Source: Tsuneonella litorea | Lineage (GTDB): Bacteria > Pseudomonadota > Alphaproteobacteria > Sphingomonadales > Sphingomonadaceae | Length of the DNA: 64,000 nt | Assembly: GCF_025154015.1 (NCBI RefSeq) | Contig: NZ_JAOAMV010000003.1 | Coordinates: forward strand, 62,001-126,000 | Direction: 5' to 3' | Shown: positions 1 to 64,000 of the stretch, piece by piece | How positions within the stretch are numbered: the first letter of the stretch is position 1 | Layout of the letters: each line of letters begins with the position of its first letter | The notes under the pieces: model-generated | The model's input: only the letters and a program-made list of their open reading frames with translations | What the model was told of the DNA's origin: nothing | The model's database searches: none | Position numbers and translations under genes: made by a program

Positions 1-16
1 GGGCCATAGACACCAT

Positions 17-160
17 CGGGCCGCAGCGCAAAGACCCTTCTTCACGGGCGCCTCAAAACGACGCGCGACCTGTTGCGGCAAGGTCGCAGGGCTTCTAAAG
101 CCCCCGCAAACGCCGCGCGGCCACTCCTGCGCGGCTGCCCCTTCTTGTGTCCGGATCGCC
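17..160 (+). other. Leader/intergenic region before ppiD, with hairpin
   Basis: Short non-coding stretch in front of ppiD. Visible here is a hairpin: an inner perfect stem GGGCTT/AAGCCC (89-94 with 98-103) and an outer stem TTGCGG/CCGCAA (72-77 with 104-109), with unpaired bases on one side. No T-run follows, so it is not an obvious terminator. On the minus strand, ATG codons at 16-14 and 7-5 could begin a divergent gene leaving the window, but too little is present to name it. Confidence 0.3.
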
Positions 161-2095
161 ATGCTCCAGTTCTTTCGCAACATTTTCAAATCCAAGATCG
201 GCCTCGCTGTCACCATCGGCTTCATCGGCCTGATCGGCCTCGCCTTCGCCGTTGGCGACGTCGCCTCCAGCGGCACCTTCGGGGGCATCGCCGGCGGCGA
301 CAACGTCGCAGTGGTGGGCGACGAGAAGATCAGCGCGAACGAATTCAGCGAGGCGGCCACGGTGGCGGTCGATCAGCTCCGCCAGCAGAATCCGACGCTG
401 TCGATGCAGGCATTCGTCGAACAGGACGGACTCGACGACGTGCTCGATCAGCTGCTGGACCGGCGGGCGATCGGCTGGTGGGCGGACGAGCACGGGATCG
501 CGGCGGGCAGTAACCTGGTCAACAGCGAAATCCGCCGTCTTCCCGCCTTCGCGGGCGCCGACGGCCAGTTCAGCGAAAGCGCCTACCAGCAGGTTCTCGC
601 CATGCGGAAGCTTAGCGACGCGACGGTTCGCCGCGACATCGCCGAAGGGCTTCTTGCCCAGCAGGTTCTGGTGCCCGGCTCGTTTGGGGCGAAGATGCCG
701 ACCAAGATCACTGCACGGTATGCTGCACTGACTCGTGAACGCCGCGAGGGCGCCGTCGCGATGATTCCCAGCGCGGCCTTCGCCCCCAAGGGCGATCCTA
801 CCCCTGCGCAGCTGACCGCTTACTACAATGCAAACCGGAGCCAGTTCATCCGCCCGGAACGGCGGGTGCTGCGCTACGCGGTTTTCGGCGCCGATTCGCT
901 TGGCAGCATCGAACCCACCGCTGCCGAGATCGCCGCGCGCTACGAGCGTGACCGGGCCGAAAAGTACGCCGGTCGCGAATTGCGCTCGTTCACCCAGCTG
1001 GTCGTGCCAACCAAGGCGGCGGCCGACGCCATCGCGGCCCGCGGCGCGGGCGCGCTCGAAGCCGCCGCGCGCGAGGCCGGGCTGGAAACGAGCAAGGTCG
1101 AGCGGGTCGACCGTGGGTCCTACGCCGGGACGACCTCGCAGGCTGTCGCCTCTGCCGCCTTTTCCGCAAGCCAGGGCACGATAGCGAAGCCCGCACGCGG
1201 CGGGCTGGGCTACTACGTCGTCCGGGTGGATTCGGTCACCCAAACCCCCGCCCGCACGCTCGATCAGGTTAAAGAGGAGATCGCCAAGACGCTTCGGGAG
1301 GAAAAGCGCGTGCGGGGCCTTGCCGACCTTGCATCGGAGGTCGAAAACCAGATCGACGACGGGGGCGCTCTCAGCGACATCGCCCGCTCGCTCAAGGTCG
1401 ACCTTCAGACTACCCAGCCGCTGGTCGCCGACGGTCGCGTCTATGGCTCGCCGAACGAGACTGCGCCCGAGATCCTTGCGCCCGCGCTTTCTGCGGCGTT
1501 CGAGATGGAAGAAGGCCAGCCGCAGATCACCGCCATCCCTGGCAGCGACCGCTACCTCGTCTTCGAGACTGCGCGGATTACGCCCTCGGCCGCCGCTCCG
1601 CTCGCGGAAATCAAGGACGACGCCACCGCCGGCTGGCGGCGCGACGCCGGGCAGAAAGCGGCCAAGGCGGCCGCCGACCGCGTGGTCGCGCGGGTCGCCA
1701 AGGGCCGGCCGCTGTCCGCCGCGCTCGCCGCGGAGAAGGTCTCGCTCCCGCCCGTCGACAGCATCAACATGACCCGCGGCGAACTGGTCGAGCAGGGCCA
1801 GCGCGTGCCGCCGCCGCTGGCGCTCCTGTTCTCGATGGCCAAGAACAGCGTGAAGCGCCTCGAGGCTCCGCGCGATGCCGGGTGGTATGTCGTCACCGTG
1901 GACAGCATCGTTCCGGGCAAGATCGATGCCGATGACCCGCTTCTCGCGCAGGCGCGGGCCAGCCTGGGCCAGCTCCTCGGCCGCGAATACGGTGACGCGA
2001 TGCGCGCCGCGATCCGCAGCGAGGCCGAGATCGAGCGGAATGCGGACGCCATCGCCGCGGTGCGCAAGCAGCTCACCGGCACGGGCGACAACTGA
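161..2095 (+). CDS. ppiD: PpiD/SurA-type periplasmic peptidyl-prolyl isomerase
   Basis: A 644-residue protein anchored in the inner membrane and facing the periplasm. It should help fold outer-membrane proteins. Residues about 12-33 form one hydrophobic segment after a short basic N-terminus (MLQFFRNIFKSK), the PpiD topology. Next comes a SurA-N-like chaperone region (about 45-190), then a parvulin-like domain around 255-370 with the sequence GGLGYYVVRV. Parvulin domains of PpiD are often inactive, so foldase activity is uncertain while chaperone activity is likely. The gene ends 10 nt before the preferred trpE start and is probably co-transcribed with the trp genes, though the functions are unrelated. 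Length is normal for the family. Confidence 0.9.
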   Translation: MLQFFRNIFKSKIGLAVTIGFIGLIGLAFAVGDVASSGTFGGIAGGDNVAVVGDEKISANEFSEAATVAVDQLRQQNPTLSMQAFVEQDGLDDVLDQLLDRRAIGWWADEHGIAAGSNLVNSEIRRLPAFAGADGQFSESAYQQVLAMRKLSDATVRRDIAEGLLAQQVLVPGSFGAKMPTKITARYAALTRERREGAVAMIPSAAFAPKGDPTPAQLTAYYNANRSQFIRPERRVLRYAVFGADSLGSIEPTAAEIAARYERDRAEKYAGRELRSFTQLVVPTKAAADAIAARGAGALEAAAREAGLETSKVERVDRGSYAGTTSQAVASAAFSASQGTIAKPARGGLGYYVVRVDSVTQTPARTLDQVKEEIAKTLREEKRVRGLADLASEVENQIDDGGALSDIARSLKVDLQTTQPLVADGRVYGSPNETAPEILAPALSAAFEMEEGQPQITAIPGSDRYLVFETARITPSAAAPLAEIKDDATAGWRRDAGQKAAKAAADRVVARVAKGRPLSAALAAEKVSLPPVDSINMTRGELVEQGQRVPPPLALLFSMAKNSVKRLEAPRDAGWYVVTVDSIVPGKIDADDPLLAQARASLGQLLGREYGDAMRAAIRSEAEIERNADAIAAVRKQLTGTGDN

Positions 2096-2105
2096 GGACG
2101 GCGCG

Positions 2106-3620
2106 CTGAGCGACGCCGCACTCCCCAACGCCGAGGCGGCACGCTCGGCGCTGGCCGCGGGGCGGCCGGCGCTCGTGTGGCGCCGCGTCGTCGCGGATAC
2201 CGAAACGCCGGTCGGGGCGGCGGTGAAGCTGATCGAACCGGGTCGCGGCGATTTTCTGCTGGAATCGGTCGAAGGCGGCGAAGTCCGCGGGCGCTACTCG
2301 ATGCTCGGGCTCGACCCCGACCTCGTGTTCCGGGCCGAGGGCGAAGGCGCGGCGATCAACCCGGAATGGCGGTCGGACAGAAGCGGATTTCGGGACCTGC
2401 CGGGCAATGCGCTGTCCGAACTGCGCGCGCTGGTCGAGCGGTGCCGGATAGACGTGCCCGATGGGCTGCCGCCGGCGCTTTCGTTCCTGGTCGGATATTT
2501 CGGCTATGAAACGATCGGCCTGGTCGAAAAGCTGCCGCGCGCCGCCGCGCCGGGTCTGGGGCTTCCCGACATGTTCTTCGCCCGCCCGACCGTCCTGCTG
2601 GTGTTCGACCGACTGACGGACGAGCTGTTGTGCGTCGCCCCCGTCTGGCCCGGCGAGGCGGATCCGGCAGCGACCGTCGAAAGCGCGGGCGAACGCATCG
2701 ACGAAGTTCTGCGCCGGTTGTCCGCCGCCCGAGTACACGCGCCCCGGCCAGACGCGCTGCCGGACATGGCGCTTGCGCCGACAATGCCGGCCGAGACGTT
2801 CGCCGGATTGGTCGCCCGCGCGAAGGAATACATCGAGGCCGGGGACATCTTCCAGGTCGTGCTTTCGCAGCGGTTCACCTGCCCGTTCCCGCTTCCCCCG
2901 CTCGCGCTCTATCGCGCGCTGCGGCGGGTCAATCCCAGCCCTTTCCTCTATTTTCTTGACTTGCCCGGGTTCGCGGTCGTCGGGTCGAGCCCGGAGATCC
3001 TCGTCCGCGTGCGCGACGGACAGGTCACGATCCGGCCGATCGCGGGCACGCGTCCGCGCGGCACCACGCCCGAGGCCGACCGCGCAGCCGAAGAGAGCCT
3101 GCTTGCCGACGAGAAGGAGCGGGCCGAGCACCTCATGCTGCTCGACCTGGGGCGGAACGACGTGGGCCGGGTCGCCGCAGCGGGCAGCGTGCAGGTCACC
3201 GACAGCTTCACCGTCGAGCGGTACAGCCACGTGATGCATATCGTCAGCAACGTCGTCGGCGCGCTCGACCCGTCCAAGGGCGCGCTCGACGCGCTGTTCG
3301 CCGGCTTTCCGGCGGGGACGGTCAGCGGCGCGCCCAAGATCCGCGCCTGCGAGATCATCGCCGAACTCGAGCCTGCCGCGCGCGGCCCATACGCGGGCGG
3401 CGTGGGCTATTTCGCGCCCGACGGAACGCTCGATTCGTGCATCGTCCTGCGCACTGCCGTGGTAAAGGACGGCGTCATGCACGTGCAGGCCGGGGCCGGC
3501 ATCGTCGCCGACAGCGATGCGGCTTACGAACAGCGCGAGTGCGAGGCCAAGGCGGGCGCACTGATCGCCGCCGCGCACGAGGCCGCCCGCCAGGCGCTCG
3601 AACCGGGTTTCGGCCAGTGA
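2106..3620 (+). CDS. trpE: Anthranilate synthase component I
   Basis: Large subunit of anthranilate synthase, converting chorismate to anthranilate with ammonia from TrpG, the first step of tryptophan synthesis. The LLES motif near the N-terminus is the classic tryptophan-feedback element. The chorismate-binding domain shows GSSPE, PIAGTRPRG, DLGRNDVGR and FPAGTVSGAPK. The start is uncertain: no ATG, GTG or TTG lies at the expected place. CTG at 2106 is preceded at good spacing by GAGGA overlapping the ppiD stop, giving 504 aa of normal length. An in-frame ATG at 2040 would need a 19-codon overlap with ppiD, and GTG at 2175 would cut conserved sequence. The gene end overlaps the next gene by 4 nt (GTGA). 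Confidence 0.93.
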   Translation: MSDAALPNAEAARSALAAGRPALVWRRVVADTETPVGAAVKLIEPGRGDFLLESVEGGEVRGRYSMLGLDPDLVFRAEGEGAAINPEWRSDRSGFRDLPGNALSELRALVERCRIDVPDGLPPALSFLVGYFGYETIGLVEKLPRAAAPGLGLPDMFFARPTVLLVFDRLTDELLCVAPVWPGEADPAATVESAGERIDEVLRRLSAARVHAPRPDALPDMALAPTMPAETFAGLVARAKEYIEAGDIFQVVLSQRFTCPFPLPPLALYRALRRVNPSPFLYFLDLPGFAVVGSSPEILVRVRDGQVTIRPIAGTRPRGTTPEADRAAEESLLADEKERAEHLMLLDLGRNDVGRVAAAGSVQVTDSFTVERYSHVMHIVSNVVGALDPSKGALDALFAGFPAGTVSGAPKIRACEIIAELEPAARGPYAGGVGYFAPDGTLDSCIVLRTAVVKDGVMHVQAGAGIVADSDAAYEQRECEAKAGALIAAAHEAARQALEPGFGQ

Positions 3621-4447
3621 GGGGCGCCATCGGGCGCGCGGCCCTGCCCTTTCTCGCCCTGCTCGGCGCCTGCAACGAGCAGCCCGCCGGCAAGGCGGTG
3701 ACCCGCATCGACCTCGAAAATCCGGACAAGGTCGCCACGGCAGCCCCTTCCCCGGCACCGAGTCCGACCATCGCATCCGCCTGCGAGGCGACCGCGTTCG
3801 AGGACGCCCGCCTCACCCACTGCGTCGCCGATCCGGCGAAGCACCGCATCACCACGATGCTCGGCAACCCGCCTTACCGCGGGTTCAAGGCCTTTGCCGA
3901 AACGTCTCCCGACGAAGCGCGGCGCGTGGTCTTCGGGATGAACGCCGGGATGTTCGACGGCGAAGGCAAACCGATCGGCTACTACGTCAAGGACGGCGAG
4001 AGGCTGAAGGAACTCAACCGCAACGACGGGGCGGGCAATTTTCACATGAAGCCCAACGGCGTCTTCTTCGGCGGCGGGGGCAAATGGCGCGTGATGACCT
4101 CGGACGACTTCTATGCGCAAGTCGGCGATCGTCCCGAGTTCGGCACGCAGAGCGGCCCGATGCTGGTGGTGGACGGCAAGCTGCATCCCGAAATCACCGA
4201 CGACGGGCCGAGCCGCACGATCCGCAACGGCGTCGGCGTGGATAGCGCCGGCCGCGCGCATTTCGTGATCAGCGAGGGACCGGTCAGCTTCGGCAAGATC
4301 GCGCGCTATTTCCGCGACGTGCTCAAGACGCCCAACGCGCTCTACCTCGACGGCGGCGTTTCATCGTTGTGGGACCCGGCAAGCGGCCGGGTGGATTCGC
4401 GCACGCCGCTGGGACCGCTACTGCTGGTGGAGGACAAGTCGCAATGA
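3617..4447 (+). CDS. Phosphodiester glycosidase (NAGPA/DUF2233) family lipoprotein
   Basis: A 276-residue predicted lipoprotein. The GTG start at 3617 overlaps the trpE stop (GTGA) and gives a signal peptide ending in the lipobox LGAC. The body has the marks of the NAGPA/DUF2233 fold: a GMNAGMF segment followed by the glycine-rich NGVFFGGGG, then QSGPMLVVDG, and LYLDGGVSSLW near the C-terminus. Family members cleave phosphodiester-linked sugars; the substrate here is unknown. It lies inside the trp operon, translationally coupled to trpE and to the peptidase gene downstream (ATGA overlap), yet has no obvious link to tryptophan synthesis. Family is fairly sure, function is not. Confidence 0.8.
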   Translation: MRGAIGRAALPFLALLGACNEQPAGKAVTRIDLENPDKVATAAPSPAPSPTIASACEATAFEDARLTHCVADPAKHRITTMLGNPPYRGFKAFAETSPDEARRVVFGMNAGMFDGEGKPIGYYVKDGERLKELNRNDGAGNFHMKPNGVFFGGGGKWRVMTSDDFYAQVGDRPEFGTQSGPMLVVDGKLHPEITDDGPSRTIRNGVGVDSAGRAHFVISEGPVSFGKIARYFRDVLKTPNALYLDGGVSSLWDPASGRVDSRTPLGPLLLVEDKSQ

Positions 4448-5421
4448 CCGCATCGCTGGAAGGCGAAACCCGCCGCACGCTCTACCCCGAAATCGAGCCC
4501 TACGAGAGCGGGCACTTCGACGTCGGCGAAGGCCACTCGCTCTATTACGAACGCGTCGGCACGCCTGGCGCAAAGCCGGCGGTCTTCCTCCACGGCGGTC
4601 CCGGCGGGGGGATGAGCCCCGCGCACCGCCGCCAGTGGGACCCGGCGCGCTACGACGTGCTGCTGTTCGACCAGCGCGGATGCGGCAAGTCGCTGCCCTT
4701 CGCCGGACTGGAGTTCAACGACACCTGGCGGATCGTCGAGGACATCGAGCGGCTGCGGAAGATGTGCGGACACGAAGCGTGGCAGGTCTTCGGCGGCAGC
4801 TGGGGCGCCACCCTCGCCCTCGCCTACGCGCAGGAATACCCCCAGCGGACCACCGAACTGGTCCTGCGCGGCGTGTTCCTCGCCAGGGCCAAGGAGAAGG
4901 ACTGGCTCTACTCCTACGGCGCAAGCGAGGTGATGGCCGAGCAGTGGGACAGCTTCTCGGGCCACATCCCCGAACCCGAGCGCGCCGACCTGGTGCAGGC
5001 CTACTACGACCGGCTGACCAGCGAGGACGAGGCTGCGCGCCTCGCCGCGGCGACCGAGTGGTCGCTGTGGGAAGGCACCGTGGCGACGCTTCTGCCCAAC
5101 CCCAACCTCATTTCCGATTTCGAGGATCCCGCCAAGGCAGTCCCGTTCGCCCGCATCTGCGCGCGCTTCTTCCTCAACGATTTCTGGCTCGAGGAAGGCC
5201 AACTCTTGAGGAACGTCGAGAAGATCCGCGGGATTCCCGGGATCATCGTACAGGGCCGGCACGATATCTGCACGCCGCCCACGTCGGCGTGGGCATTGCA
5301 CAAGGCCTGGCCCGAGGCCGAGCTGTGGATCGTGCCTGACGCGGGCCACTCGGCGGGGGAACCCGGCATCGTCGACGGGCTGGTGCGCGCAACCGACAAG
5401 TTCGCTAGCAGGACCGCATGA
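4444..5421 (+). CDS. pip: Prolyl iminopeptidase (alpha/beta hydrolase)
   Basis: A 325-residue serine peptidase of the alpha/beta-hydrolase fold that removes N-terminal proline from peptides; probably cytoplasmic, since no signal is seen. It shows the oxyanion HGGPGGG, the nucleophile elbow [10 protein letters not shown], the aspartate in [10 protein letters not shown] and the histidine in [11 protein letters not shown], all typical of peptidase family S33 Pip. The ATG at 4444 overlaps the upstream stop by 4 nt, and the stop overlaps the trpG start (ATGA). A longer in-frame start at 4369 lies inside the previous gene and adds no conserved sequence. Why a proline peptidase sits inside a trp operon is unclear. 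Confidence 0.9.
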
Positions 5422-6017
5422 TCCCCGAACGGACCATCCTCGTCGTCGACAACTACGACAGCTTCACCTTCAACCTGGTCCATTACCTCATGGAACTGGG
5501 CGCCGAGGTGCGCGTCGAGCGCAACGACGCACTTTCCGCATCAGAGGCGCTGCGGACGAACGCGGCCGGTTTCCTTATCAGCCCGGGCCCCTGCACCCCG
5601 AACGAGGCCGGGATCAGCCTCGATCTCGTTGCCGCCTGCGCCGACGCGGGCAAGCCGCTGCTCGGCGTATGCCTCGGCCACCAGTCGATCGGGCAGCACT
5701 TCGGCGGGCGGGTCGTGCGCGGCGGGCTCATGCACGGCAAGACCTCGCCGGTCAGTCACGACGGAAGCGGCGTGTTTGGCGGGCTGCCCTCGCCGTTCAA
5801 CGCCACGCGCTACCACTCGCTTGTGGTCGAGGACATTCCAGATGTGCTCGCGGTCAACGCGACAGCCGACGACACCCACGTGATGGGCTTCCGCCATGTC
5901 GATCTGCCGATCCACGGGGTGCAGTTCCATCCCGAATCGATCGCGACCGAGCACGGCCACGCGCTGCTCGCCAACTTCCTCGCGATCTGCGGCATCGAGA
6001 CGAAGGTGGCCGCATGA
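5418..6017 (+). CDS. trpG: Anthranilate synthase component II (glutamine amidotransferase)
   Basis: A 199-residue class I glutamine amidotransferase that hydrolyses glutamine to feed ammonia to TrpE; such proteins often also serve PabB in folate synthesis. It begins with the family signature [13 protein letters not shown] and has the catalytic Cys in GVCLGHQ and the His/Glu pair in QFHPES, so the triad is complete. Both ends overlap neighbours by 4 nt (pip upstream, trpD downstream), so expression is coupled across the operon. Length is standard. Confidence 0.96.
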
Positions 6018-7006
6018 GGACCCTGCCCCAAGCCGAGCCACACCTGACCGAGGCGCAGGCCGAGGAAGTGTTCGGTGCACTGCTCGACGGCGAGGCGAGC
6101 GAAGAGGAAATCGCCCGCTTCCTGTGCGACCTTTCCGACCGGGGCGAGACCGCAGACGAAATCGCGGGCGCGGCGCGTGCCCTGCGCGCGCGGCTGATTC
6201 CGATCAACGCGCCCGACAACGCGATCGACGTCTGCGGCACCGGGGGCGACGGGCACCACACGCTCAACGTCTCGACCGCGGTCAGCCTCGTGGTCGCCGC
6301 CGCGGGCGTGCCGGTCGCCAAGCACGGCAACCGCGCGGCGAGCAGCAAGGCGGGCGCGGCCGACACCTTGGAAGCGCTCGGCCTCGACATGGAAGCCGCG
6401 GGAAGAACCGCCGAGAAGACGCTGGAAAAACTCGGTATTTGCTTCCTTTTCGCGAAGAACCACCACCCTGCGATGGGACGCATCCAGCCCATCCGTCAGC
6501 GGCTTGGCCGGCGCACGATCTTCAACCTCATGGGGCCGCTGTCCAACCCCGCCGGGGTCAGGCGCCAGCTCATCGGCATCGCGCGCCCCGCCTACGTCCC
6601 GATCTATGCCGAGGCGAAAGCGCGACTCGGCAGCGAGCGGACGCTGATCGTCTCTGGCGACGAGGGGCTCGACGAACTGAGCCTCGCCGGCGGCAACGAG
6701 ATCGCCGACGTCCAGGGCCACGAATGGGAAATGCGCCGCGCGCGCGCCGCCGACGCGGGCCTGCCGACCGCGCCGATCGAGGCGATCCGCGGCGGCGACG
6801 CGGCGCACAACGCCAAGGCGCTGAAGGCGCTGCTGATGGGGGCGCCCGGCCCCTATCGCGACGCGGTCCTGTTCAACGCCGGTGCCGCGCTGATGATCGC
6901 GGACAAGGCACCAGACTACGCGGGCGGAGCCGCCCTGGCGGCGGAAGCACTGGATTCGGGCCGCGCCGAGCGCCTGCTCTCCGACTGGATCGATTTGGCG
7001 AAATGA
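6014..7006 (+). CDS. trpD: Anthranilate phosphoribosyltransferase
   Basis: A 330-residue enzyme transferring phosphoribose from PRPP to anthranilate, the second step of tryptophan synthesis. The PRPP/Mg site DVCGTGGDG is intact, followed by [23 protein letters not shown] and [11 protein letters not shown], all hallmarks of TrpD. The N-terminal helical domain (about residues 10-70) is also present. ATG at 6014 overlaps the trpG stop (ATGA), and the TGA overlaps the trpC ATG. Much longer ORFs through this region in the same and other frames are GC-driven extensions. Confidence 0.97.
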
Positions 7007-7791
7007 ACAAGCTCGACGAGATCTGCGCGACCAAGCGCGAGGAAGTTGCCGCGCGCAAGGCGACCGCGACCGTTGCCGACCTCGACCGGCTGGCGAGCGA
7101 GCAGAGCGCGCCGCGCGGTTTCCGCGATGCGCTGGCATCGCGGGCGGCGGACGGCTTCGCGCTGATCGCCGAGATCAAGAAGGCCTCGCCATCGAAAGGG
7201 CTCATCCGCGCCGATTTCCGCCCCGCCGAACACGCCGCCGCCTACCAGCAGGGCGGCGCGGCGTGCCTCTCGGTGCTGACCGACGCACCCTATTTCCAGG
7301 GACACGAGGATTATCTCGCGGACGCGCGCAGGGCCTGTTCGCTGCCGGTCCTGCGCAAGGACTTCATGGTCGATCCCTGGCAGGTCGCCGAGGCGCGCAG
7401 CATCGGCGCCGACGCGATCCTGATCATCGTCGCCGCGCTGGCCGACGGCGCGATGGCGGACATCGAGTCGGCGGCGATCGAACGCGGGATGGACGTGCTG
7501 GTCGAGGTCCACGACGAGGCCGAGATGGAGCGCGCTGCGCGATTGCGGTCGCGACTCATCGGGGTAAACAACCGCGATCTCAAGACCTTCCGCACCGAAC
7601 TTGCGACGACTGAACGACTCGCCCCGCTCGCGCCGGAGGGCACGCTGCTGGTCGGAGAGAGCGGAATAAACACCCATGCCGACTGCGAGCGGCTGGCGCG
7701 CGCGGGGGTGCGGACGTTCCTCGTGGGCGAAAGCCTCATGCGACAGGACGACGTCGCCGCAGCGACCCGCGCGCTGCTGGGCGGCACGTGA
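7003..7791 (+). CDS. trpC: Indole-3-glycerol phosphate synthase
   Basis: A 262-residue TIM-barrel enzyme that closes the indole ring from CdRP. Recognised by [10 protein letters not shown] near the N-terminus, [30 protein letters not shown] and [12 protein letters not shown]; the catalytic Lys and Glu residues in these motifs are present. It is monofunctional, not fused to trpF. ATG at 7003 overlaps the trpD stop. No trpF, trpB or trpA follows, so the pathway is completed elsewhere, the usual split trp arrangement in this group. Confidence 0.97.
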
Positions 7792-7829
7792 GCTTTCCTA
7801 CAGGCGGGGCGGCGTGGCATAGGAGCGTG

Positions 7830-7937
7830 ATGCCTCGCACGATCCCATCTGCTGTCGCCCCCTTCACGCGCTTCGGCGGCGCGAAGCCATTTGCGCCAGG
7901 ACTGTGTGACGGGTGTGACACGGGACTGACCCGTTGA
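7830..7937 (+). CDS. Possible 35-aa leader peptide coupled to moaC
   Basis: Short ORF not recognised as a known family. It has a strong ribosome site (AGGAG at 7821-7825) placed just before ATG 7830. The peptide runs [15 protein letters not shown] and carries a CDGC pair near its end. Its TGA (7935-7937) overlaps the TTG start of moaC at 7934 (TTGA), the same coupling geometry used throughout this chromosome. It may be a translational leader that makes moaC translation depend on it, or a chance ORF in a 142-nt gap. No homologue is known to me. Confidence 0.35.
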
Positions 7938-8431
7938 GCCTTACCCATCTCGACGAAGCCGGTGCCGCGCGGATGGTCGATGTGGGCGGCAAGGCGGAGA
8001 CGGCGCGTTCGGCCATCGCGACGGGTCGAATCCGGATGAACGCCGCGGCGCTTGCCGCCGTGCGCGACGGCAGCGGCCCCAAGGGGGACGTTCTCTCCGT
8101 GGCGCGAGTCGCGGGGATCATGGCGGCGAAGAAGACCGCCGAACTGATCCCGCTGTGCCATCCGCTCGCGCTCGAATCGGTGACGGTGGACTTCGCGTTC
8201 GAAAAGGATGCTGTCGCCGTCACCGCGCGCGCCTCGCTAACCGGCCGGACGGGCGTGGAAATGGAAGCGATGACAGCCACTTGCGTGGCGCTTCTCACGA
8301 TTTACGACATGGCCAAGGCAGTCGACAAGGGCATGATTGTCGAGGGCGTGCGGCTGGCCCAGAAGACCGGCGGCAAGTCGGGCGACTGGCGGGCCGCGGA
8401 CCAGGTGCCCACGCGGGTTGACGAACTGTAA
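7934..8431 (+). CDS. moaC: Cyclic pyranopterin monophosphate synthase
   Basis: A 165-residue protein of molybdenum-cofactor synthesis, converting the MoaA product to cyclic pyranopterin monophosphate. It shows the MoaC core: [40 protein letters not shown] and the C-terminal KTGGKSGDW. Start is TTG at 7934, the only sensible one before the conserved LTHLDEAG; it lacks its own clear Shine-Dalgarno, which fits coupling to the short ORF just upstream. No moeA follows before lexA. Confidence 0.95.
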
Positions 8432-8445
8432 CAAGTTTCCTAATT

Positions 8446-8460
8446 GTTCCGCGTTCGTTC
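8446..8460 (+). promoter_or_regulatory. LexA operator (alphaproteobacterial SOS box)
   Basis: A perfect GTTC-N7-GTTC direct repeat (8446-8449 and 8457-8460) lies 33 nt before the lexA start. This is the established alphaproteobacterial SOS box, unlike the palindromic E. coli type, so it indicates LexA autoregulation and damage induction of lexA. Confidence 0.88.
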
Positions 8461-8493
8461 CCGGATTGGAACGGTTGTAGGGGAATAGGTCCC

Positions 8494-9177
8494 ATGCTCA
8501 CGGCCAAGCAGCGCGAACTCCTGCAGTTCATCACCGTCCGCCTAGAGGAGAACGGCATTTCGCCCTCGTTCGAGGAGATGAAGGAGGCGCTCGACCTCAA
8601 GAGCAAGTCGGGGGTTCACCGGCTTATCTCCGCGCTCGAGGAACGCGGGTTCATCCGCCGCCTGCCCAACCGGGCCCGTGCGCTCGAGGTGATCCGCCAG
8701 CCCGAGGATTCGGTCGCCGCCCCGCGTTCGAAATCGAATGACAACGTCGTGCCCCTGCGCGCGCCCGCGGCGTCACGGCCCGAGCCGGCGAACGACATCG
8801 TCGAGCTCCCGCTCCATGGCCGGATTGCCGCCGGCATGCCGATCGAGGCCCTCGAAGGGCAGAGCACCCTGCCCGTCCCCGCCGCGCTGCTCGGTCCCGG
8901 CGAGCACTACGCGCTCGAGGTTTCCGGCGATTCGATGATCGAGGCGGGCATCTTCGACGGTGACTTCGCGCTGGTGAAGCGGACCGATGTCGCCCGCGAC
9001 GGAGAGATCGTCGTGGCGCTCGTCCGCGACGAGGAGGCGACCCTCAAGTACCTGCGGCGGCAGGACGGGATGATCCGGCTCGATCCCGCCAACGGTGCAT
9101 ACGAGCCGCAGGTGTATCGTGCGGGCGAGGTGAAGGTACAGGGCAAGCTCGCCGGGCTGCTGCGCCGCTACCACTAA
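8494..9177 (+). CDS. lexA: LexA repressor, SOS regulator
   Basis: A 227-residue transcriptional repressor of the SOS regulon that self-cleaves on contact with RecA filaments. Residues 1-65 form the winged-helix DNA-binding domain ([13 protein letters not shown], then [15 protein letters not shown]). The linker is long and proline-rich. The C-terminal S24 peptidase domain has the cleavage site Ala113-Gly114, the nucleophile Ser147 in SGDSM and the general base Lys185, so auto-proteolysis should work. Its own gene has a perfect SOS box upstream. It converges on comEC with only 19 nt between stops. Confidence 0.97.
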
Positions 9178-9196
9178 CCCCGTCCCGGGCGCGGGC

Positions 9197-11389
9197 CTAT
9201 CGCCCGCGAGCTGTCCACCAGGGGTGCGCACCCTGTCCCTCCGCTACGGTCGTGATCCGCTGCGAGGCGAGATTGACCGCGAGGCCGCCGGCGCGCTCCA
9301 GATAGCGCCGGTCGGCCCTGAGCCAGCGCGGCCGGCAACTGCGCGGCAGGAAACGGTCGGCGATGACGATGTCGGACGCCTCGCACGCAGCTGCCAGCGC
9401 GCGCTCCTCGATCCGCGACCGGCTCCGCGCGAGGAGCAGCGCCCACGTCTTGCCGGCCCGTTCGATGGCGATGCTGCAGAAGTCCCGGCTGCAACGTGCG
9501 CCCGGCCAGCGGCCCAGCGCCACCGGTTCGCCCTCCTGCCCCGCGAGCTCGAGAAGGTTGTCGCGGGCAAACGTGCTTCGCCCGTCGTGGAGGACGAGGA
9601 GCCGCTCGCCTTCGCCCGCAATGCCGACGTTCCGTCCATCTGCGCCGATCAGGAGGTCGGGCACCGGCGTGGCCAGAAGCAGGCCCGCGGCGATGCCCGC
9701 CGGAACCAGCCCAAGCAATCGCACGCGGCCGCGCCAGAGCGCCAGCCAGGCGCCTCCCGCCAGGAACAGGGCATAGGTGCCCCACCCCATCTGCGGCATG
9801 AGCCGGACCGCTCCCGGTTGGTCAGCCGTGAACCGCGCGATGCCGAGCATCAATTCAAGCGACTTGCCGACAAGCCACCACACCGGTCCCCCGGCTCCGA
9901 CAAGATCGAGCGCCAGCGCAAGGGCGATCAGCGGCATCGACACGAACGACACGAGCGGAATGGCAAGGACATTGGCGAACGCGCCGTAGAATCCCGCACG
10001 GTGAAAATGGAACAGGACGATCGGCATCAGCGCGATCTCGATCACCAGGCCGGTGACAAGCAGCATGGCGAGGCGCCGCCCCGTCCGCGCGAACCAGCTT
10101 TCCTCGCGCGGGGCGAGGAACGCGCGCACGGGCGCGGCTTCGTGCAGCGCCACGATTGCGACGACCGCGGCAAAACTCATCTGAAAACTCGGCCCGACGA
10201 GCGCTTCGGGCCAGACGATCAGGACCGCAAAGGCCGCCGTTGCGACCATCCGCAGCGACAACGGCTCGCGTCCGAGCGCGAGCGCCGCGAGCACGAGCAG
10301 AGCGCCGATGCAACTGCGCACGGTTGGCACCTCTGCCCCGGTCAACAGCGTGTAGCCGATCCCGGCAAGCGCGGCGACCAACGCGGCGACCACCGGCAGT
10401 CGCACGCGCAGCACAAGCCAGGGCCACAGCGCGAGCAGCCGGATCGCGAGGAAATAGGCCGCGGCGATCACTGCGCTAACGTGCACACCGCTGATCGACA
10501 GCAGGTGCGTGAGGCCCGAATCGCGCATCGCCTCCTCATCCGCAACCGCGATACCGCCCCGGTCACCGCTGGCGAATGCTGCGGCGATGGCCCCTTCCGA
10601 CCCACCCAGCCGGGAATGGACGTGCGCCGAGAGCGCGCGCTGGGCCCGCGCGATCGTCCCCCCGGAAGGCGCGGGTTCGAGCGTCTCGACGGGGCTGATC
10701 GCGCTGCCGGTCGCCGCCAGACCCGCGAACCACGCGGTGCGCGCGAAATCGTATGCCCCGGGGGCCAAGGGGGCACCTGGCGGCATCAGGCGCGTCCGTA
10801 GACGTACACGCGCGCCCTCCTCGACACCAGGCGACAACAGGTCGGGGGCGACGTTGATCCGCACTTTCCGCGGCGTTCCCGCTTCCGCATCACGGTAGGC
10901 CAGCGTCAGTCGCACCCGCCCCTCGGCGGGCTGGTCCTGCCGCGCAAGGACACGGCCATCTATCCATTGCACCTGCGGACGCTCGAGCGGCTGCGCTCCG
11001 ACGATTTCGGATCGGGACCAGATCAGCACCGCGCCAAACGCGAGCAGCAGCGCCACCGCGACCACGGCGCGGCGCAAATGGCTTCGCGTGTCGTCCTCGC
11101 GCCAGATCGCGGCGGCAGAGATAGCCGCAAGAAGCGCGCCCGCGATCCAGGCCAGCCAGGCGAGCGGGCCCGGGAGCACGAACCAGCTCGCAATTCCCAC
11201 GACGAGCGCGATGGTGAGCCATGGCGCACGGTCGAACGCGGCCCGTTCCAGAAAGCGGTCGGCGAAATCTGCCCCACTGGACAAGGCGCGCGCCTTGCGC
11301 CAAGGCCGCTGCAGTGCAGCATCGGCGGGCTCTTCGCCCTCCCAGTCGTCATCGGACAGGGGAACCAGCGGCACTGTGCGGGTCGCCAT
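9197..11389 (-). CDS. comEC: ComEC/Rec2 family DNA-uptake channel protein
   Basis: A roughly 730-residue polytopic membrane protein of the ComEC/Rec2 family, the inner-membrane channel for single-stranded DNA in natural transformation. Order: cytoplasmic N-terminus, N-terminal DUF4131-like membrane region with an OB-like part (WIDGRVLARQDQ), then the competence core with HLLSISGVHVSAVIAA and repeated membrane helices. The C-terminal soluble region lies where a metallo-beta-lactamase domain is expected, but no HxHxDH metal motif is visible, so this domain looks degenerate. I prefer ATG at 11389 (MATRTVPL) over ATG 11425, which would lie beyond the gltX start on the other strand. Confidence 0.85.
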   Translation of the reverse strand: MATRTVPLVPLSDDDWEGEEPADAALQRPWRKARALSSGADFADRFLERAAFDRAPWLTIALVVGIASWFVLPGPLAWLAWIAGALLAAISAAAIWREDDTRSHLRRAVVAVALLLAFGAVLIWSRSEIVGAQPLERPQVQWIDGRVLARQDQPAEGRVRLTLAYRDAEAGTPRKVRINVAPDLLSPGVEEGARVRLRTRLMPPGAPLAPGAYDFARTAWFAGLAATGSAISPVETLEPAPSGGTIARAQRALSAHVHSRLGGSEGAIAAAFASGDRGGIAVADEEAMRDSGLTHLLSISGVHVSAVIAAAYFLAIRLLALWPWLVLRVRLPVVAALVAALAGIGYTLLTGAEVPTVRSCIGALLVLAALALGREPLSLRMVATAAFAVLIVWPEALVGPSFQMSFAAVVAIVALHEAAPVRAFLAPREESWFARTGRRLAMLLVTGLVIEIALMPIVLFHFHRAGFYGAFANVLAIPLVSFVSMPLIALALALDLVGAGGPVWWLVGKSLELMLGIARFTADQPGAVRLMPQMGWGTYALFLAGGAWLALWRGRVRLLGLVPAGIAAGLLLATPVPDLLIGADGRNVGIAGEGERLLVLHDGRSTFARDNLLELAGQEGEPVALGRWPGARCSRDFCSIAIERAGKTWALLLARSRSRIEERALAAACEASDIVIADRFLPRSCRPRWLRADRRYLERAGGLAVNLASQRITTVAEGQGAHPWWTARGR

Positions 11390-11418
11390 GAAGCTACTGG
11401 ATAAGGACGAGATTTCGG

Positions 11419-12840
11419 ATGGCAAGCGATAGCGCGAAGGTGGTCACACGCTTTGCCCCTTCGCCCACCGGGTTCCTTCATATCGGCGGCGCGCGTACCG
11501 CGCTGTTCAACTGGCTGTACGCCCGCCACCACGGCGGAAAATACCTGCTCCGCATCGAGGACACCGACCGGGCGCGCTCGACCGAACCGGCGATCGCGGC
11601 CATCTTCGACGGTCTGGGGTGGCTGGGCCTCGAAGGGGACGACGAGCCGACCTTCCAGTTCGCCCGCTCGGATCGCCACGCCGCAGTGGCGCACGAGCTC
11701 TTGGAAAAGGGCGCGGCCTATCGCTGCTACCTGACCCCCGAAGAACTCGCCGAGCGCCGCACGCAGGCACAGGCGGAGCGGCGCACGTTTCGCATCGACA
11801 GCGAGTGGCGCGACGCAGATCCCGCGACCTGGCCCTCGGATGCCCCCTTCGTCGTTCGCATCAAGGCCCCCCGCGAGGGCGAAACCACCATCGAGGACGA
11901 GGTCCAGGGCAAGGTGACCGTCGCCAATTCGGAACTCGACGACTTCGTGTTGCTGCGTTCGGACGGGACGCCGACGTACATGCTCGCGGTGGTGGTCGAC
12001 GATCACGACATGGGCGTCACCCACGTGATCCGCGGAGACGATCACCTCAATAATGCGTTCCGCCAGATCGTCATCCTCGAGGCGATGGGCTGGCCGGTCC
12101 CGGTCTATGCCCACGTGCCGATGATCCTGGGGGCCGACGGCGCAAAGCTGTCGAAGCGCCACGGCGCGGTGGGCGTCGACGCCTATCGCGACGAGATGGG
12201 CCTGTTGCCGGAGGCCGTGTTCAACTACCTGCTGCGGCTCGGCTGGGGCCACGGCGACCGCGAGGAAATCACGCGCGAAGAGGCGATCGAGCTGTTCGAT
12301 CTGTCCGGTGTGGGCAAGAGCCCGAGCCGGTTTGACATCAAGAAACTGCTCAACCTCAACGGGCATTACATCCGCGAAGCCGACGATGCGCGCCTGGCGT
12401 CGCTCGTCGCGCCGTTGATCGGTCCCGAGGCCGACGAGGCGTTGCTCACCGAGGCGATGCCCCAGCTCAAGCTTCGCGCCAAGGACCTCCACGAACTCGC
12501 TGCGGGCGCTGCATTCCTCTTCAAGCAGCGCCCCCTGTCTCTCGACGAGAAGGCCGCCGCGCTGATCACTGATGACGCGCGCGACTTGCTCGCAAGGATT
12601 TCTGCGAGGCTCCACAGGATTAGCGACTGGACGGTGGCCACGCTGGAGAGCAATCTCAAGGCATATGCCGAGGAACAGGGGCTGGGACTCGGCAAGCTCG
12701 CACAGCCGATGCGCGCTGCTTTGACGGGGACGACGACATCCCCAGGCATTTTCGACGTACTGGCCCTGCTCGGTCGGGATGAAGCCCTCGCGCGGCTTGA
12801 CGCGCAGGCAAGTTCCGCCGACGCGGACCACACAGCTTAA
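11419..12840 (+). CDS. gltX: Glutamate--tRNA ligase
   Basis: A 473-residue class I aminoacyl-tRNA synthetase charging tRNA-Glu (and, in many alphaproteobacteria, also tRNA-Gln for amidation by GatCAB). HIGH-type motif HIGG at residues 21-24 and KMSKS-type motif KLSKR at about 243, with [11 protein letters not shown] and [12 protein letters not shown] as family signatures. The helical anticodon-binding domain fills the C-terminal third. AAGGACGAG upstream is a good ribosome site. The start codon lies only 29 nt from the divergent comEC start; gltA follows after 11 nt. Confidence 0.97.
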
Positions 12841-12851
12841 GGAGACCGGAC

Positions 12852-14138
12852 ATGGCGGACAAGGCGGCGACGCTCACCTACGACAACAAGAGTATCGAGC
12901 TTCCGGTTCTCGAGGGCAGCGTGGGCCCCGAGGTCATCGATATCCGCAAGCTCTACGGCCAGACCGGGGCCTTCACCTACGATCCGGGCTACAAGTCCAC
13001 CGCCAGCTGCGAGAGCGCGCTGACCTACATCGACGGCGACGAGGGCGTCCTGCTCCATCGCGGCTACCCGATCGGCCAGCTCGCCGAGCATTCGAGCTTC
13101 ATGGAAGTCAGCTACCTGCTGCTCAACGGCGAATTGCCGTCGAAACAGGAACTCGACGACTTCAGCTACACGATCAGCCGCCACACGATGCTGCACGAGC
13201 AGCTGATGACGTTTTACCGCGGCTTCCGCCGCGATGCGCACCCGATGGCGATCATGTGCGGCGTGGTCGGCGCCCTTTCGGCGTTCTACCATGACAGCAC
13301 CGACATCTCCGATCCCGAGCAGCGGAAGATCGCCAGCCACCGCCTGATCGCCAAGATGCCGACGATCGCGGCGATGGCCTACAAGTACGCCGTCGGGCAG
13401 CCGTTCCTCTACCCCGACAACTCGCTCAGCTACACCGGCAACTTCCTGCGCATGACCTTCGGTGTCCCGGCCGAGCCCTACGAGGTGAACCCCGTCGTCG
13501 AAAAGGCGATGGACCGCATCTTCATCCTGCACGCCGATCACGAGCAGAATGCCTCGACCTCCACCGTCCGGCTTGCCGGTTCATCAGGCGCGAACCCGTT
13601 CGCCTGCATCGCTGCGGGCATCGCCTGCCTGTGGGGCCCGGCGCACGGAGGCGCGAACGAAGCGGCGCTCAACATGCTGCGCGAGATCGGCACGCCCGAT
13701 CGCATCCCCCACTACATTGAGCGCGCGAAGGACAAGAACGACCCCTTCCGCCTGATGGGCTTCGGCCACCGCGTGTACAAGAACTACGACCCGCGGGCCA
13801 CGGTGATGCAGAAGACCGTGCGCGAGGTGTTCGAATCGCTCAAGGTCACCGACCCGCTGTTCGAAACCGCCCTGCAGCTCGAGGAGCTCGCGCTCAACGA
13901 CCCCTATTTCATCGAAAAGAAGCTGTTCCCGAACGTGGACTTCTATTCGGGCATCATTCTTTCGGCGATCGGCTTCCCGACGACGATGTTCACCGCGCTG
14001 TTCGCGCTCGCCCGCACGGTCGGCTGGGTCGCCCAGTGGAACGAGATGATTTCCGATCCCGGCCAGGTCATCGGCCGTCCGCGTCAGCTCTATACCGGCC
14101 CGACCGAGCGCGACTACGTGCCGCTCGGTCAGCGATAG
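12852..14138 (+). CDS. gltA: Citrate synthase (type II)
   Basis: A 428-residue enzyme condensing acetyl-CoA and oxaloacetate at the entry of the TCA cycle. Active-site residues are visible: His265 in [10 protein letters not shown], His306 in GFGHRVYKN and Asp363 in NVDFYSG. The N-terminal beta-rich extension typical of hexameric, NADH-sensitive type II enzymes is present. It has a strong GGAG ribosome site and follows gltX closely, so the pair is probably co-transcribed. Confidence 0.97.
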
Positions 14139-14151
14139 GCGGGCGCGGGGC

Positions 14152-14352
14152 ATGCGCGCGCTGCGGCTTCTTGCGCAGGTCCTCGGAGTAGCGCTCGTCC
14201 TTTCGGGCGGACTGTGGGCGCTTCAGGGCCTGGGCCTGGTGATGTGGCCGGCGGAAAGCTTCATGCTCGCCGAACGCCAGTGGGCGCTCTACGGCACGAT
14301 TACGGCGATCATCGGCGCCCTGCTGTTCTGGTGGGGCAGCCGGCGGCGCTGA
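14152..14352 (+). CDS. Small two-helix membrane protein
   Basis: A 66-residue protein of unknown function made of two hydrophobic segments (about residues 5-30 and 45-61) separated by a short loop (WPAESFMLAERQW) and ending in a basic GSRRR tail, which should place the C-terminus in the cytoplasm. It starts 13 nt after gltA and probably shares its transcript. Its ends fit the spacing cleanly: it stops 16 nt before the convergent kinase-like gene. I do not recognise a named family. Confidence 0.65.
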   Translation: MRALRLLAQVLGVALVLSGGLWALQGLGLVMWPAESFMLAERQWALYGTITAIIGALLFWWGSRRR

Positions 14353-14368
14353 CGCCACCTGCGCCAGC

Positions 14369-15739
14369 TCAGTCGGCCCCTGGCAATTCGAGCGTGAAGC
14401 GCGCGCCCTGTCCGGCGTCGCTATCGACCGTCAGGTCCCCGCCCATCGCGCGCGCCAGGCGCCTGGAAATGTAGAGGCCGAGACCCGACCCCCCGTCTCC
14501 GCCCCGACCCAGGCGCTCGAACTTGTCGAACACGCGGTCGATCTTGTCTGCGGGAATGCCCGGCCCGTCGTCGATCACGACGGCCTTGGCGAGACTGCCT
14601 TGCGTACTTGCCTCGATCCGGACGATGGCCCCTTCGGGCGCATAGGAAATGGCGTTCCCGACGAGGTTGAGGAGGATCTGGAGCACGCGGCGAAATTCCC
14701 CGGTCGCGGGCACCACGACGGCATCCCCGGGCGGCTCGAGCCGGGTTCCGCGCTCGCGGGCGCGCACCCCCAGAATGCCCACGGCGCGCCGGGCGACGTC
14801 GGCAAGGTCTATCCGGTCGGGCGCGGTGCGGAAGTCTTCGGCCTCGACCACTTCAAGGTCCGACAGGTCCTCGATCAGCGAGAGCAGGTGCTGTCCCGCC
14901 GCGGCGATGTCGGCAGCATAGTTGCTGTATTCCTCGGGCAGCGGCCCGGCGAGTCGGGAACGGATCGTCTCGGCATTGGCGATGATCCGGGCGATCGGCT
15001 GACGCAGGACCGGCGTCATTTCGCGGCCGAACGACGGCGTGGCCGGCTGCCTCTCCTCGGCTGCCGGAAAAGCCGCCGGGAGCGGCGCGTCTGCGACGAG
15101 AAGCAGTTCGAAACCGGCGCTGCCCGGATCGGGGCGGCCAAGCGGAACGAGCGTTGCCGTCCAGCCCCTCTGCGAGCCGGGCACGACGCAGCGCGCGCCG
15201 TCGACCAGCCGCCAGTGGATCGGTTGGTGGAGCGAAAGGTCGGGCAGGTCGACGAAGTCGGTCCACGGCGTGCCCGGCCTGTTGCGCATCTTGCGCACGA
15301 GCGCGGCGAGGTCGGGTGCCGCGCTGTCTACGGTGAGCACGCCCTGTTCGGGATCGAGGCGGGCGGAAAGCTCGGCCACGGCACGATCTATCGCGATCCG
15401 CAGCGCCTCGGTTTCCTCGTCGGACGGGGTCGCCCGCGGAGTGGTCGACCATGCCCCGATCGAGATCGCGCAACCGCCGCTCCCGCGATCGCCCTCGGGA
15501 TCTATCTCGACCCACGCGCGGACCGTCTCTTCGCCGTCGAGCGCCTCAATCGTCCGCGCTACCTTGAGCCCCAGCCGCCGCGCCTTGCGCACGATCTCGA
15601 GCAGGGCGGGCACGGCGACCGTTCCGGGCAGGTCGCCCCCGCAGCGACGCTGCAGCCCCGCAAGCGGTTCATCCGCCTCGATCAGACGGTCGTCCGCGTC
15701 GGTGCGCGCACGTGCCAGGACGACGCCGGCGCCGGCCAT
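14369..15739 (-). CDS. Histidine-kinase-like protein lacking the phospho-acceptor histidine
   Basis: A 456-residue cytoplasmic protein. The N-terminal half is a sensor-like region without a clear named domain. The C-terminal third is a HATPase_c module: N-box NLVGNAISY (about 358), G1 box DDGPGIP, F-like EKFERLG-type segment (DKFERLG) and G2 box GSGLGLYISRRLA. The helix before it aligns with an H-box, TPVLRQPIARII (about 242-253) against SHELRTPLNAII, but the acceptor His is replaced by Pro. So ATP binding is likely while autophosphorylation in the standard way is not, as in DivL-type pseudokinases. ATG 15739 follows the DUF2336 gene stop by one base, implying tight coupling. Confidence 0.8.
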   Translation of the reverse strand: MAGAGVVLARARTDADDRLIEADEPLAGLQRRCGGDLPGTVAVPALLEIVRKARRLGLKVARTIEALDGEETVRAWVEIDPEGDRGSGGCAISIGAWSTTPRATPSDEETEALRIAIDRAVAELSARLDPEQGVLTVDSAAPDLAALVRKMRNRPGTPWTDFVDLPDLSLHQPIHWRLVDGARCVVPGSQRGWTATLVPLGRPDPGSAGFELLLVADAPLPAAFPAAEERQPATPSFGREMTPVLRQPIARIIANAETIRSRLAGPLPEEYSNYAADIAAAGQHLLSLIEDLSDLEVVEAEDFRTAPDRIDLADVARRAVGILGVRARERGTRLEPPGDAVVVPATGEFRRVLQILLNLVGNAISYAPEGAIVRIEASTQGSLAKAVVIDDGPGIPADKIDRVFDKFERLGRGGDGGSGLGLYISRRLARAMGGDLTVDSDAGQGARFTLELPGAD

Positions 15740-15740
15740 C

Positions 15741-16703
15741 TCAGGCGACCGAGTTCCGCGCCGAGCCGCCAAGCAGCGCCGCCGCACGATCCGCGCGCAA
15801 CTGGTCGAACCCCTCTGGCAGCGCGACGTCGGGGTGGAGGTGCAGGAACTGTTCCTCGACCTCGCGCGGCTTGAGCCCGGCGGCCCGAAGCGATAGGGCA
15901 AGGCGCGCCAGCTGCCGGTCGTTCGTCGAAATCACGGCAAGGTCCCGGTCGTGACGCGCGGCGGCGGCCAATGCGGTCAGAAACAGGGCGACGCCTGCGT
16001 GGCCCACCGAAAGAGCGGCGCGGGCACCCGCGCCCATGCCGGTCACGAGGCGCGAAAGCAGGCCAAGCCGGCTGGCGCTTTCGTCATAGGCTTCTCGCAG
16101 CGCGTCGGTCGCCGCGGCGGCGTCCGGGCCGGTCGAATCGACAAGTCCGCTGGCCCAGATCGCGACGACCTGGTGAAACAGGTCTGCCGGCAGTTCCGCC
16201 AGCGGCAATTCCATCCGCCGCTGGGTTTGCGCAAAGCGCGACTGCGCCGCCAGCGCGGCCATTGCGGTCGCGGCGGTCGGGCCATCGTCAGAAGCGATGA
16301 GCGCCTGAAGCAGCGGCGAAAGAACCGGATCGATCGCGGAACGCTTTTCGAGCCGAGCCGTCAACTGCCACTCGAGCGACAACGCGTGGCAATGTCCGAC
16401 CAGTTTCTCGTCGGTAAGCAGGCGGTTGGTTAGTTGAGCGCAGTCGCGCTCGGCGCGGGCCCTGGGATCGGTCGCACCGGCCGCCTGCGCCTCGACGAGC
16501 AGCACCTGCCGGGCGAGATCGGAGATCATGCCGCGGACCCGGCTGACGATCTCGTCGCTGAACAGCGAATGGTCATGATTGGCGAGCAGGTGGCCGAGCA
16601 CCGGCCCGATCGTGCCGATCACGACGTCTCCCTGCGCGAGTTCGTCGCGCAGCACGGCTTCGACGGGCGCTTCGCTCGATTGCATCATCACCGCTTCGCT
16701 CAT
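15741..16703 (-). CDS. DUF2336 domain-containing protein
   Basis: A 320-residue, helix-rich, largely soluble protein resembling the DUF2336 family of alphaproteobacteria; molecular function unknown. It begins MSEAVMMQSSEAPVEAVLRDEL, alternates Ala/Leu-rich helices, and has no signal peptide. The C-terminal part (HDRDLAVISTNDRQLARLAL) ends with SARNSVA. It is directly coupled to the kinase-like gene (stop and start one base apart), so the two proteins probably act together. A CtrA-like TTAA-N7-TTAG site lies 24-38 nt before its start. DUF2336 assignment is from overall resemblance, not from a motif. Confidence 0.6.
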   Translation of the reverse strand: MSEAVMMQSSEAPVEAVLRDELAQGDVVIGTIGPVLGHLLANHDHSLFSDEIVSRVRGMISDLARQVLLVEAQAAGATDPRARAERDCAQLTNRLLTDEKLVGHCHALSLEWQLTARLEKRSAIDPVLSPLLQALIASDDGPTAATAMAALAAQSRFAQTQRRMELPLAELPADLFHQVVAIWASGLVDSTGPDAAAATDALREAYDESASRLGLLSRLVTGMGAGARAALSVGHAGVALFLTALAAAARHDRDLAVISTNDRQLARLALSLRAAGLKPREVEEQFLHLHPDVALPEGFDQLRADRAAALLGGSARNSVA

Positions 16704-16726
16704 GCACCGGCCATAGCGGCCCGTGG

Positions 16727-16741
16727 TTAAGCCTGCGTTAG
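16727..16741. promoter_or_regulatory. CtrA-like site TTAA-N7-TTAG before the DUF2336/kinase pair
   Basis: TTAA at 16727-16730 and TTAG at 16738-16741 with exactly seven bases between, matching seven of eight positions of the CtrA full site TTAA-N7-TTAA. It overlaps the stop codon of the upstream gene and lies just before the DUF2336 start on the minus strand. Confidence 0.3.
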
Positions 16742-17904
16742 CTTCGCCGCGCCCCGGAAAACAGCCGTCCACCGAGCGCGGCCAGCCCAGTCGCTGCCAT
16801 CGCAGGCACGAATGCCCCGAAAACCGCTGCCACGGCAAGGCCGGCGATGACCAGGATGCGGTCGCCGAGCAGACGGAGAGCGCGCGGTCCGTCGCATTCG
16901 CGCAGGAGTCGCGTCGCCGCGACCAGCACGAGCGCAACGAAGGGCGCGTGCCAATCGGCGAACTCCTGCGGGCTCGCCGCGACTGCGATGAGCGCCAGAT
17001 CGAGTGCGCCGTCTCGCACCTCCGCCATGCGCCCCTTCGCGGCCACCCCCGAACCGGCGCGCGCGAAGCGCCCCATCCGCCCTCCGGTTTCCGCGACGAA
17101 GGCGCCAATGGCGAGCGCGACGAGCCCACCGACCGTGCTGCCGAGATAGCCGGCTGCGCCCCCGGCCAAAGCAAGCGCGATGCCCCCGATCGCCAGCCCC
17201 GGCGCGAGCGCGGGCCTGTTCGCCGCGCGCGTGAGCAGGACCCGCGCAAGTCCATGCGCGAGCGTTTCGCCCGGCCGCTCCACGCCCGGCGCCGGAACGT
17301 GGCGCGCCTGCCAGTTGCGTTCCATCCGCTGCGCCGCGGCGCCATCGCCCAGAAGCGCCCAGCGTCCTTCGTCGAGCCAGTGTTGCGGCACCTCGACGCA
17401 TCGCCCTCCCCTCTGGAGCGCGACCCGCAGCAGTCCGGCGACGGGGTCGGCATCGGGGGGCAGAAACGCCAGCGCCTCGACCGAATCGCCACGCGTGGCG
17501 AGGACCCCGCCCCAGGCGCGCTCGCGGTCTATCCGCTCGAAGCCGCGTTCGACCGCGCCATCGGCCGGCAGAACGGCGATCCCCGCCCGCGCGCCCAGCG
17601 CCTGCGCCAGCCAGTCGCGATCCGGCAACACGCCCGGAGCGAAGACGAAGAGATTGTCGGCGGCGCTGACCAGGCCCGACAGCGTCCGCGAGTGTGCAAT
17701 CGCGCTGAACTTCGCACCGCGCCCCTCGGTTTCGCGCTGAAGTGCCGCAAGCTCGGGGCCAGGCGTCTCGGCGAGGCAGACCACGCGTTCGCAGCCGAGC
17801 GCCAACGCCGCCTGGAGCTGGTGCCAGGCGACGGGCCTGCCGCCGAGCCTCACCGGATCGGCGCCGTCCTGCGTCGTTGCCAAAAGCGCGACCCGCACGC
17901 CCAT
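16738..17904 (-). CDS. Membrane protein: degenerate nucleotidyltransferase + CDP-alcohol-transferase-like
   Basis: A 388-residue protein of unclear function. Residues 1-180 look like a GT-A/nucleotidyltransferase fold (MGVRVALLATT, LGGRPVAWHQL, FVFAPGVLPD), but the usual GxGxR-type signature is not visible. From about 215 on there are four to six membrane helices. The segment ETGGRMGRFARAGSG followed by EVRDGALDLAL resembles the CDP-alcohol phosphotransferase motif DGxxAR...GxxxDxxxD but lacks most of its aspartates. The layout resembles bifunctional inositol-phosphate cytidylyltransferase/CDP-inositol transferases, with both active sites eroded. It lies 34 nt upstream of the DUF2336 gene on the same strand. 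Confidence 0.55.
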   Translation of the reverse strand: MGVRVALLATTQDGADPVRLGGRPVAWHQLQAALALGCERVVCLAETPGPELAALQRETEGRGAKFSAIAHSRTLSGLVSAADNLFVFAPGVLPDRDWLAQALGARAGIAVLPADGAVERGFERIDRERAWGGVLATRGDSVEALAFLPPDADPVAGLLRVALQRGGRCVEVPQHWLDEGRWALLGDGAAAQRMERNWQARHVPAPGVERPGETLAHGLARVLLTRAANRPALAPGLAIGGIALALAGGAAGYLGSTVGGLVALAIGAFVAETGGRMGRFARAGSGVAAKGRMAEVRDGALDLALIAVAASPQEFADWHAPFVALVLVAATRLLRECDGPRALRLLGDRILVIAGLAVAAVFGAFVPAMAATGLAALGGRLFSGARRS

Positions 17905-17980
17905 ACCTCCCTGACCGATCGATCGGCACTGGGTAGATTGCGGGAATCGGGTTGGCTAGAGCCGAGGCTGCGAGCCGGCG

Positions 17981-18283
17981 TCAGGCGCCGACGAAATGGT
18001 CGCGGAATTGCTCGATTTTGCGCACGACGCTGGGATCGCCGGGCGCGCCCTCGATCGCTTCGGCCGCGAGTTCGACAAGTTCGGAGGCGTGGAAGCTGGC
18101 GGCAAGACCCCGCAGGCGCTGCGCCGCGACCGTCCAGTTGCCGTCGCAGCGCGCCCGCTTCAGGTGATCGAGGTGCCTTTCGAGGCTGTCCCTGAACGCG
18201 TTCCGCAACTCCGCAAACAGCGCGGGATCCTCTCCCGCCGCCGCCGCGATCGTCGCGTCAAAGGCTGCCTGCTCGTATGCCAT
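17981..18283 (-). CDS. Hpt-like four-helix protein lacking the phospho-histidine
   Basis: A 100-residue all-helical protein with the look of a histidine phosphotransfer (Hpt) domain: an amphipathic helix at 21-45, then AQRLRGLAASFHA at 54-66, which aligns with the Hpt signature AHxLKGxAxxxGA. The phosphorylated His corresponds to Gln55, so phosphotransfer should be lost. ATG 18283 is favoured over a longer start at 18355 that overlaps the divergent gene. It heads a likely four-gene minus-strand set and is 70 nt from the divergent TipN-like gene, sharing its control region. Confidence 0.65.
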   Translation of the reverse strand: MAYEQAAFDATIAAAAGEDPALFAELRNAFRDSLERHLDHLKRARCDGNWTVAAQRLRGLAASFHASELVELAAEAIEGAPGDPSVVRKIEQFRDHFVGA

Positions 18284-18308
18284 ACCCCGACAAATACGCT
18301 TCCGATGA

Positions 18309-18323
18309 TTAACACTCTGTTGA
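18309..18323. promoter_or_regulatory. CtrA-like site TTAA-N7-TTGA in divergent control region
   Basis: TTAA (18309-18312), seven bases, TTGA (18320-18323): seven of eight positions of the CtrA consensus TTAA-N7-TTAA. It lies between the divergent Hpt-like and TipN-like genes, where a cell-cycle regulator could control both. Confidence 0.4.
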
Positions 18324-18332
18324 ACATGACTG

Positions 18333-18347
18333 GAATCGTGTAGATTC
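18333..18347. promoter_or_regulatory. Two GANTC (CcrM-type) methylation sites before the TipN-like gene
   Basis: GAATC at 18333-18337 and GATTC at 18343-18347, ten bases apart and 7-21 nt before the start codon at 18354. GANTC is the target of the alphaproteobacterial cell-cycle methylase CcrM, and paired promoter sites are typical of genes controlled by GcrA. Confidence 0.4.
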
Positions 18348-18353
18348 CTCGTC

Positions 18354-20984
18354 ATGAGTGGGGGACATCACATTCGGGCCGTCGGGTCCGGGAGCGGCGC
18401 TGATGCGTCTGGCGAAACCGGCGCTGCGGCTGACGAACCGCTGACGCTCGACGCCAGCTGGGTCGAAGACGCCCCGTCGGACGACAACTGGGAAGAAGAA
18501 GCCCCGGCCCGGCGCACCGGGTGGATCGCGCCCGTAGCGGCAATCCTCGCCGCGCTCGGCTGGAGCGCGTTCTTCCTTTACGCCCACTGGTCCGAAATCA
18601 CCGCGGGGGTGACACCCGCCGCCGGTTCGGCGCTCGTCGTATCGTGGGCCGTGCCGGTGCTCCTGATCGTTTCGCTCGTCCTGCTCGCACTGCGCCTCAG
18701 CACCCGGGAAGCGGCGCGGTTTGCTGACGCCGCCGCCGCCCTCAGGGGCGAATCCGTCGCGCTCGAAACGCGCCTTTCGGTCGTCAACCGCGAGCTCAGC
18801 CTCGCGCGCGAGTTCCTGGCCGCGCAAAGCCGGGAGCTCGAATCGCTCGGGCGGATCGCCACGCAGCGCATTTCCGAGCACGCCGACCGCCTGCAGGAAC
18901 TGGTCCGCGACAACGGCGCACAGGTCGATGCCATTGCCGGAGTGAGCCGGGCGGCACTCGAAAACATGGACAAGCTGCGCGACGACCTGCCGGTCGTGGC
19001 CAACGCCGCGCGGGACGTGTCGAACCAGATCGGCGCCGCCGGCAATACCGCGCATGACCAGCTCGAGGGGCTGGTTGCCGGGTTCAACCGGCTCAACGAG
19101 TTCGGCCAGGCGAGCGAACGCCAGGTCGCCTCGCTCCGCGGCAAGGTTGACGACGCGATCGGGGGCTTCGAAGCGCAGGTTCACCAGCTAGACGAGATCG
19201 TCGGCGCGCGCTTTGCCGCCCTGCGCGAACGCAGCGACGCATTGCGCGCCGAACTCGACGGGCGCGAGGTCGAAGCGCTCACCGCGATGCGCCACCGCGC
19301 CGATCGACTTCGCGAAGAGATCGCCGGGGTATCGCAGGCGCTGGAATCCAGCGAAGAAGAACTCCTCCGCTCGCTTCAGGCCCGCGTCAGCGCCGTGCGC
19401 GAAGGTGCCGACACGGTGTCCGAGAGCCTCGCCGGCACAGAACGCGAAGCGATGGCCGCCTGGAATGCGCGTGTCGAAACGCTCAAGACCGATCTCGAGG
19501 CCGCGATCCGGCATGTGGAATCGATCGACAACGCGGCCAAGACGGGCGCCCAGCAGCGCCTCGCGATCATCAGCCAGGAAGCGACGCTGGTCGACGCCAA
19601 GCTGACCGAATCGCACAGCCTGTTCGTCACCGAGATCGAAAAGCGCCGAGCCGAGGCGGCCGCGCTGGCAAAGGAACACGCGGGCGTCGTCGCCGCTCTT
19701 CTTGCAGAGCTCGACACTGGCCTCGCCGAACGGCGGGACGATCATGCGGTTCGCACGCAGGCATTCGTCGAACAGGGCGAGGCGATCGCCGCCCGGCTCG
19801 CGGAATTGTCCCGGGAAATGGCCGCCGCCGCCGAACACGGGCGCGAAGCGGAGAGCGCGCTGGCAGCGGCCATCGACACCCTGGGCGACAAACTCGGCGC
19901 CAGCAGGAAGGCGCTCGGCGATACCGACCGCAAGGTGGCGGACCTGACCGACGCAAGCGTTCGCCTGCTCGAACTCATCCGGGCCAGCGCAGAGCACAGC
20001 CGAACCGACTTGCCCACGGCCTTGTCCGAAACCGAGGAACGGCTTGTCGCGCTGGGCGAGCGGGGCGAGGCGCTCGGCCTGATGCTCACCAGCGCCGGTG
20101 ACAAGAGCCGCGAGGTATCGGACTACGTGATCGCGGCCCAGCGCGACAGCACGTCCGCGATGGAGGCGCTCAAGAGCCTCCAGGGAGAGGTTGACGCCAA
20201 CCATGAGGCAGGCGCGCGCCGCATCGCCGAGCTGCGCGGCCAGCTTGCCGCGCTTGCCCGCGACAGCGAAGCCGCCTCGGCCGACGCCCAGGGGGCGCTG
20301 CGTGACGCGATCGCGGAGCTGGAGGCCGCCGCGCGGTCCGCGGTGACGCTTATCGAGGAAGAAGCGAGCAGCAAGGTCAGCGCGCTTGCCGCGCGAATCG
20401 CGGATGACACGAACGCCGCTCTCGACGCGGCATTGCGCGAGCGGGTCGGTACGGCCATCGCCGAGCTGGAGGACACGGCATCTCACGCGGCCGGGACGGG
20501 TCGGGATGCCGTGCAGCAGCTGCGCGACCAGCTTGCCAAGGTCAACGAACTGACTGCCAACCTGGAAAGCCGGGTCGCGCTGGCGCGCCAGCGGGCCGAA
20601 GAACAGGTCGACGGGGATTTCTCGCGCCGGGTGGCGCTCATCACCGAAAGCCTCAACTCGAACGCGATCGACATTGCCCGCGCGCTGTCCGCCGATGTCA
20701 CCGACACCGCGTGGACCAGCTACCTGCGCGGCGATCGCGGCATCTTTACCCGCCGCGCGGTCCGCCTGCTCGAACCCGCCGAAGCGCGTGACGTCGCCGA
20801 GCTCTACGACAACGACGGCAATTTCCGCGAACATGTCAACCGCTACATCCACGACTTCGAGGGGATGCTTCGCACGATGCTGTCGACCCGCGACGGGCAC
20901 GCCATCGGGGTGACCCTGCTCAGCAGCGACATGGGCAAGCTCTACGTTGCCCTCGCGCAGGCGATCGAGCGCCTGCGCGACTGA
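18354..20984 (+). CDS. Membrane-anchored coiled-coil protein, TipN-like polarity factor candidate
   Basis: An 876-residue protein with an acidic cytoplasmic N-terminus, two membrane helices (about 57-78 and 94-114) and then roughly 670 residues of Ala/Glu/Arg-rich coiled coil. It closes with a compact conserved-looking C-terminal domain (about 785-876) containing WTSYLRGDRGIFTRRAVRLL, EHVNRYIHDFEGML and LLSSDMGKLYVALAQAIERL. Two N-terminal helices, a large coiled coil and nearly the same length match Caulobacter TipN, the new-pole marker that places the flagellum and division site; this is my inference from architecture. No Shine-Dalgarno is seen before ATG 18354, so the transcript might be leaderless. 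Proteins of this kind are often labelled 'ATPase' although no Walker motif is present. Confidence 0.7.
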   Translation: MSGGHHIRAVGSGSGADASGETGAAADEPLTLDASWVEDAPSDDNWEEEAPARRTGWIAPVAAILAALGWSAFFLYAHWSEITAGVTPAAGSALVVSWAVPVLLIVSLVLLALRLSTREAARFADAAAALRGESVALETRLSVVNRELSLAREFLAAQSRELESLGRIATQRISEHADRLQELVRDNGAQVDAIAGVSRAALENMDKLRDDLPVVANAARDVSNQIGAAGNTAHDQLEGLVAGFNRLNEFGQASERQVASLRGKVDDAIGGFEAQVHQLDEIVGARFAALRERSDALRAELDGREVEALTAMRHRADRLREEIAGVSQALESSEEELLRSLQARVSAVREGADTVSESLAGTEREAMAAWNARVETLKTDLEAAIRHVESIDNAAKTGAQQRLAIISQEATLVDAKLTESHSLFVTEIEKRRAEAAALAKEHAGVVAALLAELDTGLAERRDDHAVRTQAFVEQGEAIAARLAELSREMAAAAEHGREAESALAAAIDTLGDKLGASRKALGDTDRKVADLTDASVRLLELIRASAEHSRTDLPTALSETEERLVALGERGEALGLMLTSAGDKSREVSDYVIAAQRDSTSAMEALKSLQGEVDANHEAGARRIAELRGQLAALARDSEAASADAQGALRDAIAELEAAARSAVTLIEEEASSKVSALAARIADDTNAALDAALRERVGTAIAELEDTASHAAGTGRDAVQQLRDQLAKVNELTANLESRVALARQRAEEQVDGDFSRRVALITESLNSNAIDIARALSADVTDTAWTSYLRGDRGIFTRRAVRLLEPAEARDVAELYDNDGNFREHVNRYIHDFEGMLRTMLSTRDGHAIGVTLLSSDMGKLYVALAQAIERLRD

Positions 20985-20988
20985 CGGT

Positions 20989-21258
20989 TCAGGCCGCCGC
21001 GATCTCGATTCCGAAAGTCGCCGGGGTGATCCACCCGTTGACGTAATTCGCGACCCACAGCGCGGTCAGGACTGCGGCAAGAACGGTCGCGCGCACCACG
21101 ATCTTGCGCGGCTGGAAATTGGCCGGCGCGCTGTCGGCCTGGCCGGGGACCTTCTCGATCCCGAGTTCCTCGTGCGTCTTTACGCCGAACGGCAGCAGGA
21201 CGAACGCGCAGGCCACCCAGAACAGCACGTAGATCGCTAGGATCGATGTCCAGTTCAT
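20989..21258 (-). CDS. DUF1467 family two-helix membrane protein
   Basis: An 89-residue inner-membrane protein of unknown function. It begins MNWTSILAIYVLFWVAC, with helix 1 at about 5-25 and helix 2 at about 55-78, separated by a polar loop (GVKTHEELGIEKVPGQADS). This fits the DUF1467 family found almost only in alphaproteobacteria. ATG 21258 overlaps the rnj stop (ATGA), making it the last gene of the long nuo-to-rnj run. A longer start at 21309 would lie inside rnj. Confidence 0.75.
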   Translation of the reverse strand: MNWTSILAIYVLFWVACAFVLLPFGVKTHEELGIEKVPGQADSAPANFQPRKIVVRATVLAAVLTALWVANYVNGWITPATFGIEIAAA

Positions 21259-22907
21259 GCCGCTTCTCCAGGTATGATGACCCGCACCTGAGGTCGCTTG
21301 CCGCTCCACCGTCCGGCCGCACGGCGCGCGGCCAGCCTGGCTGCCTCGATCAGCGCCTCGCGATCGCGCGCGGCCGGCCCGCGCAACCTCCCGAGGGCCT
21401 CCGCGACATGGCGCTCTGCCTCGGCGATGAACGCCGGGTAATCCTCGTCAAGCGGAAGGCCGATGCCCTCGACGAATATCCCGCCCTTGGGGCCGACCAC
21501 GACCACCAGCACCCCCTCGCGTGCGATGCGGCGGCGCATGACGATCGCGTCGCCGTCCGCCGGGGCGATGATGTCCCCGTCGAGCACGAGCCGCCCGCTG
21601 CGCACTTCGGCGATCTTGCCCGGCTTGCCCGGCGCCAGGCGCACGAGATCGCCGTTGCCCTGCACCACGGTCTGCGGGATGCCGCTTGCCTTCCCCAGCC
21701 GCCCCTGTTCGGCCATGTGGCGCATTTCGCCGTGGACCGGCACCAGCACCTGCGGCCTGAGCCATGCGTATAGCGCCTCGAGTTCCGGCCGGCCGGGATG
21801 GCCCGAGACATGGATCATGCTCTGGCGATCGGTGACCATCACGATCCCGCGGTTCGCCAGCAGGTTCTGCACGCGCCCGATCGCGATCTCGTTGCCGGGG
21901 ATCTGCCGGCTGGAGAACAGCACGACGTCGCCCGCGGACAACTCGATGGGATGGTTCTCCTCAGCGATGCGGGCAAGCGCGGCGCGCGGCTCGCCCTGCC
22001 CGCCGGTGGCCAGGATCAGCACCTCGCCCCGCGGAAGCCCCATCGCGGTATCGAAATCGACCGTTTCCGGGAAATCTTCGAGATAGCCGTTGTCCTGGGC
22101 CACCTCGATGATGCGGTCGAGCGAGCGGCCTGCGATGCACAGCTTGCGGCCGGTCGCCTCGGCAACCGCACCCAGCGTGTGCAGGCGCGCGACGTTGCTG
22201 GCGAAGGTCGTCACCAGGACCCGGCGGCCGGACCACTTGGCGACCTCCTCGTGCAGCGCCCGGTAGACCGCGCCCTCGGAGCCGCTTTCGGCCGGGTTGA
22301 ACACGTTGGTCGAATCGCAGACGAGCGCGAGGATGCCCTCGTCCCCCAGTTCGCACAGTTCTTCCTCGGTCGTCGGTACGCCGACAATCGGCTCCTCGTC
22401 GAGCTTCCAGTCGCCGGTGTGGAACACCCGCCCGAAGGGCGTTTCGATCAGCAGCGCGTGCCCTTCGGCGATCGAGTGCGCGAGCGGAACGTAGGACACG
22501 CCGAACGGCCCCAGCTGGAACTGCTCGAGATCGTCGACGACGACCAGCTCGACCTCGCCCGCGATCCCCGCCTCCTCGAGTTTTCGCCGAACGAGGTCGG
22601 CGGTAAAGGGCGTCGCGTAGAGCGGCACGCCGAGATCGGCGGCAAAGTATGGCACGGCGCCGATGTGGTCCTCGTGCGCGTGGGTAAGGACGATCCCCTC
22701 GAGCGCATCGGCGCGCTCCTCGATGAATTCGAGGTCGGCGAACACGAGGTCGACGCCCGGGTACTCGTTCCCGCTGAAGGTCATGCCGAGGTCGACCATC
22801 AGCCACCGCCCGCGGCACCCGTAGAGGTTCACGTTCATCCCGATCTCGCCCGATCCGCCGAGCGCGAGGAAGAGAAGCTCGTCTTCGGGAGTGAAATCCT
22901 TTTTCAA
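21255..22907 (-). CDS. rnj: Ribonuclease J
   Basis: A 550-residue metallo-beta-lactamase/beta-CASP ribonuclease with 5'-to-3' exonuclease and endonuclease activity in RNA processing. The metal site THAHEDHIGA is clear, preceded by GGSGEIGMN and LMVDLGMTF, and followed by FHTGDWKLDEEP, VCDSTN and the beta-CASP HVSGHPGRPEL. The start is TTG at 22907, since the next ATG (GEIGMN) would remove the conserved opening; AAGG upstream serves as ribosome site. It lies one base after the coaX stop. The genome also has rne in this window, the usual alphaproteobacterial pairing. Confidence 0.94.
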   Translation of the reverse strand: MKKDFTPEDELLFLALGGSGEIGMNVNLYGCRGRWLMVDLGMTFSGNEYPGVDLVFADLEFIEERADALEGIVLTHAHEDHIGAVPYFAADLGVPLYATPFTADLVRRKLEEAGIAGEVELVVVDDLEQFQLGPFGVSYVPLAHSIAEGHALLIETPFGRVFHTGDWKLDEEPIVGVPTTEEELCELGDEGILALVCDSTNVFNPAESGSEGAVYRALHEEVAKWSGRRVLVTTFASNVARLHTLGAVAEATGRKLCIAGRSLDRIIEVAQDNGYLEDFPETVDFDTAMGLPRGEVLILATGGQGEPRAALARIAEENHPIELSAGDVVLFSSRQIPGNEIAIGRVQNLLANRGIVMVTDRQSMIHVSGHPGRPELEALYAWLRPQVLVPVHGEMRHMAEQGRLGKASGIPQTVVQGNGDLVRLAPGKPGKIAEVRSGRLVLDGDIIAPADGDAIVMRRRIAREGVLVVVVGPKGGIFVEGIGLPLDEDYPAFIAEAERHVAEALGRLRGPAARDREALIEAARLAARRAAGRWSGKRPQVRVIIPGEAA

Positions 22908-22908
22908 G

Positions 22909-23694
22909 TCAGTTCGCCTTTCCGCCCGCTCGTTCGGCCAGGATCGCCAGCCCCTCGAGCGTCAGGTCGGGGTCGACCGCGTCGAAGATGTCCGTGTGCT
23001 CGTCGAACAGGATTGCCAGGCCGCCCGTCGCGACGACCCGCGCCGGCCGACCGATCTCGGCCCGCATCCGGGCGATCAGCCCCTCCATCATCGCGACGTA
23101 GCCCCAGAACACGCCGATCAGCATCTGGTCTTCGGTGTTGGTACCGATCACGCTGTCGGAACGCGGGGCCTCGATCGCGATGCGCGGCAGCTTGGCGGTG
23201 TTGCCGACCAGCGCGTCGAGCGACAGGTTCAGGCCCGGGCAGATGATGCCGCCCTTGTACGCGCCTGTGAAATCGACCGCGTCGAACGTCGTCGCGGTGC
23301 CGAAATCGACCACGATCAGGTCGCCCTCGTACTTCGCGTGCGCGGCGATCGTGTTCAAAGCCCGATCCGCACCAAGCGAGCTCGGCTGGTCTACATCGAC
23401 CGCAATGCCGTATTCCGCCTTGCCCTCTCCCGCGATGAGCGGGGTGAGGTCGAAGTATTTCTCGGCCAGCACCGTCAGATTGTGGATCGAGCGAGGCACG
23501 ACCGAACCGACGATGATCTGGGTGATCTCGTCCCGCTTCACCCCTTCGATCGCGAGAAGTTGAAGCAACCATACGGCGTATTCGTCGCCGGTCCGGCGTG
23601 GATCGGTCGCGATGCGCCAGCGCGCCTTGATCTCCCGCCCTTCAAAGAGCGCGAAAACAACGTTGGTATTGCCGACATCGGCGGCGAGCAGCAT
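22909..23694 (-). CDS. coaX: Type III pantothenate kinase
   Basis: A 261-residue ASKHA-fold kinase phosphorylating pantothenate, the first step of coenzyme A synthesis; CoaX enzymes are typically not inhibited by CoA. It opens with [14 protein letters not shown] (phosphate-binding loop), then [24 protein letters not shown] and [11 protein letters not shown], all diagnostic. ATG 23694 has AAGGA at good spacing, so it is preferred to TTG 23709, which would overlap the birA stop. Its position between birA and rnj is conserved in related bacteria. Confidence 0.95.
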
Positions 23695-23705
23695 GGCGGT
23701 GTCCT

Positions 23706-24422
23706 TCAACCCAGCATCACGTCGCCGGCGTGGATAGAGCGCAACCGCCCGTCTTCCAAGCGCAGCAGGAGCGATCCGCCGTCGTCAAGACCGGCAAAGG
23801 CCCCATTGGCGACCGCGCCGCCGGGTTCGTGCACGGTCAGCGCGCTGCCGATCGGCAGGGCGGCGGACCGCCAGCGCCGCAGCAGCGGCTCGAGGCCGAC
23901 CGACCGCCACCTTTCAAGCTCGCGGTCAAACGTGCCTGCCAAAGCCCGGGCAAACAGGTCGCGGTCAGGCACGGGCCCGAACGCCGACAGGGCCATTGTT
24001 TCGCGACCTTCGACCTGTGGCGCTGCCGCGAGATTGACGCCGATCCCGACGATCACCGCATCGCCCTCGCTTTCGAGCAGGATGCCGGCCAGCTTGGCGC
24101 GCCCGGCAAGCAGGTCATTGGGCCACTTGAGCGAAAGCACCGTCGGATCGGCAAGCATCGGGACCACGGTTTCGTAAAGCGCAAGTCCGGCCAGCAGCGC
24201 GAGCGTGGGCGCCGGTGGATCGTGGGGACCGGGGCGGACCACGGTCGAACCCATGAAGTTGCCCGCTCCGTCGAACCAGGCGCGCCCCTGCCGCCCGCGG
24301 CCGGCGGTCTGGCGGTTTGCGACAAGCCAGTCGCCTTCCGCCACGCGCTCGCCGCTGCGGATCGCGGCGATGAGATCGGCGTTGGTCGAGCCGGTTTCGG
24401 CGACGAAGCGGATCGTTGCCAA
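23706..24422 (-). CDS. birA: Biotin--[acetyl-CoA-carboxylase] ligase
   Basis: A 238-residue ligase that activates biotin as biotinyl-AMP and attaches it to carboxyl-carrier proteins. The biotin-binding signature [15 protein letters not shown] is present, with [20 protein letters not shown] and GIGVNLA further on. There is no N-terminal helix-turn-helix, so it is a class I enzyme without repressor function. The start is TTG at 24422 ([16 protein letters not shown]), four bases after the nuoN stop; no ATG or GTG precedes the conserved ETGSTN. Confidence 0.93.
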
Positions 24423-24426
24423 GAAC

Positions 24427-25890
24427 CTAGGCGGTCAGGAACAGCGCGGCCGACGCCGCGTCGGCGAGATTGCCCAGCCACCCCGTCAGCAGGTAGCCGA
24501 GGGGCGAGATGAACACCGTGCTGGCGATCAGTAGCGTCCAGTGCGCCCAGTCGTTGCGCCCCTGCGCCTTGTTGGCCGGCTCGTCGAAGAACATGACCTT
24601 GCCGACCTTGAGGTAGTAGAACGCGCCGATCACGCTCGCGGCGATGGCGATGGTGGCAAGCAGGACCATCCCGGCATCGACAGCGGCCTTGAACACGACG
24701 AGTTTGCCCCAGAAGCCGAACAGCGGCGGAATGCCCGCCAGGCTCAGCATCAGCAGGAGAAGGCACCAGGCGATTGCCGGGTTCGTGCGGCTGAGGCCCG
24801 CCAGGTCGGCGATCGATTCGATCTGGTTGCCCTCGGCATCGCGCAGCATCAGCACGGCGACGAAGCTGCCGATCGACATCGCGACGTAGATGACAAGATA
24901 CACGAGCATCGCACTCGCGCCTTCGACGGTCGCCGCGGCAAGCCCGACGAGGATGAAGCCGACGTTGTTGATCGACGAGTAGGCGAGCAGGCGCTTGATG
25001 TTGTCCTGCCCGATCGCGCCCAGTGCGCCGACCACAATCGAGGCGAGCGCGGCGAACGTCACGACCTGGCGCCAGGCGTCGGCGTGGCCTCCGAACGCGT
25101 CGAGCGAGACGCGCATGAGCAGCGAGACCGCGGCGACCTTGGGTGCGGTGGCGAAGAAGGTCGTTACCGGGGTCGGCGCTCCTTCGTAGACATCGGGGGT
25201 CCACATGTGGAACGGAACCGCGGCAATCTTGAACGCGAGCCCCGCGAGCACGAAGATCAGCCCGAACAGCGCACCGGTGGACAAGCCGCCCGACAGCGCG
25301 GCGCGGATGCCCTCGAAGCTGGTCGTGCCGGCAAACCCGTACGTCAGGCTCATGCCGTAAAGTAGGATCCCGCTGGCCAGCGCGCCGAGCACGAAGTACT
25401 TCAGCCCCGCCTCTTCCGAACGGCTGTCGGTCCGCAGGAACGCCGCGAGCACGTAGGCCGCGAGGCTGTTCATCTCGAGCCCGATGTAGAGCGCCATCAG
25501 GTCGCTCGCCGAGACCATGATGCTCATGCCGAGCACCGCGAACACGATCAGCACCGGGTATTCGGCACGCATCGCGTTCCAGCGATCGAAGAAGCGGGGC
25601 GCGATCATGAGCGCCGCCGCCGCCGCGGCATAGATCAGCAGCTTGCTGTAGGCGGCAAACGCGTCAACGCGGAGCTGGCCGAAGAACGCCTGGGTATCGG
25701 CACCCATGTTACCGCCACACAGGACCGGGACGGTGAACGCCGCGGCGGCGGCAATCACGACGACCGCTGCGACCGAGATCCCGCGGCTCGCCTTGTCACC
25801 CAGCCACGCGGCCGCAAGAAGGAGCACGAGGCCGCCGACCGAAAGGATCTCTTCCGGAACGATCAGTGCGAGAGAGTGCTGGAGGTCCAT
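24427..25890 (-). CDS. nuoN: NADH-quinone oxidoreductase subunit N
   Basis: A 487-residue antiporter-like membrane subunit of respiratory complex I, one of three homologous proton-pumping subunits. About fourteen hydrophobic helices. The family core includes EMNSLAAYVLAA near the conserved Glu, the discontinuous helix FKIAAVPFHMWTPDVYEG, and RLLAYSSINNVGF. ATG at 25890 shares its A with the nuoM stop (TGATG). Length is standard. Confidence 0.96.
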   Translation of the reverse strand: MDLQHSLALIVPEEILSVGGLVLLLAAAWLGDKASRGISVAAVVVIAAAAAFTVPVLCGGNMGADTQAFFGQLRVDAFAAYSKLLIYAAAAAALMIAPRFFDRWNAMRAEYPVLIVFAVLGMSIMVSASDLMALYIGLEMNSLAAYVLAAFLRTDSRSEEAGLKYFVLGALASGILLYGMSLTYGFAGTTSFEGIRAALSGGLSTGALFGLIFVLAGLAFKIAAVPFHMWTPDVYEGAPTPVTTFFATAPKVAAVSLLMRVSLDAFGGHADAWRQVVTFAALASIVVGALGAIGQDNIKRLLAYSSINNVGFILVGLAAATVEGASAMLVYLVIYVAMSIGSFVAVLMLRDAEGNQIESIADLAGLSRTNPAIAWCLLLLMLSLAGIPPLFGFWGKLVVFKAAVDAGMVLLATIAIAASVIGAFYYLKVGKVMFFDEPANKAQGRNDWAHWTLLIASTVFISPLGYLLTGWLGNLADAASAALFLTA

Positions 25891-27451
25891 CAGTGGCCCT
25901 CCCCTTCACCGGCACCTTCGGCGTGGGGCATCGCGTTCGCGGGCTCCTTGCGGACCTGCTCGGGCCGCGCCGCGGCGAGCGCGCTGTCGAAGGCGGGCTT
26001 GGCCCGGGCGACGCGCGCATCGAGCGCGGCGATGTCCTTGCGCATGGGGGCGAGAAAACTTTCCGGGTAGACGCCCATCCACAGCACCGCTGCGGCGATC
26101 GGGGCGAGCATGAGCCACTCCCGGGCGTTGAGGTCGGGCATGGCGGCCGCATCGGCGTTCTTCTGTACGCCGAATGCCACGCGCCAGTAGAGGTAGAGCA
26201 TGTAGGCCGCGCCGAGGATGATGCCGGTGGTGCAGACCAGCGTCACGAAGGTCGACACCTGGTAGGTGCCGGCCAGGCTCAGGAACTCGCCCACGAAGCT
26301 GCTGGTCCCGGGCAGGCCGATGCTCGCCATCGTGAACAGCATGAAGAACAGCGCGTACTTGGGCATATTGATGCTGAGGCCGCCGTAGCGGTCGATCTCG
26401 CGCGTGTGGAGCCGGTCATAGATCACGCCGACGCACAGGAACAGCGCGCCCGACACGAGCCCGTGGCTCAGCATCACGATCATCGCGCCTTCGAGGCCCT
26501 GGACGTTGAACGCGAACAGGCCGATCGTGACGATCGCCATGTGCGCCACCGAGGAATAGGCGATCAGCTTCTTCATGTCGTGCTGGACCAGCGCGATCAG
26601 GCTGGTGACCACGACCGCGATCATGCTCAGCGCGAAGATCAGCCAGGCAAGCTGCGCGCTCGCTTCGGGGAACATCGGCAGGCTGAAGCGGATGAAGCCG
26701 TAACCGCCCATCTTCAGCAGCACGCCGGCAAGGATAACCGAGCCCGCCGTGGGCGCCTGGACGTGCGCGTCGGGCAGCCAGGTGTGCACCGGCCACATCG
26801 GCATCTTCACCGCGAAACTGGCGAAGAAGGCAAGGAACAGCCAAGTCTGCGCCCCGACCGGGAAATCGTACTGCATCAGCGTCGGGATGTCGGTGGTGCC
26901 GGCCTCGCCGATCATCCACAGCATCGCGACCAGCATGACGACCGAGCCGAGCAGCGTGTAGAGGAAGAACTTGTAGCTCGCGTAGATGCGATCCTTGCCC
27001 CCCCAGATGCCGATGATCAGGTACATCGGGATCAGGCCGGCCTCGAAGAAGATGTAGAACAGCAGCAGGTCCTGCGCGGCGAACACGCCGATCATCAGCA
27101 GTTCCATGAACAGGAACGCGGCCATGTATTCGCCGACCCGTTCCTCGATCGCTTCCCAACTGGCGAGGATGCAGATCGGCATCAGGAAGACGCTGAGCAC
27201 GATCAGCAGCAGCGCTATCCCGTCGATGCCGAGCGCGTAGCTGAAGCCGGCGAAGAGCTCCGCTCGCTCGGTAAACTGCCACTGCGCGCCGCCGATGTCG
27301 TAGTTGGCCCACAGCGCGATGCCGAGCGCGAGGTCGATCAGCGTGGCGGTAAGCGCGACCACGCGCGCAGCCTTCGCATCGAGGAAGAAGCACGCGAGCC
27401 CGCCGACGAGCGGGACGAGGAGCATGAGCGAAAGGATCGGAAAGCCCCCCA

Positions 27452-27452
<1 letters not shown>
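25890..27452 (-). CDS. nuoM: NADH-quinone oxidoreductase subunit M
   Basis: A 520-residue antiporter-like complex I subunit. Signatures: [17 protein letters not shown] with the essential Glu, [19 protein letters not shown] (discontinuous helix), [12 protein letters not shown] with the pumping Lys, and [12 protein letters not shown]. The start is ATG 27452, coupled to nuoL (TGATG); an upstream ATG at 27569 lies within nuoL in another frame and adds a non-membrane stretch. The C-terminus ends with a polar tail after the last helix. Confidence 0.96.
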
Positions 27453-29497
<2,045 letters not shown>

Positions 29498-29505
29498 GGC
29501 CCCGC

Positions 29506-29811
29506 CTATCCCTTGAGCCGGTCGACGCTGTCGACCGCGATGGTCCCGCGGCCGCGGAAGTAGATGACGAGGATCGCGAGCCCGATGGCGGCCTCGCCGG
29601 CGGCGACCGTCAGCACGAACATCGCGAAGATCTGGCCCGTCAGGTCACCCAGCGCGCTGCTGAACGCGACGAGGTTGATGTTCACTGCGAGGAGAATCAG
29701 TTCGATCGACATCAGGATGACGATCACGTTCTTCCGGTTGAGGAAGATGCCGAGCACGCCGAGCACGAACAGGACCGTGCCCACGACGAGGTAGTGTTCG
29801 AGGCCGATCAC
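29506..29811 (-). CDS. nuoK: NADH-quinone oxidoreductase subunit K
   Basis: A 101-residue three-helix subunit of complex I (the MrpC/ND4L type). [17 protein letters not shown] contains the conserved membrane Glu, and ALFVLTV-like [17 protein letters not shown] carries the second essential Glu. The start is GTG at 29811, overlapping the nuoJ stop (GTGA), giving [10 protein letters not shown] as the standard N-terminus. Length is standard. Confidence 0.96.
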
Positions 29812-30425
29812 AGCTGCACTCCCTGCCCGATCTCGGGCTTCACGTTGCGGGTCGCCTCGCCCGGCCGGCGGCGGATCTGCTTGCCGATGTTCTGCGGCCG
29901 CGTGTCCTTGCGATCGCGGTGCGTCAGCACGATCGCGCCGATCATCGCGACGAGGAGGATGATGCCGGCGCTTTCGAACAGGAACAGGTACTGGCCGTAC
30001 AGCACCTGGCCGATCGCCGCGATGTTGCTGTCGGCCATCGCCGTCACCTGGTCGGCCGTGCCGGTCGCGAGTTCGATCCTGCCGGCCTGGTAGGCGCCGA
30101 TGCCGAACACCAGCTCAGCCAGCAGGACGAGCGCGATCAGCAGGCCGAGCGGGAAGTTCCGAACGAACCCGGCGCGCAGCTCGCTGAAATCGATGTCGAG
30201 CATCATCACCACGAACAGGAACAGCACCGCGACCGCGCCGACGTAGACAATCACCAGCAGCATCGCGATGAACTCGGCACCGGCAAGCACCATCAGCCCC
30301 GCGGCGTTGAAGAACGCCACGATCAGCCACAGGACCGAATGCACCGGGTTGCGCGCGCTGATCACGAGCACCGCGGAGGCGATCGTGAGGGCGGCGAAGA
30401 GGTAGAAGGCGAGAACCTGGATCAT
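29808..30425 (-). CDS. nuoJ: NADH-quinone oxidoreductase subunit J
   Basis: A 205-residue five-helix complex I subunit (ND6 type). Recognised by [20 protein letters not shown] and the pi-bulge helix [21 protein letters not shown]. The C-terminal tail is polar and basic ([14 protein letters not shown]). There is a 27-nt gap to nuoI upstream, the only visible break inside nuoA-N, and a 4-nt overlap with nuoK downstream. Confidence 0.96.
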
Positions 30426-30452
30426 GGTGTCATAGCGTCCTGGGCGCGGCCC

Positions 30453-30938
30453 CTATCGGTAGGGCGCATCGGCTTCAAGGTTCGCGGCCAAGGCCCGCTC
30501 CCACTTGTCCCCGTTGGCCAGCAGTTTCGCCTTGTCGTAGAGCAGTTCCTCACGCGTTTCGGTCGCGTATTCGAAGTTCGGCCCCTCGACGATGGCATCC
30601 ACCGGGCACGCTTCCTGGCAGAAGCCGCAGTAGATGCACTTGGTCATGTCGATGTCGTAGCGCGTCGTGCGGCGGCTGCCGTCCTCGCGCGGTTCGCTTT
30701 CGATCGTGATCGCCTGCGCCGGGCACACCGCCTCGCACAGCTTGCACGCGATGCAGCGCTCCTCGCCGTTGGGATAACGGCGCAGCGCGTGCTCTCCGCG
30801 GAAGCGCGGAGACAGCGGGTTCTTTTCGAACGGGTAGTTGATCGTCGCCTTGGGCTTGAAGAAGTACTTCAGCGTGAGGGCGTGCGCCTTCACGAACTCC
30901 CACAGGGTGAACGACTTGACGAGATGCGCGAGGCTCAT
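30453..30938 (-). CDS. nuoI: NADH-quinone oxidoreductase subunit I (two 4Fe-4S)
   Basis: A 161-residue peripheral-arm subunit carrying clusters N6a and N6b. Two ferredoxin-type motifs are intact: [12 protein letters not shown] and [12 protein letters not shown]. The N-terminal amphipathic stretch ([22 protein letters not shown]) contacts NuoH. ATG 30938 overlaps the nuoH stop (ATGA). A 500-residue ORF in this frame reaching up through nuoH is only a frame-open extension. Confidence 0.96.
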
Positions 30939-31993
30939 GCCACGCCTCCGTAACGCGTGATCATCAGCCAGCCCGAGACAAGCACCACGAACAGCAGCGA
31001 GATCGGCAGGAACACCTTCCACCCCAATCGCATGAGCTGGTCGTACCGGTAGCGCGGCACCGTCGCCTTCACCCAGCTGAAGATGAAGAAGAAGAACAGG
31101 ATCTTGAGCAGCAGCCAGACCACGCCGGGAATTTCGAACCAGGGTATGAGGTCGATGTTCAGCGGCGGCAGCCACCCGCCGAAGAACAGCACCGCGTTCA
31201 GGGCGCACATCAAGAGCACGTTGGCGTATTCGCCCAGCCAGTAGAGCGCGAAGGCCATCGAGCTGTATTCGGTCTGGTACCCGGCGACGAGCTCGCTCTC
31301 CGCCTCGGTCAGGTCGAACGGCGCGCGCGCGGTCTCGGCCATGCCGCTGATGAGGAACATCACCCACATCGGGAACAGCAGCAGGTTGAACCAGTAGCCG
31401 TTGACGATGCCGAAGCCATGGCCGCGCTGCGCCTCGACGATCGCGTTCATGTTGAACGAACCGGCATAGAGCACCACGCAGATCAGGATGAACCCGATCG
31501 AGACCTCGTAGGAGATCATCTGCGCCGCTGCGCGCATGGCGGAGAAGAACGGGTACTTCGAGTTCGAAGCCCACCCGGCGATCACCACCCCGTAGACGCC
31601 GAGGCTGCTGATCGCGAGCACGTAGAGCAGGCCGACGTTGATGTCGCTGAGTACCGCGCCCGAATTGAACGGGATCACCGCCCACGCTAGCAACGCGACG
31701 GTGAAGGTAATGATCGGCGCGATCAGGAACAGGCCCTTGTTTGCGGCGGACGGAATGATCGTTTCCTGCAGGAACACCTTCAGTCCGTCCGCGAAGCTCT
31801 GGAGCAGACCCCACGGACCGACCACGTTCGGCCCCCTCCGCAGCGCCATCGCCGCCCAGATCTTGCGGTCGGCATAGATGATCATCGCCACGCCGAGCAT
31901 CAGCGGCAGCGCGATCAGCAGGATCCCCGCGACGGTCGCAAGGAACCAGGCCCAATCGTAGGACAGGCCCCAGTTGACGAAAGTCTCGGTCAT
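30935..31993 (-). CDS. nuoH: NADH-quinone oxidoreductase subunit H
   Basis: A 352-residue membrane subunit forming the quinone chamber with NuoB and NuoD. Eight or so helices with [72 protein letters not shown] and the C-terminal [17 protein letters not shown], all standard. ATG 31993 overlaps the nuoG stop (ATGA); the longer start at 32041 lies in nuoG. Confidence 0.96.
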
Positions 31994-33996
31994 TCCGCGG
32001 CCTCCGCCAGGGTTTCGCCGTGGAGCAGCTCGGCCGAACAATGCTGCATCACCACGCTCGCGCGGGCGATCGGGTTGGTGAGATAGAAGTCCTTGATCGG
32101 ATAGGCGATCCTGCCGCTTGCCCTGCCCTTGCCCGGCTTCGGCAGCGCGCCCCCGGAAAGACTCATAACGTCGGCCAGCCCCTCGACGCCCAGCGCGGGG
32201 ACTTCGGCGATCATCGCGGCCTGCAGCTCGGCAAAGCTGTCGAACCCGACGGTGACGCCCAGCGCATCGGCCAGTGCGCGCAGGATCGTCCAGTCCTCGC
32301 GCGCGTCGCCGGGCGCGAACACGGCTTTCTCGGCGAACTGCACGCGGCCCTCGGTGTTGACGTAGGTCCCGTCCTTCTCGCTGTAGGCTGCGGCAGGAAG
32401 GATGATGTCGGCGGCATGGGCGCCCTTGTCGCCGTGGTGGCCGATATAGACCTTGAGGCTGCCGTCAAACTGCGACCAGTCCACCTCGTCGGCGCCCAGC
32501 GCGAGCACCACCTTCGGCGCGGACTTCGCGATATCCGCGATGCCGCCCTCCTGCGCGTAGCCGAGCATCAGCCCGCCCATCCGCGAGGCTGCCATGTGGA
32601 GCACGTTGAACCCGTTCCAGCCATCGCGCTGCACCGGAAGCGCCAGCGCCGCGTCGAGCGCGCCGGCGGCAAGCCCCGCGCCCCCGACGATCACCGCCGG
32701 ACGCTCGGCCTTCTCCAGGGCCTCGGTCACATGGGCCGGAAGGTCGTGAAGCACGCCCGCGTCGTCGCCGAGGAACTCGGCGGGATAGGTCGTCTCCCAC
32801 CGCGGCCCGACCACGAACACCTTTGCGCCGCGCTTGACCGCCTTGCGCAGGCGCACGTTCACCAGCGGCGCTTCCCAGCGGACCATGCTGCCGACGATCA
32901 GGATCGCGTCGGCGGTCTCGATCCCGGCGAACGTCGAGTTGAAGTTCACCGCGGCGAGGTTACCGGCGGGATAGCGCATCCCGGTCTGACGCCCCTCGAG
33001 CAGGTCACTGCCGAGCGCGTTCACCAGCTTCTTGGCCGCGAACATCGTCTCGCAATCGACCAGGTCGCCCGCGATAGCCGCGACCGAGCCCTTGGGCTTG
33101 GCCTTGGCAATCGCCTTGAACGCGTCCTCCCAGCTTGCTGCCTGGAGCTTGCACTTGCTGCGAATCCAGACCTTGTCGAGGCGGCGGCGGGTCAGCCCGT
33201 CGACCATGTAGCGGCCCTTGTCGGACAGCCACTCCTCGTTGACGTCGTCGTTGATGCGCGGGAGGGCGCGCAGCACCTCGCGACCGCGGCTGTCGAGGCG
33301 GATGTTCGCGCCCACGGCGTCCGACACGTCAATCGAGAGCGTCTTCTTGAGCTCCCACGGGCGCGCCTCGAACGCATAGGGACGGCTCGTCAGCGCGCCG
33401 ACCGGGCACAGGTCGATCACGTTGGCCGACAGCTCGTGCTTCGCCGCCTGCTCGAGGTAGGTGGTGATCTGCATCTGCTCGCCGCGATAGAGCGCGCCGA
33501 TCTCGTCGACGCCCGCGATCTCTTCGGAGAAACGCACGCAGCGGGTGCAGTGGATGCAGCGCGTCATCACCGTCTTGATGAGCGGGCCCATGTACTTCTC
33601 GGTCACTGCGCGCTTGTTCTCGTGGTAGCGCGTTGCGCCGCGGCCGTAGGCGACCGACTGGTCCTGCAGGTCGCATTCGCCGCCCTGGTCGCAGATCGGG
33701 CAATCGAGCGGGTGGTTGATGAGGAGGAACTCCATCACCCCTTCGCGCGCGGTCTTGACCATCAGGCTGTCGGTGCGGATTTCCTGGCCTTCGGTGGCCG
33801 GCAGGGCACAGCTTGCCTGCGGCTTGGGCGGCCCCGGCTTCACCTCGACGAGGCACATCCGGCAATTGCCGGCGATGCTCAACCGCTCGTGGTAGCAGAA
33901 ACGCGGGATCTCCTTGCCGGCAAGCTCGCACGCCTGCAGCACGGTCGCCCCATCGGGGACCTCTATTTCCTGACCGTCGACGGTAACCTTGGGCAT
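31990..33996 (-). CDS. nuoG: NADH-quinone oxidoreductase subunit G
   Basis: A 668-residue iron-sulphur subunit of the peripheral arm. The N-terminal 2Fe-2S domain has [15 protein letters not shown], then [13 protein letters not shown] with the preceding His/Cys site and [11 protein letters not shown] for the 4Fe-4S clusters N4/N5. The C-terminal two-thirds is a molybdopterin-oxidoreductase-like scaffold without cofactor, as is usual. ATG 33996 is coupled (TGATG) to an extra gene between nuoF and nuoG rather than to nuoF itself. Confidence 0.96.
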
Positions 33997-34607
33997 CAGG
34001 CGTCCTTGGCAGCTACGACCGAACGGAATGCAGCAGTCGCCAGCATCGCGCGCAGTCCGGCCGGATTGATCGAGAGGGGCTTGGTCGCCTCGGCCGCCTT
34101 TGCGCAGAGGCCCATGACGGCGGAAACCTGGTCCAGCGCGGCTGTTTCCTCGGCGCTGTCACGCCCGGTCGAGAAGAGGGCAGCAATCTCGTTGGGGGCC
34201 GAGCGAACGGTGCAGATCGCGACCCTGTCGGTAAACGAGTACGCCTCGGCCGCCGGACCCGCCGCCGCCCGCGCGAGGCGCGTGACGACCGCTTCTCCGG
34301 GCTGCTCGAGCAACGCCTCGGCCATCTCGCCCGCAAACAGCAGCCCGCCGGCGCGCAGCGTGCCCTGGAAGCGGATGCAGTCGCGGCTTTCGGTCGACAG
34401 CGTCCTGAGTGCGCGCTCGTAAGCCGGCGTCCTGAAATCCATCGTCAGCACCCGCGCCGCCTCGCCGGCGTTGTCGCGCGCGACGCATCCCGCCCACTCC
34501 TCGAGCGCGACACGCGACCCGCGCGTGGCAGCAGCAGGCGCGGCGTCGTCTGCGAGAGCCGGCACAACCACTGCAAGGGCCGCAACGATTGCGATCATCG
34601 CCTTCAT
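33996..34607 (-). CDS. Secreted protein of unknown function inside nuo operon (between nuoF and nuoG)
   Basis: A 203-residue protein I do not recognise. [19 protein letters not shown] is a Sec signal peptide with a likely cleavage after ALA, so the mature protein is periplasmic. The mature part has a few cysteines ([22 protein letters not shown] and GLCAKAAE) that could form disulphides and is otherwise helical and alanine-rich. Both ends overlap neighbours (ATGA with nuoF, TGATG with nuoG), so it is co-translated with complex I genes. A role in complex I assembly is possible but unproven; it may only share the transcript. Confidence 0.75.
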
Positions 34608-35896
34608 TCGGCCGCCTCCGCGATGTTGCCCGCCTCGGCGATGCGCCGCTCGATCTCGGGCCGGAAGTGCTTGATCAGGCCCTGGATCGGCCAGGCAGCC
34701 GCGTCGCCCAGCGCGCAGATCGTGTGGCCTTCGACCTGCTTGGTCACCTGGTGCAGCATGTCGATCTCCTCGACGTGTGCATCGCCGGTGCGCAGGCGCT
34801 CCATCACGCGCCACATCCATCCCACGCCTTCACGGCACGGGGTGCACTGGCCGCAGCTCTCATGCTTGTAGAAGTAGCTGATCCGGCTGATCGCGCGGAC
34901 GATGTCGGTCGACTTGTCCATCACGATCGCCGCCGCGGTGCCGAGGCCGCTGCCGACTTCCTTCAACCCGTCGAAATCCATCGGGCAGTCCCAGATCTGG
35001 TCCGCCGGGACCAGCGGAACCGACGAGCCGCCGGGGATCACCGCCAGCAGGTTGTCGCGTCCGCCGATGATGCCGCCGCAATGCTTCTCGATCAGCTCGC
35101 CGAAGGGGATGCTCATTGCTTCCTCGACGACGCAGGGCCTGTTCACGTGCCCGCTGATCTGGAACAGCTTGGTCCCCGCGTTGTTCGGCCGCCCGAAGCT
35201 GGCGAACCATGATGCCCCGCGCCGCAGGATCGTGGGCACGACCGCGATGCTCTCGACGTTGTTGACCGTGGTCGGGCATCCGTAGAGCCCGGCGCCGGCC
35301 GGGAACGGCGGCTTCAGGCGCGGCTGGCCCTTCTTGCCTTCCAGGCTCTCAATCATCGCGGTCTCTTCGCCGCAGATGTAGGCGCCCGCGCCGCGATGGA
35401 CGAAGACGTCGAAATCGTAGCCCGAACCCGCCGCGTTCTTGCCCAGCAGCCCCGCGTCGTATGCCTCGGCCACCGCCTTGAAGAGCGTCTCGGCCTCGCG
35501 GATGAACTCGCCGCGGATATAGATGTAGGCCGCCCGCGCGCGCATCGCGTAACCGGCGACCAGCGCGCCCTCGATCAGCTTGTGCGGATCGTGGCGGATG
35601 ATCTCGCGGTCCTTGCACGAACCGGGCTCGGATTCGTCGGCGTTTATGACGAGGAAGCTCGGCCGCCCGTCCTTGCTCTCCTTGGGCATGAAGGACCACT
35701 TCATGCCGGTGGGGAAACCCGCCCCGCCGCGTCCGCGCAGGCCCGATTCCTTGATCTCGTCGATGATCGCGTCCTGCCCGCGGGCCATAAGCGTCTTCGT
35801 GTCGTCCCAGTCGCCGCGCGTCTGCGCCGCCTTCAGGCCCCAGTCCTGGTAGCCGTAGAGGTTGGTGAAGATCCGGTCCTTGTCGGCGAGGCTCAT
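34604..35896 (-). CDS. nuoF: NADH-quinone oxidoreductase subunit F (FMN/NADH site)
   Basis: A 430-residue subunit that binds NADH and FMN and carries cluster N3. Motifs: [16 protein letters not shown] (FMN/NADH glycine-rich loop), [44 protein letters not shown], and [11 protein letters not shown] for the 4Fe-4S cluster. ATG 35896 overlaps the stop of a 46-aa membrane-protein gene upstream (ATGA). Longer in-frame sequence to 36151 belongs to other genes. Confidence 0.96.
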
Positions 35897-36033
35897 GCGA
35901 AACCTCCCTGGGTCAGGAACCAGGCCGCGGCGACGACGATCAGGATGATCGCGCCGAATTTGACGATGCCCATCAGCACCTTCCAGGCGATGAAGATCAG
36001 CGCGAGCGCGATGATGATCGTGACGATATCCAT
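35893..36033 (-). CDS. 46-aa membrane protein between nuoE and nuoF
   Basis: Tiny gene, easily missed. The protein starts [20 protein letters not shown] and continues with a second hydrophobic stretch ending in FLTQGGFA. It is nearly all membrane: either one long helix pair broken at [10 protein letters not shown] or two helices. Its ATG shares a base with the nuoE stop (TGATG), and its TGA overlaps the nuoF ATG (ATGA), so it is stitched between the two genes by the same overlaps used elsewhere in the operon. Function unknown; by position it may be an accessory subunit or assembly factor of complex I. Confidence 0.75.
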
Positions 36034-36701
36034 CACCATTCGCCCCGGTAGTCGTGGTTGTCGGTGACCATTTCCTTGAGCGTGGTCGGTCCGCCCACCG
36101 GCTCGACCGTGTGCCGCTCGGGATCCTGCGTCCCTTCCTTGGGCGTTTCACCGCGTTCGAGGGCGTCGAGCACCTTGTCGAGCCTCTCGGGCGTCAAGTC
36201 CTCGTAGTTCCCGTCGTTGATCTGGACCATCGGCGCGCTGGCACAGTTGCCCATGCACTCGACCTCGGTGAGGGTCCACAGGCCGTCGTCGGTCGTGTGG
36301 CCCTTCTTCATTCCGCGCTTGTAGCAGGCATCGAGAATGGCATCCGAGCCGCGCAGCATGCACGGCGTGGTGCCGCAGACCTGCACGTGGAAGCGGCCTA
36401 CGGGCGCGATGTTGTACATCGTATAGAACGTCGCGACCTCGAGCACGCGGATCACCGGCATGTCGAGCTCTTGCGCGACAAACTCCATCACCGGCAGCGG
36501 CAGCCAGCCTTGCGTATTGGTCTCCGCGCCGACCTGCCGCTGGGCCAGGTCGAGCAGCGGCATCACCGCAGAGCGCTGCCGCCCCTCGGGATAGCGCGCG
36601 ACGATTTCCTTCGCCCGTTGCGCGTTCTCGGCAGTCCAGGCGAACTTGCCCCACCGCTCGCGCAGTTCGGGGGTGTCGGGTGCAGGCGCGCGGTCAGCCA
36701 T
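36033..36701 (-). CDS. nuoE: NADH-quinone oxidoreductase subunit E (2Fe-2S)
   Basis: A 222-residue thioredoxin-fold subunit carrying the N1a 2Fe-2S cluster next to NuoF. The cluster ligands lie in [11 protein letters not shown] and [11 protein letters not shown], and [17 protein letters not shown] is the family signature. The C-terminal tail (about residues 185-222) is polar and extends past the core. ATG 36701 shares a base with the nuoD stop (TAATG). Confidence 0.96.
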
Positions 36702-37912
36702 TAGCGGTCACACTCCCCGAACACGACGTCGATTGCGCCCAGGATCGCCGTCGCGTCGGGCAGCATGTGGCCCTTGGACATGAAGTCCATCGCCTGCAGG
36801 TGGCTGAACGCGGTCGGGCGGATCTTGCAACGGTACGGCTTGTTGCTGCCGTCGCTGACCAGATAGACCCCGAATTCGCCCTTGGGGCTTTCAGTGGCGA
36901 CATAGACTTCGCCCGCAGGCACGTGGAACCCCTCGGTGTAGAGCTTGAAGTGGTGGATCAGCGCTTCCATCGACTGCTTCATCTCGGCGCGCTTGGGGGG
37001 GACCACCTTGCGATCGTCGCTGGCGATCGGACCCTCGGGCATCTCGGCGAGGCACTGCTTCATGATGCGCGCAGACTGGCGCACTTCCTCGACCCGGACC
37101 ATGAACCGGTCATAACAGTCGGAGTTCGTGCCGACGGGAATCTCGAAGTCCATCCGGTCATAGACGTCGTAGGGCTGGCTTTTCCTGAGGTCCCACGGGA
37201 TGCCCGCGGCGCGGATCATCGGGCCGGAAAAGCCCCAGGCGACCGCGTCGTCCTTGCTCACCACCGCGATATCGACGTTGCGCTGCTTGAAGATGCGGTT
37301 GTCGACGACGAGGCTCATCGCGTCCTCGAACAGCCGCGGCAGGCGGGTGTCGAGCCAGTCGGCGATGTCGCTCAGCACCTTCAGCGGCACGTCCTCGTGC
37401 ACGCCGCCGGGGCGGAACCACGCGCTGTGCATCCGCGCGCCCGAGATCGCCTCGAAGAAGTTCATGCAGTCTTCGCGGATCTCGAACAACCACAGGTTCG
37501 GCGTCATCGCGCCGACGTCCATCACGTGGCTGCCAAGGTTCAGCATGTGGTTCGAGATGCGCGTCAGTTCCGCGAACAGCACCCGGAGGTACTGCGCGCG
37601 GATCGGCACCTCGATGTTGAGCAGCTTCTCGATCGCAAGGACGTAGCTGTGCTCCATGCACAGCGGGCTGCAGTAGTCGAGCCGGTCGAAATACGGCAGC
37701 GCCTGCAGGTAGGTCTTGTGCTCGATCAGCTTCTCGGTGCCGCGGTGAAGCAGCCCGACGTGCGGGTCGATCCGCTCGATGATCTCGCCGTCGAGCTCCA
37801 TCACCATGCGCAGCACGCCATGCGCCGCGGGGTGCTGAGGCCCGAAGTTGATCGTGTAGTTGGTGATGACCTCGTCGCCGGTGGTCGGCGAGTGTTCGAG
37901 TTGCATGCTCAT
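36701..37912 (-). CDS. nuoD: NADH-quinone oxidoreductase subunit D (49-kDa type)
   Basis: A 403-residue subunit that builds the quinone site with NuoB and NuoH. It has [15 protein letters not shown] near the N-terminus (quinone-binding His), [24 protein letters not shown] and ends with FGECDR, all standard. The start is ATG 37912 ([15 protein letters not shown]), overlapping the stop of an inserted lipoprotein gene; ATG 37906 is an alternative that removes two residues. NuoD is separate from NuoC, as usual in alphaproteobacteria. Confidence 0.96.
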
Positions 37913-38463
37913 GCGGTGCAGCTCCAGGTTCCCGGCGAGAACGTCGTTTCGCCCTGAGGGCCCGCGACCCTGAGGCCCGCGGTCCATTCATTCCGCTCGC
38001 CCCTGGCCTGCGGCGGCCCTTCGGCGCGCAGGACGGAAACGGTGTAGCCTGCGCCCGACAACGTCGGCCCGCTCTCGACCACCTGGACGCCGCCGGCGGC
38101 ATTGCCCGGAAGGACGACCTGCTGGCCATCGATCACCAGCACGCCGCGGCCGCTGCCGGGGTCGGTCCCTTCGCCTGCGCCGACGACGAGGAGCGAGCGG
38201 CCCTGGTAGATGAACGAGCACCCGCCGGCGATCGCGCCGAGCGCCCGCGGTGCGTCGGCACTGAGCGGGGTCAGCTGCGCCGCGCCGGTGGGAGCGACGA
38301 CCGGCTGCGCATTGATTTCAGCGACCGACGGCACCGAGTCAGCCGGGACATCGAGCCCGGCACGCTTGGCGAAATCGTCGGCGCTCTCGCCTGTCGCCCC
38401 TTCAGGCGATTTCGAGCACGCGGCCAACAGCAGCATCGCGGACAGGGCGAACGCGCGGCTCAT
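37909..38463 (-). CDS. Lipoprotein of unknown function between nuoC and nuoD
   Basis: A 184-residue predicted lipoprotein. [16 protein letters not shown] is a signal with lipobox LAAC. A linker ([20 protein letters not shown]) is followed by a beta-rich globular part ([30 protein letters not shown]) ending in TWSCTA. ATGA overlaps couple it to nuoC and to nuoD. I know no family for it. Its place in the middle of a complex I operon suggests co-expression with the enzyme, but a periplasmic-side lipoprotein would not contact the peripheral arm built from NuoC and NuoD. Confidence 0.75.
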
Positions 38464-39338
38464 TCGCCGTCGCCCTTCTTCTTGCGCGATGCCCGCTTCT
38501 TCGGCTCGGTGGCGGGCTTGGTGTCGCGCGCAGTGGCCTTGCGCGGCTTGCGCGCCGGGCGGCTCTCGGTTGGCTCGGGCGCCTCGGGATCCTTTCGGCC
38601 CGTCGCCTTCTTGGCTGGCGGAGGCGCGGATTTCTTCTCGGCCGCCTTGCCGTTGGTCTTCTCGCCCGCCCCGGTATCGGACTTCTTCTCGGTCGTCTTG
38701 GGCTCGTCGACCGGAGGCGTAACAGCCTTCTCGTCGCCCGGAAGGACGTAGTCTGCGCCTTCCCACGGACTCATGAAGTCGAACTGGCGCAGGTCCTGCG
38801 GCAGGTCGACCGGCTCGTAGACGACGCGCTTCTCGTCTTCCGAGTAACGCAGCTCGGTATAGCCGGTCAGCGGGAAGTCCTTGCGGAAGGGATGCCCTTC
38901 GAAGCCGTAATCGGTCAGGATGCGGCGCAGGTCGGTGTTGCCGTCGAACAGCACGCCGTACATGTCGAAGACCTCGCGCTCGAGCCAGCCGGCGTTGGGC
39001 CAAAGGGTCGTGACGGTCGGGACCGGGGTATCCTCGGCCGCGGTGACCTTGACCATGATCCGGTGGTTCTTCGTCAGGCTGAGCAGCATGTAGACGACCT
39101 CGAACCGTTCCGGGCGGCCCGGGTAGTCAGCCCCGGCGATCTCCATCAGCTGCTGGTAGTCGTGGCTGTCGCGAAGCAGGCGCAGCGCGTCCTCGATCGC
39201 GCCGCGCGCGACCGTCAGCACGATCTCGCCGTGCTCCTCCTTGGCCGAGACGAGCATGTCGCCGAGCGCGCCCGAAAGCGCGGCCTGCACGCCCTCGTTC
39301 GAGGAGATCTTCGGTGCCGGGTGAAAGACGGTCGCCAT
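38460..39338 (-). CDS. nuoC: NADH-quinone oxidoreductase subunit C with long basic tail
   Basis: A 292-residue complex I subunit. Residues 1-195 are the normal 30-kDa core: [69 protein letters not shown] and ending near [13 protein letters not shown]. Beyond it lies a tail of about 97 residues rich in Lys, Ala, Pro and Glu (for example [20 protein letters not shown], then [10 protein letters not shown], ending [11 protein letters not shown]), with little predicted structure. Typical NuoC proteins of the group stop at about 200 residues. The tail could interact with nucleic acid or acidic surfaces, or simply be tolerated. Clear start at ATG 39338. Confidence 0.95.
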
Positions 39339-39353
39339 GTCAGCGCGAGCCCC

Positions 39354-39947
39354 TCATCGCTCGATGGTCCCTTCACGGCGGATCTTCCGCTGGAGCTGCA
39401 TCACGCCGTAAAGCAGCGCCTCGGCCGTCGGCGGACAGCCGGGCACGTAGATGTCGACCGGCACGATCCGGTCGCACCCGCGCACCACGCTGTAGCTGTA
39501 GTGATAGTACCCGCCGCCGTTCGCGCACGAGCCCATCGAGATGACGTACTTCGGATCCGACATCTGGTCGTAGACCTTGCGCAGCGCCGGGGCCATCTTG
39601 TTGCAGAGCGTCCCGGCGACGATCATCACGTCCGACTGCCGCGGTGACGCGCGCGGGGCGACGCCGAACCGCTCCATGTCGTAACGCGGCATGTTGACGT
39701 GGATCATCTCCACCGCGCAGCAGGCGAGACCAAACGTCATCCACCACAGCGAACCGGTGCGTGCCCACTGGAACAGCTCCTCGGTCGAAGTGACGAGAAA
39801 GCCCTTGTTGTCGAGTTCGGTCGACAGCGCGTTGAAATAACCGCCGTCGGGCATCCGCAACGCCGGGTTCTCACCCGGGCCGGCGACCGTGCTCGACGCG
39901 GGATTCGCAAGCCGGTGATCGAGCGAGGGCTGGCGATCTACTCCCAT
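39354..39947 (-). CDS. nuoB: NADH-quinone oxidoreductase subunit B (cluster N2)
   Basis: A 197-residue subunit carrying cluster N2, which passes electrons to quinone. Ligands are visible in [12 protein letters not shown] (tandem Cys), [14 protein letters not shown] and [15 protein letters not shown]. The first 40 residues are a polar extension before [13 protein letters not shown] 39947 gives [12 protein letters not shown] and overlaps the end of nuoA by 10 nt. The longer reading to 40058 lies in nuoA. Confidence 0.96.
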
Positions 39948-40312
39948 TCCAGTGCCCCCTTCTTCCACGCATAGGCAAGGCCAACGGCAAGCTCGCCGAG
40001 AAAGATCATCATCGTCACCCAACCGGGCCATCCGGTCATGTCGAGGCTGACCGCCCAAGGAAACAGGAACGCCGCCTCGAGGTCGAAGATGATGAACAGG
40101 ATCGCCACCAGGTAGAATCGCACGTCAAACTGGCTGCGCGGGTCCTCGAACGCGGGAAATCCGCATTCGTACTCGCTCAGCTTCTCCGCGTTGGGGTTAT
40201 GCGCCCCGGTCAGCCGGGCGACGCCCATCGGCAGGAACACGAACAGCGCCGACAACCCCAGGGCGATGCCCAGGAAGATCAGGATCGGCAGGTATTGCGA
40301 CAGGTCGACCAA
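39938..40312 (-). CDS. nuoA: NADH-quinone oxidoreductase subunit A
   Basis: A 124-residue three-helix subunit (ND3 type) at the head of the operon. The conserved loop [40 protein letters not shown] is split here only for mention; the key Cys of YECG and the acidic residues of FDLE are present. Start is TTG at 40312, giving [12 protein letters not shown]; no better start is in frame, and the ribosome site is weak. The nuo promoter must lie in the 195-nt gap to 40508. Confidence 0.94.
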
Positions 40313-40507
40313 GAGTGATTCCCAGCGGAGGGGGCCAATTTACGCGTGCCTCTAGATGCCCCACCCCGGCGGTGCAAGGGCTCGGGGACCGCATTTCGCG
40401 TTTGAGCGATTTCGCGACGTATCGAGGCCAGGGGGACGACCGAGCCGGCCGAATGAGCCAGGCTGCAATCTCGCGTCGGCTTTCAGGTTCCTGCGCCTAT
40501 CGGCGGG

Positions 40508-40987
40508 TCAGCAGGCGCCTTTCTCGATTGCCACCGATGCGCAGGGCGTGATCGCCCGGGAAAGCATGCGCCACCCTTCCCCGGTGCGGACGAAGGTCGC
40601 GATGTATTTCATCGGCGGAAGCTTGCCGAAGGGTTCCATCGCGGCATTACCCTGCATCTTGCCCGTAACAATCGCGGTGTCGCCGACGATGATGGCCTCG
40701 GTCTCGACATTGTCGAGGTTACCCACGACCGTCCCAAGCCCCTTGATAACCATCGCCTTGTCTTCCAGACGCCCGCCCGGCGCGAGGACGCGAAGATCGT
40801 TAACGGTCAGGTCGCCAAACGCTTTCGCATCTTTGTCCCTTACCGCCCGCAGTACGGCCTCGTTTGCCTGCAGAACCGCGAGTTCCTCGGTGGAATGTTG
40901 TGGCTGACCAGCTTCGGCGCCCGCTGGAACCTCGGTCGCAATGAGCGCGAATAGCGCAAACAGCGGGGCGACAAGGACTGGTTTCAT
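40508..40987 (-). CDS. Secreted SnoaL/DUF4440-like (NTF2-fold) protein
   Basis: A 159-residue protein with an N-terminal signal (MKPVLVAPLFALFALIATEV, then PAGAEAG), so probably periplasmic. The mature part resembles the NTF2-like/DUF4440 fold: EAVLRAVRDKDAKAFGDLTV, TEAIIVGDTAIVTGKMQG and KYIATFVRTGEGWRML. Family members include small enzymes and ligand-binding proteins, so function cannot be assigned. It has its own promoter-like -10 upstream and is separated from nuoA by 195 nt. The start at ATG 40987 has GGAG before it. Confidence 0.7.
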   Translation of the reverse strand: MKPVLVAPLFALFALIATEVPAGAEAGQPQHSTEELAVLQANEAVLRAVRDKDAKAFGDLTVNDLRVLAPGGRLEDKAMVIKGLGTVVGNLDNVETEAIIVGDTAIVTGKMQGNAAMEPFGKLPPMKYIATFVRTGEGWRMLSRAITPCASVAIEKGAC

Positions 40988-41032
40988 CGGCCTGCTCCAT
41001 CCTGTGCTGCAAGGGAGGGTATCACCGATAGC

Positions 41033-41038
41033 ATTATA
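41033..41038 (-). promoter_or_regulatory. TATAAT -10 element before the DUF4440-like gene
   Basis: A perfect TATAAT on the minus strand, about 45 nt before the start codon at 40987, in a locally AT-rich patch. No convincing -35 hexamer is seen at 17 nt, so the assignment is tentative. Confidence 0.35.
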
Positions 41039-41120
41039 ATCCAGAGTTGCGCGCCCCGCCGCCGGTCGAACCGCGCCGGCCGGCACCCGCTCTAATTACC
41101 AACCCGATGGGGCACGTCAT

Positions 41121-42551
41121 TCACCTCATCATCGAGCGGATCGCCTTGTCGGTGGCCGGTCCATAAGGCGGCTTGAAACCGCCGAGTTTTGCCACGTCGA
41201 TCTTCGGCTGTGTGTAGACGCTGCGCGCGTGGCTGAATTCGCGGAAACCTTCGACCCCGTGATAGCTGCCCATCCCCGATGGCCCGACGCCGCCGAACGG
41301 CAGGTCCTCCATCGAGACGTGGAACACGACGTCATTCACCGTCACCCCCCCGCTGATCGTGCGGGTAAGCACCTTCTCGCGTTCGCCGGAATCGCTACCG
41401 AAGTAATATAGGCCCAGCGGGCGATCGTGCGCGTTCACGTAGTCGATCGCCTCGTCGATCTGGCGATAGGTCTTCACCGGCAGGACCGGTCCGAAGATTT
41501 CCTCCCGCATCGCGGCCATGTCGTCGGTGACATTGCGCAGGATCGTCAGCGGCATCTTGCGCGTGTTCGCGTTCGCAAAGTCCTCGTTCCCCGGGTTGAC
41601 CTCGATCACCTCGGCTCCTTTTTCGCGCGCGTCGGAGACGAGACTCTGCAGGCGGTCGAAGTGCCGGTCCGAGACCACGCTGGCGTAATCGTCGTTCGCG
41701 AGCAGCGTCGGATACATCTCGTGCACGCCGAGCTGGACCGCGGCGACCGCCCCCTCCTCGATCTCTTCCGGCACGTAGAGGTAATCGGGCGCGAGGCATA
41801 TCTGCCCGGCATTCATCATCTTGCCCATCGCGATCCGCTCGCCGGCCTTCTTGAGGTCGGCGTCGCGGCCCAGGAATACCGGGCTCTTGCCGCCCAGCTC
41901 CAGCGTGACCGGCACAAGGTTCTTCGCCGCCGCCTCCATCACCTTGCGACCGGTGGCGGTCGAGCCGGTGAAGACGAGGTGGTCGAACGGCAGTTCGCTG
42001 AATGCGTGCGCAACCTCGGGGCCGCCGGTCACGACCGCGCACTCGGCGGGATCGAAGCGCTTGTCGACGAGCTGGGCCATCAGCTCGCTCGTGCGCTCGG
42101 TGAACTCGCTCGGCTTGATCATTGCCCGGTTGCCAGCCGCGAAGACCTGCATCAGCGGGCCGAAGCTGAGATTCACGGGAAAATTCCAAGGGGAAAGGAT
42201 GCCGATCACGCCCTTCGGTTCGAATCGCAGTTCGGCTTTCGCCCCAAGCAGACCGAGCGGGAACTGGACCTTGCGCCGCTCGGACCTGGCCCAGCCCGAC
42301 AGGTTCTTCAGGCAATATTTCCCGAAACCGATCGTCCCGGCGATGTCGGTGATCATCGACTGCTGGATGCTGCGGCTGCCGAAATCGGCGCTCATCGCAC
42401 GGCAGAGTTCGTCGGCATTGTCGCGCAGCAGCGCCATCGCCCGCTCGATCCGGTCGCGCCTGGCCGACAGCGGCTCTGGTCGCGCCGCGGTGAAGGCTGT
42501 CCGCTGGAGCTCCAGGAGGGCGACCAGTTCGGGCTTGCGATCGTCGGCCAT
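41121..42551 (-). CDS. calB: Coniferyl aldehyde dehydrogenase
   Basis: A 476-residue NAD(P)-dependent aldehyde dehydrogenase, oxidising coniferyl or related aldehydes to the acids. Motifs: SPWNFPVNLSFGPL, FTGSTATGRKVMEAAAKNLV, the Glu in LELGGKSPV, the catalytic Cys in NAGQICLAPDY, and EEIFGPVLPVKTY. NDVVFHVSMEDLPFGGVGPSG is typical of the coniferyl-type branch, which lacks the usual long N-terminal part. It diverges from the thiolase gene across a 179-nt control region. Whether it acts in lignin monomer use or as a general detoxifier is not shown by neighbours. The start ATG 42551 gives MADDRKPEL; longer readings reach into the intergenic gap. Confidence 0.88.
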   Translation of the reverse strand: MADDRKPELVALLELQRTAFTAARPEPLSARRDRIERAMALLRDNADELCRAMSADFGSRSIQQSMITDIAGTIGFGKYCLKNLSGWARSERRKVQFPLGLLGAKAELRFEPKGVIGILSPWNFPVNLSFGPLMQVFAAGNRAMIKPSEFTERTSELMAQLVDKRFDPAECAVVTGGPEVAHAFSELPFDHLVFTGSTATGRKVMEAAAKNLVPVTLELGGKSPVFLGRDADLKKAGERIAMGKMMNAGQICLAPDYLYVPEEIEEGAVAAVQLGVHEMYPTLLANDDYASVVSDRHFDRLQSLVSDAREKGAEVIEVNPGNEDFANANTRKMPLTILRNVTDDMAAMREEIFGPVLPVKTYRQIDEAIDYVNAHDRPLGLYYFGSDSGEREKVLTRTISGGVTVNDVVFHVSMEDLPFGGVGPSGMGSYHGVEGFREFSHARSVYTQPKIDVAKLGGFKPPYGPATDKAIRSMMR

Positions 42552-42671
42552 GCCGTCTTCCTCATGCGTTGCTGTTTGCCACGGGTTTCGGGGATAAACG
42601 GCCGGTTGGCAAGACGCGCCGCAACCGTCCCGCACCCGTATCGCGTTTGGCGAAAGCGAAGACTTGCTTGT

Positions 42672-42700
42672 TTGCCTTTGCCGCACTGCAGCACTAGATC
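42672..42700 (+). promoter_or_regulatory. Promoter-like TTGCCT-N17-TAGATC before thiolase gene
   Basis: TTGCCT (42672-42677), 17 bases, TAGATC (42695-42700), ending 30 nt before the thiolase start at 42731. Spacing is ideal, but both hexamers match only partly, and the alphaproteobacterial consensus is loose. Confidence 0.3.
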
Positions 42701-42730
42701 GCCGGCAACACGAACACAGAAAGGCCCGCC

Positions 42731-43927
42731 ATGCCCACGTTCTCCGAAGCCGATCCCGTCGTCATCCTTTCCTACGCGCGCACGCCGATGGGCGGCATGC
42801 AGGGCGCGCTGTCGGACGTTTCGGCGACCGACCTCGGCGCGACGGCGGTCAAGGCCGCGGTTGAGCGGGCCGGGATCGACGGCGAGGACATCGAACGGAT
42901 CTACATGGGCTGCGTCCTGCCCGCCGGCCTGGGCCAGGCGCCGGCGCGCCAGGCGGCGATTAAGGCCGGCTTGCCCAAGTCGGTCCAGGCGACCACGGTC
43001 AACAAGGTCTGCGGCAGCGGGATGCAGACGATCATCATGGCGTCCGAGGCGCTCGCGAGCGGCAGCATGGACGTGGCGGTCGCGGGCGGCATGGAAAGCA
43101 TGACCAACGCGCCCTATCTCCTCAAGAAGCACCGGTCGGGCGCGCGGATCGGACACGATACCGCCTACGACCACATGTTCCTCGACGGACTGGAAGATGC
43201 CTACGACGCGGGCCGCGCGATGGGCACCTTCGCGCAGGATACCGCGAACGAGTACCAGCTCACCCGCGAGAACATGGACGACTACTCGGTCGAATCGCTG
43301 CGCCGCGCGAACGAGGCGATCCAGTCCGGCGCCTTCGCCGACGAGATCGTCCCGGTGACCGTGACCACCCGCAAGGGCGAAACGACCGTCGATACCGACG
43401 AACAACCGCCAAAGGGCAATCCCGAAAAGCTGCGGCAGCTGCGCGCGGCGTTTGCCAAGGACGGCACGATCACCGCCGCCTCGTCGAGCTCGATCAGCGA
43501 CGGCGCCGCAGCGGTCGTGCTGGCGCGAGAGAGCGTGGCGAAGGACAAGGGCGCGACCCCTGTGGCGAAGATCGTCGCGATGGCCGCCCACGCCCAGGAA
43601 CCGAAGGACTTCACCGTCGCTCCCGTCGGCGCGATCAACAAAGTGCTCGACAAGGCCGGCTGGTCGATCGGCGATGTCGACCTGTTCGAGGTCAACGAGG
43701 CGTTCGCCTGCGTCGCGATGTTCGCGATGAAGGACCTCGGCATCCCCCACGACAAGGTCAACATTCACGGTGGAGCGACCGCGCTGGGCCACCCGATCGG
43801 CGCCAGCGGCACGCGCATCGTCGTCACGCTGCTAAACGCGCTGAAGCAGAAGGGCCTGAAGCGCGGCGTCGCATCGCTGTGCATTGGCGGCGGCGAGGCG
43901 ACCGCGGTGGCAGTCGAACTCGTCTGA
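42731..43927 (+). CDS. Acetyl-CoA C-acyltransferase (thiolase)
   Basis: A 398-residue thiolase, condensing two acetyl-CoA or cleaving 3-ketoacyl-CoA. Catalytic residues: Cys94 in NKVCGSGMQT, His354 in GGATALGHPIGASG and Cys384 in LCIGGGEA. The biosynthetic (AtoB/PhaA-like) and degradative types are hard to separate by eye; the compact length and MESMTNAPY favour acetyl-CoA acetyltransferase. No beta-oxidation partner is adjacent. GAAAGG precedes the ATG. It diverges from the aldehyde dehydrogenase gene. Confidence 0.94.
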   Translation: MPTFSEADPVVILSYARTPMGGMQGALSDVSATDLGATAVKAAVERAGIDGEDIERIYMGCVLPAGLGQAPARQAAIKAGLPKSVQATTVNKVCGSGMQTIIMASEALASGSMDVAVAGGMESMTNAPYLLKKHRSGARIGHDTAYDHMFLDGLEDAYDAGRAMGTFAQDTANEYQLTRENMDDYSVESLRRANEAIQSGAFADEIVPVTVTTRKGETTVDTDEQPPKGNPEKLRQLRAAFAKDGTITAASSSSISDGAAAVVLARESVAKDKGATPVAKIVAMAAHAQEPKDFTVAPVGAINKVLDKAGWSIGDVDLFEVNEAFACVAMFAMKDLGIPHDKVNIHGGATALGHPIGASGTRIVVTLLNALKQKGLKRGVASLCIGGGEATAVAVELV

Positions 43928-44077
43928 CGGCGCCCGGCGGGCCGGGGGGCAACATGACAAGGCGGTGACGCGCCTTCTCCGGCGCGCGCCGCAGGGTGCT
44001 TCAACGCGGGCATTCCTACCCGCGAGCCGATGTGGTATCCCGCCGCCAGGGTCGCTCACGTCGAGGGAGTGCATCCC

Positions 44078-44494
44078 ATGAGAAAGCTTGTCATTGCAGC
44101 GGCTTCGGTCGCTCTTGCTGCCTGCAGTCAGTCCGAGCCAGCCGCCGAAGCCACGACCGAAGCGGCCCCGGCCGAACCTGCTCCGATGGCGACCGTCGCC
44201 AACGGCTCGCCCGCAGGAGCCTACGAAGTCACCTATCCCGATGGATCGGTGATGACCGCGACCCTCAACGACGACGGGACCTACACCGACACCGACGCCG
44301 ATGGTAAGGTGGTCGAGGAAGGCACTTGGGCGGTGACCGGCGGCAAGACCTGTTTTACCCCCACGACCGAGGGCGGGAAGCCGATGTGCTTCACGGAGAC
44401 ACCTCCGGCAGCTGACGGTTCCTTCACCGCGACGCCTGACGAAGGCGACCCGGTGATGGTCAAGCCCAAGCCGGCCGAAGCCACCGCCATGTGA
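44078..44494 (+). CDS. Small lipoprotein of unknown function
   Basis: A 138-residue predicted lipoprotein. MRKLVIAAASVALAAC has the lipobox LAAC. A Pro/Ala/Glu linker (about residues 20-40) leads to a small beta-rich domain: AGAYEVTYPDGSVMTATLND, then WAVTGGKTCFTPTTEGGKP with a Cys pair (CFTP ... MCFTE). No family recognised with confidence. The ATG at 44078 is preferred over ATG 44030, because only it gives a signal peptide. A strong terminator follows 17 nt after the stop. Confidence 0.7.
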   Translation: MRKLVIAAASVALAACSQSEPAAEATTEAAPAEPAPMATVANGSPAGAYEVTYPDGSVMTATLNDDGTYTDTDADGKVVEEGTWAVTGGKTCFTPTTEGGKPMCFTETPPAADGSFTATPDEGDPVMVKPKPAEATAM

Positions 44495-44510
44495 TCATGC
44501 ACGGAACATA

Positions 44511-44537
44511 GGGGAGCGGCCGTGCTGCTCCCCTTTT
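44511..44537 (+). terminator. Rho-independent terminator after lipoprotein gene
   Basis: Perfect 7-bp stem GGGGAGC/GCTCCCC (44511-44517 with 44527-44533), 9-nt loop, then TTTTC on the plus strand. It lies 17 nt past the stop at 44494 and ends the transcript before the convergent SH3 gene. Confidence 0.85.
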
Positions 44538-44546
44538 CTTCCGCCT

Positions 44547-45005
44547 TCAGCGCGCACCGGCCCCCCATAGCCGATTGGCCTGCACGAAGCCCGCTCGCCC
44601 CGCGACGTCGAATTCGCACCATCCGCTTTCGCATTTGCCGAGCTTTCCGACGACGCCCGGCTCCGCGTTCCACCTGGCCATCGCGCCCTCGGACGGGGCC
44701 GCGCGGATTGCTGCGAGACCCTCGCCCACTACGATCGCGCCGCGTTCCTTGCTCAGCAGGTTGGCGGTCACCCAGCCCTCGTCACCGGCGGGGTCCTGCA
44801 CCAGCCGCCACCCTTCGTGGACCCGGATGACCTTCAGCGGCAGGCCTTCGCGCGTATAGACCCAGCGGATCGGGAAATCGCGCCCCGGCCCCGCGCGCAT
44901 ATTGAGCTTTTCGGCCTTGATCGTCGCCCAGTAGGGCACTTCGCGATCCTGCGCGGCGACGGGAGCGGCGGCGAGCGTGACGGCCGGAATGAGGTAAAAT
45001 CGCAT
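44547..45005 (-). CDS. Periplasmic bacterial SH3-domain protein
   Basis: A 152-residue secreted protein with signal peptide MRFYLIPAVTLAAAPVAAQ. Two SH3-like repeats are visible: KAEKLNMRAGPGRDFPIRWVYTREGLPLKVI...WRLVQD with DEGWV, then GLAAIRAAPSEGAMARWN...GWCEFDVAGRAGFVQANRLWG. Such domains bind peptidoglycan or unknown cell-wall ligands. It is convergent with the small lipoprotein gene and divergent from the dehydrogenase gene (88 nt to 45094). Function is only at the family level. Confidence 0.8.
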   Translation of the reverse strand: MRFYLIPAVTLAAAPVAAQDREVPYWATIKAEKLNMRAGPGRDFPIRWVYTREGLPLKVIRVHEGWRLVQDPAGDEGWVTANLLSKERGAIVVGEGLAAIRAAPSEGAMARWNAEPGVVGKLGKCESGWCEFDVAGRAGFVQANRLWGAGAR

Positions 45006-45093
45006 GGCGACATCGCGTTAGCGCGTAATCCCTCCTTCGTTCAAGCGAGCAGCGCTTGACCGCCACGCCCCGTTCCCGATAGCCCCCGCTGCC

Positions 45094-46101
45094 ATGAGCG
45101 ACCGTCCCGAACCCCGCCGCACCGCGAAACCCCGGGTGGTCGTGACGCGCCACCTGCTCCCTTCGGTCGAGAGCCGGATGAGCGAGCTGTTCGACACCAC
45201 GCTCAACCTCGAAGACGTGCCGATGACACGCGATGCGCTCGCCGCGGCGATGAGCGAGGCCGACGTGCTCGTCCCGACCGTCACCGACCGGATCGATGCG
45301 GCGCTGATCGAGCAGGCCGGACCCAGCTTGGGCCTGATCGCGAGCTTCGGCGCGGGGGTCGACCACATCGACCTTGCCGCAGCCCGCGCGAACCGGATCA
45401 TCGTGACGAACACGCCCGGCGTATTCACCGACGATACCGCCGATCTCACCATGGCACTGATCATCGGCGTGCCGCGGCGCCTGCGCGAGGGAACCTCGCT
45501 CATCCGGCGCGGCGAGTGGACCGGCTGGGCGCCAAGCGCGCTCCTGGGACGCAAGCTGTCGGGAAAGGTTCTCGGGATCGTCGGAATGGGCCGGATCGGC
45601 CAGGCCGTGGCCTTCCGCGCCCGCGCCTTCGGACTCGACATCCGTTATCACAACCGGCGGCGGCTGCCCCAGGCGGTCGAGACCATGTTCGGTGCGACAT
45701 GGGTCGAGAGCCTCGACGAACTCCTGGCCGCCGCGGACATCGTGACGCTGCACTGCCCTTCGGCGGCGGCCAACAAGGGCATGATCAATGCCGCGCGCAT
45801 CGCCGCGATGAAACCTGGCGCCATCATCATCAATACCGCGCGGGCCGACCTGATCGATTACGACGCGATGATCGAGGCGCTCGAAAGCGGGCATCTCGGC
45901 GGGGCCGGACTCGACGTCTTTCCCGAGGAACCGCGGGTGGACGAGCGTATCGTCGCGCTGCCCAACGTGATCGCGCAGCCGCATATCGGCAGCGCGACGA
46001 TCGAGGGGCGCGAACAGGCCGGCGAAAAGGTCATCGCCAACATCCGCTTCTGGGCCGACGGCCACCGCCCCCCGGACCAGGTGCTGGAAGGGCTCGTATA
46101 G
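45094..46101 (+). CDS. D-isomer-specific 2-hydroxyacid dehydrogenase
   Basis: A 335-residue NAD(P)-dependent oxidoreductase acting on 2-keto/2-hydroxy acids, glyoxylate/hydroxypyruvate-reductase-like. The Rossmann loop is VLGIVGMGRIGQAVAFRA; the catalytic Arg lies in INTARADLIDYDAM, the Glu in LDVFPEEPRVD and the His in PHIGSATIEGR. An N-terminal 12-residue basic extension precedes the fold. It begins 88 nt from the SH3 gene and is followed after one base by the YkgJ-type gene, so the two are probably co-transcribed. Substrate is not determinable. Confidence 0.88.
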   Translation: MSDRPEPRRTAKPRVVVTRHLLPSVESRMSELFDTTLNLEDVPMTRDALAAAMSEADVLVPTVTDRIDAALIEQAGPSLGLIASFGAGVDHIDLAAARANRIIVTNTPGVFTDDTADLTMALIIGVPRRLREGTSLIRRGEWTGWAPSALLGRKLSGKVLGIVGMGRIGQAVAFRARAFGLDIRYHNRRRLPQAVETMFGATWVESLDELLAAADIVTLHCPSAAANKGMINAARIAAMKPGAIIINTARADLIDYDAMIEALESGHLGGAGLDVFPEEPRVDERIVALPNVIAQPHIGSATIEGREQAGEKVIANIRFWADGHRPPDQVLEGLV

Positions 46102-46102
46102 G

Positions 46103-46627
46103 GTGCCCGGCCCGCCGCGGCATCCTCCGCCCCCCGACGATTGCGAAGCGGCTCCGGCCACCGATATTTGCCGGTCCTGCGGCCTGTGCTGCAATGCCGG
46201 CATCTTCCCCTATCTCGACCTGACCGCTGCCGACCGCGACCGCCTCGCGGGAGGTGGCGTTCCGGCGCCCGAGCGGATCGCCCAGCCCTGCGGGTTCTGG
46301 CAAGGCCAGTGCACCGTTTACGCAGTGCGCCCCGCCGCGTGCCGCCGGTTCGAGTGCGACACGCTTGGCGCCTTGACCCGAGGTGAGATCGACCGCCAGG
46401 AAGCGTCGCGCCGGATCGACACCGCGATCGCGTTGCGCGCGAAGCTTGCCGAGAAGCTCCCCGGCGAGGCAGCCCAGCGGGATCTCCTGAACCGGTGGAT
46501 CGACGCAGCGCCGGGCGAACGCGCCGCCGAGGCGGGAAACGCGTTCGCCGAACTCCTCGCCTACCAGCTCTATATCGACCGGCACTTCCACCGCGCCGCG
46601 CGCGGCGAGAGCCTCAGTCCCCGGTAA
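46103..46627 (+). CDS. YkgJ-type cysteine-cluster protein
   Basis: A 174-residue protein with the YkgJ-family cysteine pattern: ICRSCGLCCNAGIFPYLDL, then QPCGFWQGQCTVYAVRPAACRRFECD. These cysteines probably bind a metal or Fe-S cluster; function is not established. The GTG start at 46103 comes one base after the dehydrogenase stop; it is the earliest sensible start, since all motif cysteines lie beyond it, but an N-terminal Pro/Asp-rich stretch (PGPPRHPPPPDD) is unconserved. Its 3' end overlaps the convergent nitronate monooxygenase-like gene by 14 nt. Confidence 0.8.
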   Translation: MPGPPRHPPPPDDCEAAPATDICRSCGLCCNAGIFPYLDLTAADRDRLAGGGVPAPERIAQPCGFWQGQCTVYAVRPAACRRFECDTLGALTRGEIDRQEASRRIDTAIALRAKLAEKLPGEAAQRDLLNRWIDAAPGERAAEAGNAFAELLAYQLYIDRHFHRAARGESLSPR

Positions 46628-48020
46628 GAATCCGCTCGACCAGCTGCTTCACCGTCGGGGTGAAGTTGTTCGAATAGAACGGGTCCTGCTTGAACCGGTA
46701 GGCGGCGTGGCCGGCGAAGGCGAGGTTCTCGTCCGGATCGCCGCCGTGGGCGATGTCCTGCAGGGTCTTCTGGATGCAGAAGCTGCGCGGGTCCGCCAGC
46801 CGGCCGGTCGTGTGGTTGTCGTGGTCCTTCCAGCTCGAGAACTGGCAGTGCGACAGGCAGCCCATGCAGCCTTGCTGGTCGGCGCGGATCTGCTCGGCGC
46901 TTTCCGGGGTAACGAAGACGACCGTGTCGTCCGGGGTCTTGAGCGCCTCAGTGAAGCCCTCGTGGATCCACGCGAGCGCCTTGCGCTGGTCCCCGGGGTG
47001 GACCCAGAAGTACTTGGCCTTTCCGTGGTCGAGCAGCGGCATCGTCCCCTCGACCTCGTCACGCTTGAAGATCGGGATCTGGCGTTCCGACCGGTGCATC
47101 AGGTCATACAGGAAAGGCGTCTTCACCGCGCTCGAATAGAACCCGGTCGGCGAGAACTTGTGCAGCAGCACGTCGCCCGGTTCGACGGTGCGGAGCATGT
47201 CCTTCCACACCTGCGGGATCGGGCTTTCCTCGGTCAGCAGCGGACGGGTGCCGAACTGGAACACGATCTTGCCGAGCTCGGCATTGTCGATCCAGTCGTT
47301 CCATTCGCGCAAAAACCACACGCCGCCGGCCATGACGATCGCGGTGTCCTCCGACACGCCTTCGGCCCGCATGGTTTCGCGCAGGGCCTTCACCCGCGGA
47401 TAGGGATCTTCCGGCCTGGTCGGATCCTCGGCGTTCGACAGCCCGTTGTGCCCGCCGGCAAGCCAGGGGTCCTCGTAGACCACCGCCGCCATCAGTTCCG
47501 GCACCTTGGAATAGCTGCGTTTCCACAGCGCGCGAAACGCCCGCGCCGAGCTGACGATCGGGAGATAGTAGACGTTGAAGCGCGCCGCGATCTCGGCGAG
47601 CTTGTAGGGCATCCCGGCGCCGCAGGTCACCCCGGTGACGAGGCCCTTGCAGTTTTCCAGCACGCCTTCGAGCACGCGCTGCGCGCCGCCCATCTCCCAA
47701 AGCACGTTGATGTTGATCGCGCCCTGGCCGCCGGCGATCTCGTGCGCGCGCCGGACCTGCTCGGTCGCCCCGTCGATCGCGTAGCGGACGAGCTGCTCAA
47801 AGCGTTCGACCCGGGTGGTCTGCGGATAGACCTGCGGGATCGGATTGCCGTCGACGTCGTAGCTGTCGGCGTTGACCGCGCTGACCGTGCCGATTCCGCC
47901 CGCGGCGGCCCAGGCGCCTGAACTCGCGTGGTTGGTGGCGGACACGCCCTTGCCGCCTTCGATCAGCGGCCAGACCTCACGACCGCCGTACAGTATGGGT
48001 TGCAACCCCTTGAATGCCAT
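46614..48020 (-). CDS. Nitronate monooxygenase-like flavoprotein with C-terminal Cys cluster
   Basis: A 468-residue NMO/2-nitropropane dioxygenase-type TIM-barrel flavoprotein. It opens MAFKGLQPILYGGREVWPLIEGGKGVS; glycine-rich flavin-binding stretches GVTCGAGMPYKLAEIAARF and IVMAGGVWFLREW follow. It is longer than usual NMO (about 350). The extra C-terminal part has a cysteine set QGCMGCLSHCQFSSW plus FCIQK, which suggests a metal or Fe-S cluster. Substrate unknown; annotation as NMO rests on fold motifs. It lies 25 nt after the lipoprotein-type methyltransferase gene and probably shares its transcript. Confidence 0.8.
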   Translation of the reverse strand: MAFKGLQPILYGGREVWPLIEGGKGVSATNHASSGAWAAAGGIGTVSAVNADSYDVDGNPIPQVYPQTTRVERFEQLVRYAIDGATEQVRRAHEIAGGQGAININVLWEMGGAQRVLEGVLENCKGLVTGVTCGAGMPYKLAEIAARFNVYYLPIVSSARAFRALWKRSYSKVPELMAAVVYEDPWLAGGHNGLSNAEDPTRPEDPYPRVKALRETMRAEGVSEDTAIVMAGGVWFLREWNDWIDNAELGKIVFQFGTRPLLTEESPIPQVWKDMLRTVEPGDVLLHKFSPTGFYSSAVKTPFLYDLMHRSERQIPIFKRDEVEGTMPLLDHGKAKYFWVHPGDQRKALAWIHEGFTEALKTPDDTVVFVTPESAEQIRADQQGCMGCLSHCQFSSWKDHDNHTTGRLADPRSFCIQKTLQDIAHGGDPDENLAFAGHAAYRFKQDPFYSNNFTPTVKQLVERILTGD

Positions 48021-48045
48021 TGGCTTGTGCTACCTCTCCGGAGCG

Positions 48046-48786
48046 TCAGTTGGGGGCGGCGCCATTGTGCGCCGCGTCGTGCCGGCAGGGCTTGATGGCC
48101 GCCGGTTCGGGCCTCGTAGCGGCTCGCTTGAACTGTGCATAGTACCCCGCCAGTTCGGGCGCGTCCTTGAACTGGTCGAGCTTGAACCCCACCCGTTCGA
48201 ACTCGCAGCTCAGCAAAAGGGGATCGATGCCGTGCTGGCCTGTGGGGCGATCGACGTCGACGACCACCACCAGCCCGCCTTCGCGCAGCGATGGCCACAG
48301 CCGCCAGAGGAACGCGTAGGGTTCCTGCACCTCGTGATACATGTGCACCATGAACACGCGGTCGAAGCTGTTCTCGGGAAGCTTGGGGTCGTCGGGCGTG
48401 CCGAGTCGGATGGACACGTTCTCCAGCCGCTCGCGCTCGACGCGTTGGCCGAGACGGTCGAGCGCGGCGCGGTCGATGTCTTCGGCCAGTACCCTGCCCT
48501 TGCGCCCCACCCGCTCGGCCAGACGCACGGTGTAGTAGCCTTCGCCCGCGCCGATGTCGGCCACGGTCATCCCGCGGGCGATCTCGGCGAGATCCATCAC
48601 CTTCTTCGCCTCTCCCACGCTGTCGCGCTGGTTTTCGCTGGAGAACTGGGTGCCGACGGCGTCGGCGACCTCGCGATGCGCGCGGGGAAAATCGCGGGCG
48701 GTGTCGGGGCGGCTCGAATCGGTATCCGCCCAGCGGCACGCGCCGAGCGCGAGGACAGCCAGCACGAGCATCGCCCGCCGGCGCAT
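48046..48786 (-). CDS. Class I SAM methyltransferase with lipoprotein-type signal
   Basis: A 246-residue protein with the SAM-binding motif VADIGAGEGYYTVRLAERVG, then LAEDIDRAALDRL and the post-motif FDRVFMVHMYHEVQEPYAF, so a Rossmann-fold methyltransferase. It begins [17 protein letters not shown], which reads as a lipoprotein signal with lipobox LGAC. A periplasmic methyltransferase would lack SAM, so either the enzyme is catalytically retired, the signal is uncleaved, or the true start is internal. ATG 48786 shares a base with the prfB stop (TGATG). Confidence 0.78.
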   Translation of the reverse strand: MRRRAMLVLAVLALGACRWADTDSSRPDTARDFPRAHREVADAVGTQFSSENQRDSVGEAKKVMDLAEIARGMTVADIGAGEGYYTVRLAERVGRKGRVLAEDIDRAALDRLGQRVERERLENVSIRLGTPDDPKLPENSFDRVFMVHMYHEVQEPYAFLWRLWPSLREGGLVVVVDVDRPTGQHGIDPLLLSCEFERVGFKLDQFKDAPELAGYYAQFKRAATRPEPAAIKPCRHDAAHNGAAPN

Positions 48787-49913
48787 CAGTCGGCGTCCTC
48801 GACCTCGACCGTTTCCCCGGTCACCCGCTGGGCGAGTGCGGCCGAAATGAACGGGTCGAGCGCGCCGTCCAGCACGTCGTCCGGGGTCGGCGAGGTGTGT
48901 CCGGTGCGCAGGTCCTTCACCATCTGGTACGGCTGCAGGACGTAGCTGCGGATCTGGTGGCCCCAGCCGATGTCCGTCTTGCTCGCGTGCTCGGCGCTGG
49001 CGGCCTCCTCGCGAGCTCGCATCTCGGCCTCGTACAGCCGCGCCTTCAGCATGTTCATCGCGATGTCGCGGTTCTTGTGCTGGCTGCGGTCCTGCTGGCT
49101 GGCGACGATGATCCCGCTCGGCACGTGGGTGATGCGCACCGCCGAATCGGTCGTGTTGACGTGCTGTCCACCCGCGCCAGAGGCGCGATAGGTATCGATC
49201 TTGAGGTCGGCCGGGTTGATGTCGATCTCGAAGCTGTCGTCGATCACCGGGTAGACCCAGACCGAGCTGAAGCTGGTGTGCCGGCGCGCACTCGAATCGT
49301 AAGGGCTGATGCGGACGAGCCGGTGCACGCCGCTCTCGGTCTTGGCGTAGCCATAGGCGTTCTCGCCCTTGATCAGCAGGGTCGCGCTCTTGATGCCGGC
49401 CTGGTCGCCCGCGTGATAGTCGACGAGATCGACCTTGTAGCCCTTGCGCTCGGCCCAGCGGGTGTACATCCGCTGGAGCATCTCGGCCCAGTCCTGGCTC
49501 TCGGTTCCACCGGCGCCGGCGTGGATTTCGAGGTACGTGTCGTTCGAATCCGCCTCGCCCGACAGCAGCGCCTGGACCTTGTCCGCGTCGGCCCGCTGGG
49601 CCAGCCGCGCGAGGGTTGCCAGCCCCTCGCCCTCGATCTCGGCATCGCCCTCGGCCTCTCCCATCTCGACGAACTCGATCGCGTCGGCCATTTCGGCCGA
49701 GATCTCGTTGACTGTACCGATGGCGCTTTCGAGCCGCCGGCGCTCGCGCATGACGGCTTCGGCCTCCTTGGGGTCGTCCCACAGCTGGGGGTCCTCGACG
49801 CGCGCGTTGAGCTCGTCGAGACGCCGAAGCGCCCGGTCCCAGTCGAGCGACTGGCGGACGAGCGAAAGCGCGGCTTCGATACGGTCGATGTGGGCCTGCC
49901 CTTCGGCACGCAT
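48786..49913 (-). CDS. prfB: Peptide chain release factor 2
   Basis: A 375-residue class I release factor for UGA and UAA stops. The GGQ motif ([17 protein letters not shown]) is intact, and the recognition loop reads [16 protein letters not shown]. The tripeptide is SPY rather than the enteric SPF, a conservative change that I believe is common in alphaproteobacteria. The gene is one open frame with no programmed +1 frameshift, as expected in this group. ATG 49913 lies 69 nt after the peroxiredoxin stop. Confidence 0.96.
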
Positions 49914-49982
49914 GAATTCAGTTCTCCAGCAGGATGGGCCCGCCGCTTAGCGGAGGGGGCGAGCGGGCGAAAGGGGATGCTG

Positions 49983-50528
49983 TCAGCTCGTGCGCCTGGC
50001 CTTGAGCTTCTTGACTGCGTCGAGCGTCAGGCGGACGTGATCCTTGTAATCGAGGTCGGAGTGCACGAACACGATCCTGCCCGACTTGTCGATGACGTAG
50101 CTGGTCCGGTCGGTCACGCCTGTGCTCTTGCCGTCACGCACGAGGTCGACGTCGTAGGCCGAAACGATCTTCGGGGTCGCCGAACCGACCGCGAACTTGT
50201 TTCGGCATGCCTCGGTCGAAAACAGCCGCAGGGTATCGATGTCGTCGTTCGACATTCCCACGATCGTGGCGCCGTATTTCGCGAACTCGGAAGATGCCTC
50301 GGCAAAGGCGTGCGCTTCCAGCGTGCACCCGTGGGTGAACGCCTTGGGATAGAAATAGAGGACGACCGGCCCCTTCTTAAGGGCACGCGCAAGATCGAAC
50401 CGGAACGGTTTTCCCGCCTTTGCCGCCTGGGTGGCGAAGGTCGGGGCCTTTGCCCCGGTTGGCAGGCTCGCAGACGCGGGACATGTGACCAGCGCCAGCG
50501 CGGCGGCAAGGGTGGTGAGCGTTTTCAT
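49983..50528 (-). CDS. Periplasmic peroxiredoxin (Bcp/PrxQ-like)
   Basis: A 181-residue AhpC/TSA-type peroxidase reducing peroxides. An N-terminal signal (MKTLTTLAAALALVTCPASA) makes it periplasmic. The active-site pattern PxxxTxxC is met by PKAFTHGCTLEAHAF, with the peroxidatic Cys in HGC. The residue five places on, where Bcp proteins carry the resolving Cys, is not Cys; another in STEACRNKF may serve or the enzyme may be 1-Cys. It lies 24 nt after the mrcA stop in the same minus-strand run. Confidence 0.85.
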   Translation of the reverse strand: MKTLTTLAAALALVTCPASASLPTGAKAPTFATQAAKAGKPFRFDLARALKKGPVVLYFYPKAFTHGCTLEAHAFAEASSEFAKYGATIVGMSNDDIDTLRLFSTEACRNKFAVGSATPKIVSAYDVDLVRDGKSTGVTDRTSYVIDKSGRIVFVHSDLDYKDHVRLTLDAVKKLKARRTS

Positions 50529-50552
50529 CGTCGTTATCCTCTCGCGTGGCGA

Positions 50553-53069
50553 TCAGTATATACCACCTTGCTCCTCGACGAAATCGCCGGGTCTGTCCTC
50601 GCTTCTGCGGGAGGTCGAGGCCGTTTCGGCGGCCTGACGTCCGCGGCGGATCATCTCGAGAATCTCGTTGCGCTTGGCGGCGATCTCGTCCTGCCGCGTT
50701 GCCCGCGGCGGCTCGGTGTCGGGCTTGAACGCTTCCCAGATCACGGCGGCCTTGGGATCGTCGGTCGGCCAGGCATCGAACACGCGCTTGCCGCTCTGGC
50801 GGTCGATGCGGACCATCCGCACACCCGCCGGAGCGACGAACGGGTCGTCCGACCAGCGGTCGCGGGTCGCCTTCACGAAATCGATCATCATCGGCGCAGC
50901 GGTGTTGCCGCCCTGCACCCACCCGCCGAGGTTGCGCGGCTTGTCGAAGCCGATGTACATCCCCGCGATCAGGTCCGGGCTGCCACCGACGAACCAGGCG
51001 TTGGTCGGCCCGCTGGTGGTCCCGGTCTTGCCGAACAGCGGCAGGTCGAGCGCGCGCAGGCGGACCGCCGTGCCGCGCTGGACGACCCCTTCGAGCATGT
51101 GGATCACCTGGTAGGCCGTTCGGGCATCCATCACCTGCCGCCCGGTCGGGGCCAGCCGGGGCATCCCCTTGCCGTCCCATTCCGCCATGTTGCACCGGGC
51201 GCATTCGCGCCTGTCGGCACGCCAGATCACCTTCCCGTTCCGGTCCTGGACGTAATCGACGAGCGTTGGCTGGTGCATTCGCCCGAAATTGGCGAGCGTG
51301 GCGTAGGCGTTGACCATCCGCTGCACGGTCGTGTCGCCGGCGCCGAGGGCGAAGGCGGGATAGTTCTCGTACTTGCCGATGCCGAGCCTTTCGAAGGTCT
51401 GGGTCACGTTCGGCATCCCGGCATCCATCGCGATGTGGACCGTCATCAGGTTGCGGCTCTGCTCGAGTCCCCAGCGCATGGTGTGCACGCCGCCGCCGCC
51501 GCCGCCGAAGTTGCGGAAGCATTTTTCCCCCAGCGCGGCGCCCTGGTAGAAACAGTAGGCCTGGTCGGGAACCTCGGTCGCGGGCGTCATTCCCTGATCG
51601 AGCCCGGTGGCGTAGACGAACGGCTTGATCGTCGAGCCGGGCTGGCGCAGCGCCTGGGTCGCGCGGTTGAAATCGGACAGGCGACTGTCGAACCCGCCCT
51701 GCATGGCAAGCACCCGGCCGGTCGCCGGCTCTTCGACGAGGAAGCCGCCGGACACTTCGGGCACGGTGCGCACGACATAGCCGTTGCCGCTGGGCGCGAC
51801 CGCGATGACGTGTCCGGCCTTCAGGCCGTCTGGAAGGCCCGACAGCGGCGCGGTCTCGCCGCTCGAAAACCCGATCGTCGCATCAGATCCCGCGCGCCGG
51901 GTCACCACGCCGACCCGCCAGTCCCTGTAATTGATGCCGAGCGGCGATGCGGCAAGCTGGGACTGCCAGGTATCGTCGGACACGTCGATCGTCGCGAGCG
52001 GCCCGGCCCATCCCTTGCCCGAGCTGTAGCGCAGGATTCCGCCGCGCAGCGCGTCTCGCGCGGCTTCCTGGAGCTTCGGATCGAGCGAGGTGCGGACCCA
52101 GAGGCCGCCGGCGTAGACGCTGTTCCGGCCGTCCTCGGCGGTTTCCCCGAACTTGTCGATCAGTTCGCGCCGCACTTCCTCGAGAAAGTACCCGGCGTCG
52201 ACCGAGGGGACCATCGAGCGCGACGGCTTGAGCCCGAGTGGGCGGGCCTTGGCGGCTGCCCCCTGTGCCGGGGTGATGAAGTCGTTCCTGACCATCTGGT
52301 CGAGCACGAAGTTGCGGCGCTCGATCGCCATCGCTTCGTTCTTCTTGCGGCCGTACCGCTCGGGCGCCTTGGGCAGGATCGCGAGGAACGCCATCTCGTG
52401 CAGGTCAAGCTCGCCCACGTCCTTGTCGAAGTAGGCCCTGCTGGCAGCCTGGACCCCGAAGCTGCGCCGCCCCAGCGGTATCTCGTTGAGATAGAGCTCG
52501 AGGATCTGCGGCTTGGTCAGCACGCCCTCGATCCGCCGCGCGAGGATCATTTCCTTGAGCTTGCGGGTGATCGAGTATTCGTCCCCGAGGAGGATGTTCT
52601 TCGCGACCTGCTGGGTGATCGTCGACCCGCCCACCGCGCGCTCGCCGGAACCGAATTTCGTCGCGTAATCGATCGCGGCGCCGATCGTGCCGGTGATGTC
52701 GACGCCGCCGTGGGTGAAGAAAGTCTTGTCCTCGGCGGCGAGGAACGCCTCGATCAGTTCCTTCGGAAAATCCGCGTACTGGAGCTGGACCCGGCGTTCG
52801 CGGGCATAGGAATGCACGATCTCGCCATCGCTGCCGCGCACCATCGTCGGCAGCGGCGGCTGGTAATCGACCAGTGTTTCGGCATCGGGGAGACCGCTCG
52901 ACAGCACGGCCCACCCCGCCACGAACACCAGCAGCCCGGCAGCGCCGAGACTGGAGAGCCAGCGAAACCAGCGCTTCGCCTGCCAGTTTTCGCGGAACCA
53001 TGCCGCGATGCCGTGCGCATCGCGGCGGATGCGATACCGGAAATGCTCGAGTGTGGTCGTGTCGGCCAT
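50553..53069 (-). CDS. mrcA: Penicillin-binding protein 1A (bifunctional)
   Basis: An 838-residue class A PBP that polymerises and crosslinks peptidoglycan. Short cytoplasmic tail, one membrane helix (about 38-58), then the GT51 domain with EDKTFF (113-118) and GGSTITQQVAKN (from 147). The transpeptidase motifs are present: GSTIKPF with the nucleophile Ser, SRN in QSRNLMT and KTG in FGKTGTTSGPTNAWF. A run of six glycines (GGGGGG) precedes VHTMRW. The C-terminus is a polar tail. ATG 53069 is preferred over the longer frame to 53288, which overlaps the amidase gene. A huge plus-strand ORF over this gene is a shadow. Confidence 0.96.
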   Translation of the reverse strand: MADTTTLEHFRYRIRRDAHGIAAWFRENWQAKRWFRWLSSLGAAGLLVFVAGWAVLSSGLPDAETLVDYQPPLPTMVRGSDGEIVHSYARERRVQLQYADFPKELIEAFLAAEDKTFFTHGGVDITGTIGAAIDYATKFGSGERAVGGSTITQQVAKNILLGDEYSITRKLKEMILARRIEGVLTKPQILELYLNEIPLGRRSFGVQAASRAYFDKDVGELDLHEMAFLAILPKAPERYGRKKNEAMAIERRNFVLDQMVRNDFITPAQGAAAKARPLGLKPSRSMVPSVDAGYFLEEVRRELIDKFGETAEDGRNSVYAGGLWVRTSLDPKLQEAARDALRGGILRYSSGKGWAGPLATIDVSDDTWQSQLAASPLGINYRDWRVGVVTRRAGSDATIGFSSGETAPLSGLPDGLKAGHVIAVAPSGNGYVVRTVPEVSGGFLVEEPATGRVLAMQGGFDSRLSDFNRATQALRQPGSTIKPFVYATGLDQGMTPATEVPDQAYCFYQGAALGEKCFRNFGGGGGGVHTMRWGLEQSRNLMTVHIAMDAGMPNVTQTFERLGIGKYENYPAFALGAGDTTVQRMVNAYATLANFGRMHQPTLVDYVQDRNGKVIWRADRRECARCNMAEWDGKGMPRLAPTGRQVMDARTAYQVIHMLEGVVQRGTAVRLRALDLPLFGKTGTTSGPTNAWFVGGSPDLIAGMYIGFDKPRNLGGWVQGGNTAAPMMIDFVKATRDRWSDDPFVAPAGVRMVRIDRQSGKRVFDAWPTDDPKAAVIWEAFKPDTEPPRATRQDEIAAKRNEILEMIRRGRQAAETASTSRRSEDRPGDFVEEQGGIY

Positions 53070-53118
53070 GATCGCCGGGGCCTTAGCACGGCGATTCCGC
53101 GGCGCGCCAGTGGCTTGC

Positions 53119-53991
53119 TCAGCCGGTGGCGGAGACCCGCGCGAAGTAGATGCGGATTGCCCGCCCGAGCACCTGTGCGAACTGTTCCCTACCCTCCGGA
53201 GAGGCCATTCGCGCGGCTTCGCCCGGGTCAGTGATGAACCCCGCCTCGTAAAGCACGCTCGGCACGTCCGGCGCGCGCAGCACCGCAAGCGATGCCGAGC
53301 GACGTGGCTGCGGGTGAAAGCGAAGGGTGCCCTGCCCCTCGCGGGCGATAAGGCGGGCGAATTCGGCGCTGTCGGCCTGCGTTCGGCGCTGCGCCAGCTC
53401 GACGAGAATCGTGCTGACGTTGTCGGTCTTGTCGCCGAGCGTGACGCCGTTCACGGTGTCCGCGCTGTTCTCGCGCGCAGCAAAGCGGGCCGCCGCCTCG
53501 CTCGACGCTGCGTCCGACAGGGTATAGATGCTCGCCCCGGTCACGCCGTCCACGTCGCCCGATGAATCGGCGTGGATCGACAGGAACAGGTCCGCGCCCA
53601 GCGCCCGGGCCATCGCGAACCGCTCTCCCAGGACGAGGAAGCGGTCATCTTCCCGCGTCAGCGCAACGCGGATACCGCCCTTGCGAACCAGCTCGTCGCG
53701 CAGCGCGTCCGCAAGGCCCAGCACGAGATCCTTTTCGCGCATTCCGCCTGCGCTCGCGCCGGGATCGTGTCCGCCATGGCCCGCGTCGATGACGACCAGC
53801 GGGCGCGATTTGTCCTGGGGGCCGTAGATGCGCGGCAGGTCGGCCTGCTCCCCGGTCGCCGGCAGTTCGAAGCGCAGCACGTAGTTGCGGCCGAGCACCG
53901 GCACCGGCAGTGTCAACCCGAACGCGAACAGGCCTCCGATGAGGATCATCGGCGCGAGGAACACCAGCCACAGTTGCGTGCGCAGCGACAT
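53119..53991 (-). CDS. amiC: N-acetylmuramoyl-L-alanine amidase (Amidase_3)
   Basis: A 290-residue amidase that cleaves the peptide stem from glycan strands during cell separation. It has an N-terminal membrane anchor (about 8-27), no AMIN domain, and the zinc site of the Amidase_3 family: His72 in IDAGHGGHDPGA, Glu86 in MREKDL and His140 in SIHADS, with the catalytic Glu in SVLYEAGFITD. The gene pair with mrcA is conserved next to rne in alphaproteobacteria. It diverges from rne across 453 nt. The symbol is by family; which Ami paralogue is not certain. Confidence 0.92.
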   Translation of the reverse strand: MSLRTQLWLVFLAPMILIGGLFAFGLTLPVPVLGRNYVLRFELPATGEQADLPRIYGPQDKSRPLVVIDAGHGGHDPGASAGGMREKDLVLGLADALRDELVRKGGIRVALTREDDRFLVLGERFAMARALGADLFLSIHADSSGDVDGVTGASIYTLSDAASSEAAARFAARENSADTVNGVTLGDKTDNVSTILVELAQRRTQADSAEFARLIAREGQGTLRFHPQPRRSASLAVLRAPDVPSVLYEAGFITDPGEAARMASPEGREQFAQVLGRAIRIYFARVSATG

Positions 53992-54444
53992 CGACGCGAA
54001 TGGTTAGGGACATGTCGCGCAAGCGCAATATGGTTGCTAGGCGAAACCCACGGTGCTAGCGTCCAAACAACCGGATAATCCGGACTTAAGCCGCCCGGCC
54101 GCGCCCCTTGCGCAGCCACCGGCCGTCCGGCCCGGCCTTCTTTTTTGCGGGATATTCTTTCCCGCCGAATACCAGGTTGATGCAAGCGATGAGCCTCCCC
54201 TCCCCGCAGATACCGTTGCCGCCCGAAGGCGGTCGACGGGCCGTGGCGGGCCGGGCCGCGCATTCGCAGCGCACGCGCATCCTTGCAGACACATCACCCC
54301 GGCCTGCCGCCTTCCAGCGCGCAGGCCGGTCCGCATTTGCCGACGGATCTCACTCTTCCGCCGGCGCATCACCAACAGTTCGCGCGCGCCTTTACCCTGC
54401 CGGCCCAGGCCGGCCCGGAACGGCGTGCGCACGGAGAATAATTC
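53992..54444 (+). promoter_or_regulatory. 453-nt intergenic region holding the rne 5' leader
   Basis: No ORF of interest is seen here. It contains several inverted repeats: CCGGATAATCCGG (54071-54083), GCGGGA/TCCCGC with a 7-nt loop (54147-54165), a 9-bp stem CCGGCCTGC/GCAGGCCGG (54299-54307 with 54321-54329), and GCCGGCC/GGCCGGC just upstream of the ribosome site (54399-54414). GGAGA lies before ATG 54445. RNase E genes often carry a long, structured leader through which the enzyme controls its own mRNA, so this is probably such a leader; no specific family is recognised. Confidence 0.5.
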
Positions 54445-57144
54445 ATGGCAACGCGCATGCTCATCGACGCGCGCCACCCGGAAGAAACCCGGGTTGCGGT
54501 ACTGCAAGGTAACCGGATCGAGGAATTCGATTTCGAATCTGCCGAACACAAGCAGATCAAGGGCAACATCTATCTGGCGAAAGTGACGCGGGTCGAACCG
54601 TCGCTTCAGGCGGCGTTCGTCGACTTCGGCGGCAATCGCCACGGCTTCCTCGCCTTCAGCGAGATCCACCCCGACTACTACCAGATCCCCAAGGAAGACC
54701 GGGAGCGGCTGCTCGCCGAGGAGGCCGAGGCCGCCGAGGAAGAAGCCAAGCTTCGTGCCGAGGAGGAAGAGGAAGGCCACGCCCCCGGCGACGAATACGA
54801 CGCCGAGGACGAAACCGGCGAATCCTTCGTCGAGGAGATCGCCGAGGACGGGGTCGAGGAAATCGACACCAGCGAGAAGGACGACGTCGCCACGATCGAG
54901 GACGGTCAGGTCGAGAACGGCGAGGACCAGTCCGACGAGGCCGAATCCGACGAGGACGAGGACGAGCAGCCGCGCGGCCGCGGCCGGGGCCGCCGCCAGG
55001 GCAAGGGCGCTGCCCGCAGCCGGGCCAAGGAAGTCGACGAAGTGCGCGCCAAGCGCATGGCGCTGCGCCGCCGCTACAAGATCCAGGACGTCATCCAGCG
55101 CCGCCAGGTGCTGCTGGTGCAGGTCGTCAAGGAGGAGCGCGGCAACAAGGGCGCAGCGCTGACGACCTACCTCAGCCTCGCGGGCCGCTACTGCGTGCTC
55201 ATGCCGAATTCGAGCCATGGCGGCGGCATCAGCCGCAAGATCAGCTCGGCCGCCGACCGCAAGCGCCTGAAGTCCATCGTCAGCGACCTGTCGCTGCCCA
55301 AGTCGATGGGCCTGATCGTGCGCACCGCAGGCCTTTCCCGGACCAAGCCGGAGATCAAGCGCGACTTCGACTACCTCGCCCGCCTGTGGGACGAGATCCG
55401 CGAGAATACGCTGAAATCGACCGCGCCCGCGCTGATCCACTCGGACAGCGACCTCATCAAGCGCGCGATCCGCGACATCTACAACAAGGAGATCGAGGAA
55501 GTCGTCGTCGAGGGCGAGGCCGGCTACAAGTCGGCCAAGGAGTTCATGAAGCTCCTCATGCCGAGCCATGCGCGCCGGGTGAAGGCCTATTCCGACCCTG
55601 TCCCCCTCTTCCAGCGCTACGGCGCTGAGGACCAGCTGCGTGCGATGTACGACCCCATGGTCCAGCTCAAGAGCGGCGGCTACCTCGTGATCAACCCGAC
55701 CGAGGCGCTGGTGTCGATCGACATCAACTCGGGCCGCTCGACCAAGGAACACGGGATCGAGCAGACCGCGCTTGCCACCAACCTCGAGGCGGCGCGTGAG
55801 ATCGCCCGGCAGCTGCGCCTGCGCGACATGGCCGGCCTCGTCGTGATCGACTTCATCGACATGGAGTACAACTCCAACATCCGTAAGGTCGAGAAGGCGA
55901 TGAAGGAGGCGCTCAAGAACGACCGGGCGCGCATCCAGGTCGGCCGCATCTCGGGCTTCGGCCTGATGGAGATGAGCCGCCAGCGCCTGCGCACCGGCGT
56001 GCTCGAGGCGACCACTCGCGAATGCCCGCACTGCGACGGCACCGGGCTCGTGCGCACCGCGTCTTCCGCCGGCCTTTCGGCGCTGCGCCTGATCGAGGAC
56101 GAGGCCGCCAAGGGCAAGGGCACGGTCATCACCCTCTATGCGTCGACCGAAGCTGCGGTGTACCTGCTCAATTCCAAGCGCGCCGACCTCGCCGAGATCG
56201 AGGATCGCTACGGGGTTCGTGTCGAAGTCCTGCCCGAGGGCGAGGACGAAGGCGCGAAGATGCGGGTCGCGAGCAGCGGCCCGCGCCCGACGAGCGCGCC
56301 CAAGTTCGAACCGATCGTCGACGATGCCGATGACGAACCGATCGAGGACGATCTCGAAGAAGACGATGACGAGACCGAGGACGAGCCCCGCGCCGCACGC
56401 GGCCGGCGCGACAACGATGACGATCGCGGCGGGCGCAAGCGGCGCCGCCGGCGCGGTGGTCGCAATCGCCGGGATCGCGACGATGGCGAAGGCGCGTCCG
56501 ACACGGAAGCGGGCGATGACGGGAGCGGCACGGGCGACGATCGCGACGGCGCACCGACCGACGAAGACGACGAGAACCGGCCGAAGAAGCGCCGCCGCCG
56601 GGGCGGACGTCGCCGGCGCGGCCGCGGCAAGGGCGACGGCGAAGGTACGGTGACGCAAAGCGAGGCCAATGAGCTCGAGGAAACCGTCGGCGAGCCGGTC
56701 GACGAGAGCATCTCCGTCGTTGCGGGTCCCGAAGATACGCCGCAGACCGCAGAAGCGGCCGCGGACGAGGCGCCGGCCAAGCCGAAGCGCACCCGCAAGA
56801 AAAAGGCGGAAACCCCGGCACCCGCTGACGCCGGGTCCTCCGAGGCCGAACCGGCCGTCGCCGAGGCCCCTGCCAAGCCCAAGCGCACCCGCAAGAAGAA
56901 GGCCGATGTCGATGCGGACACGCCGGCCGGGGACGATGCCGCGGTCGCCGTCGAAGCCCCCGAAGGGGATAAGCCAGCCAAGCCGAAGCGCAGCCGCGCC
57001 AAGAAGGCCAGGACCGAAGACGAGGCGAGCGCCGAGCCGGTGACGGATCCCGCTGCCGAGCCGCTTGCCGCGAACGATGCCGCCGATGACGAGGCCAAGC
57101 CCGCCAAGCGCGGCGGGTGGTGGCAGCGCACCTTCGGCGAGTAG
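54445..57144 (+). CDS. rne: Ribonuclease E (RNase E/G family)
   Basis: An 899-residue endoribonuclease, core of the RNA degradosome. It begins MATRMLIDARHPEETRVAVL. The S1 domain (about 38-220) is split by a large acidic insert (about 92-190, mostly Glu/Asp then RGRGRGRRQG), usual in alphaproteobacteria. The catalytic region shows SIDINSGRSTKEHG, VVIDFIDMEYNSNIRKVE, and the Zn-link CPHCDGTG (Cys527, Cys530). The C-terminal 290 residues are disordered, alternating acidic (DDDETEDEP) and Arg-rich (KRRRRRGGRNRR) blocks, three AKPKR repeats, and ending in WWQRTFGE, likely a partner or RNA-binding tail. Confidence 0.95.
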   Translation: MATRMLIDARHPEETRVAVLQGNRIEEFDFESAEHKQIKGNIYLAKVTRVEPSLQAAFVDFGGNRHGFLAFSEIHPDYYQIPKEDRERLLAEEAEAAEEEAKLRAEEEEEGHAPGDEYDAEDETGESFVEEIAEDGVEEIDTSEKDDVATIEDGQVENGEDQSDEAESDEDEDEQPRGRGRGRRQGKGAARSRAKEVDEVRAKRMALRRRYKIQDVIQRRQVLLVQVVKEERGNKGAALTTYLSLAGRYCVLMPNSSHGGGISRKISSAADRKRLKSIVSDLSLPKSMGLIVRTAGLSRTKPEIKRDFDYLARLWDEIRENTLKSTAPALIHSDSDLIKRAIRDIYNKEIEEVVVEGEAGYKSAKEFMKLLMPSHARRVKAYSDPVPLFQRYGAEDQLRAMYDPMVQLKSGGYLVINPTEALVSIDINSGRSTKEHGIEQTALATNLEAAREIARQLRLRDMAGLVVIDFIDMEYNSNIRKVEKAMKEALKNDRARIQVGRISGFGLMEMSRQRLRTGVLEATTRECPHCDGTGLVRTASSAGLSALRLIEDEAAKGKGTVITLYASTEAAVYLLNSKRADLAEIEDRYGVRVEVLPEGEDEGAKMRVASSGPRPTSAPKFEPIVDDADDEPIEDDLEEDDDETEDEPRAARGRRDNDDDRGGRKRRRRRGGRNRRDRDDGEGASDTEAGDDGSGTGDDRDGAPTDEDDENRPKKRRRRGGRRRRGRGKGDGEGTVTQSEANELEETVGEPVDESISVVAGPEDTPQTAEAAADEAPAKPKRTRKKKAETPAPADAGSSEAEPAVAEAPAKPKRTRKKKADVDADTPAGDDAAVAVEAPEGDKPAKPKRSRAKKARTEDEASAEPVTDPAAEPLAANDAADDEAKPAKRGGWWQRTFGE
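56776..57009 (+). repeat. Three copies of an 11-codon AKPKR(T/S)R-KK repeat in rne
   Basis: Copies at 56776-56808, 56872-56904 and 56977-57009 encode AKPKRTRKKKA, AKPKRTRKKKA and AKPKRSRAKKA. Spacing is 96 and 105 nt. The basic repeat probably binds RNA or acidic partners; repeat number may vary among strains. Confidence 0.8.
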
Positions 57145-57165
57145 GCTCAGCTGGACCCAGGCGTG

Positions 57166-57210
57166 AAAAACCCGCCGCCGGCCCACCCGAAGCAGGGGTG
57201 GTCGGCGGCG
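57166..57210 (-). terminator. Terminator for the methyltransferase gene
   Basis: Strong GC-rich stem (CCGCCGCCG...CCACCC paired with GGGTGG...CGGCGGCGG, about 57172-57210) followed on the minus strand by TTTTT (57170-57166). It fits the end of the minus-strand gene at 57243. The plus side has no T-run, so it may only act as a stem for rne mRNA. Confidence 0.75.
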
Positions 57211-57242
57211 GCCGTCGCTATCTGCCGGTCAATTCAGGCTGG

Positions 57243-57878
57243 TCAGAGCGCGGACTTGCGCGCTAGCCCCCATTCCATCCAGCCCAGGATCCTGGGCGTC
57301 CTGGGCAGGTAGCCCCTGCCGAGCGGTTCGACCGCCAGCCCGCCCGCGCGCAGGGCGGCGCCGACCTGGCGCGTCAGGTGGCACCCGCCCGCGATCGCCG
57401 TCCACAGCGGTTCGACCCGCCCTTGCCAACGCGCCACCGCGGCATCCGGTGCGCGGCCGTGTTCGAGAAAGAGCAGCTTCCCCCCCGGTTTGAGAACCCG
57501 CCGCATCTCGGCGATCGCCTGCGCCTGGTCGGCAACCGAACACATCGTGAAAGTGCACACGACCGTGTCGAAACTCGAAGCCGGAAACGGGATGTCTTCG
57601 GCGACGCCCTGGCGTATGTCGGCCGACCACCCTCTCTCGCGCGCCGATCGGCGGGCGCCTTCGAGCAATGGCTCGCTGGGGTCGAACCCGGCGAATGCGG
57701 TCACGCGGCCGGCATCGTAGAAACGCTGGTTCAGGCCGCCTCCACAGCCAACCTCCAGCACGCTTCCTTCGGCAAGCGGGACGACCTCGGCCCGCAACCG
57801 CGCAATCGGCTCCTGCCCGCAGGCCAGCGTGACGAGCCGCGGCATCACGTAACTGTCGTACCAGCTGCGCAGCCCCAT
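57243..57878 (-). CDS. Class I SAM-dependent methyltransferase
   Basis: A 211-residue methyltransferase of the Methyltransf_11/UbiE-like type. Motif I is VLEVGCGGGLNQRFYDAG; then FAGFDPSEPLLEGAR, IPFPASSFDTVVCTFTMCSV and LKPGGKLLFLEHGRAP are standard. The C-terminal part (HLTRQVGAALRAGGLAVEPL) resembles phospholipid N-methyltransferase-like proteins, but no substrate can be read from sequence. ATG 57878 gives MGLRSWYDSYVMPRLV. It diverges from the nucleotidyltransferase gene across 80 nt and ends at a terminator shared with the rne side. Confidence 0.8.
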   Translation of the reverse strand: MGLRSWYDSYVMPRLVTLACGQEPIARLRAEVVPLAEGSVLEVGCGGGLNQRFYDAGRVTAFAGFDPSEPLLEGARRSARERGWSADIRQGVAEDIPFPASSFDTVVCTFTMCSVADQAQAIAEMRRVLKPGGKLLFLEHGRAPDAAVARWQGRVEPLWTAIAGGCHLTRQVGAALRAGGLAVEPLGRGYLPRTPRILGWMEWGLARKSAL

Positions 57879-57958
57879 CGGGCCTCCGTGATCACGTGCG
57901 ACCGCCGCCGCATCGTAACGCTGGCGCGGACGCAGGCAATCGGGCAAACGCGCGCACC

Positions 57959-58786
57959 GTGACGTCGCCCATCGCCACCCTCGTGCTTGCCGGATCGCGC
58001 CCGGGCCCCGATCCGCTGCTTGCGGGTACCGCCCTGCCGAGCAAGGCCCTGCTACCCGTCGGGGGCAAGCCGATGCTGGCGCACGTCCTCGGTGCGCTCG
58101 ATGCATCGCCAGCGATCGGCACCGTGACTGTGGTGGCGCAGGATACCGCCCCGCTCGCGGCGAACGCGGCGATCGCCGCGGTGGCTGATGGTGTTCGGTG
58201 GCACGATTCGGCCGGATCGATCGCCGATGCAGTGGCTCAGGCGCTTGAACGCACCGACGGCGCACTGTTCGTCACCACCGCCGACAATGTCCTCCTCACG
58301 CCTGGCATCCTCGAGCAGTTTCTTGCCGATGGCGCGCGCGCTGACGTTGCGGTGGGCCTCGTCGAGCGGCGTCTGGCGGAAAGCGCTGGGCACTCGACTC
58401 AACGCACCTGGCTCAAGTTTCGCGGCGGGGCATGGTCGGGCGCAAACCTGTTCCGCCTGGGCGGTTCGCAGGTCGTGCCCCTGGTCGAATTCTGGCGCGC
58501 GCTCGAACAGGATCGCAAGAAAGGCCGCAAGCTGATCGGCGCATTCGGACCCGGTCTTCTGCTGGGCGCGGCATTGCGGCTGATCTCGATCCACGATTTT
58601 GCCGACCGGGTGGCGGCGCGTTTCGGCCTGTCAGGAAAAGTGGTCGCGCTCGATGCGGCCGAAGCCTGCATCGACGCCGACAAGCCGGCCGACATCCCGG
58701 TGATCGAGGCGATCCTCGCGCGTCGTCAGGCCGAGGCGAGCGCCTCGTCGACCGCCGCCAGCGCGAGCGACAGTTCTTCGTCATAG
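57959..58786 (+). CDS. MobA/GlmU-like nucleotidyltransferase
   Basis: A 275-residue GT-A-fold nucleotidyltransferase. The start GTG 57959 gives TSPIATLVLAGSRPGPDPLLAG, the N-terminal loop of NTP transferases, followed by KALLPVGGKPMLAHVL, a near-standard KPLLPVGGKPML, and FVTTADNVLLTPGIL with the conserved metal-binding Asp. It probably activates a sugar or alcohol phosphate as an NDP derivative; the product is unknown. The last 20 residues (SASSTAASASDSSSS region) overlap the convergent thymidylate-kinase-like gene by 61 nt, an unusual amount. Confidence 0.75.
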   Translation: MTSPIATLVLAGSRPGPDPLLAGTALPSKALLPVGGKPMLAHVLGALDASPAIGTVTVVAQDTAPLAANAAIAAVADGVRWHDSAGSIADAVAQALERTDGALFVTTADNVLLTPGILEQFLADGARADVAVGLVERRLAESAGHSTQRTWLKFRGGAWSGANLFRLGGSQVVPLVEFWRALEQDRKKGRKLIGAFGPGLLLGAALRLISIHDFADRVAARFGLSGKVVALDAAEACIDADKPADIPVIEAILARRQAEASASSTAASASDSSSS

Positions 58787-59433
58787 GGCATCGTCGCGTC
58801 GAGATCGACGATCCGCGCGCCGTTGAACTTCAACAAAGGAACGGTCTCGACCTTGCGTTCGATCAGTGCACGCACGTGGTCGGGCTTGCGCGCCATCACG
58901 GTGTCGACGTCGACATTGAGCCGGATCACGAGCGTGGGCACCCATATCGCCATCCCGGCATAGAGCGCCCGCTCGCGCTGCTGCATTTCCGCGATCGACG
59001 GATTGGGCGCTCGGGCGGCCATGATCGGGCCGTCGTGAAGGCCCGGCACCTCGAGCTGCGGATAGCGGTCGGTGACGATGGTCACGCCATTTCGCCGCTT
59101 CTCGAGCAGCGCATCGAACCGCGCCCGCCGCTTGCGCGAGCGGCGCATCGCGTAGCGCGCGGCGAGGATGCCGGGGATCGTGTCCTCGGGGTCGCGCAGC
59201 CGATCGGCGATGCCTTCCAGAAAACGCTGGAGCGGAGCACCGACGAGCGGCCAGCGCCCGATGGCCCTGCCCTGTTCGCCCGATCCCAGTCCGAGATAGC
59301 CCATCTCGGCAGGGCGGTCCCTGGCAACGTGCTCCAGGATGTCGGCGGCGAGCGTCGACTTGCCCGATCCGTCGCTGCCGACCACCGCGATCAGCGGGGC
59401 GAGCGTCTCTTCCAAGGGCAGTCTGCCCGCCAT
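58726..59433 (-). CDS. Thymidylate-kinase-like P-loop protein
   Basis: A 235-residue P-loop NTPase. Walker A is VVGSDGSGKSTLAAD near residue 17; VTIVTDRYP matches the DR(Y/F) motif of thymidylate kinases, and the C-terminal LIERKVETVPLLKFNGA replaces the usual LID. True tmk is typically about 210 aa and usually elsewhere with holB, so this is likely a paralogue acting on another substrate, perhaps a sugar-phosphate or lipid precursor in the same cluster. ATG 59433 lies 5 nt after the ICMT-family gene stop on the same strand, so the two are coupled. Confidence 0.7.
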   Translation of the reverse strand: MAGRLPLEETLAPLIAVVGSDGSGKSTLAADILEHVARDRPAEMGYLGLGSGEQGRAIGRWPLVGAPLQRFLEGIADRLRDPEDTIPGILAARYAMRRSRKRRARFDALLEKRRNGVTIVTDRYPQLEVPGLHDGPIMAARAPNPSIAEMQQRERALYAGMAIWVPTLVIRLNVDVDTVMARKPDHVRALIERKVETVPLLKFNGARIVDLDATMPYDEELSLALAAVDEALASA

Positions 59434-59438
59434 GAAGC

Positions 59439-60170
59439 TCAGCTCAGTTCCTTGAAGAACCCGATCATCTTGAGCCCGCCGATGATGAACCGGATCACCA
59501 CCAGCGCGCCGTAGGCCAGGACCCACGGGCCGGTCAGTGCTTCGAGGTCGAAACCGGTACGCGCCCACCAGGTGAGGAACACGCCGGTCGCCAGCAGGAA
59601 AAGCTTGTTCTGTTCGCGCCAGATCATGCGCTTCCACCAGAAGGGGTATTTCGGGCTGACCCAGCCGTGCAGCCGCGGAAGCAGCGAGGGAACGTCCTTC
59701 GCCCATTCGGCGTGGGGAGCGCCGAACTTCTCGCGCAGGAACTCCTCCTCGTAGGTCGAGATCCGTTCGTAGACGAGAACCGCGATCAGGAACACGAGCG
59801 CGCCGAACACCCAGCTGCCCGACAGCATCGCGAGGCCCGTGAAGTTGACGATGCGACCGACGTAGAGCGGGTTGCGCACGAGGCTGTAGGGGCCGGTCGT
59901 GTTGAGCTCGCTCGCCTCGGCGGCGACCTTGGCGCGGCCCGAGGTGCCGAGCGCGGCCCAGCCGCTGGTGAACACCCGGATCAGCGCGCCGGCGCTGGCG
60001 ACGGCCAGCGAAATCCAGAACCACGCGCGGTCGCCCGCATCGCTTGCAAACGGCCCCATGTCGCGGGTCACGAAGGCGATCAGCGTCGCGATCGCGATCA
60101 CGATGTAGATGTAGGTGCCGCGAATGAAGAACAGGCGCTTGCCGCTGCCGGCGAGTTCGTGCTGGTACAT
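59439..60170 (-). CDS. Isoprenylcysteine carboxylmethyltransferase-family membrane protein
   Basis: A 243-residue membrane protein with five to six helices. It carries the SAM-dependent ICMT/PEMT membrane-methyltransferase signature: NTTGPYSLVRNPLYVGRIVNF and, after a gap, RISTYEEEFLREKFG with the Glu of the family. Bacterial members methylate lipids or unknown acceptors, so substrate is not assigned. It lies in the envelope-like group, 85 nt from the flippase gene. The start ATG 60170 gives MYQHELAGSGKRLFF. Confidence 0.75.
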   Translation of the reverse strand: MYQHELAGSGKRLFFIRGTYIYIVIAIATLIAFVTRDMGPFASDAGDRAWFWISLAVASAGALIRVFTSGWAALGTSGRAKVAAEASELNTTGPYSLVRNPLYVGRIVNFTGLAMLSGSWVFGALVFLIAVLVYERISTYEEEFLREKFGAPHAEWAKDVPSLLPRLHGWVSPKYPFWWKRMIWREQNKLFLLATGVFLTWWARTGFDLEALTGPWVLAYGALVVIRFIIGGLKMIGFFKELS

Positions 60171-60255
60171 GGGAAATCAGGTCTCGCATGGAGCGCCCGG
60201 CAAGCGGGCGGCGGGCGTGAATCCGCGCGCCCTTAGCGGGCGGGCGGGCACCGCG

Positions 60256-61821
60256 TCAATGGACCGGGGTTCCGGGGGGCACGAGCCGGAGATGGCGAGA
60301 CATCTTGCCGAGCGATGCGCGGTCATCGAGCGGCAGGGCGATGCGGAGCGACGTCCAGATCGAAGCCAGCGCGATGACAACGATCGTCGGGATGGCGATC
60401 TCGTCCGGCAGTGCGGTCGCGATCTCGGCGACGACCCCGCCGAGCACCGCCACCGCCAGCACCTTCGCGGCGACGAAGGGAAACCGGCGGTCGAACGGAT
60501 GCAGGCGCTCTGTAAAGAGAAGCTGCACCAGGGGGATGGTCGCCATCACCACGAAACCGACTGCCATCGCGAGGGTGATGCCGGTGAGCGGGTCGAGCGG
60601 CCCGATCACCTCGCGCCCGACGAGCACCGCCACGACGACCCCGAATAGGCTCGCGGTGATCTGGTGCTTGTAATGGGCGATGACCTGGAGCACCGGGAGC
60701 GAGATGCCGAGCGTCGCCTCGAACGCCCGCCCGAACACCAGGATCACGACCGCCGCCTGAGCGACGTCTGCCTGTTTCCCGAACAGGCTGAGGATCGAGT
60801 AACGCCCGCCGGCGATGACCGCGGCAAGCGGGAATGCGATCGCCACGATCACCCGCACGGCATAGCTGTAGATCGCGTTCACCTGTGCACGGTCGGTTCG
60901 CTCCGCGCTCGCAGTGAGCGGCGCCATGACATAGACGAAGGCGATGCGCACGAGCTGGACGACGCTCGACAGCTTGCGGGCGATGGTGAACAGGCCCGAT
61001 GCGCGCGCGCCGGCCGCTCCGGGCAGCAACTGGTTCAGGATGAGCGCGGGCGAATCGCTGAAAATGCGCGCGACGATGTTCGACGGGAGGATCGAAAGCC
61101 CGGCCCAGAACGTGTGCCGCGCACACTCCCCCCACCACTCGCCCCGGAACAGCAGGTCCAGCCGGTAGTACCGGCGCAGCAGCCGGATGCAGAGGGCGGC
61201 CGTGACGATCAGCGACAGGATATGCGCGACGAACAGCCCGAAAAGCCCGTACCCCGCCAGGAAAAACAGGCTGGCGAGGCCGAGCCGGATGATCTGCTCC
61301 CAGACGATCCGCAGCCGGATTTCGGCCCCGAAGACCATCCGCGCACGCAGGGCCGAGGTCGCGATCTCGACGAAGGCCCAGAGCGGCAACGTCCATACGA
61401 AAGTGCGCACGGCGGGAACGAGCAGGTGCTCGTCCTCGACCGCCACATTCAGCATGGGAGCCAGGACCGGCGCGTAGAGCCATATCAGCGCCGCGACGAC
61501 GACGCAGGGCCCCACCCCGAACAGCAGCGCGGTGCGCAGCGCCTCGGCGGCTTCCGCATCGGTCGCCGACTTGGGCACGGTGCGCTGCATGGCCGACGTC
61601 ATGCCGAGGTCGAAGACGTTCTCGATGAGGTTCACCGTCGCCCACATCACGGCGTACATCCCGTAACCGGCGAGCCCGAACATGAGGACGTAGAGCGGCT
61701 GCGCGACGATCTCGACCACCGCTCCCATCCGCGCGAGTATCGTCGAGCCCAGCCCACGCGCGACGCGGCGGCTGTCGACAGTCTCGGCGACGGTTTCGGA
61801 AGGGCTGGCGCTCTGGCTCAT
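60256..61821 (-). CDS. Polysaccharide biosynthesis flippase (MOP superfamily)
   Basis: A 521-residue protein with about twelve to fourteen membrane helices, in the Wzx/PST branch of the MOP exporter superfamily, moving lipid-linked glycans across the inner membrane. Early conserved sequence includes [30 protein letters not shown], then LDRDLLF-like [15 protein letters not shown]. No glycosyltransferases are adjacent, so the glycan is unknown. ATG 61821 ([10 protein letters not shown]) is chosen over the start at 62010, which adds a basic non-membrane stretch overlapping sdhB. It diverges from sdhB across 145 nt. Confidence 0.85.
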
Positions 61822-61966
61822 TCGCAGCGCGCCCCTAGTGGCAAATCCATGGCAAGGGAAGCGCCGCCGGAGGGCCAGCGGCGGTTGCCGGCGGGCGTGG
61901 GCCCTTGCCCTCGCCCCGCGAGGCGCTAGATGGGGTGCACGTATCCGTTTCGGGACCTCGAGCGCC

Positions 61967-62749
61967 ATGGCCACTTTCACCCTTCCGAAGAACTCGAAGA
62001 TCACCGGCAAGGGCCGCCATCACACCGCGGACGGTGCGGGCCGCGTTCGCAAGTTCAAGATATACCGCTTCGACCCCGACAGCGGCGAGAACCCGCGCTA
62101 CGACACGTTCGAGATCGATCTCGACGATTGCGGGCCGATGGTCCTCGACGCGCTGATCAAGATCAAGAACGAGATCGATCCCACGCTGACCTTCCGCCGG
62201 TCGTGCCGCGAGGGCATCTGCGGCAGCTGCGCGATGAACATGGACGGCAAGAACGGCCTTGCCTGCACCACCGCGATCGAGGACCTTAAGGGCGAAGTAC
62301 GGATCACCCCGCTTCCCGCGATGGACGTGATCAAGGATCTCGTGCCCGACTTCAGCCACTTCTATGCGCAGTACGCCAGCATCCGCCCCTGGTTGCAGAC
62401 CGTGAGCCCCACCCCGAGCGGCAAGGAGCGGCTCCAGACCCCCGAGCAGCGCGAGAAGCTTGACGGCCTCTACGAGTGCATCCTGTGCGCTTGCTGCTCG
62501 ACCGCGTGCCCGAGCTACTGGTGGAACTCGGACAAGTTCCTGGGTCCGGCGATCCTGCTCCAGGCCTACCGCTGGCTCGCCGACAGCCGCGACGAGATGA
62601 CCGGCGAGCGGCTCGACGCGCTCGAGGACCCTTTCCGCCTCTATCGCTGCCACACGATCATGAACTGCGCGAACGTGTGCCCCAAGGGTCTGAGCCCGGC
62701 CAAGGCGATCGCCGAGATCAAGAAGATGGAAGCCGAACGGCACATCTGA
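61967..62749 (+). CDS. sdhB: Succinate dehydrogenase iron-sulphur subunit
   Basis: A 260-residue subunit of complex II passing electrons from SdhA to quinone. The 2Fe-2S cluster site is [22 protein letters not shown], the 4Fe-4S site [16 protein letters not shown] and the 3Fe-4S site [17 protein letters not shown]. All three clusters have their ligands. The start ATG 61967 gives [16 protein letters not shown]; the frame open to 61838 overlaps the flippase promoter region. No sdhC, sdhD or sdhA lies next to it in the window, so it is apart from the usual operon order. Confidence 0.97.
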
Positions 62750-62766
62750 CGCGTGGCGCACATTTG

Positions 62767-63246
62767 ATGGCACTGCGCGACGAGGTATTCGAGCACGGTC
62801 CCGATCCGGAGAACCCGGGTTGGCGGAACTGGAACCTGAAGGACCAGACGCTGTTCAACGGGGCGGTGATGGGCAAGCTCGTCACCCGGATCGACGACGA
62901 CGGACGCAGCCGCTTGCGGATGTTTCCCGAGCGGCGGCACGAGAACCTGCAGGGCATGATTCACGGGGCGGTCACCCTGTCGCTCATCGACATTTCGCTT
63001 TTCACCACGATGCACACGATCGGGACGGGTAACGCAGGGCCGTCGGTGACGATCGAGCTCTCCACCCAGTTCGTCGGTGCTGGCGACCCGCGCCGGCCGC
63101 TCGACGCGGTGTGCCAGATCGTCCGCGAGACGGGCAGCCTGGTATTCGTGCGCGGAGAGGTCGTGCAGGAGGACGACGCGGTCGCCTCGTTCTCGGGCAT
63201 CGTGCGCAAGATGAAGCCGCGCCAGGCCCCCAAAACCCAGCCGTGA
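62767..63246 (+). CDS. PaaI-type hotdog thioesterase
   Basis: A 159-residue hotdog-fold protein of the PaaI/4HBT family, hydrolysing acyl- or aryl-CoA thioesters. Conserved parts: NLQGMIHGAVTLSLIDISLF (the family's HGG-type motif with active-site residues) and SVTIELSTQFVGAG. The exact substrate is unknown. ATG 62767 is close to a TTG at 62764 and follows sdhB by 17 nt; the gene is joined to zapE by a GTGA overlap. Confidence 0.85.
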   Translation: MALRDEVFEHGPDPENPGWRNWNLKDQTLFNGAVMGKLVTRIDDDGRSRLRMFPERRHENLQGMIHGAVTLSLIDISLFTTMHTIGTGNAGPSVTIELSTQFVGAGDPRRPLDAVCQIVRETGSLVFVRGEVVQEDDAVASFSGIVRKMKPRQAPKTQP

Positions 63247-64000
63247 GCGGCTTGTTCGCCCGATACGAACGGCTCATCGCGGCGGGGGAACTCAGGCCGG
63301 ACCCCGACCAGCGCCGTGCCGCCCAGCGACTCGCGCAGCTCGAAAGGGAGCTCGAGGCCGAGAAGCCCGGCGGGCTGTTCTCGCAGTGGTTCGCCCGCAA
63401 GGATGCGTCCCCCCGCGGGGTCTACATGTGGGGCGGCGTGGGCCGCGGCAAGTCGATGCTGATGGACCTGTTCGTCGATACGCTGGCGATCCCCGAGAAG
63501 CGCCGGGTCCACTTCCACGCCTTCATGCTCGAGGTCGACGCCATGATCCGCGAGGAGCGCGCGCGCGAGGCAGGCGACCCGATCGCCCCGGTGGCCGCGC
63601 GGATCGCGCGCGACGTGCGCTGCCTCGCGTTCGACGAGATGGTCGTCAACAATACCGCCGACGCGGCGATCATGGCCCGCCTGTTCACTGCGCTGATCGT
63701 CGACGAACGGGTGACCGTCGTCACCACCAGCAACCGGCCGCCCCGCGACCTCTACAAGGACGGCCTCAACCGCTCGCTGTTCCTGCCCTTCATCGCGCTG
63801 GTCGAGGACCGGCTCGACGTCGTTCCGCTCGACGGGCCGGTCGATTACCGGCTCGACCGGCTGGCGGGTATCGCGACCTGGCACAGCCCGATCGGCGCCG
63901 ATGCCACCGCGCAGGTGCGCGAAGCGTTCTTCCGCCTGACCGACTACGCGCCCGAAGACGCCGCCAACGTGCCGAGCGGGGAGCTCGCCCTCGGCGGCGG
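63243..64000 (+). CDS. zapE: Cell division protein ZapE (AFG1-like ATPase), 3' truncated
   Basis: Start of an AFG1/ZapE-type AAA ATPase that acts at the Z-ring. GTG at 63243 overlaps the thioesterase stop (GTGA), giving SGLFARYERLIAAGEL. Walker A is WGGVGRGKSMLMDLF, followed by the FHFH-like VHFHAFMLEVD, Walker B LAFDEMVVNNTAD and the sensor-1 TTSNRPPRDLYKDGL. About 252 codons lie in the window; the family is about 370 aa, so the gene continues past 64000. No stop is present before the edge. Confidence 0.92.
   Translation, partial: MSGLFARYERLIAAGELRPDPDQRRAAQRLAQLERELEAEKPGGLFSQWFARKDASPRGVYMWGGVGRGKSMLMDLFVDTLAIPEKRRVHFHAFMLEVDAMIREERAREAGDPIAPVAARIARDVRCLAFDEMVVNNTADAAIMARLFTALIVDERVTVVTTSNRPPRDLYKDGLNRSLFLPFIALVEDRLDVVPLDGPVDYRLDRLAGIATWHSPIGADATAQVREAFFRLTDYAPEDAANVPSGELALGG

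Follow-up and report, generated by a model that had tools for sequence, protein, structure and literature searches.

A putative polar scaffold encoded beside a histidine-less Hpt and a histidine-less kinase: a candidate binding-based signalling locus in Tsuneonella litorea

What might a bacterium do with two phosphorelay-type proteins that both lack the histidine, kept beside the gene for a large membrane-anchored protein? This question is raised by a locus in the window, the stretch of 64,000 nucleotides of Tsuneonella litorea DNA analysed here. A first reading made from the sequence alone had described an 876-aa protein divergent from four linked minus-strand genes and suggested a cell-polarity module. 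All five open reading frames are confirmed, and the locus comprises the following features:

14369..15739, minus strand: pseudo-histidine-kinase, 456 aa, with Pro243 at the histidine position (open reading frame, Pfam and model)
15741..16703, minus strand: DUF2336-like protein, 320 aa (family-level assignment only)
16738..17904, minus strand: eroded NTP-transferase/CDP-alcohol phosphotransferase-like protein, 388 aa (family-level assignment only)
17981..18283, minus strand: Hpt-like protein, 100 aa, phospho-histidine replaced by Gln55, codon 18119-18121 (open reading frame and Pfam)
18284..18353, no strand: divergent promoter region, 70 bp, common to the Hpt-like and scaffold genes
18309..18323, plus strand: CtrA-box-like TTAA-N7-TTGA, one mismatch to the CtrA-box consensus TTAA-N7-TTAA
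18354..20984, plus strand: membrane-anchored scaffold of the TipN/GPR/RgsE type, 876 aa (open reading frame and family profile)

The four minus-strand genes are separated by only 76, 34 and 1 bp, which makes an operon likely. Their synteny, on which the sequence-only reading had staked its proposal, is conserved: all five genes occur together in 63 of 80 named loci, and 7 of the 17 loci without the full set end at contig ends, giving 63 of 73 uncut loci. The dN/dS values of the five genes, 0.12-0.34, show purifying selection on each of them, and this together with the conserved order indicates that the block is not a product of chance.

The two N-terminal membrane helices attributed to the 876-aa protein are supported by hydropathy, with hydrophobic stretches at about residues 56-77 and 86-120. 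The large coiled coil is upheld in part, as residues 121-740 have a hydrophobic period of 3.6 and contain 38 Pro plus Gly, so that the helical character stands while a coiled coil proper is less well shown. For the scaffold, Pfam and NCBIfam return nothing but weak matches, all below cut-offs, and no PF01442 match is found in it by the Pfam scan. The family is best recognised through a conserved C-terminal domain of ~125 aa (about residues 752-875), whose predicted model is poor (pLDDT 54.8, below use for a fold search). Profile alignment with hhalign relates this domain to a set of ten distant homologs that includes four large proteins (Prob 99.94, E 9.6e-37), and to 15 proteins of the f59 group, presumed caulobacterial TipN candidates (Prob 97.0, E 1e-10). 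The latter two sets also align with one another (Prob 98.7, E 2.1e-16), and an unrelated negative control gives Prob 1.4 against the C-terminal domain. The anticipated similarity to TipN is thus found, at the level of candidates: f59 is equated with TipN by inference, its profile was built from 15 of 30 loci (the others being cut, broken or represented by a different open frame), and the group, to which no tool gave a name, is called caulobacterial on account of its DivJ scores (466 and 415 bits), though these lie below the model cut-off of 1000. The four large homologs measure 1,608-2,752 aa and all four, when scanned, contain PF01442 repeats; two N-terminal hydrophobic stretches are present in each of them and in 14 of the 15 f59 proteins. 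The scaffold occurs in 192 of 197 Sphingomonadales genomes; across Alphaproteobacteria, 155 of 387 genomes encode its C-terminal domain. Judged by this domain, the window scaffold is a member of a class-wide alphaproteobacterial scaffold family, and TipN very probably belongs to the same polar-scaffold family as the GPR/RgsE-type and sphingomonad proteins.

The small protein encoded back to back with the scaffold scores 17.8 bits against PF01627, below the Pfam cut-off of 24.6. The glutamine noticed at its phospho-site is indeed there, as Gln55, and the phosphorylatable histidine is absent. Among 112 scaffold loci, all 48 Hpt genes found are divergent, upstream of the scaffold gene and within 1.2 kb of it, distances being measured between open frames and not start codons, in stretches many of which include only ~0.5 kb downstream, where a further Hpt would be missed. 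This consistent placement is a new observation, and the open-access literature yielded no report naming an Hpt gene beside a polar scaffold. An Hpt is visible in 12 of 54 scaffold loci outside Sphingomonadales and beside neither of the two f59 scaffolds examined (L245, L246); it is not visible in 12 of 40 loci of the window's own family, f1, or in 10 of 73 uncut named loci. Six stretches (L057, L058, L067, L069, L277 and L292) stop at the scaffold's upstream side, where an Hpt is consequently out of sight, and two placeholder stretches (L113, L114) were left out. Where the gap between Hpt and scaffold is 0.7-1.2 kb, some loci have small frames in between.

The histidine itself follows the family boundary. 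It is retained in 20 of 20 Hpts outside f1 and absent in 27 of 28 inside it, as well as in 67 of 67 named loci. A new stretch, RCD[GA]NW, accompanies the loss, being present in 25 of 28 histidine-less f1 Hpts and 0 of 9 histidine-bearing Hpts of the A4 set; RCDxNW occurs in 67 of 67 named Hpts. The sole f1 Hpt that keeps its histidine (locus L074, genome G015) belongs to the first-branching f1 clade. A histidine-bearing divergent Hpt was probably the ancestral partner gene of the scaffold.

The kinase-like protein matches PF02518 (93.2 bits) and PF00512 (31.7 bits), and its predicted model (pLDDT 87.9) contains two PAS-like domains, recognised from the model and without a Pfam match, a DHp domain and an ATP-binding domain whose N and G boxes are intact. 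The H-box proline claimed for it is Pro243, which occupies the histidine position. Proline is found there in 73 of 73 named loci, and the H-box histidine is absent in 50 of 51 kinases examined, L099 being the exception. A special kinship with DivL did not survive comparison, as the DivL structure 4q20 ranks 11th in a PDB sequence search and 20th by fold; with proline in the H box and no closer resemblance to DivL than to other kinases, the window kinase is not classed as a DivL. At E 1e-70 the pseudokinase is detected in 123 of 136 f1 genomes and in 0 of 61 other Sphingomonadales genomes, leaving 13 f1 genomes without a strong match, the f1 total being counted on the complete genome list. The first-branching clade (G015, G013 and G027) has no ortholog in any of its three genomes; G015 has a core-only match of 153 bits, and G013 and G027 have none.

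The labels given to the two remaining genes, DUF2336 and nucleotidyltransferase/CDP-alcohol-transferase, are valid at family level only, because some family members match Pfam and the window proteins, at E 1, do not. In the first family, which numbers 31 with the window protein counted in, seven proteins match PF10098 (cut-off 34.6 bits). A PF10098 search of the T. litorea genome gives no match, and hhalign of the window protein with 20 close relatives against true DUF2336 returns Prob 1.2, so that a direct DUF2336 call for the window protein is ruled out. Bifunctional NTP-transferase/CDP-alcohol phosphotransferases combine PF12804 with PF01066. In the second family PF12804 is matched by 3 of 37 members and PF01066 by two, leaving the window protein and 34 of its 36 relatives unmatched by PF01066. 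The basal relatives L073 and L075 match PF01066 and align with the close NTase-like family (Prob 99.1, E 9.9e-19) over window-protein residues 14-265, chiefly the NTase-like half, and their Asp-rich motif, as judged by eye, is missing from the window protein.

The promoter region between the Hpt-like and scaffold genes adds a further conserved element. TTAA-N7-TTAA with at most one mismatch is found in 45 of 61 named loci against about 1.2 expected after shuffling, the loci being related and not independent, and its commonest form among relatives is GTTAA-N4-GGGTTTA. In nine other stretches (eight outside f1, and L074) eight are not clearly above shuffles: L066 alone stands out, with 2% of shuffles as good, against 9% for L062, 8.5% for L072 and 49.5% or more for the other six. 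The exact site occurs at two places in the genome versus five for a reversed control pattern, so genome-wide counts give the CtrA site no support. GANTC (CcrM) sites, of which the window's intergenic stretch has two, are not enriched (13 of 61 named loci versus 13.5 expected).

Do these genes work together? It is possible, if on the whole doubtful, that they form two separate units, the scaffold with the Hpt-like protein on one side and the pseudokinase, DUF2336-like and eroded CDP-OH proteins, tied to gltA, on the other, which are neighbours merely through shared descent of a gltX-gltA...RNase J segment. The kinase operon lies far from the scaffold in several genera, and among 20 loci chosen because kinase and scaffold are apart or the kinase is divergent, the kinase and NTase-like gene remain together in 16, with scaffold and Hpt absent from the stretch; 11 of these 16 adjoin gltA. 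Such separation speaks against a tight unit. The scaffold can moreover do without Hpt and pseudokinase, given the 13 f1 genomes without a strong pseudokinase match and the 12 f1 loci and 10 uncut named loci without a visible Hpt, and it is retained in genomes such as G027 and G181, which lack the pseudokinase altogether and show no Hpt next to the scaffold. Two independent units are harder to reconcile with the five-gene block of the uncut named loci and with the phylogenetic pattern, in which the pseudokinase is missing from the first f1 clade, where the one Hpt present has the histidine, whereas the histidine-less Hpts lie in the pseudokinase-bearing clade.

Even as partners, kinase and Hpt might remain catalytic in another manner, with phosphate on a different residue or with the kinase using its ATP site to phosphorylate a partner in trans. 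Both N-box Asn and the two G2 Gly are indeed conserved in 51 of 51 kinases examined, and L099 has its H-box histidine. However, the position following that of the histidine, usually acidic in an H box, holds A, V, I, S, G, L or T in all 51, and ten different residues (M, L, Q, E, S, D, T, W, G and A) are found at the Hpt site, so that no single new acceptor accounts for them; we regard such catalysis as very improbable. Less remote, and still unlikely, is a general role for the scaffold in the envelope or in chromosome segregation, as a coiled-coil protein that in sphingomonads has nothing to do with polarity. Its function is known from distant relatives only, and the DivJ-PleC-DivK system is described in passages of PMC2877005 as degenerate or lost in Sphingomonadales. 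Counting against this reading are the relation of its C-terminal domain to GPR/RgsE-type proteins and to TipN candidates, the CtrA-box-like promoter conserved in f1 and the presence of ChpT in the T. litorea genome.

Weighing these data, we propose that the histidine-less Hpt and the pseudokinase probably work with a polar scaffold by binding and not by passing phosphate. The loss of both histidines, the retention of the ATP site and the purifying selection would fit binding rather than phosphotransfer, and binding-based signalling at the pole is our best reading of what the sequences suggest for this locus. The scaffold is the sphingomonad member of the polar-scaffold family; it would be anchored in the inner membrane by its two N-terminal helices and extend a long helical rod into the cytoplasm, with the C-terminal domain binding partners. 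In Sphingomonadaceae (with Erythrobacteraceae) the divergent Hpt would have lost its histidine in the company of a PAS-type, histidine-less pseudokinase with an ATP site. The Hpt-like protein may dock on a surface of kinase or receiver type, and the pseudokinase, with ATP bound, may act as an allosteric switch, so that cell state could be conveyed to the scaffold through binding and not through phosphate transfer; the CtrA-box-like site between the Hpt-like and scaffold genes could time expression to the cell cycle.

A wider and distinctly tentative extension is that the alphaproteobacterial polar scaffold (GPR/RgsE/TipN family) is wired to a dedicated back-to-back Hpt, a phosphorelay input to polar growth, and that in Sphingomonadaceae this input was converted into a relay working purely by binding, in which the Hpt and the ATP-binding kinase both lack the histidine and other dead enzymes take part. 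We know of no signal that tells GPR/RgsE when and where to act, and the back-to-back Hpt gene seen beside the scaffold in several families offers itself as a candidate for this missing input. Sphingomonadaceae would offer a natural experiment, in which a relay has lost both histidines yet remains under selection, making roles beyond phosphotransfer addressable.

Among known systems, DivL resembles the window kinase in having a HisKA-type fold without the H-box histidine and PAS-like domains (for the window kinase, seen in the model). It differs at the decisive position, where DivL has Tyr and the window kinase Pro. TipN of Caulobacter shares with the window scaffold two transmembrane segments and a coiled coil; TipN proper is further marked by its place at the new pole and septum and by contacts with Tol-Pal and ParA. 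The kinship of the C-terminal domain with the presumed caulobacterial f59 homologs adds to this likeness, and the two f59 loci examined differ in having no adjacent Hpt. In length, too, the proteins are close (882 aa for TipN in passages of PMC13170164, 876 aa here), and an excerpt of PMC8546619 describes GPR as similar to TipN.

GPR of Agrobacterium and RgsE of Sinorhizobium, represented here by architecture alone, likewise combine two N-terminal transmembrane segments with a long helical cytoplasmic part, and the C-terminal domain has homologs in PF01442-repeat proteins. They are longer, at about 2,100 aa, and carry PF01442 repeats, of which the 876-aa window scaffold has none. All four proteins of this architecture (L254, L273, L274 and L291) have a divergent Hpt upstream, whereas the partner Hpt of the window scaffold lacks the histidine. 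According to passages of PMC8262873, GPR requires its C terminus and loses function when it is cut; together with the conservation of the domain, this leads us to infer that the scaffold C-terminal domain binds partners. The same passages report that a 332-residue cut retained more function than a 221-residue cut, so this domain is perhaps not the whole story. RgsE is in contact with TolQ, and homologs of it, sought under a 50% length filter, are reported from Rhizobiales, Emcibacterales and Rhodospirillales (both in passages of PMC7327166); the open-access literature yielded no report of a GPR/TipN-type scaffold family in Sphingomonadales. The domain comparisons join TipN-like and GPR-like proteins in one domain family, now extended to Sphingomonadales.

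The scaffold gene, which codes for an 876-aa protein with a conserved C-terminal domain, is paired with an Hpt gene, and in the family of the window's genome (f1; Sphingomonadaceae with Erythrobacteraceae) the Hpt and the neighboring kinase have, with one exception each, lost their histidines. The five genes of the sequence-only reading, a scaffold divergent from four minus-strand genes, are confirmed as real in the window, and the four leftward genes likely form one operon.

Gene block in the window
Start 18354, rightwards: scaffold gene
Leftwards: Hpt-like, NTase/CDP-OH-like, DUF2336-like and kinase-like genes
12852-14138: gltA, adjoining the kinase side of the operon

The scaffold is present in 192 of 197 genomes of Sphingomonadales and in 58 of 59 relatives. 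The gene order gltX-gltA > < kinase-DUF-NTase-Hpt < > scaffold > < DUF1467-RNase J, read in 58 retrieved loci of Sphingomonadales (two of the 60 stretches were placeholders and are left out), is repeated, whole or in part, across much of f1. Conserved synteny of the minus-strand genes, whose absence would have counted against that reading, is seen among 80 independent named loci (nearly all Sphingomonadaceae or Erythrobacteraceae where the organism is named): 63 contain all five genes (59 in plain order, 4 with overlapping open frames), 7 of the other 17 are cut at a contig end, and 10 have no detectable Hpt, one of these also lacking the DUF gene. The genes are under selection, with dN/dS of 0.12-0.34 between the window and three congeners for all five (15 comparisons, some with dS >1, near saturation).

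Among 112 loci with the C-terminal domain we find 48 Hpt matches, all of them upstream of and divergent from the scaffold gene, with open frames that overlap or lie ≤1.2 kb apart. An Hpt stands beside the scaffold in 28/40 f1 loci. In other families of the order it does so in 8/18 loci, 4 of the 18 being truncated upstream of the scaffold, and in the class beyond the order in 12/54, 2 of the 54 being truncated there; L253 and L294 belong to one genus and have an identical matched stretch. Outside f1 the histidine is kept in 20/20 Hpts, whereas 27 of the 28 f1 Hpts and all 67 from the named loci have lost it; the named loci carry M (29), L (19), Q (9), E (6), S (2), D (1) or T (1) at the phospho-site. 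The sole f1 exception (L074) falls in the first-branching f1 clade of the scaffold tree, a clade in which all three genomes lack a pseudokinase ortholog. In this single FastTree run f1 is monophyletic with a support of 0.991, which applies to f1 as a whole and not to the inner split. The motif RCD[GA]NW directly precedes the site in 25/28 His-less Hpts of the Hpt alignment (window counted) and in 0/9 His-bearing ones, and RCDxNW is found in 67/67 named loci, indicating that a new conserved surface arose with histidine loss.

With a threshold of E 1e-70, 123/136 f1 genomes each have a single pseudokinase match, and the 61 genomes outside f1 have none. The kinase had likewise been read as His-less, and 50 of 51 kinases agree, the H-box position being P in 25, R in 11, G in 5, E, Q and D in 2 each, and S, N, K and H in 1 each. 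The single His (L099, 2898-4313, stretch IDHSFKPS) may be a reversion or a remnant. ATP-site residues are retained, with both N-box Asn and two G2 Gly in 51/51. The structure model (pLDDT 87.9, confident; pTM 0.47) contains two PAS-like domains, judged by strand/helix order, a DHp helix pair and an ATPase domain; a fold search matches it to histidine kinases, several of which carry PAS or LOV parts, and a Pfam search of the window kinase returned no PAS. A kinase homolog in genome G107 (L108, 8208-9632) is broken by a TGA stop, through either decay or sequencing error, and a complete f1 genome (G163) with neither a scaffold match nor a full-length pseudokinase match is possibly a natural double loss.

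For the two remaining operon genes, the labels originally given stand at the level of the family only. PF01066 is matched by 2 and PF12804 by 3 of the 37 members of the NTase-like family, and this family aligns with basal relatives matching PF01066 (Prob 99.1), chiefly across the NTase-like half; the protein is probably a decayed enzyme still under selection. PF10098 is matched by 7/31 members of the DUF2336-like family. An f1 genome on an early branch of the scaffold tree (G025; L075 with L352) has a genuine DUF2336 protein (206 bits), another protein above the PF01066 cut-off and, near the scaffold and the DUF2336 gene, a His-less kinase with Asp, by eye, at the H-box position. It has no Hpt beside the scaffold, and is a possible intermediate state.

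The Hpt-like/scaffold gap (window 18284-18353 and 67 named loci) contains a strongly conserved element, its common form being GTTAA-N4-GGGTTTA followed by a GTGnTA box. The best TTAA-N7-TTAA site, which we take to be a putative CtrA box, is exact in 9 and has one mismatch in 36 of 61 named intergenic stretches (shuffled, 0.04 and 1.1), counts that reflect conservation and not independent events since the loci are related. Outside f1 the site is mostly no better than shuffles, and genome-wide counts of exact TTAA-N7-TTAA lend no support. Exact TTATCCACA or its complement, presumably DnaA-box-like, occurs in 8/68 Hpt-scaffold intergenic stretches. ChpT is present in the source genome, and CckA-ChpT-CtrA is retained in Sphingomonadales according to section 6 of PMC2877005. 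In Caulobacter the citrate synthase CitA was found to be a regulator of CtrA, and a tipN deletion appears among the strains and section titles of that study (PMC7083601); a link between this role and the gltA adjoining the operon is speculation.

In a working unit, the scaffold would be placed at the cell pole, where it, the Hpt-like protein, the pseudokinase and the other products may be in mutual contact and signal through binding. What speaks most against a single unit is that the kinase and NTase-like gene occur together without scaffold or Hpt in 16/20 loci chosen for a kinase far from the scaffold or most divergent, 11 of the 16 being beside gltA.

The scaffold belongs to a wider family. 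Across the order, the last ~125 residues of the protein are conserved, and a profile of this part matches in 155/387 genomes of the class. The C-terminal parts of ten distant homologs match this domain (Prob 99.94, E 9.6e-37); four of these proteins, of 1,608 to 2,752 aa, combine PF01442 repeats with two N-terminal hydrophobic stretches and thus have the architecture of the polar growth scaffolds GPR and RgsE, as described in PMC8262873 and PMC7327166. The TipN likeness proposed earlier is partly supported, by C-terminal profile similarity to fifteen proteins of a presumed caulobacterial family, f59 (Prob 97.0, E 1e-10), their identity as TipN being presumed. These two sets of distant homologs also match one another, and a control comparison with Hpt gave no match. 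DivJ-model scores in nine genomes are highest in f59 (466 and 415 bits; elsewhere ≤253; none above the cut-off). A relative of the f59 838-aa protein is found in 38/40 f59 genomes, in 31 of which the best frame spans 830-1,040 aa, and 14 of the 15 proteins used have two N-terminal hydrophobic stretches (L341 has one long stretch). We take them for TipN of Caulobacterales, an identity given by no tool. Our literature search found no report of the scaffold family in Sphingomonadales; the likeness of GPR to TipN is already in print in PMC8546619, and the two are termed analogous in PMC13170164.
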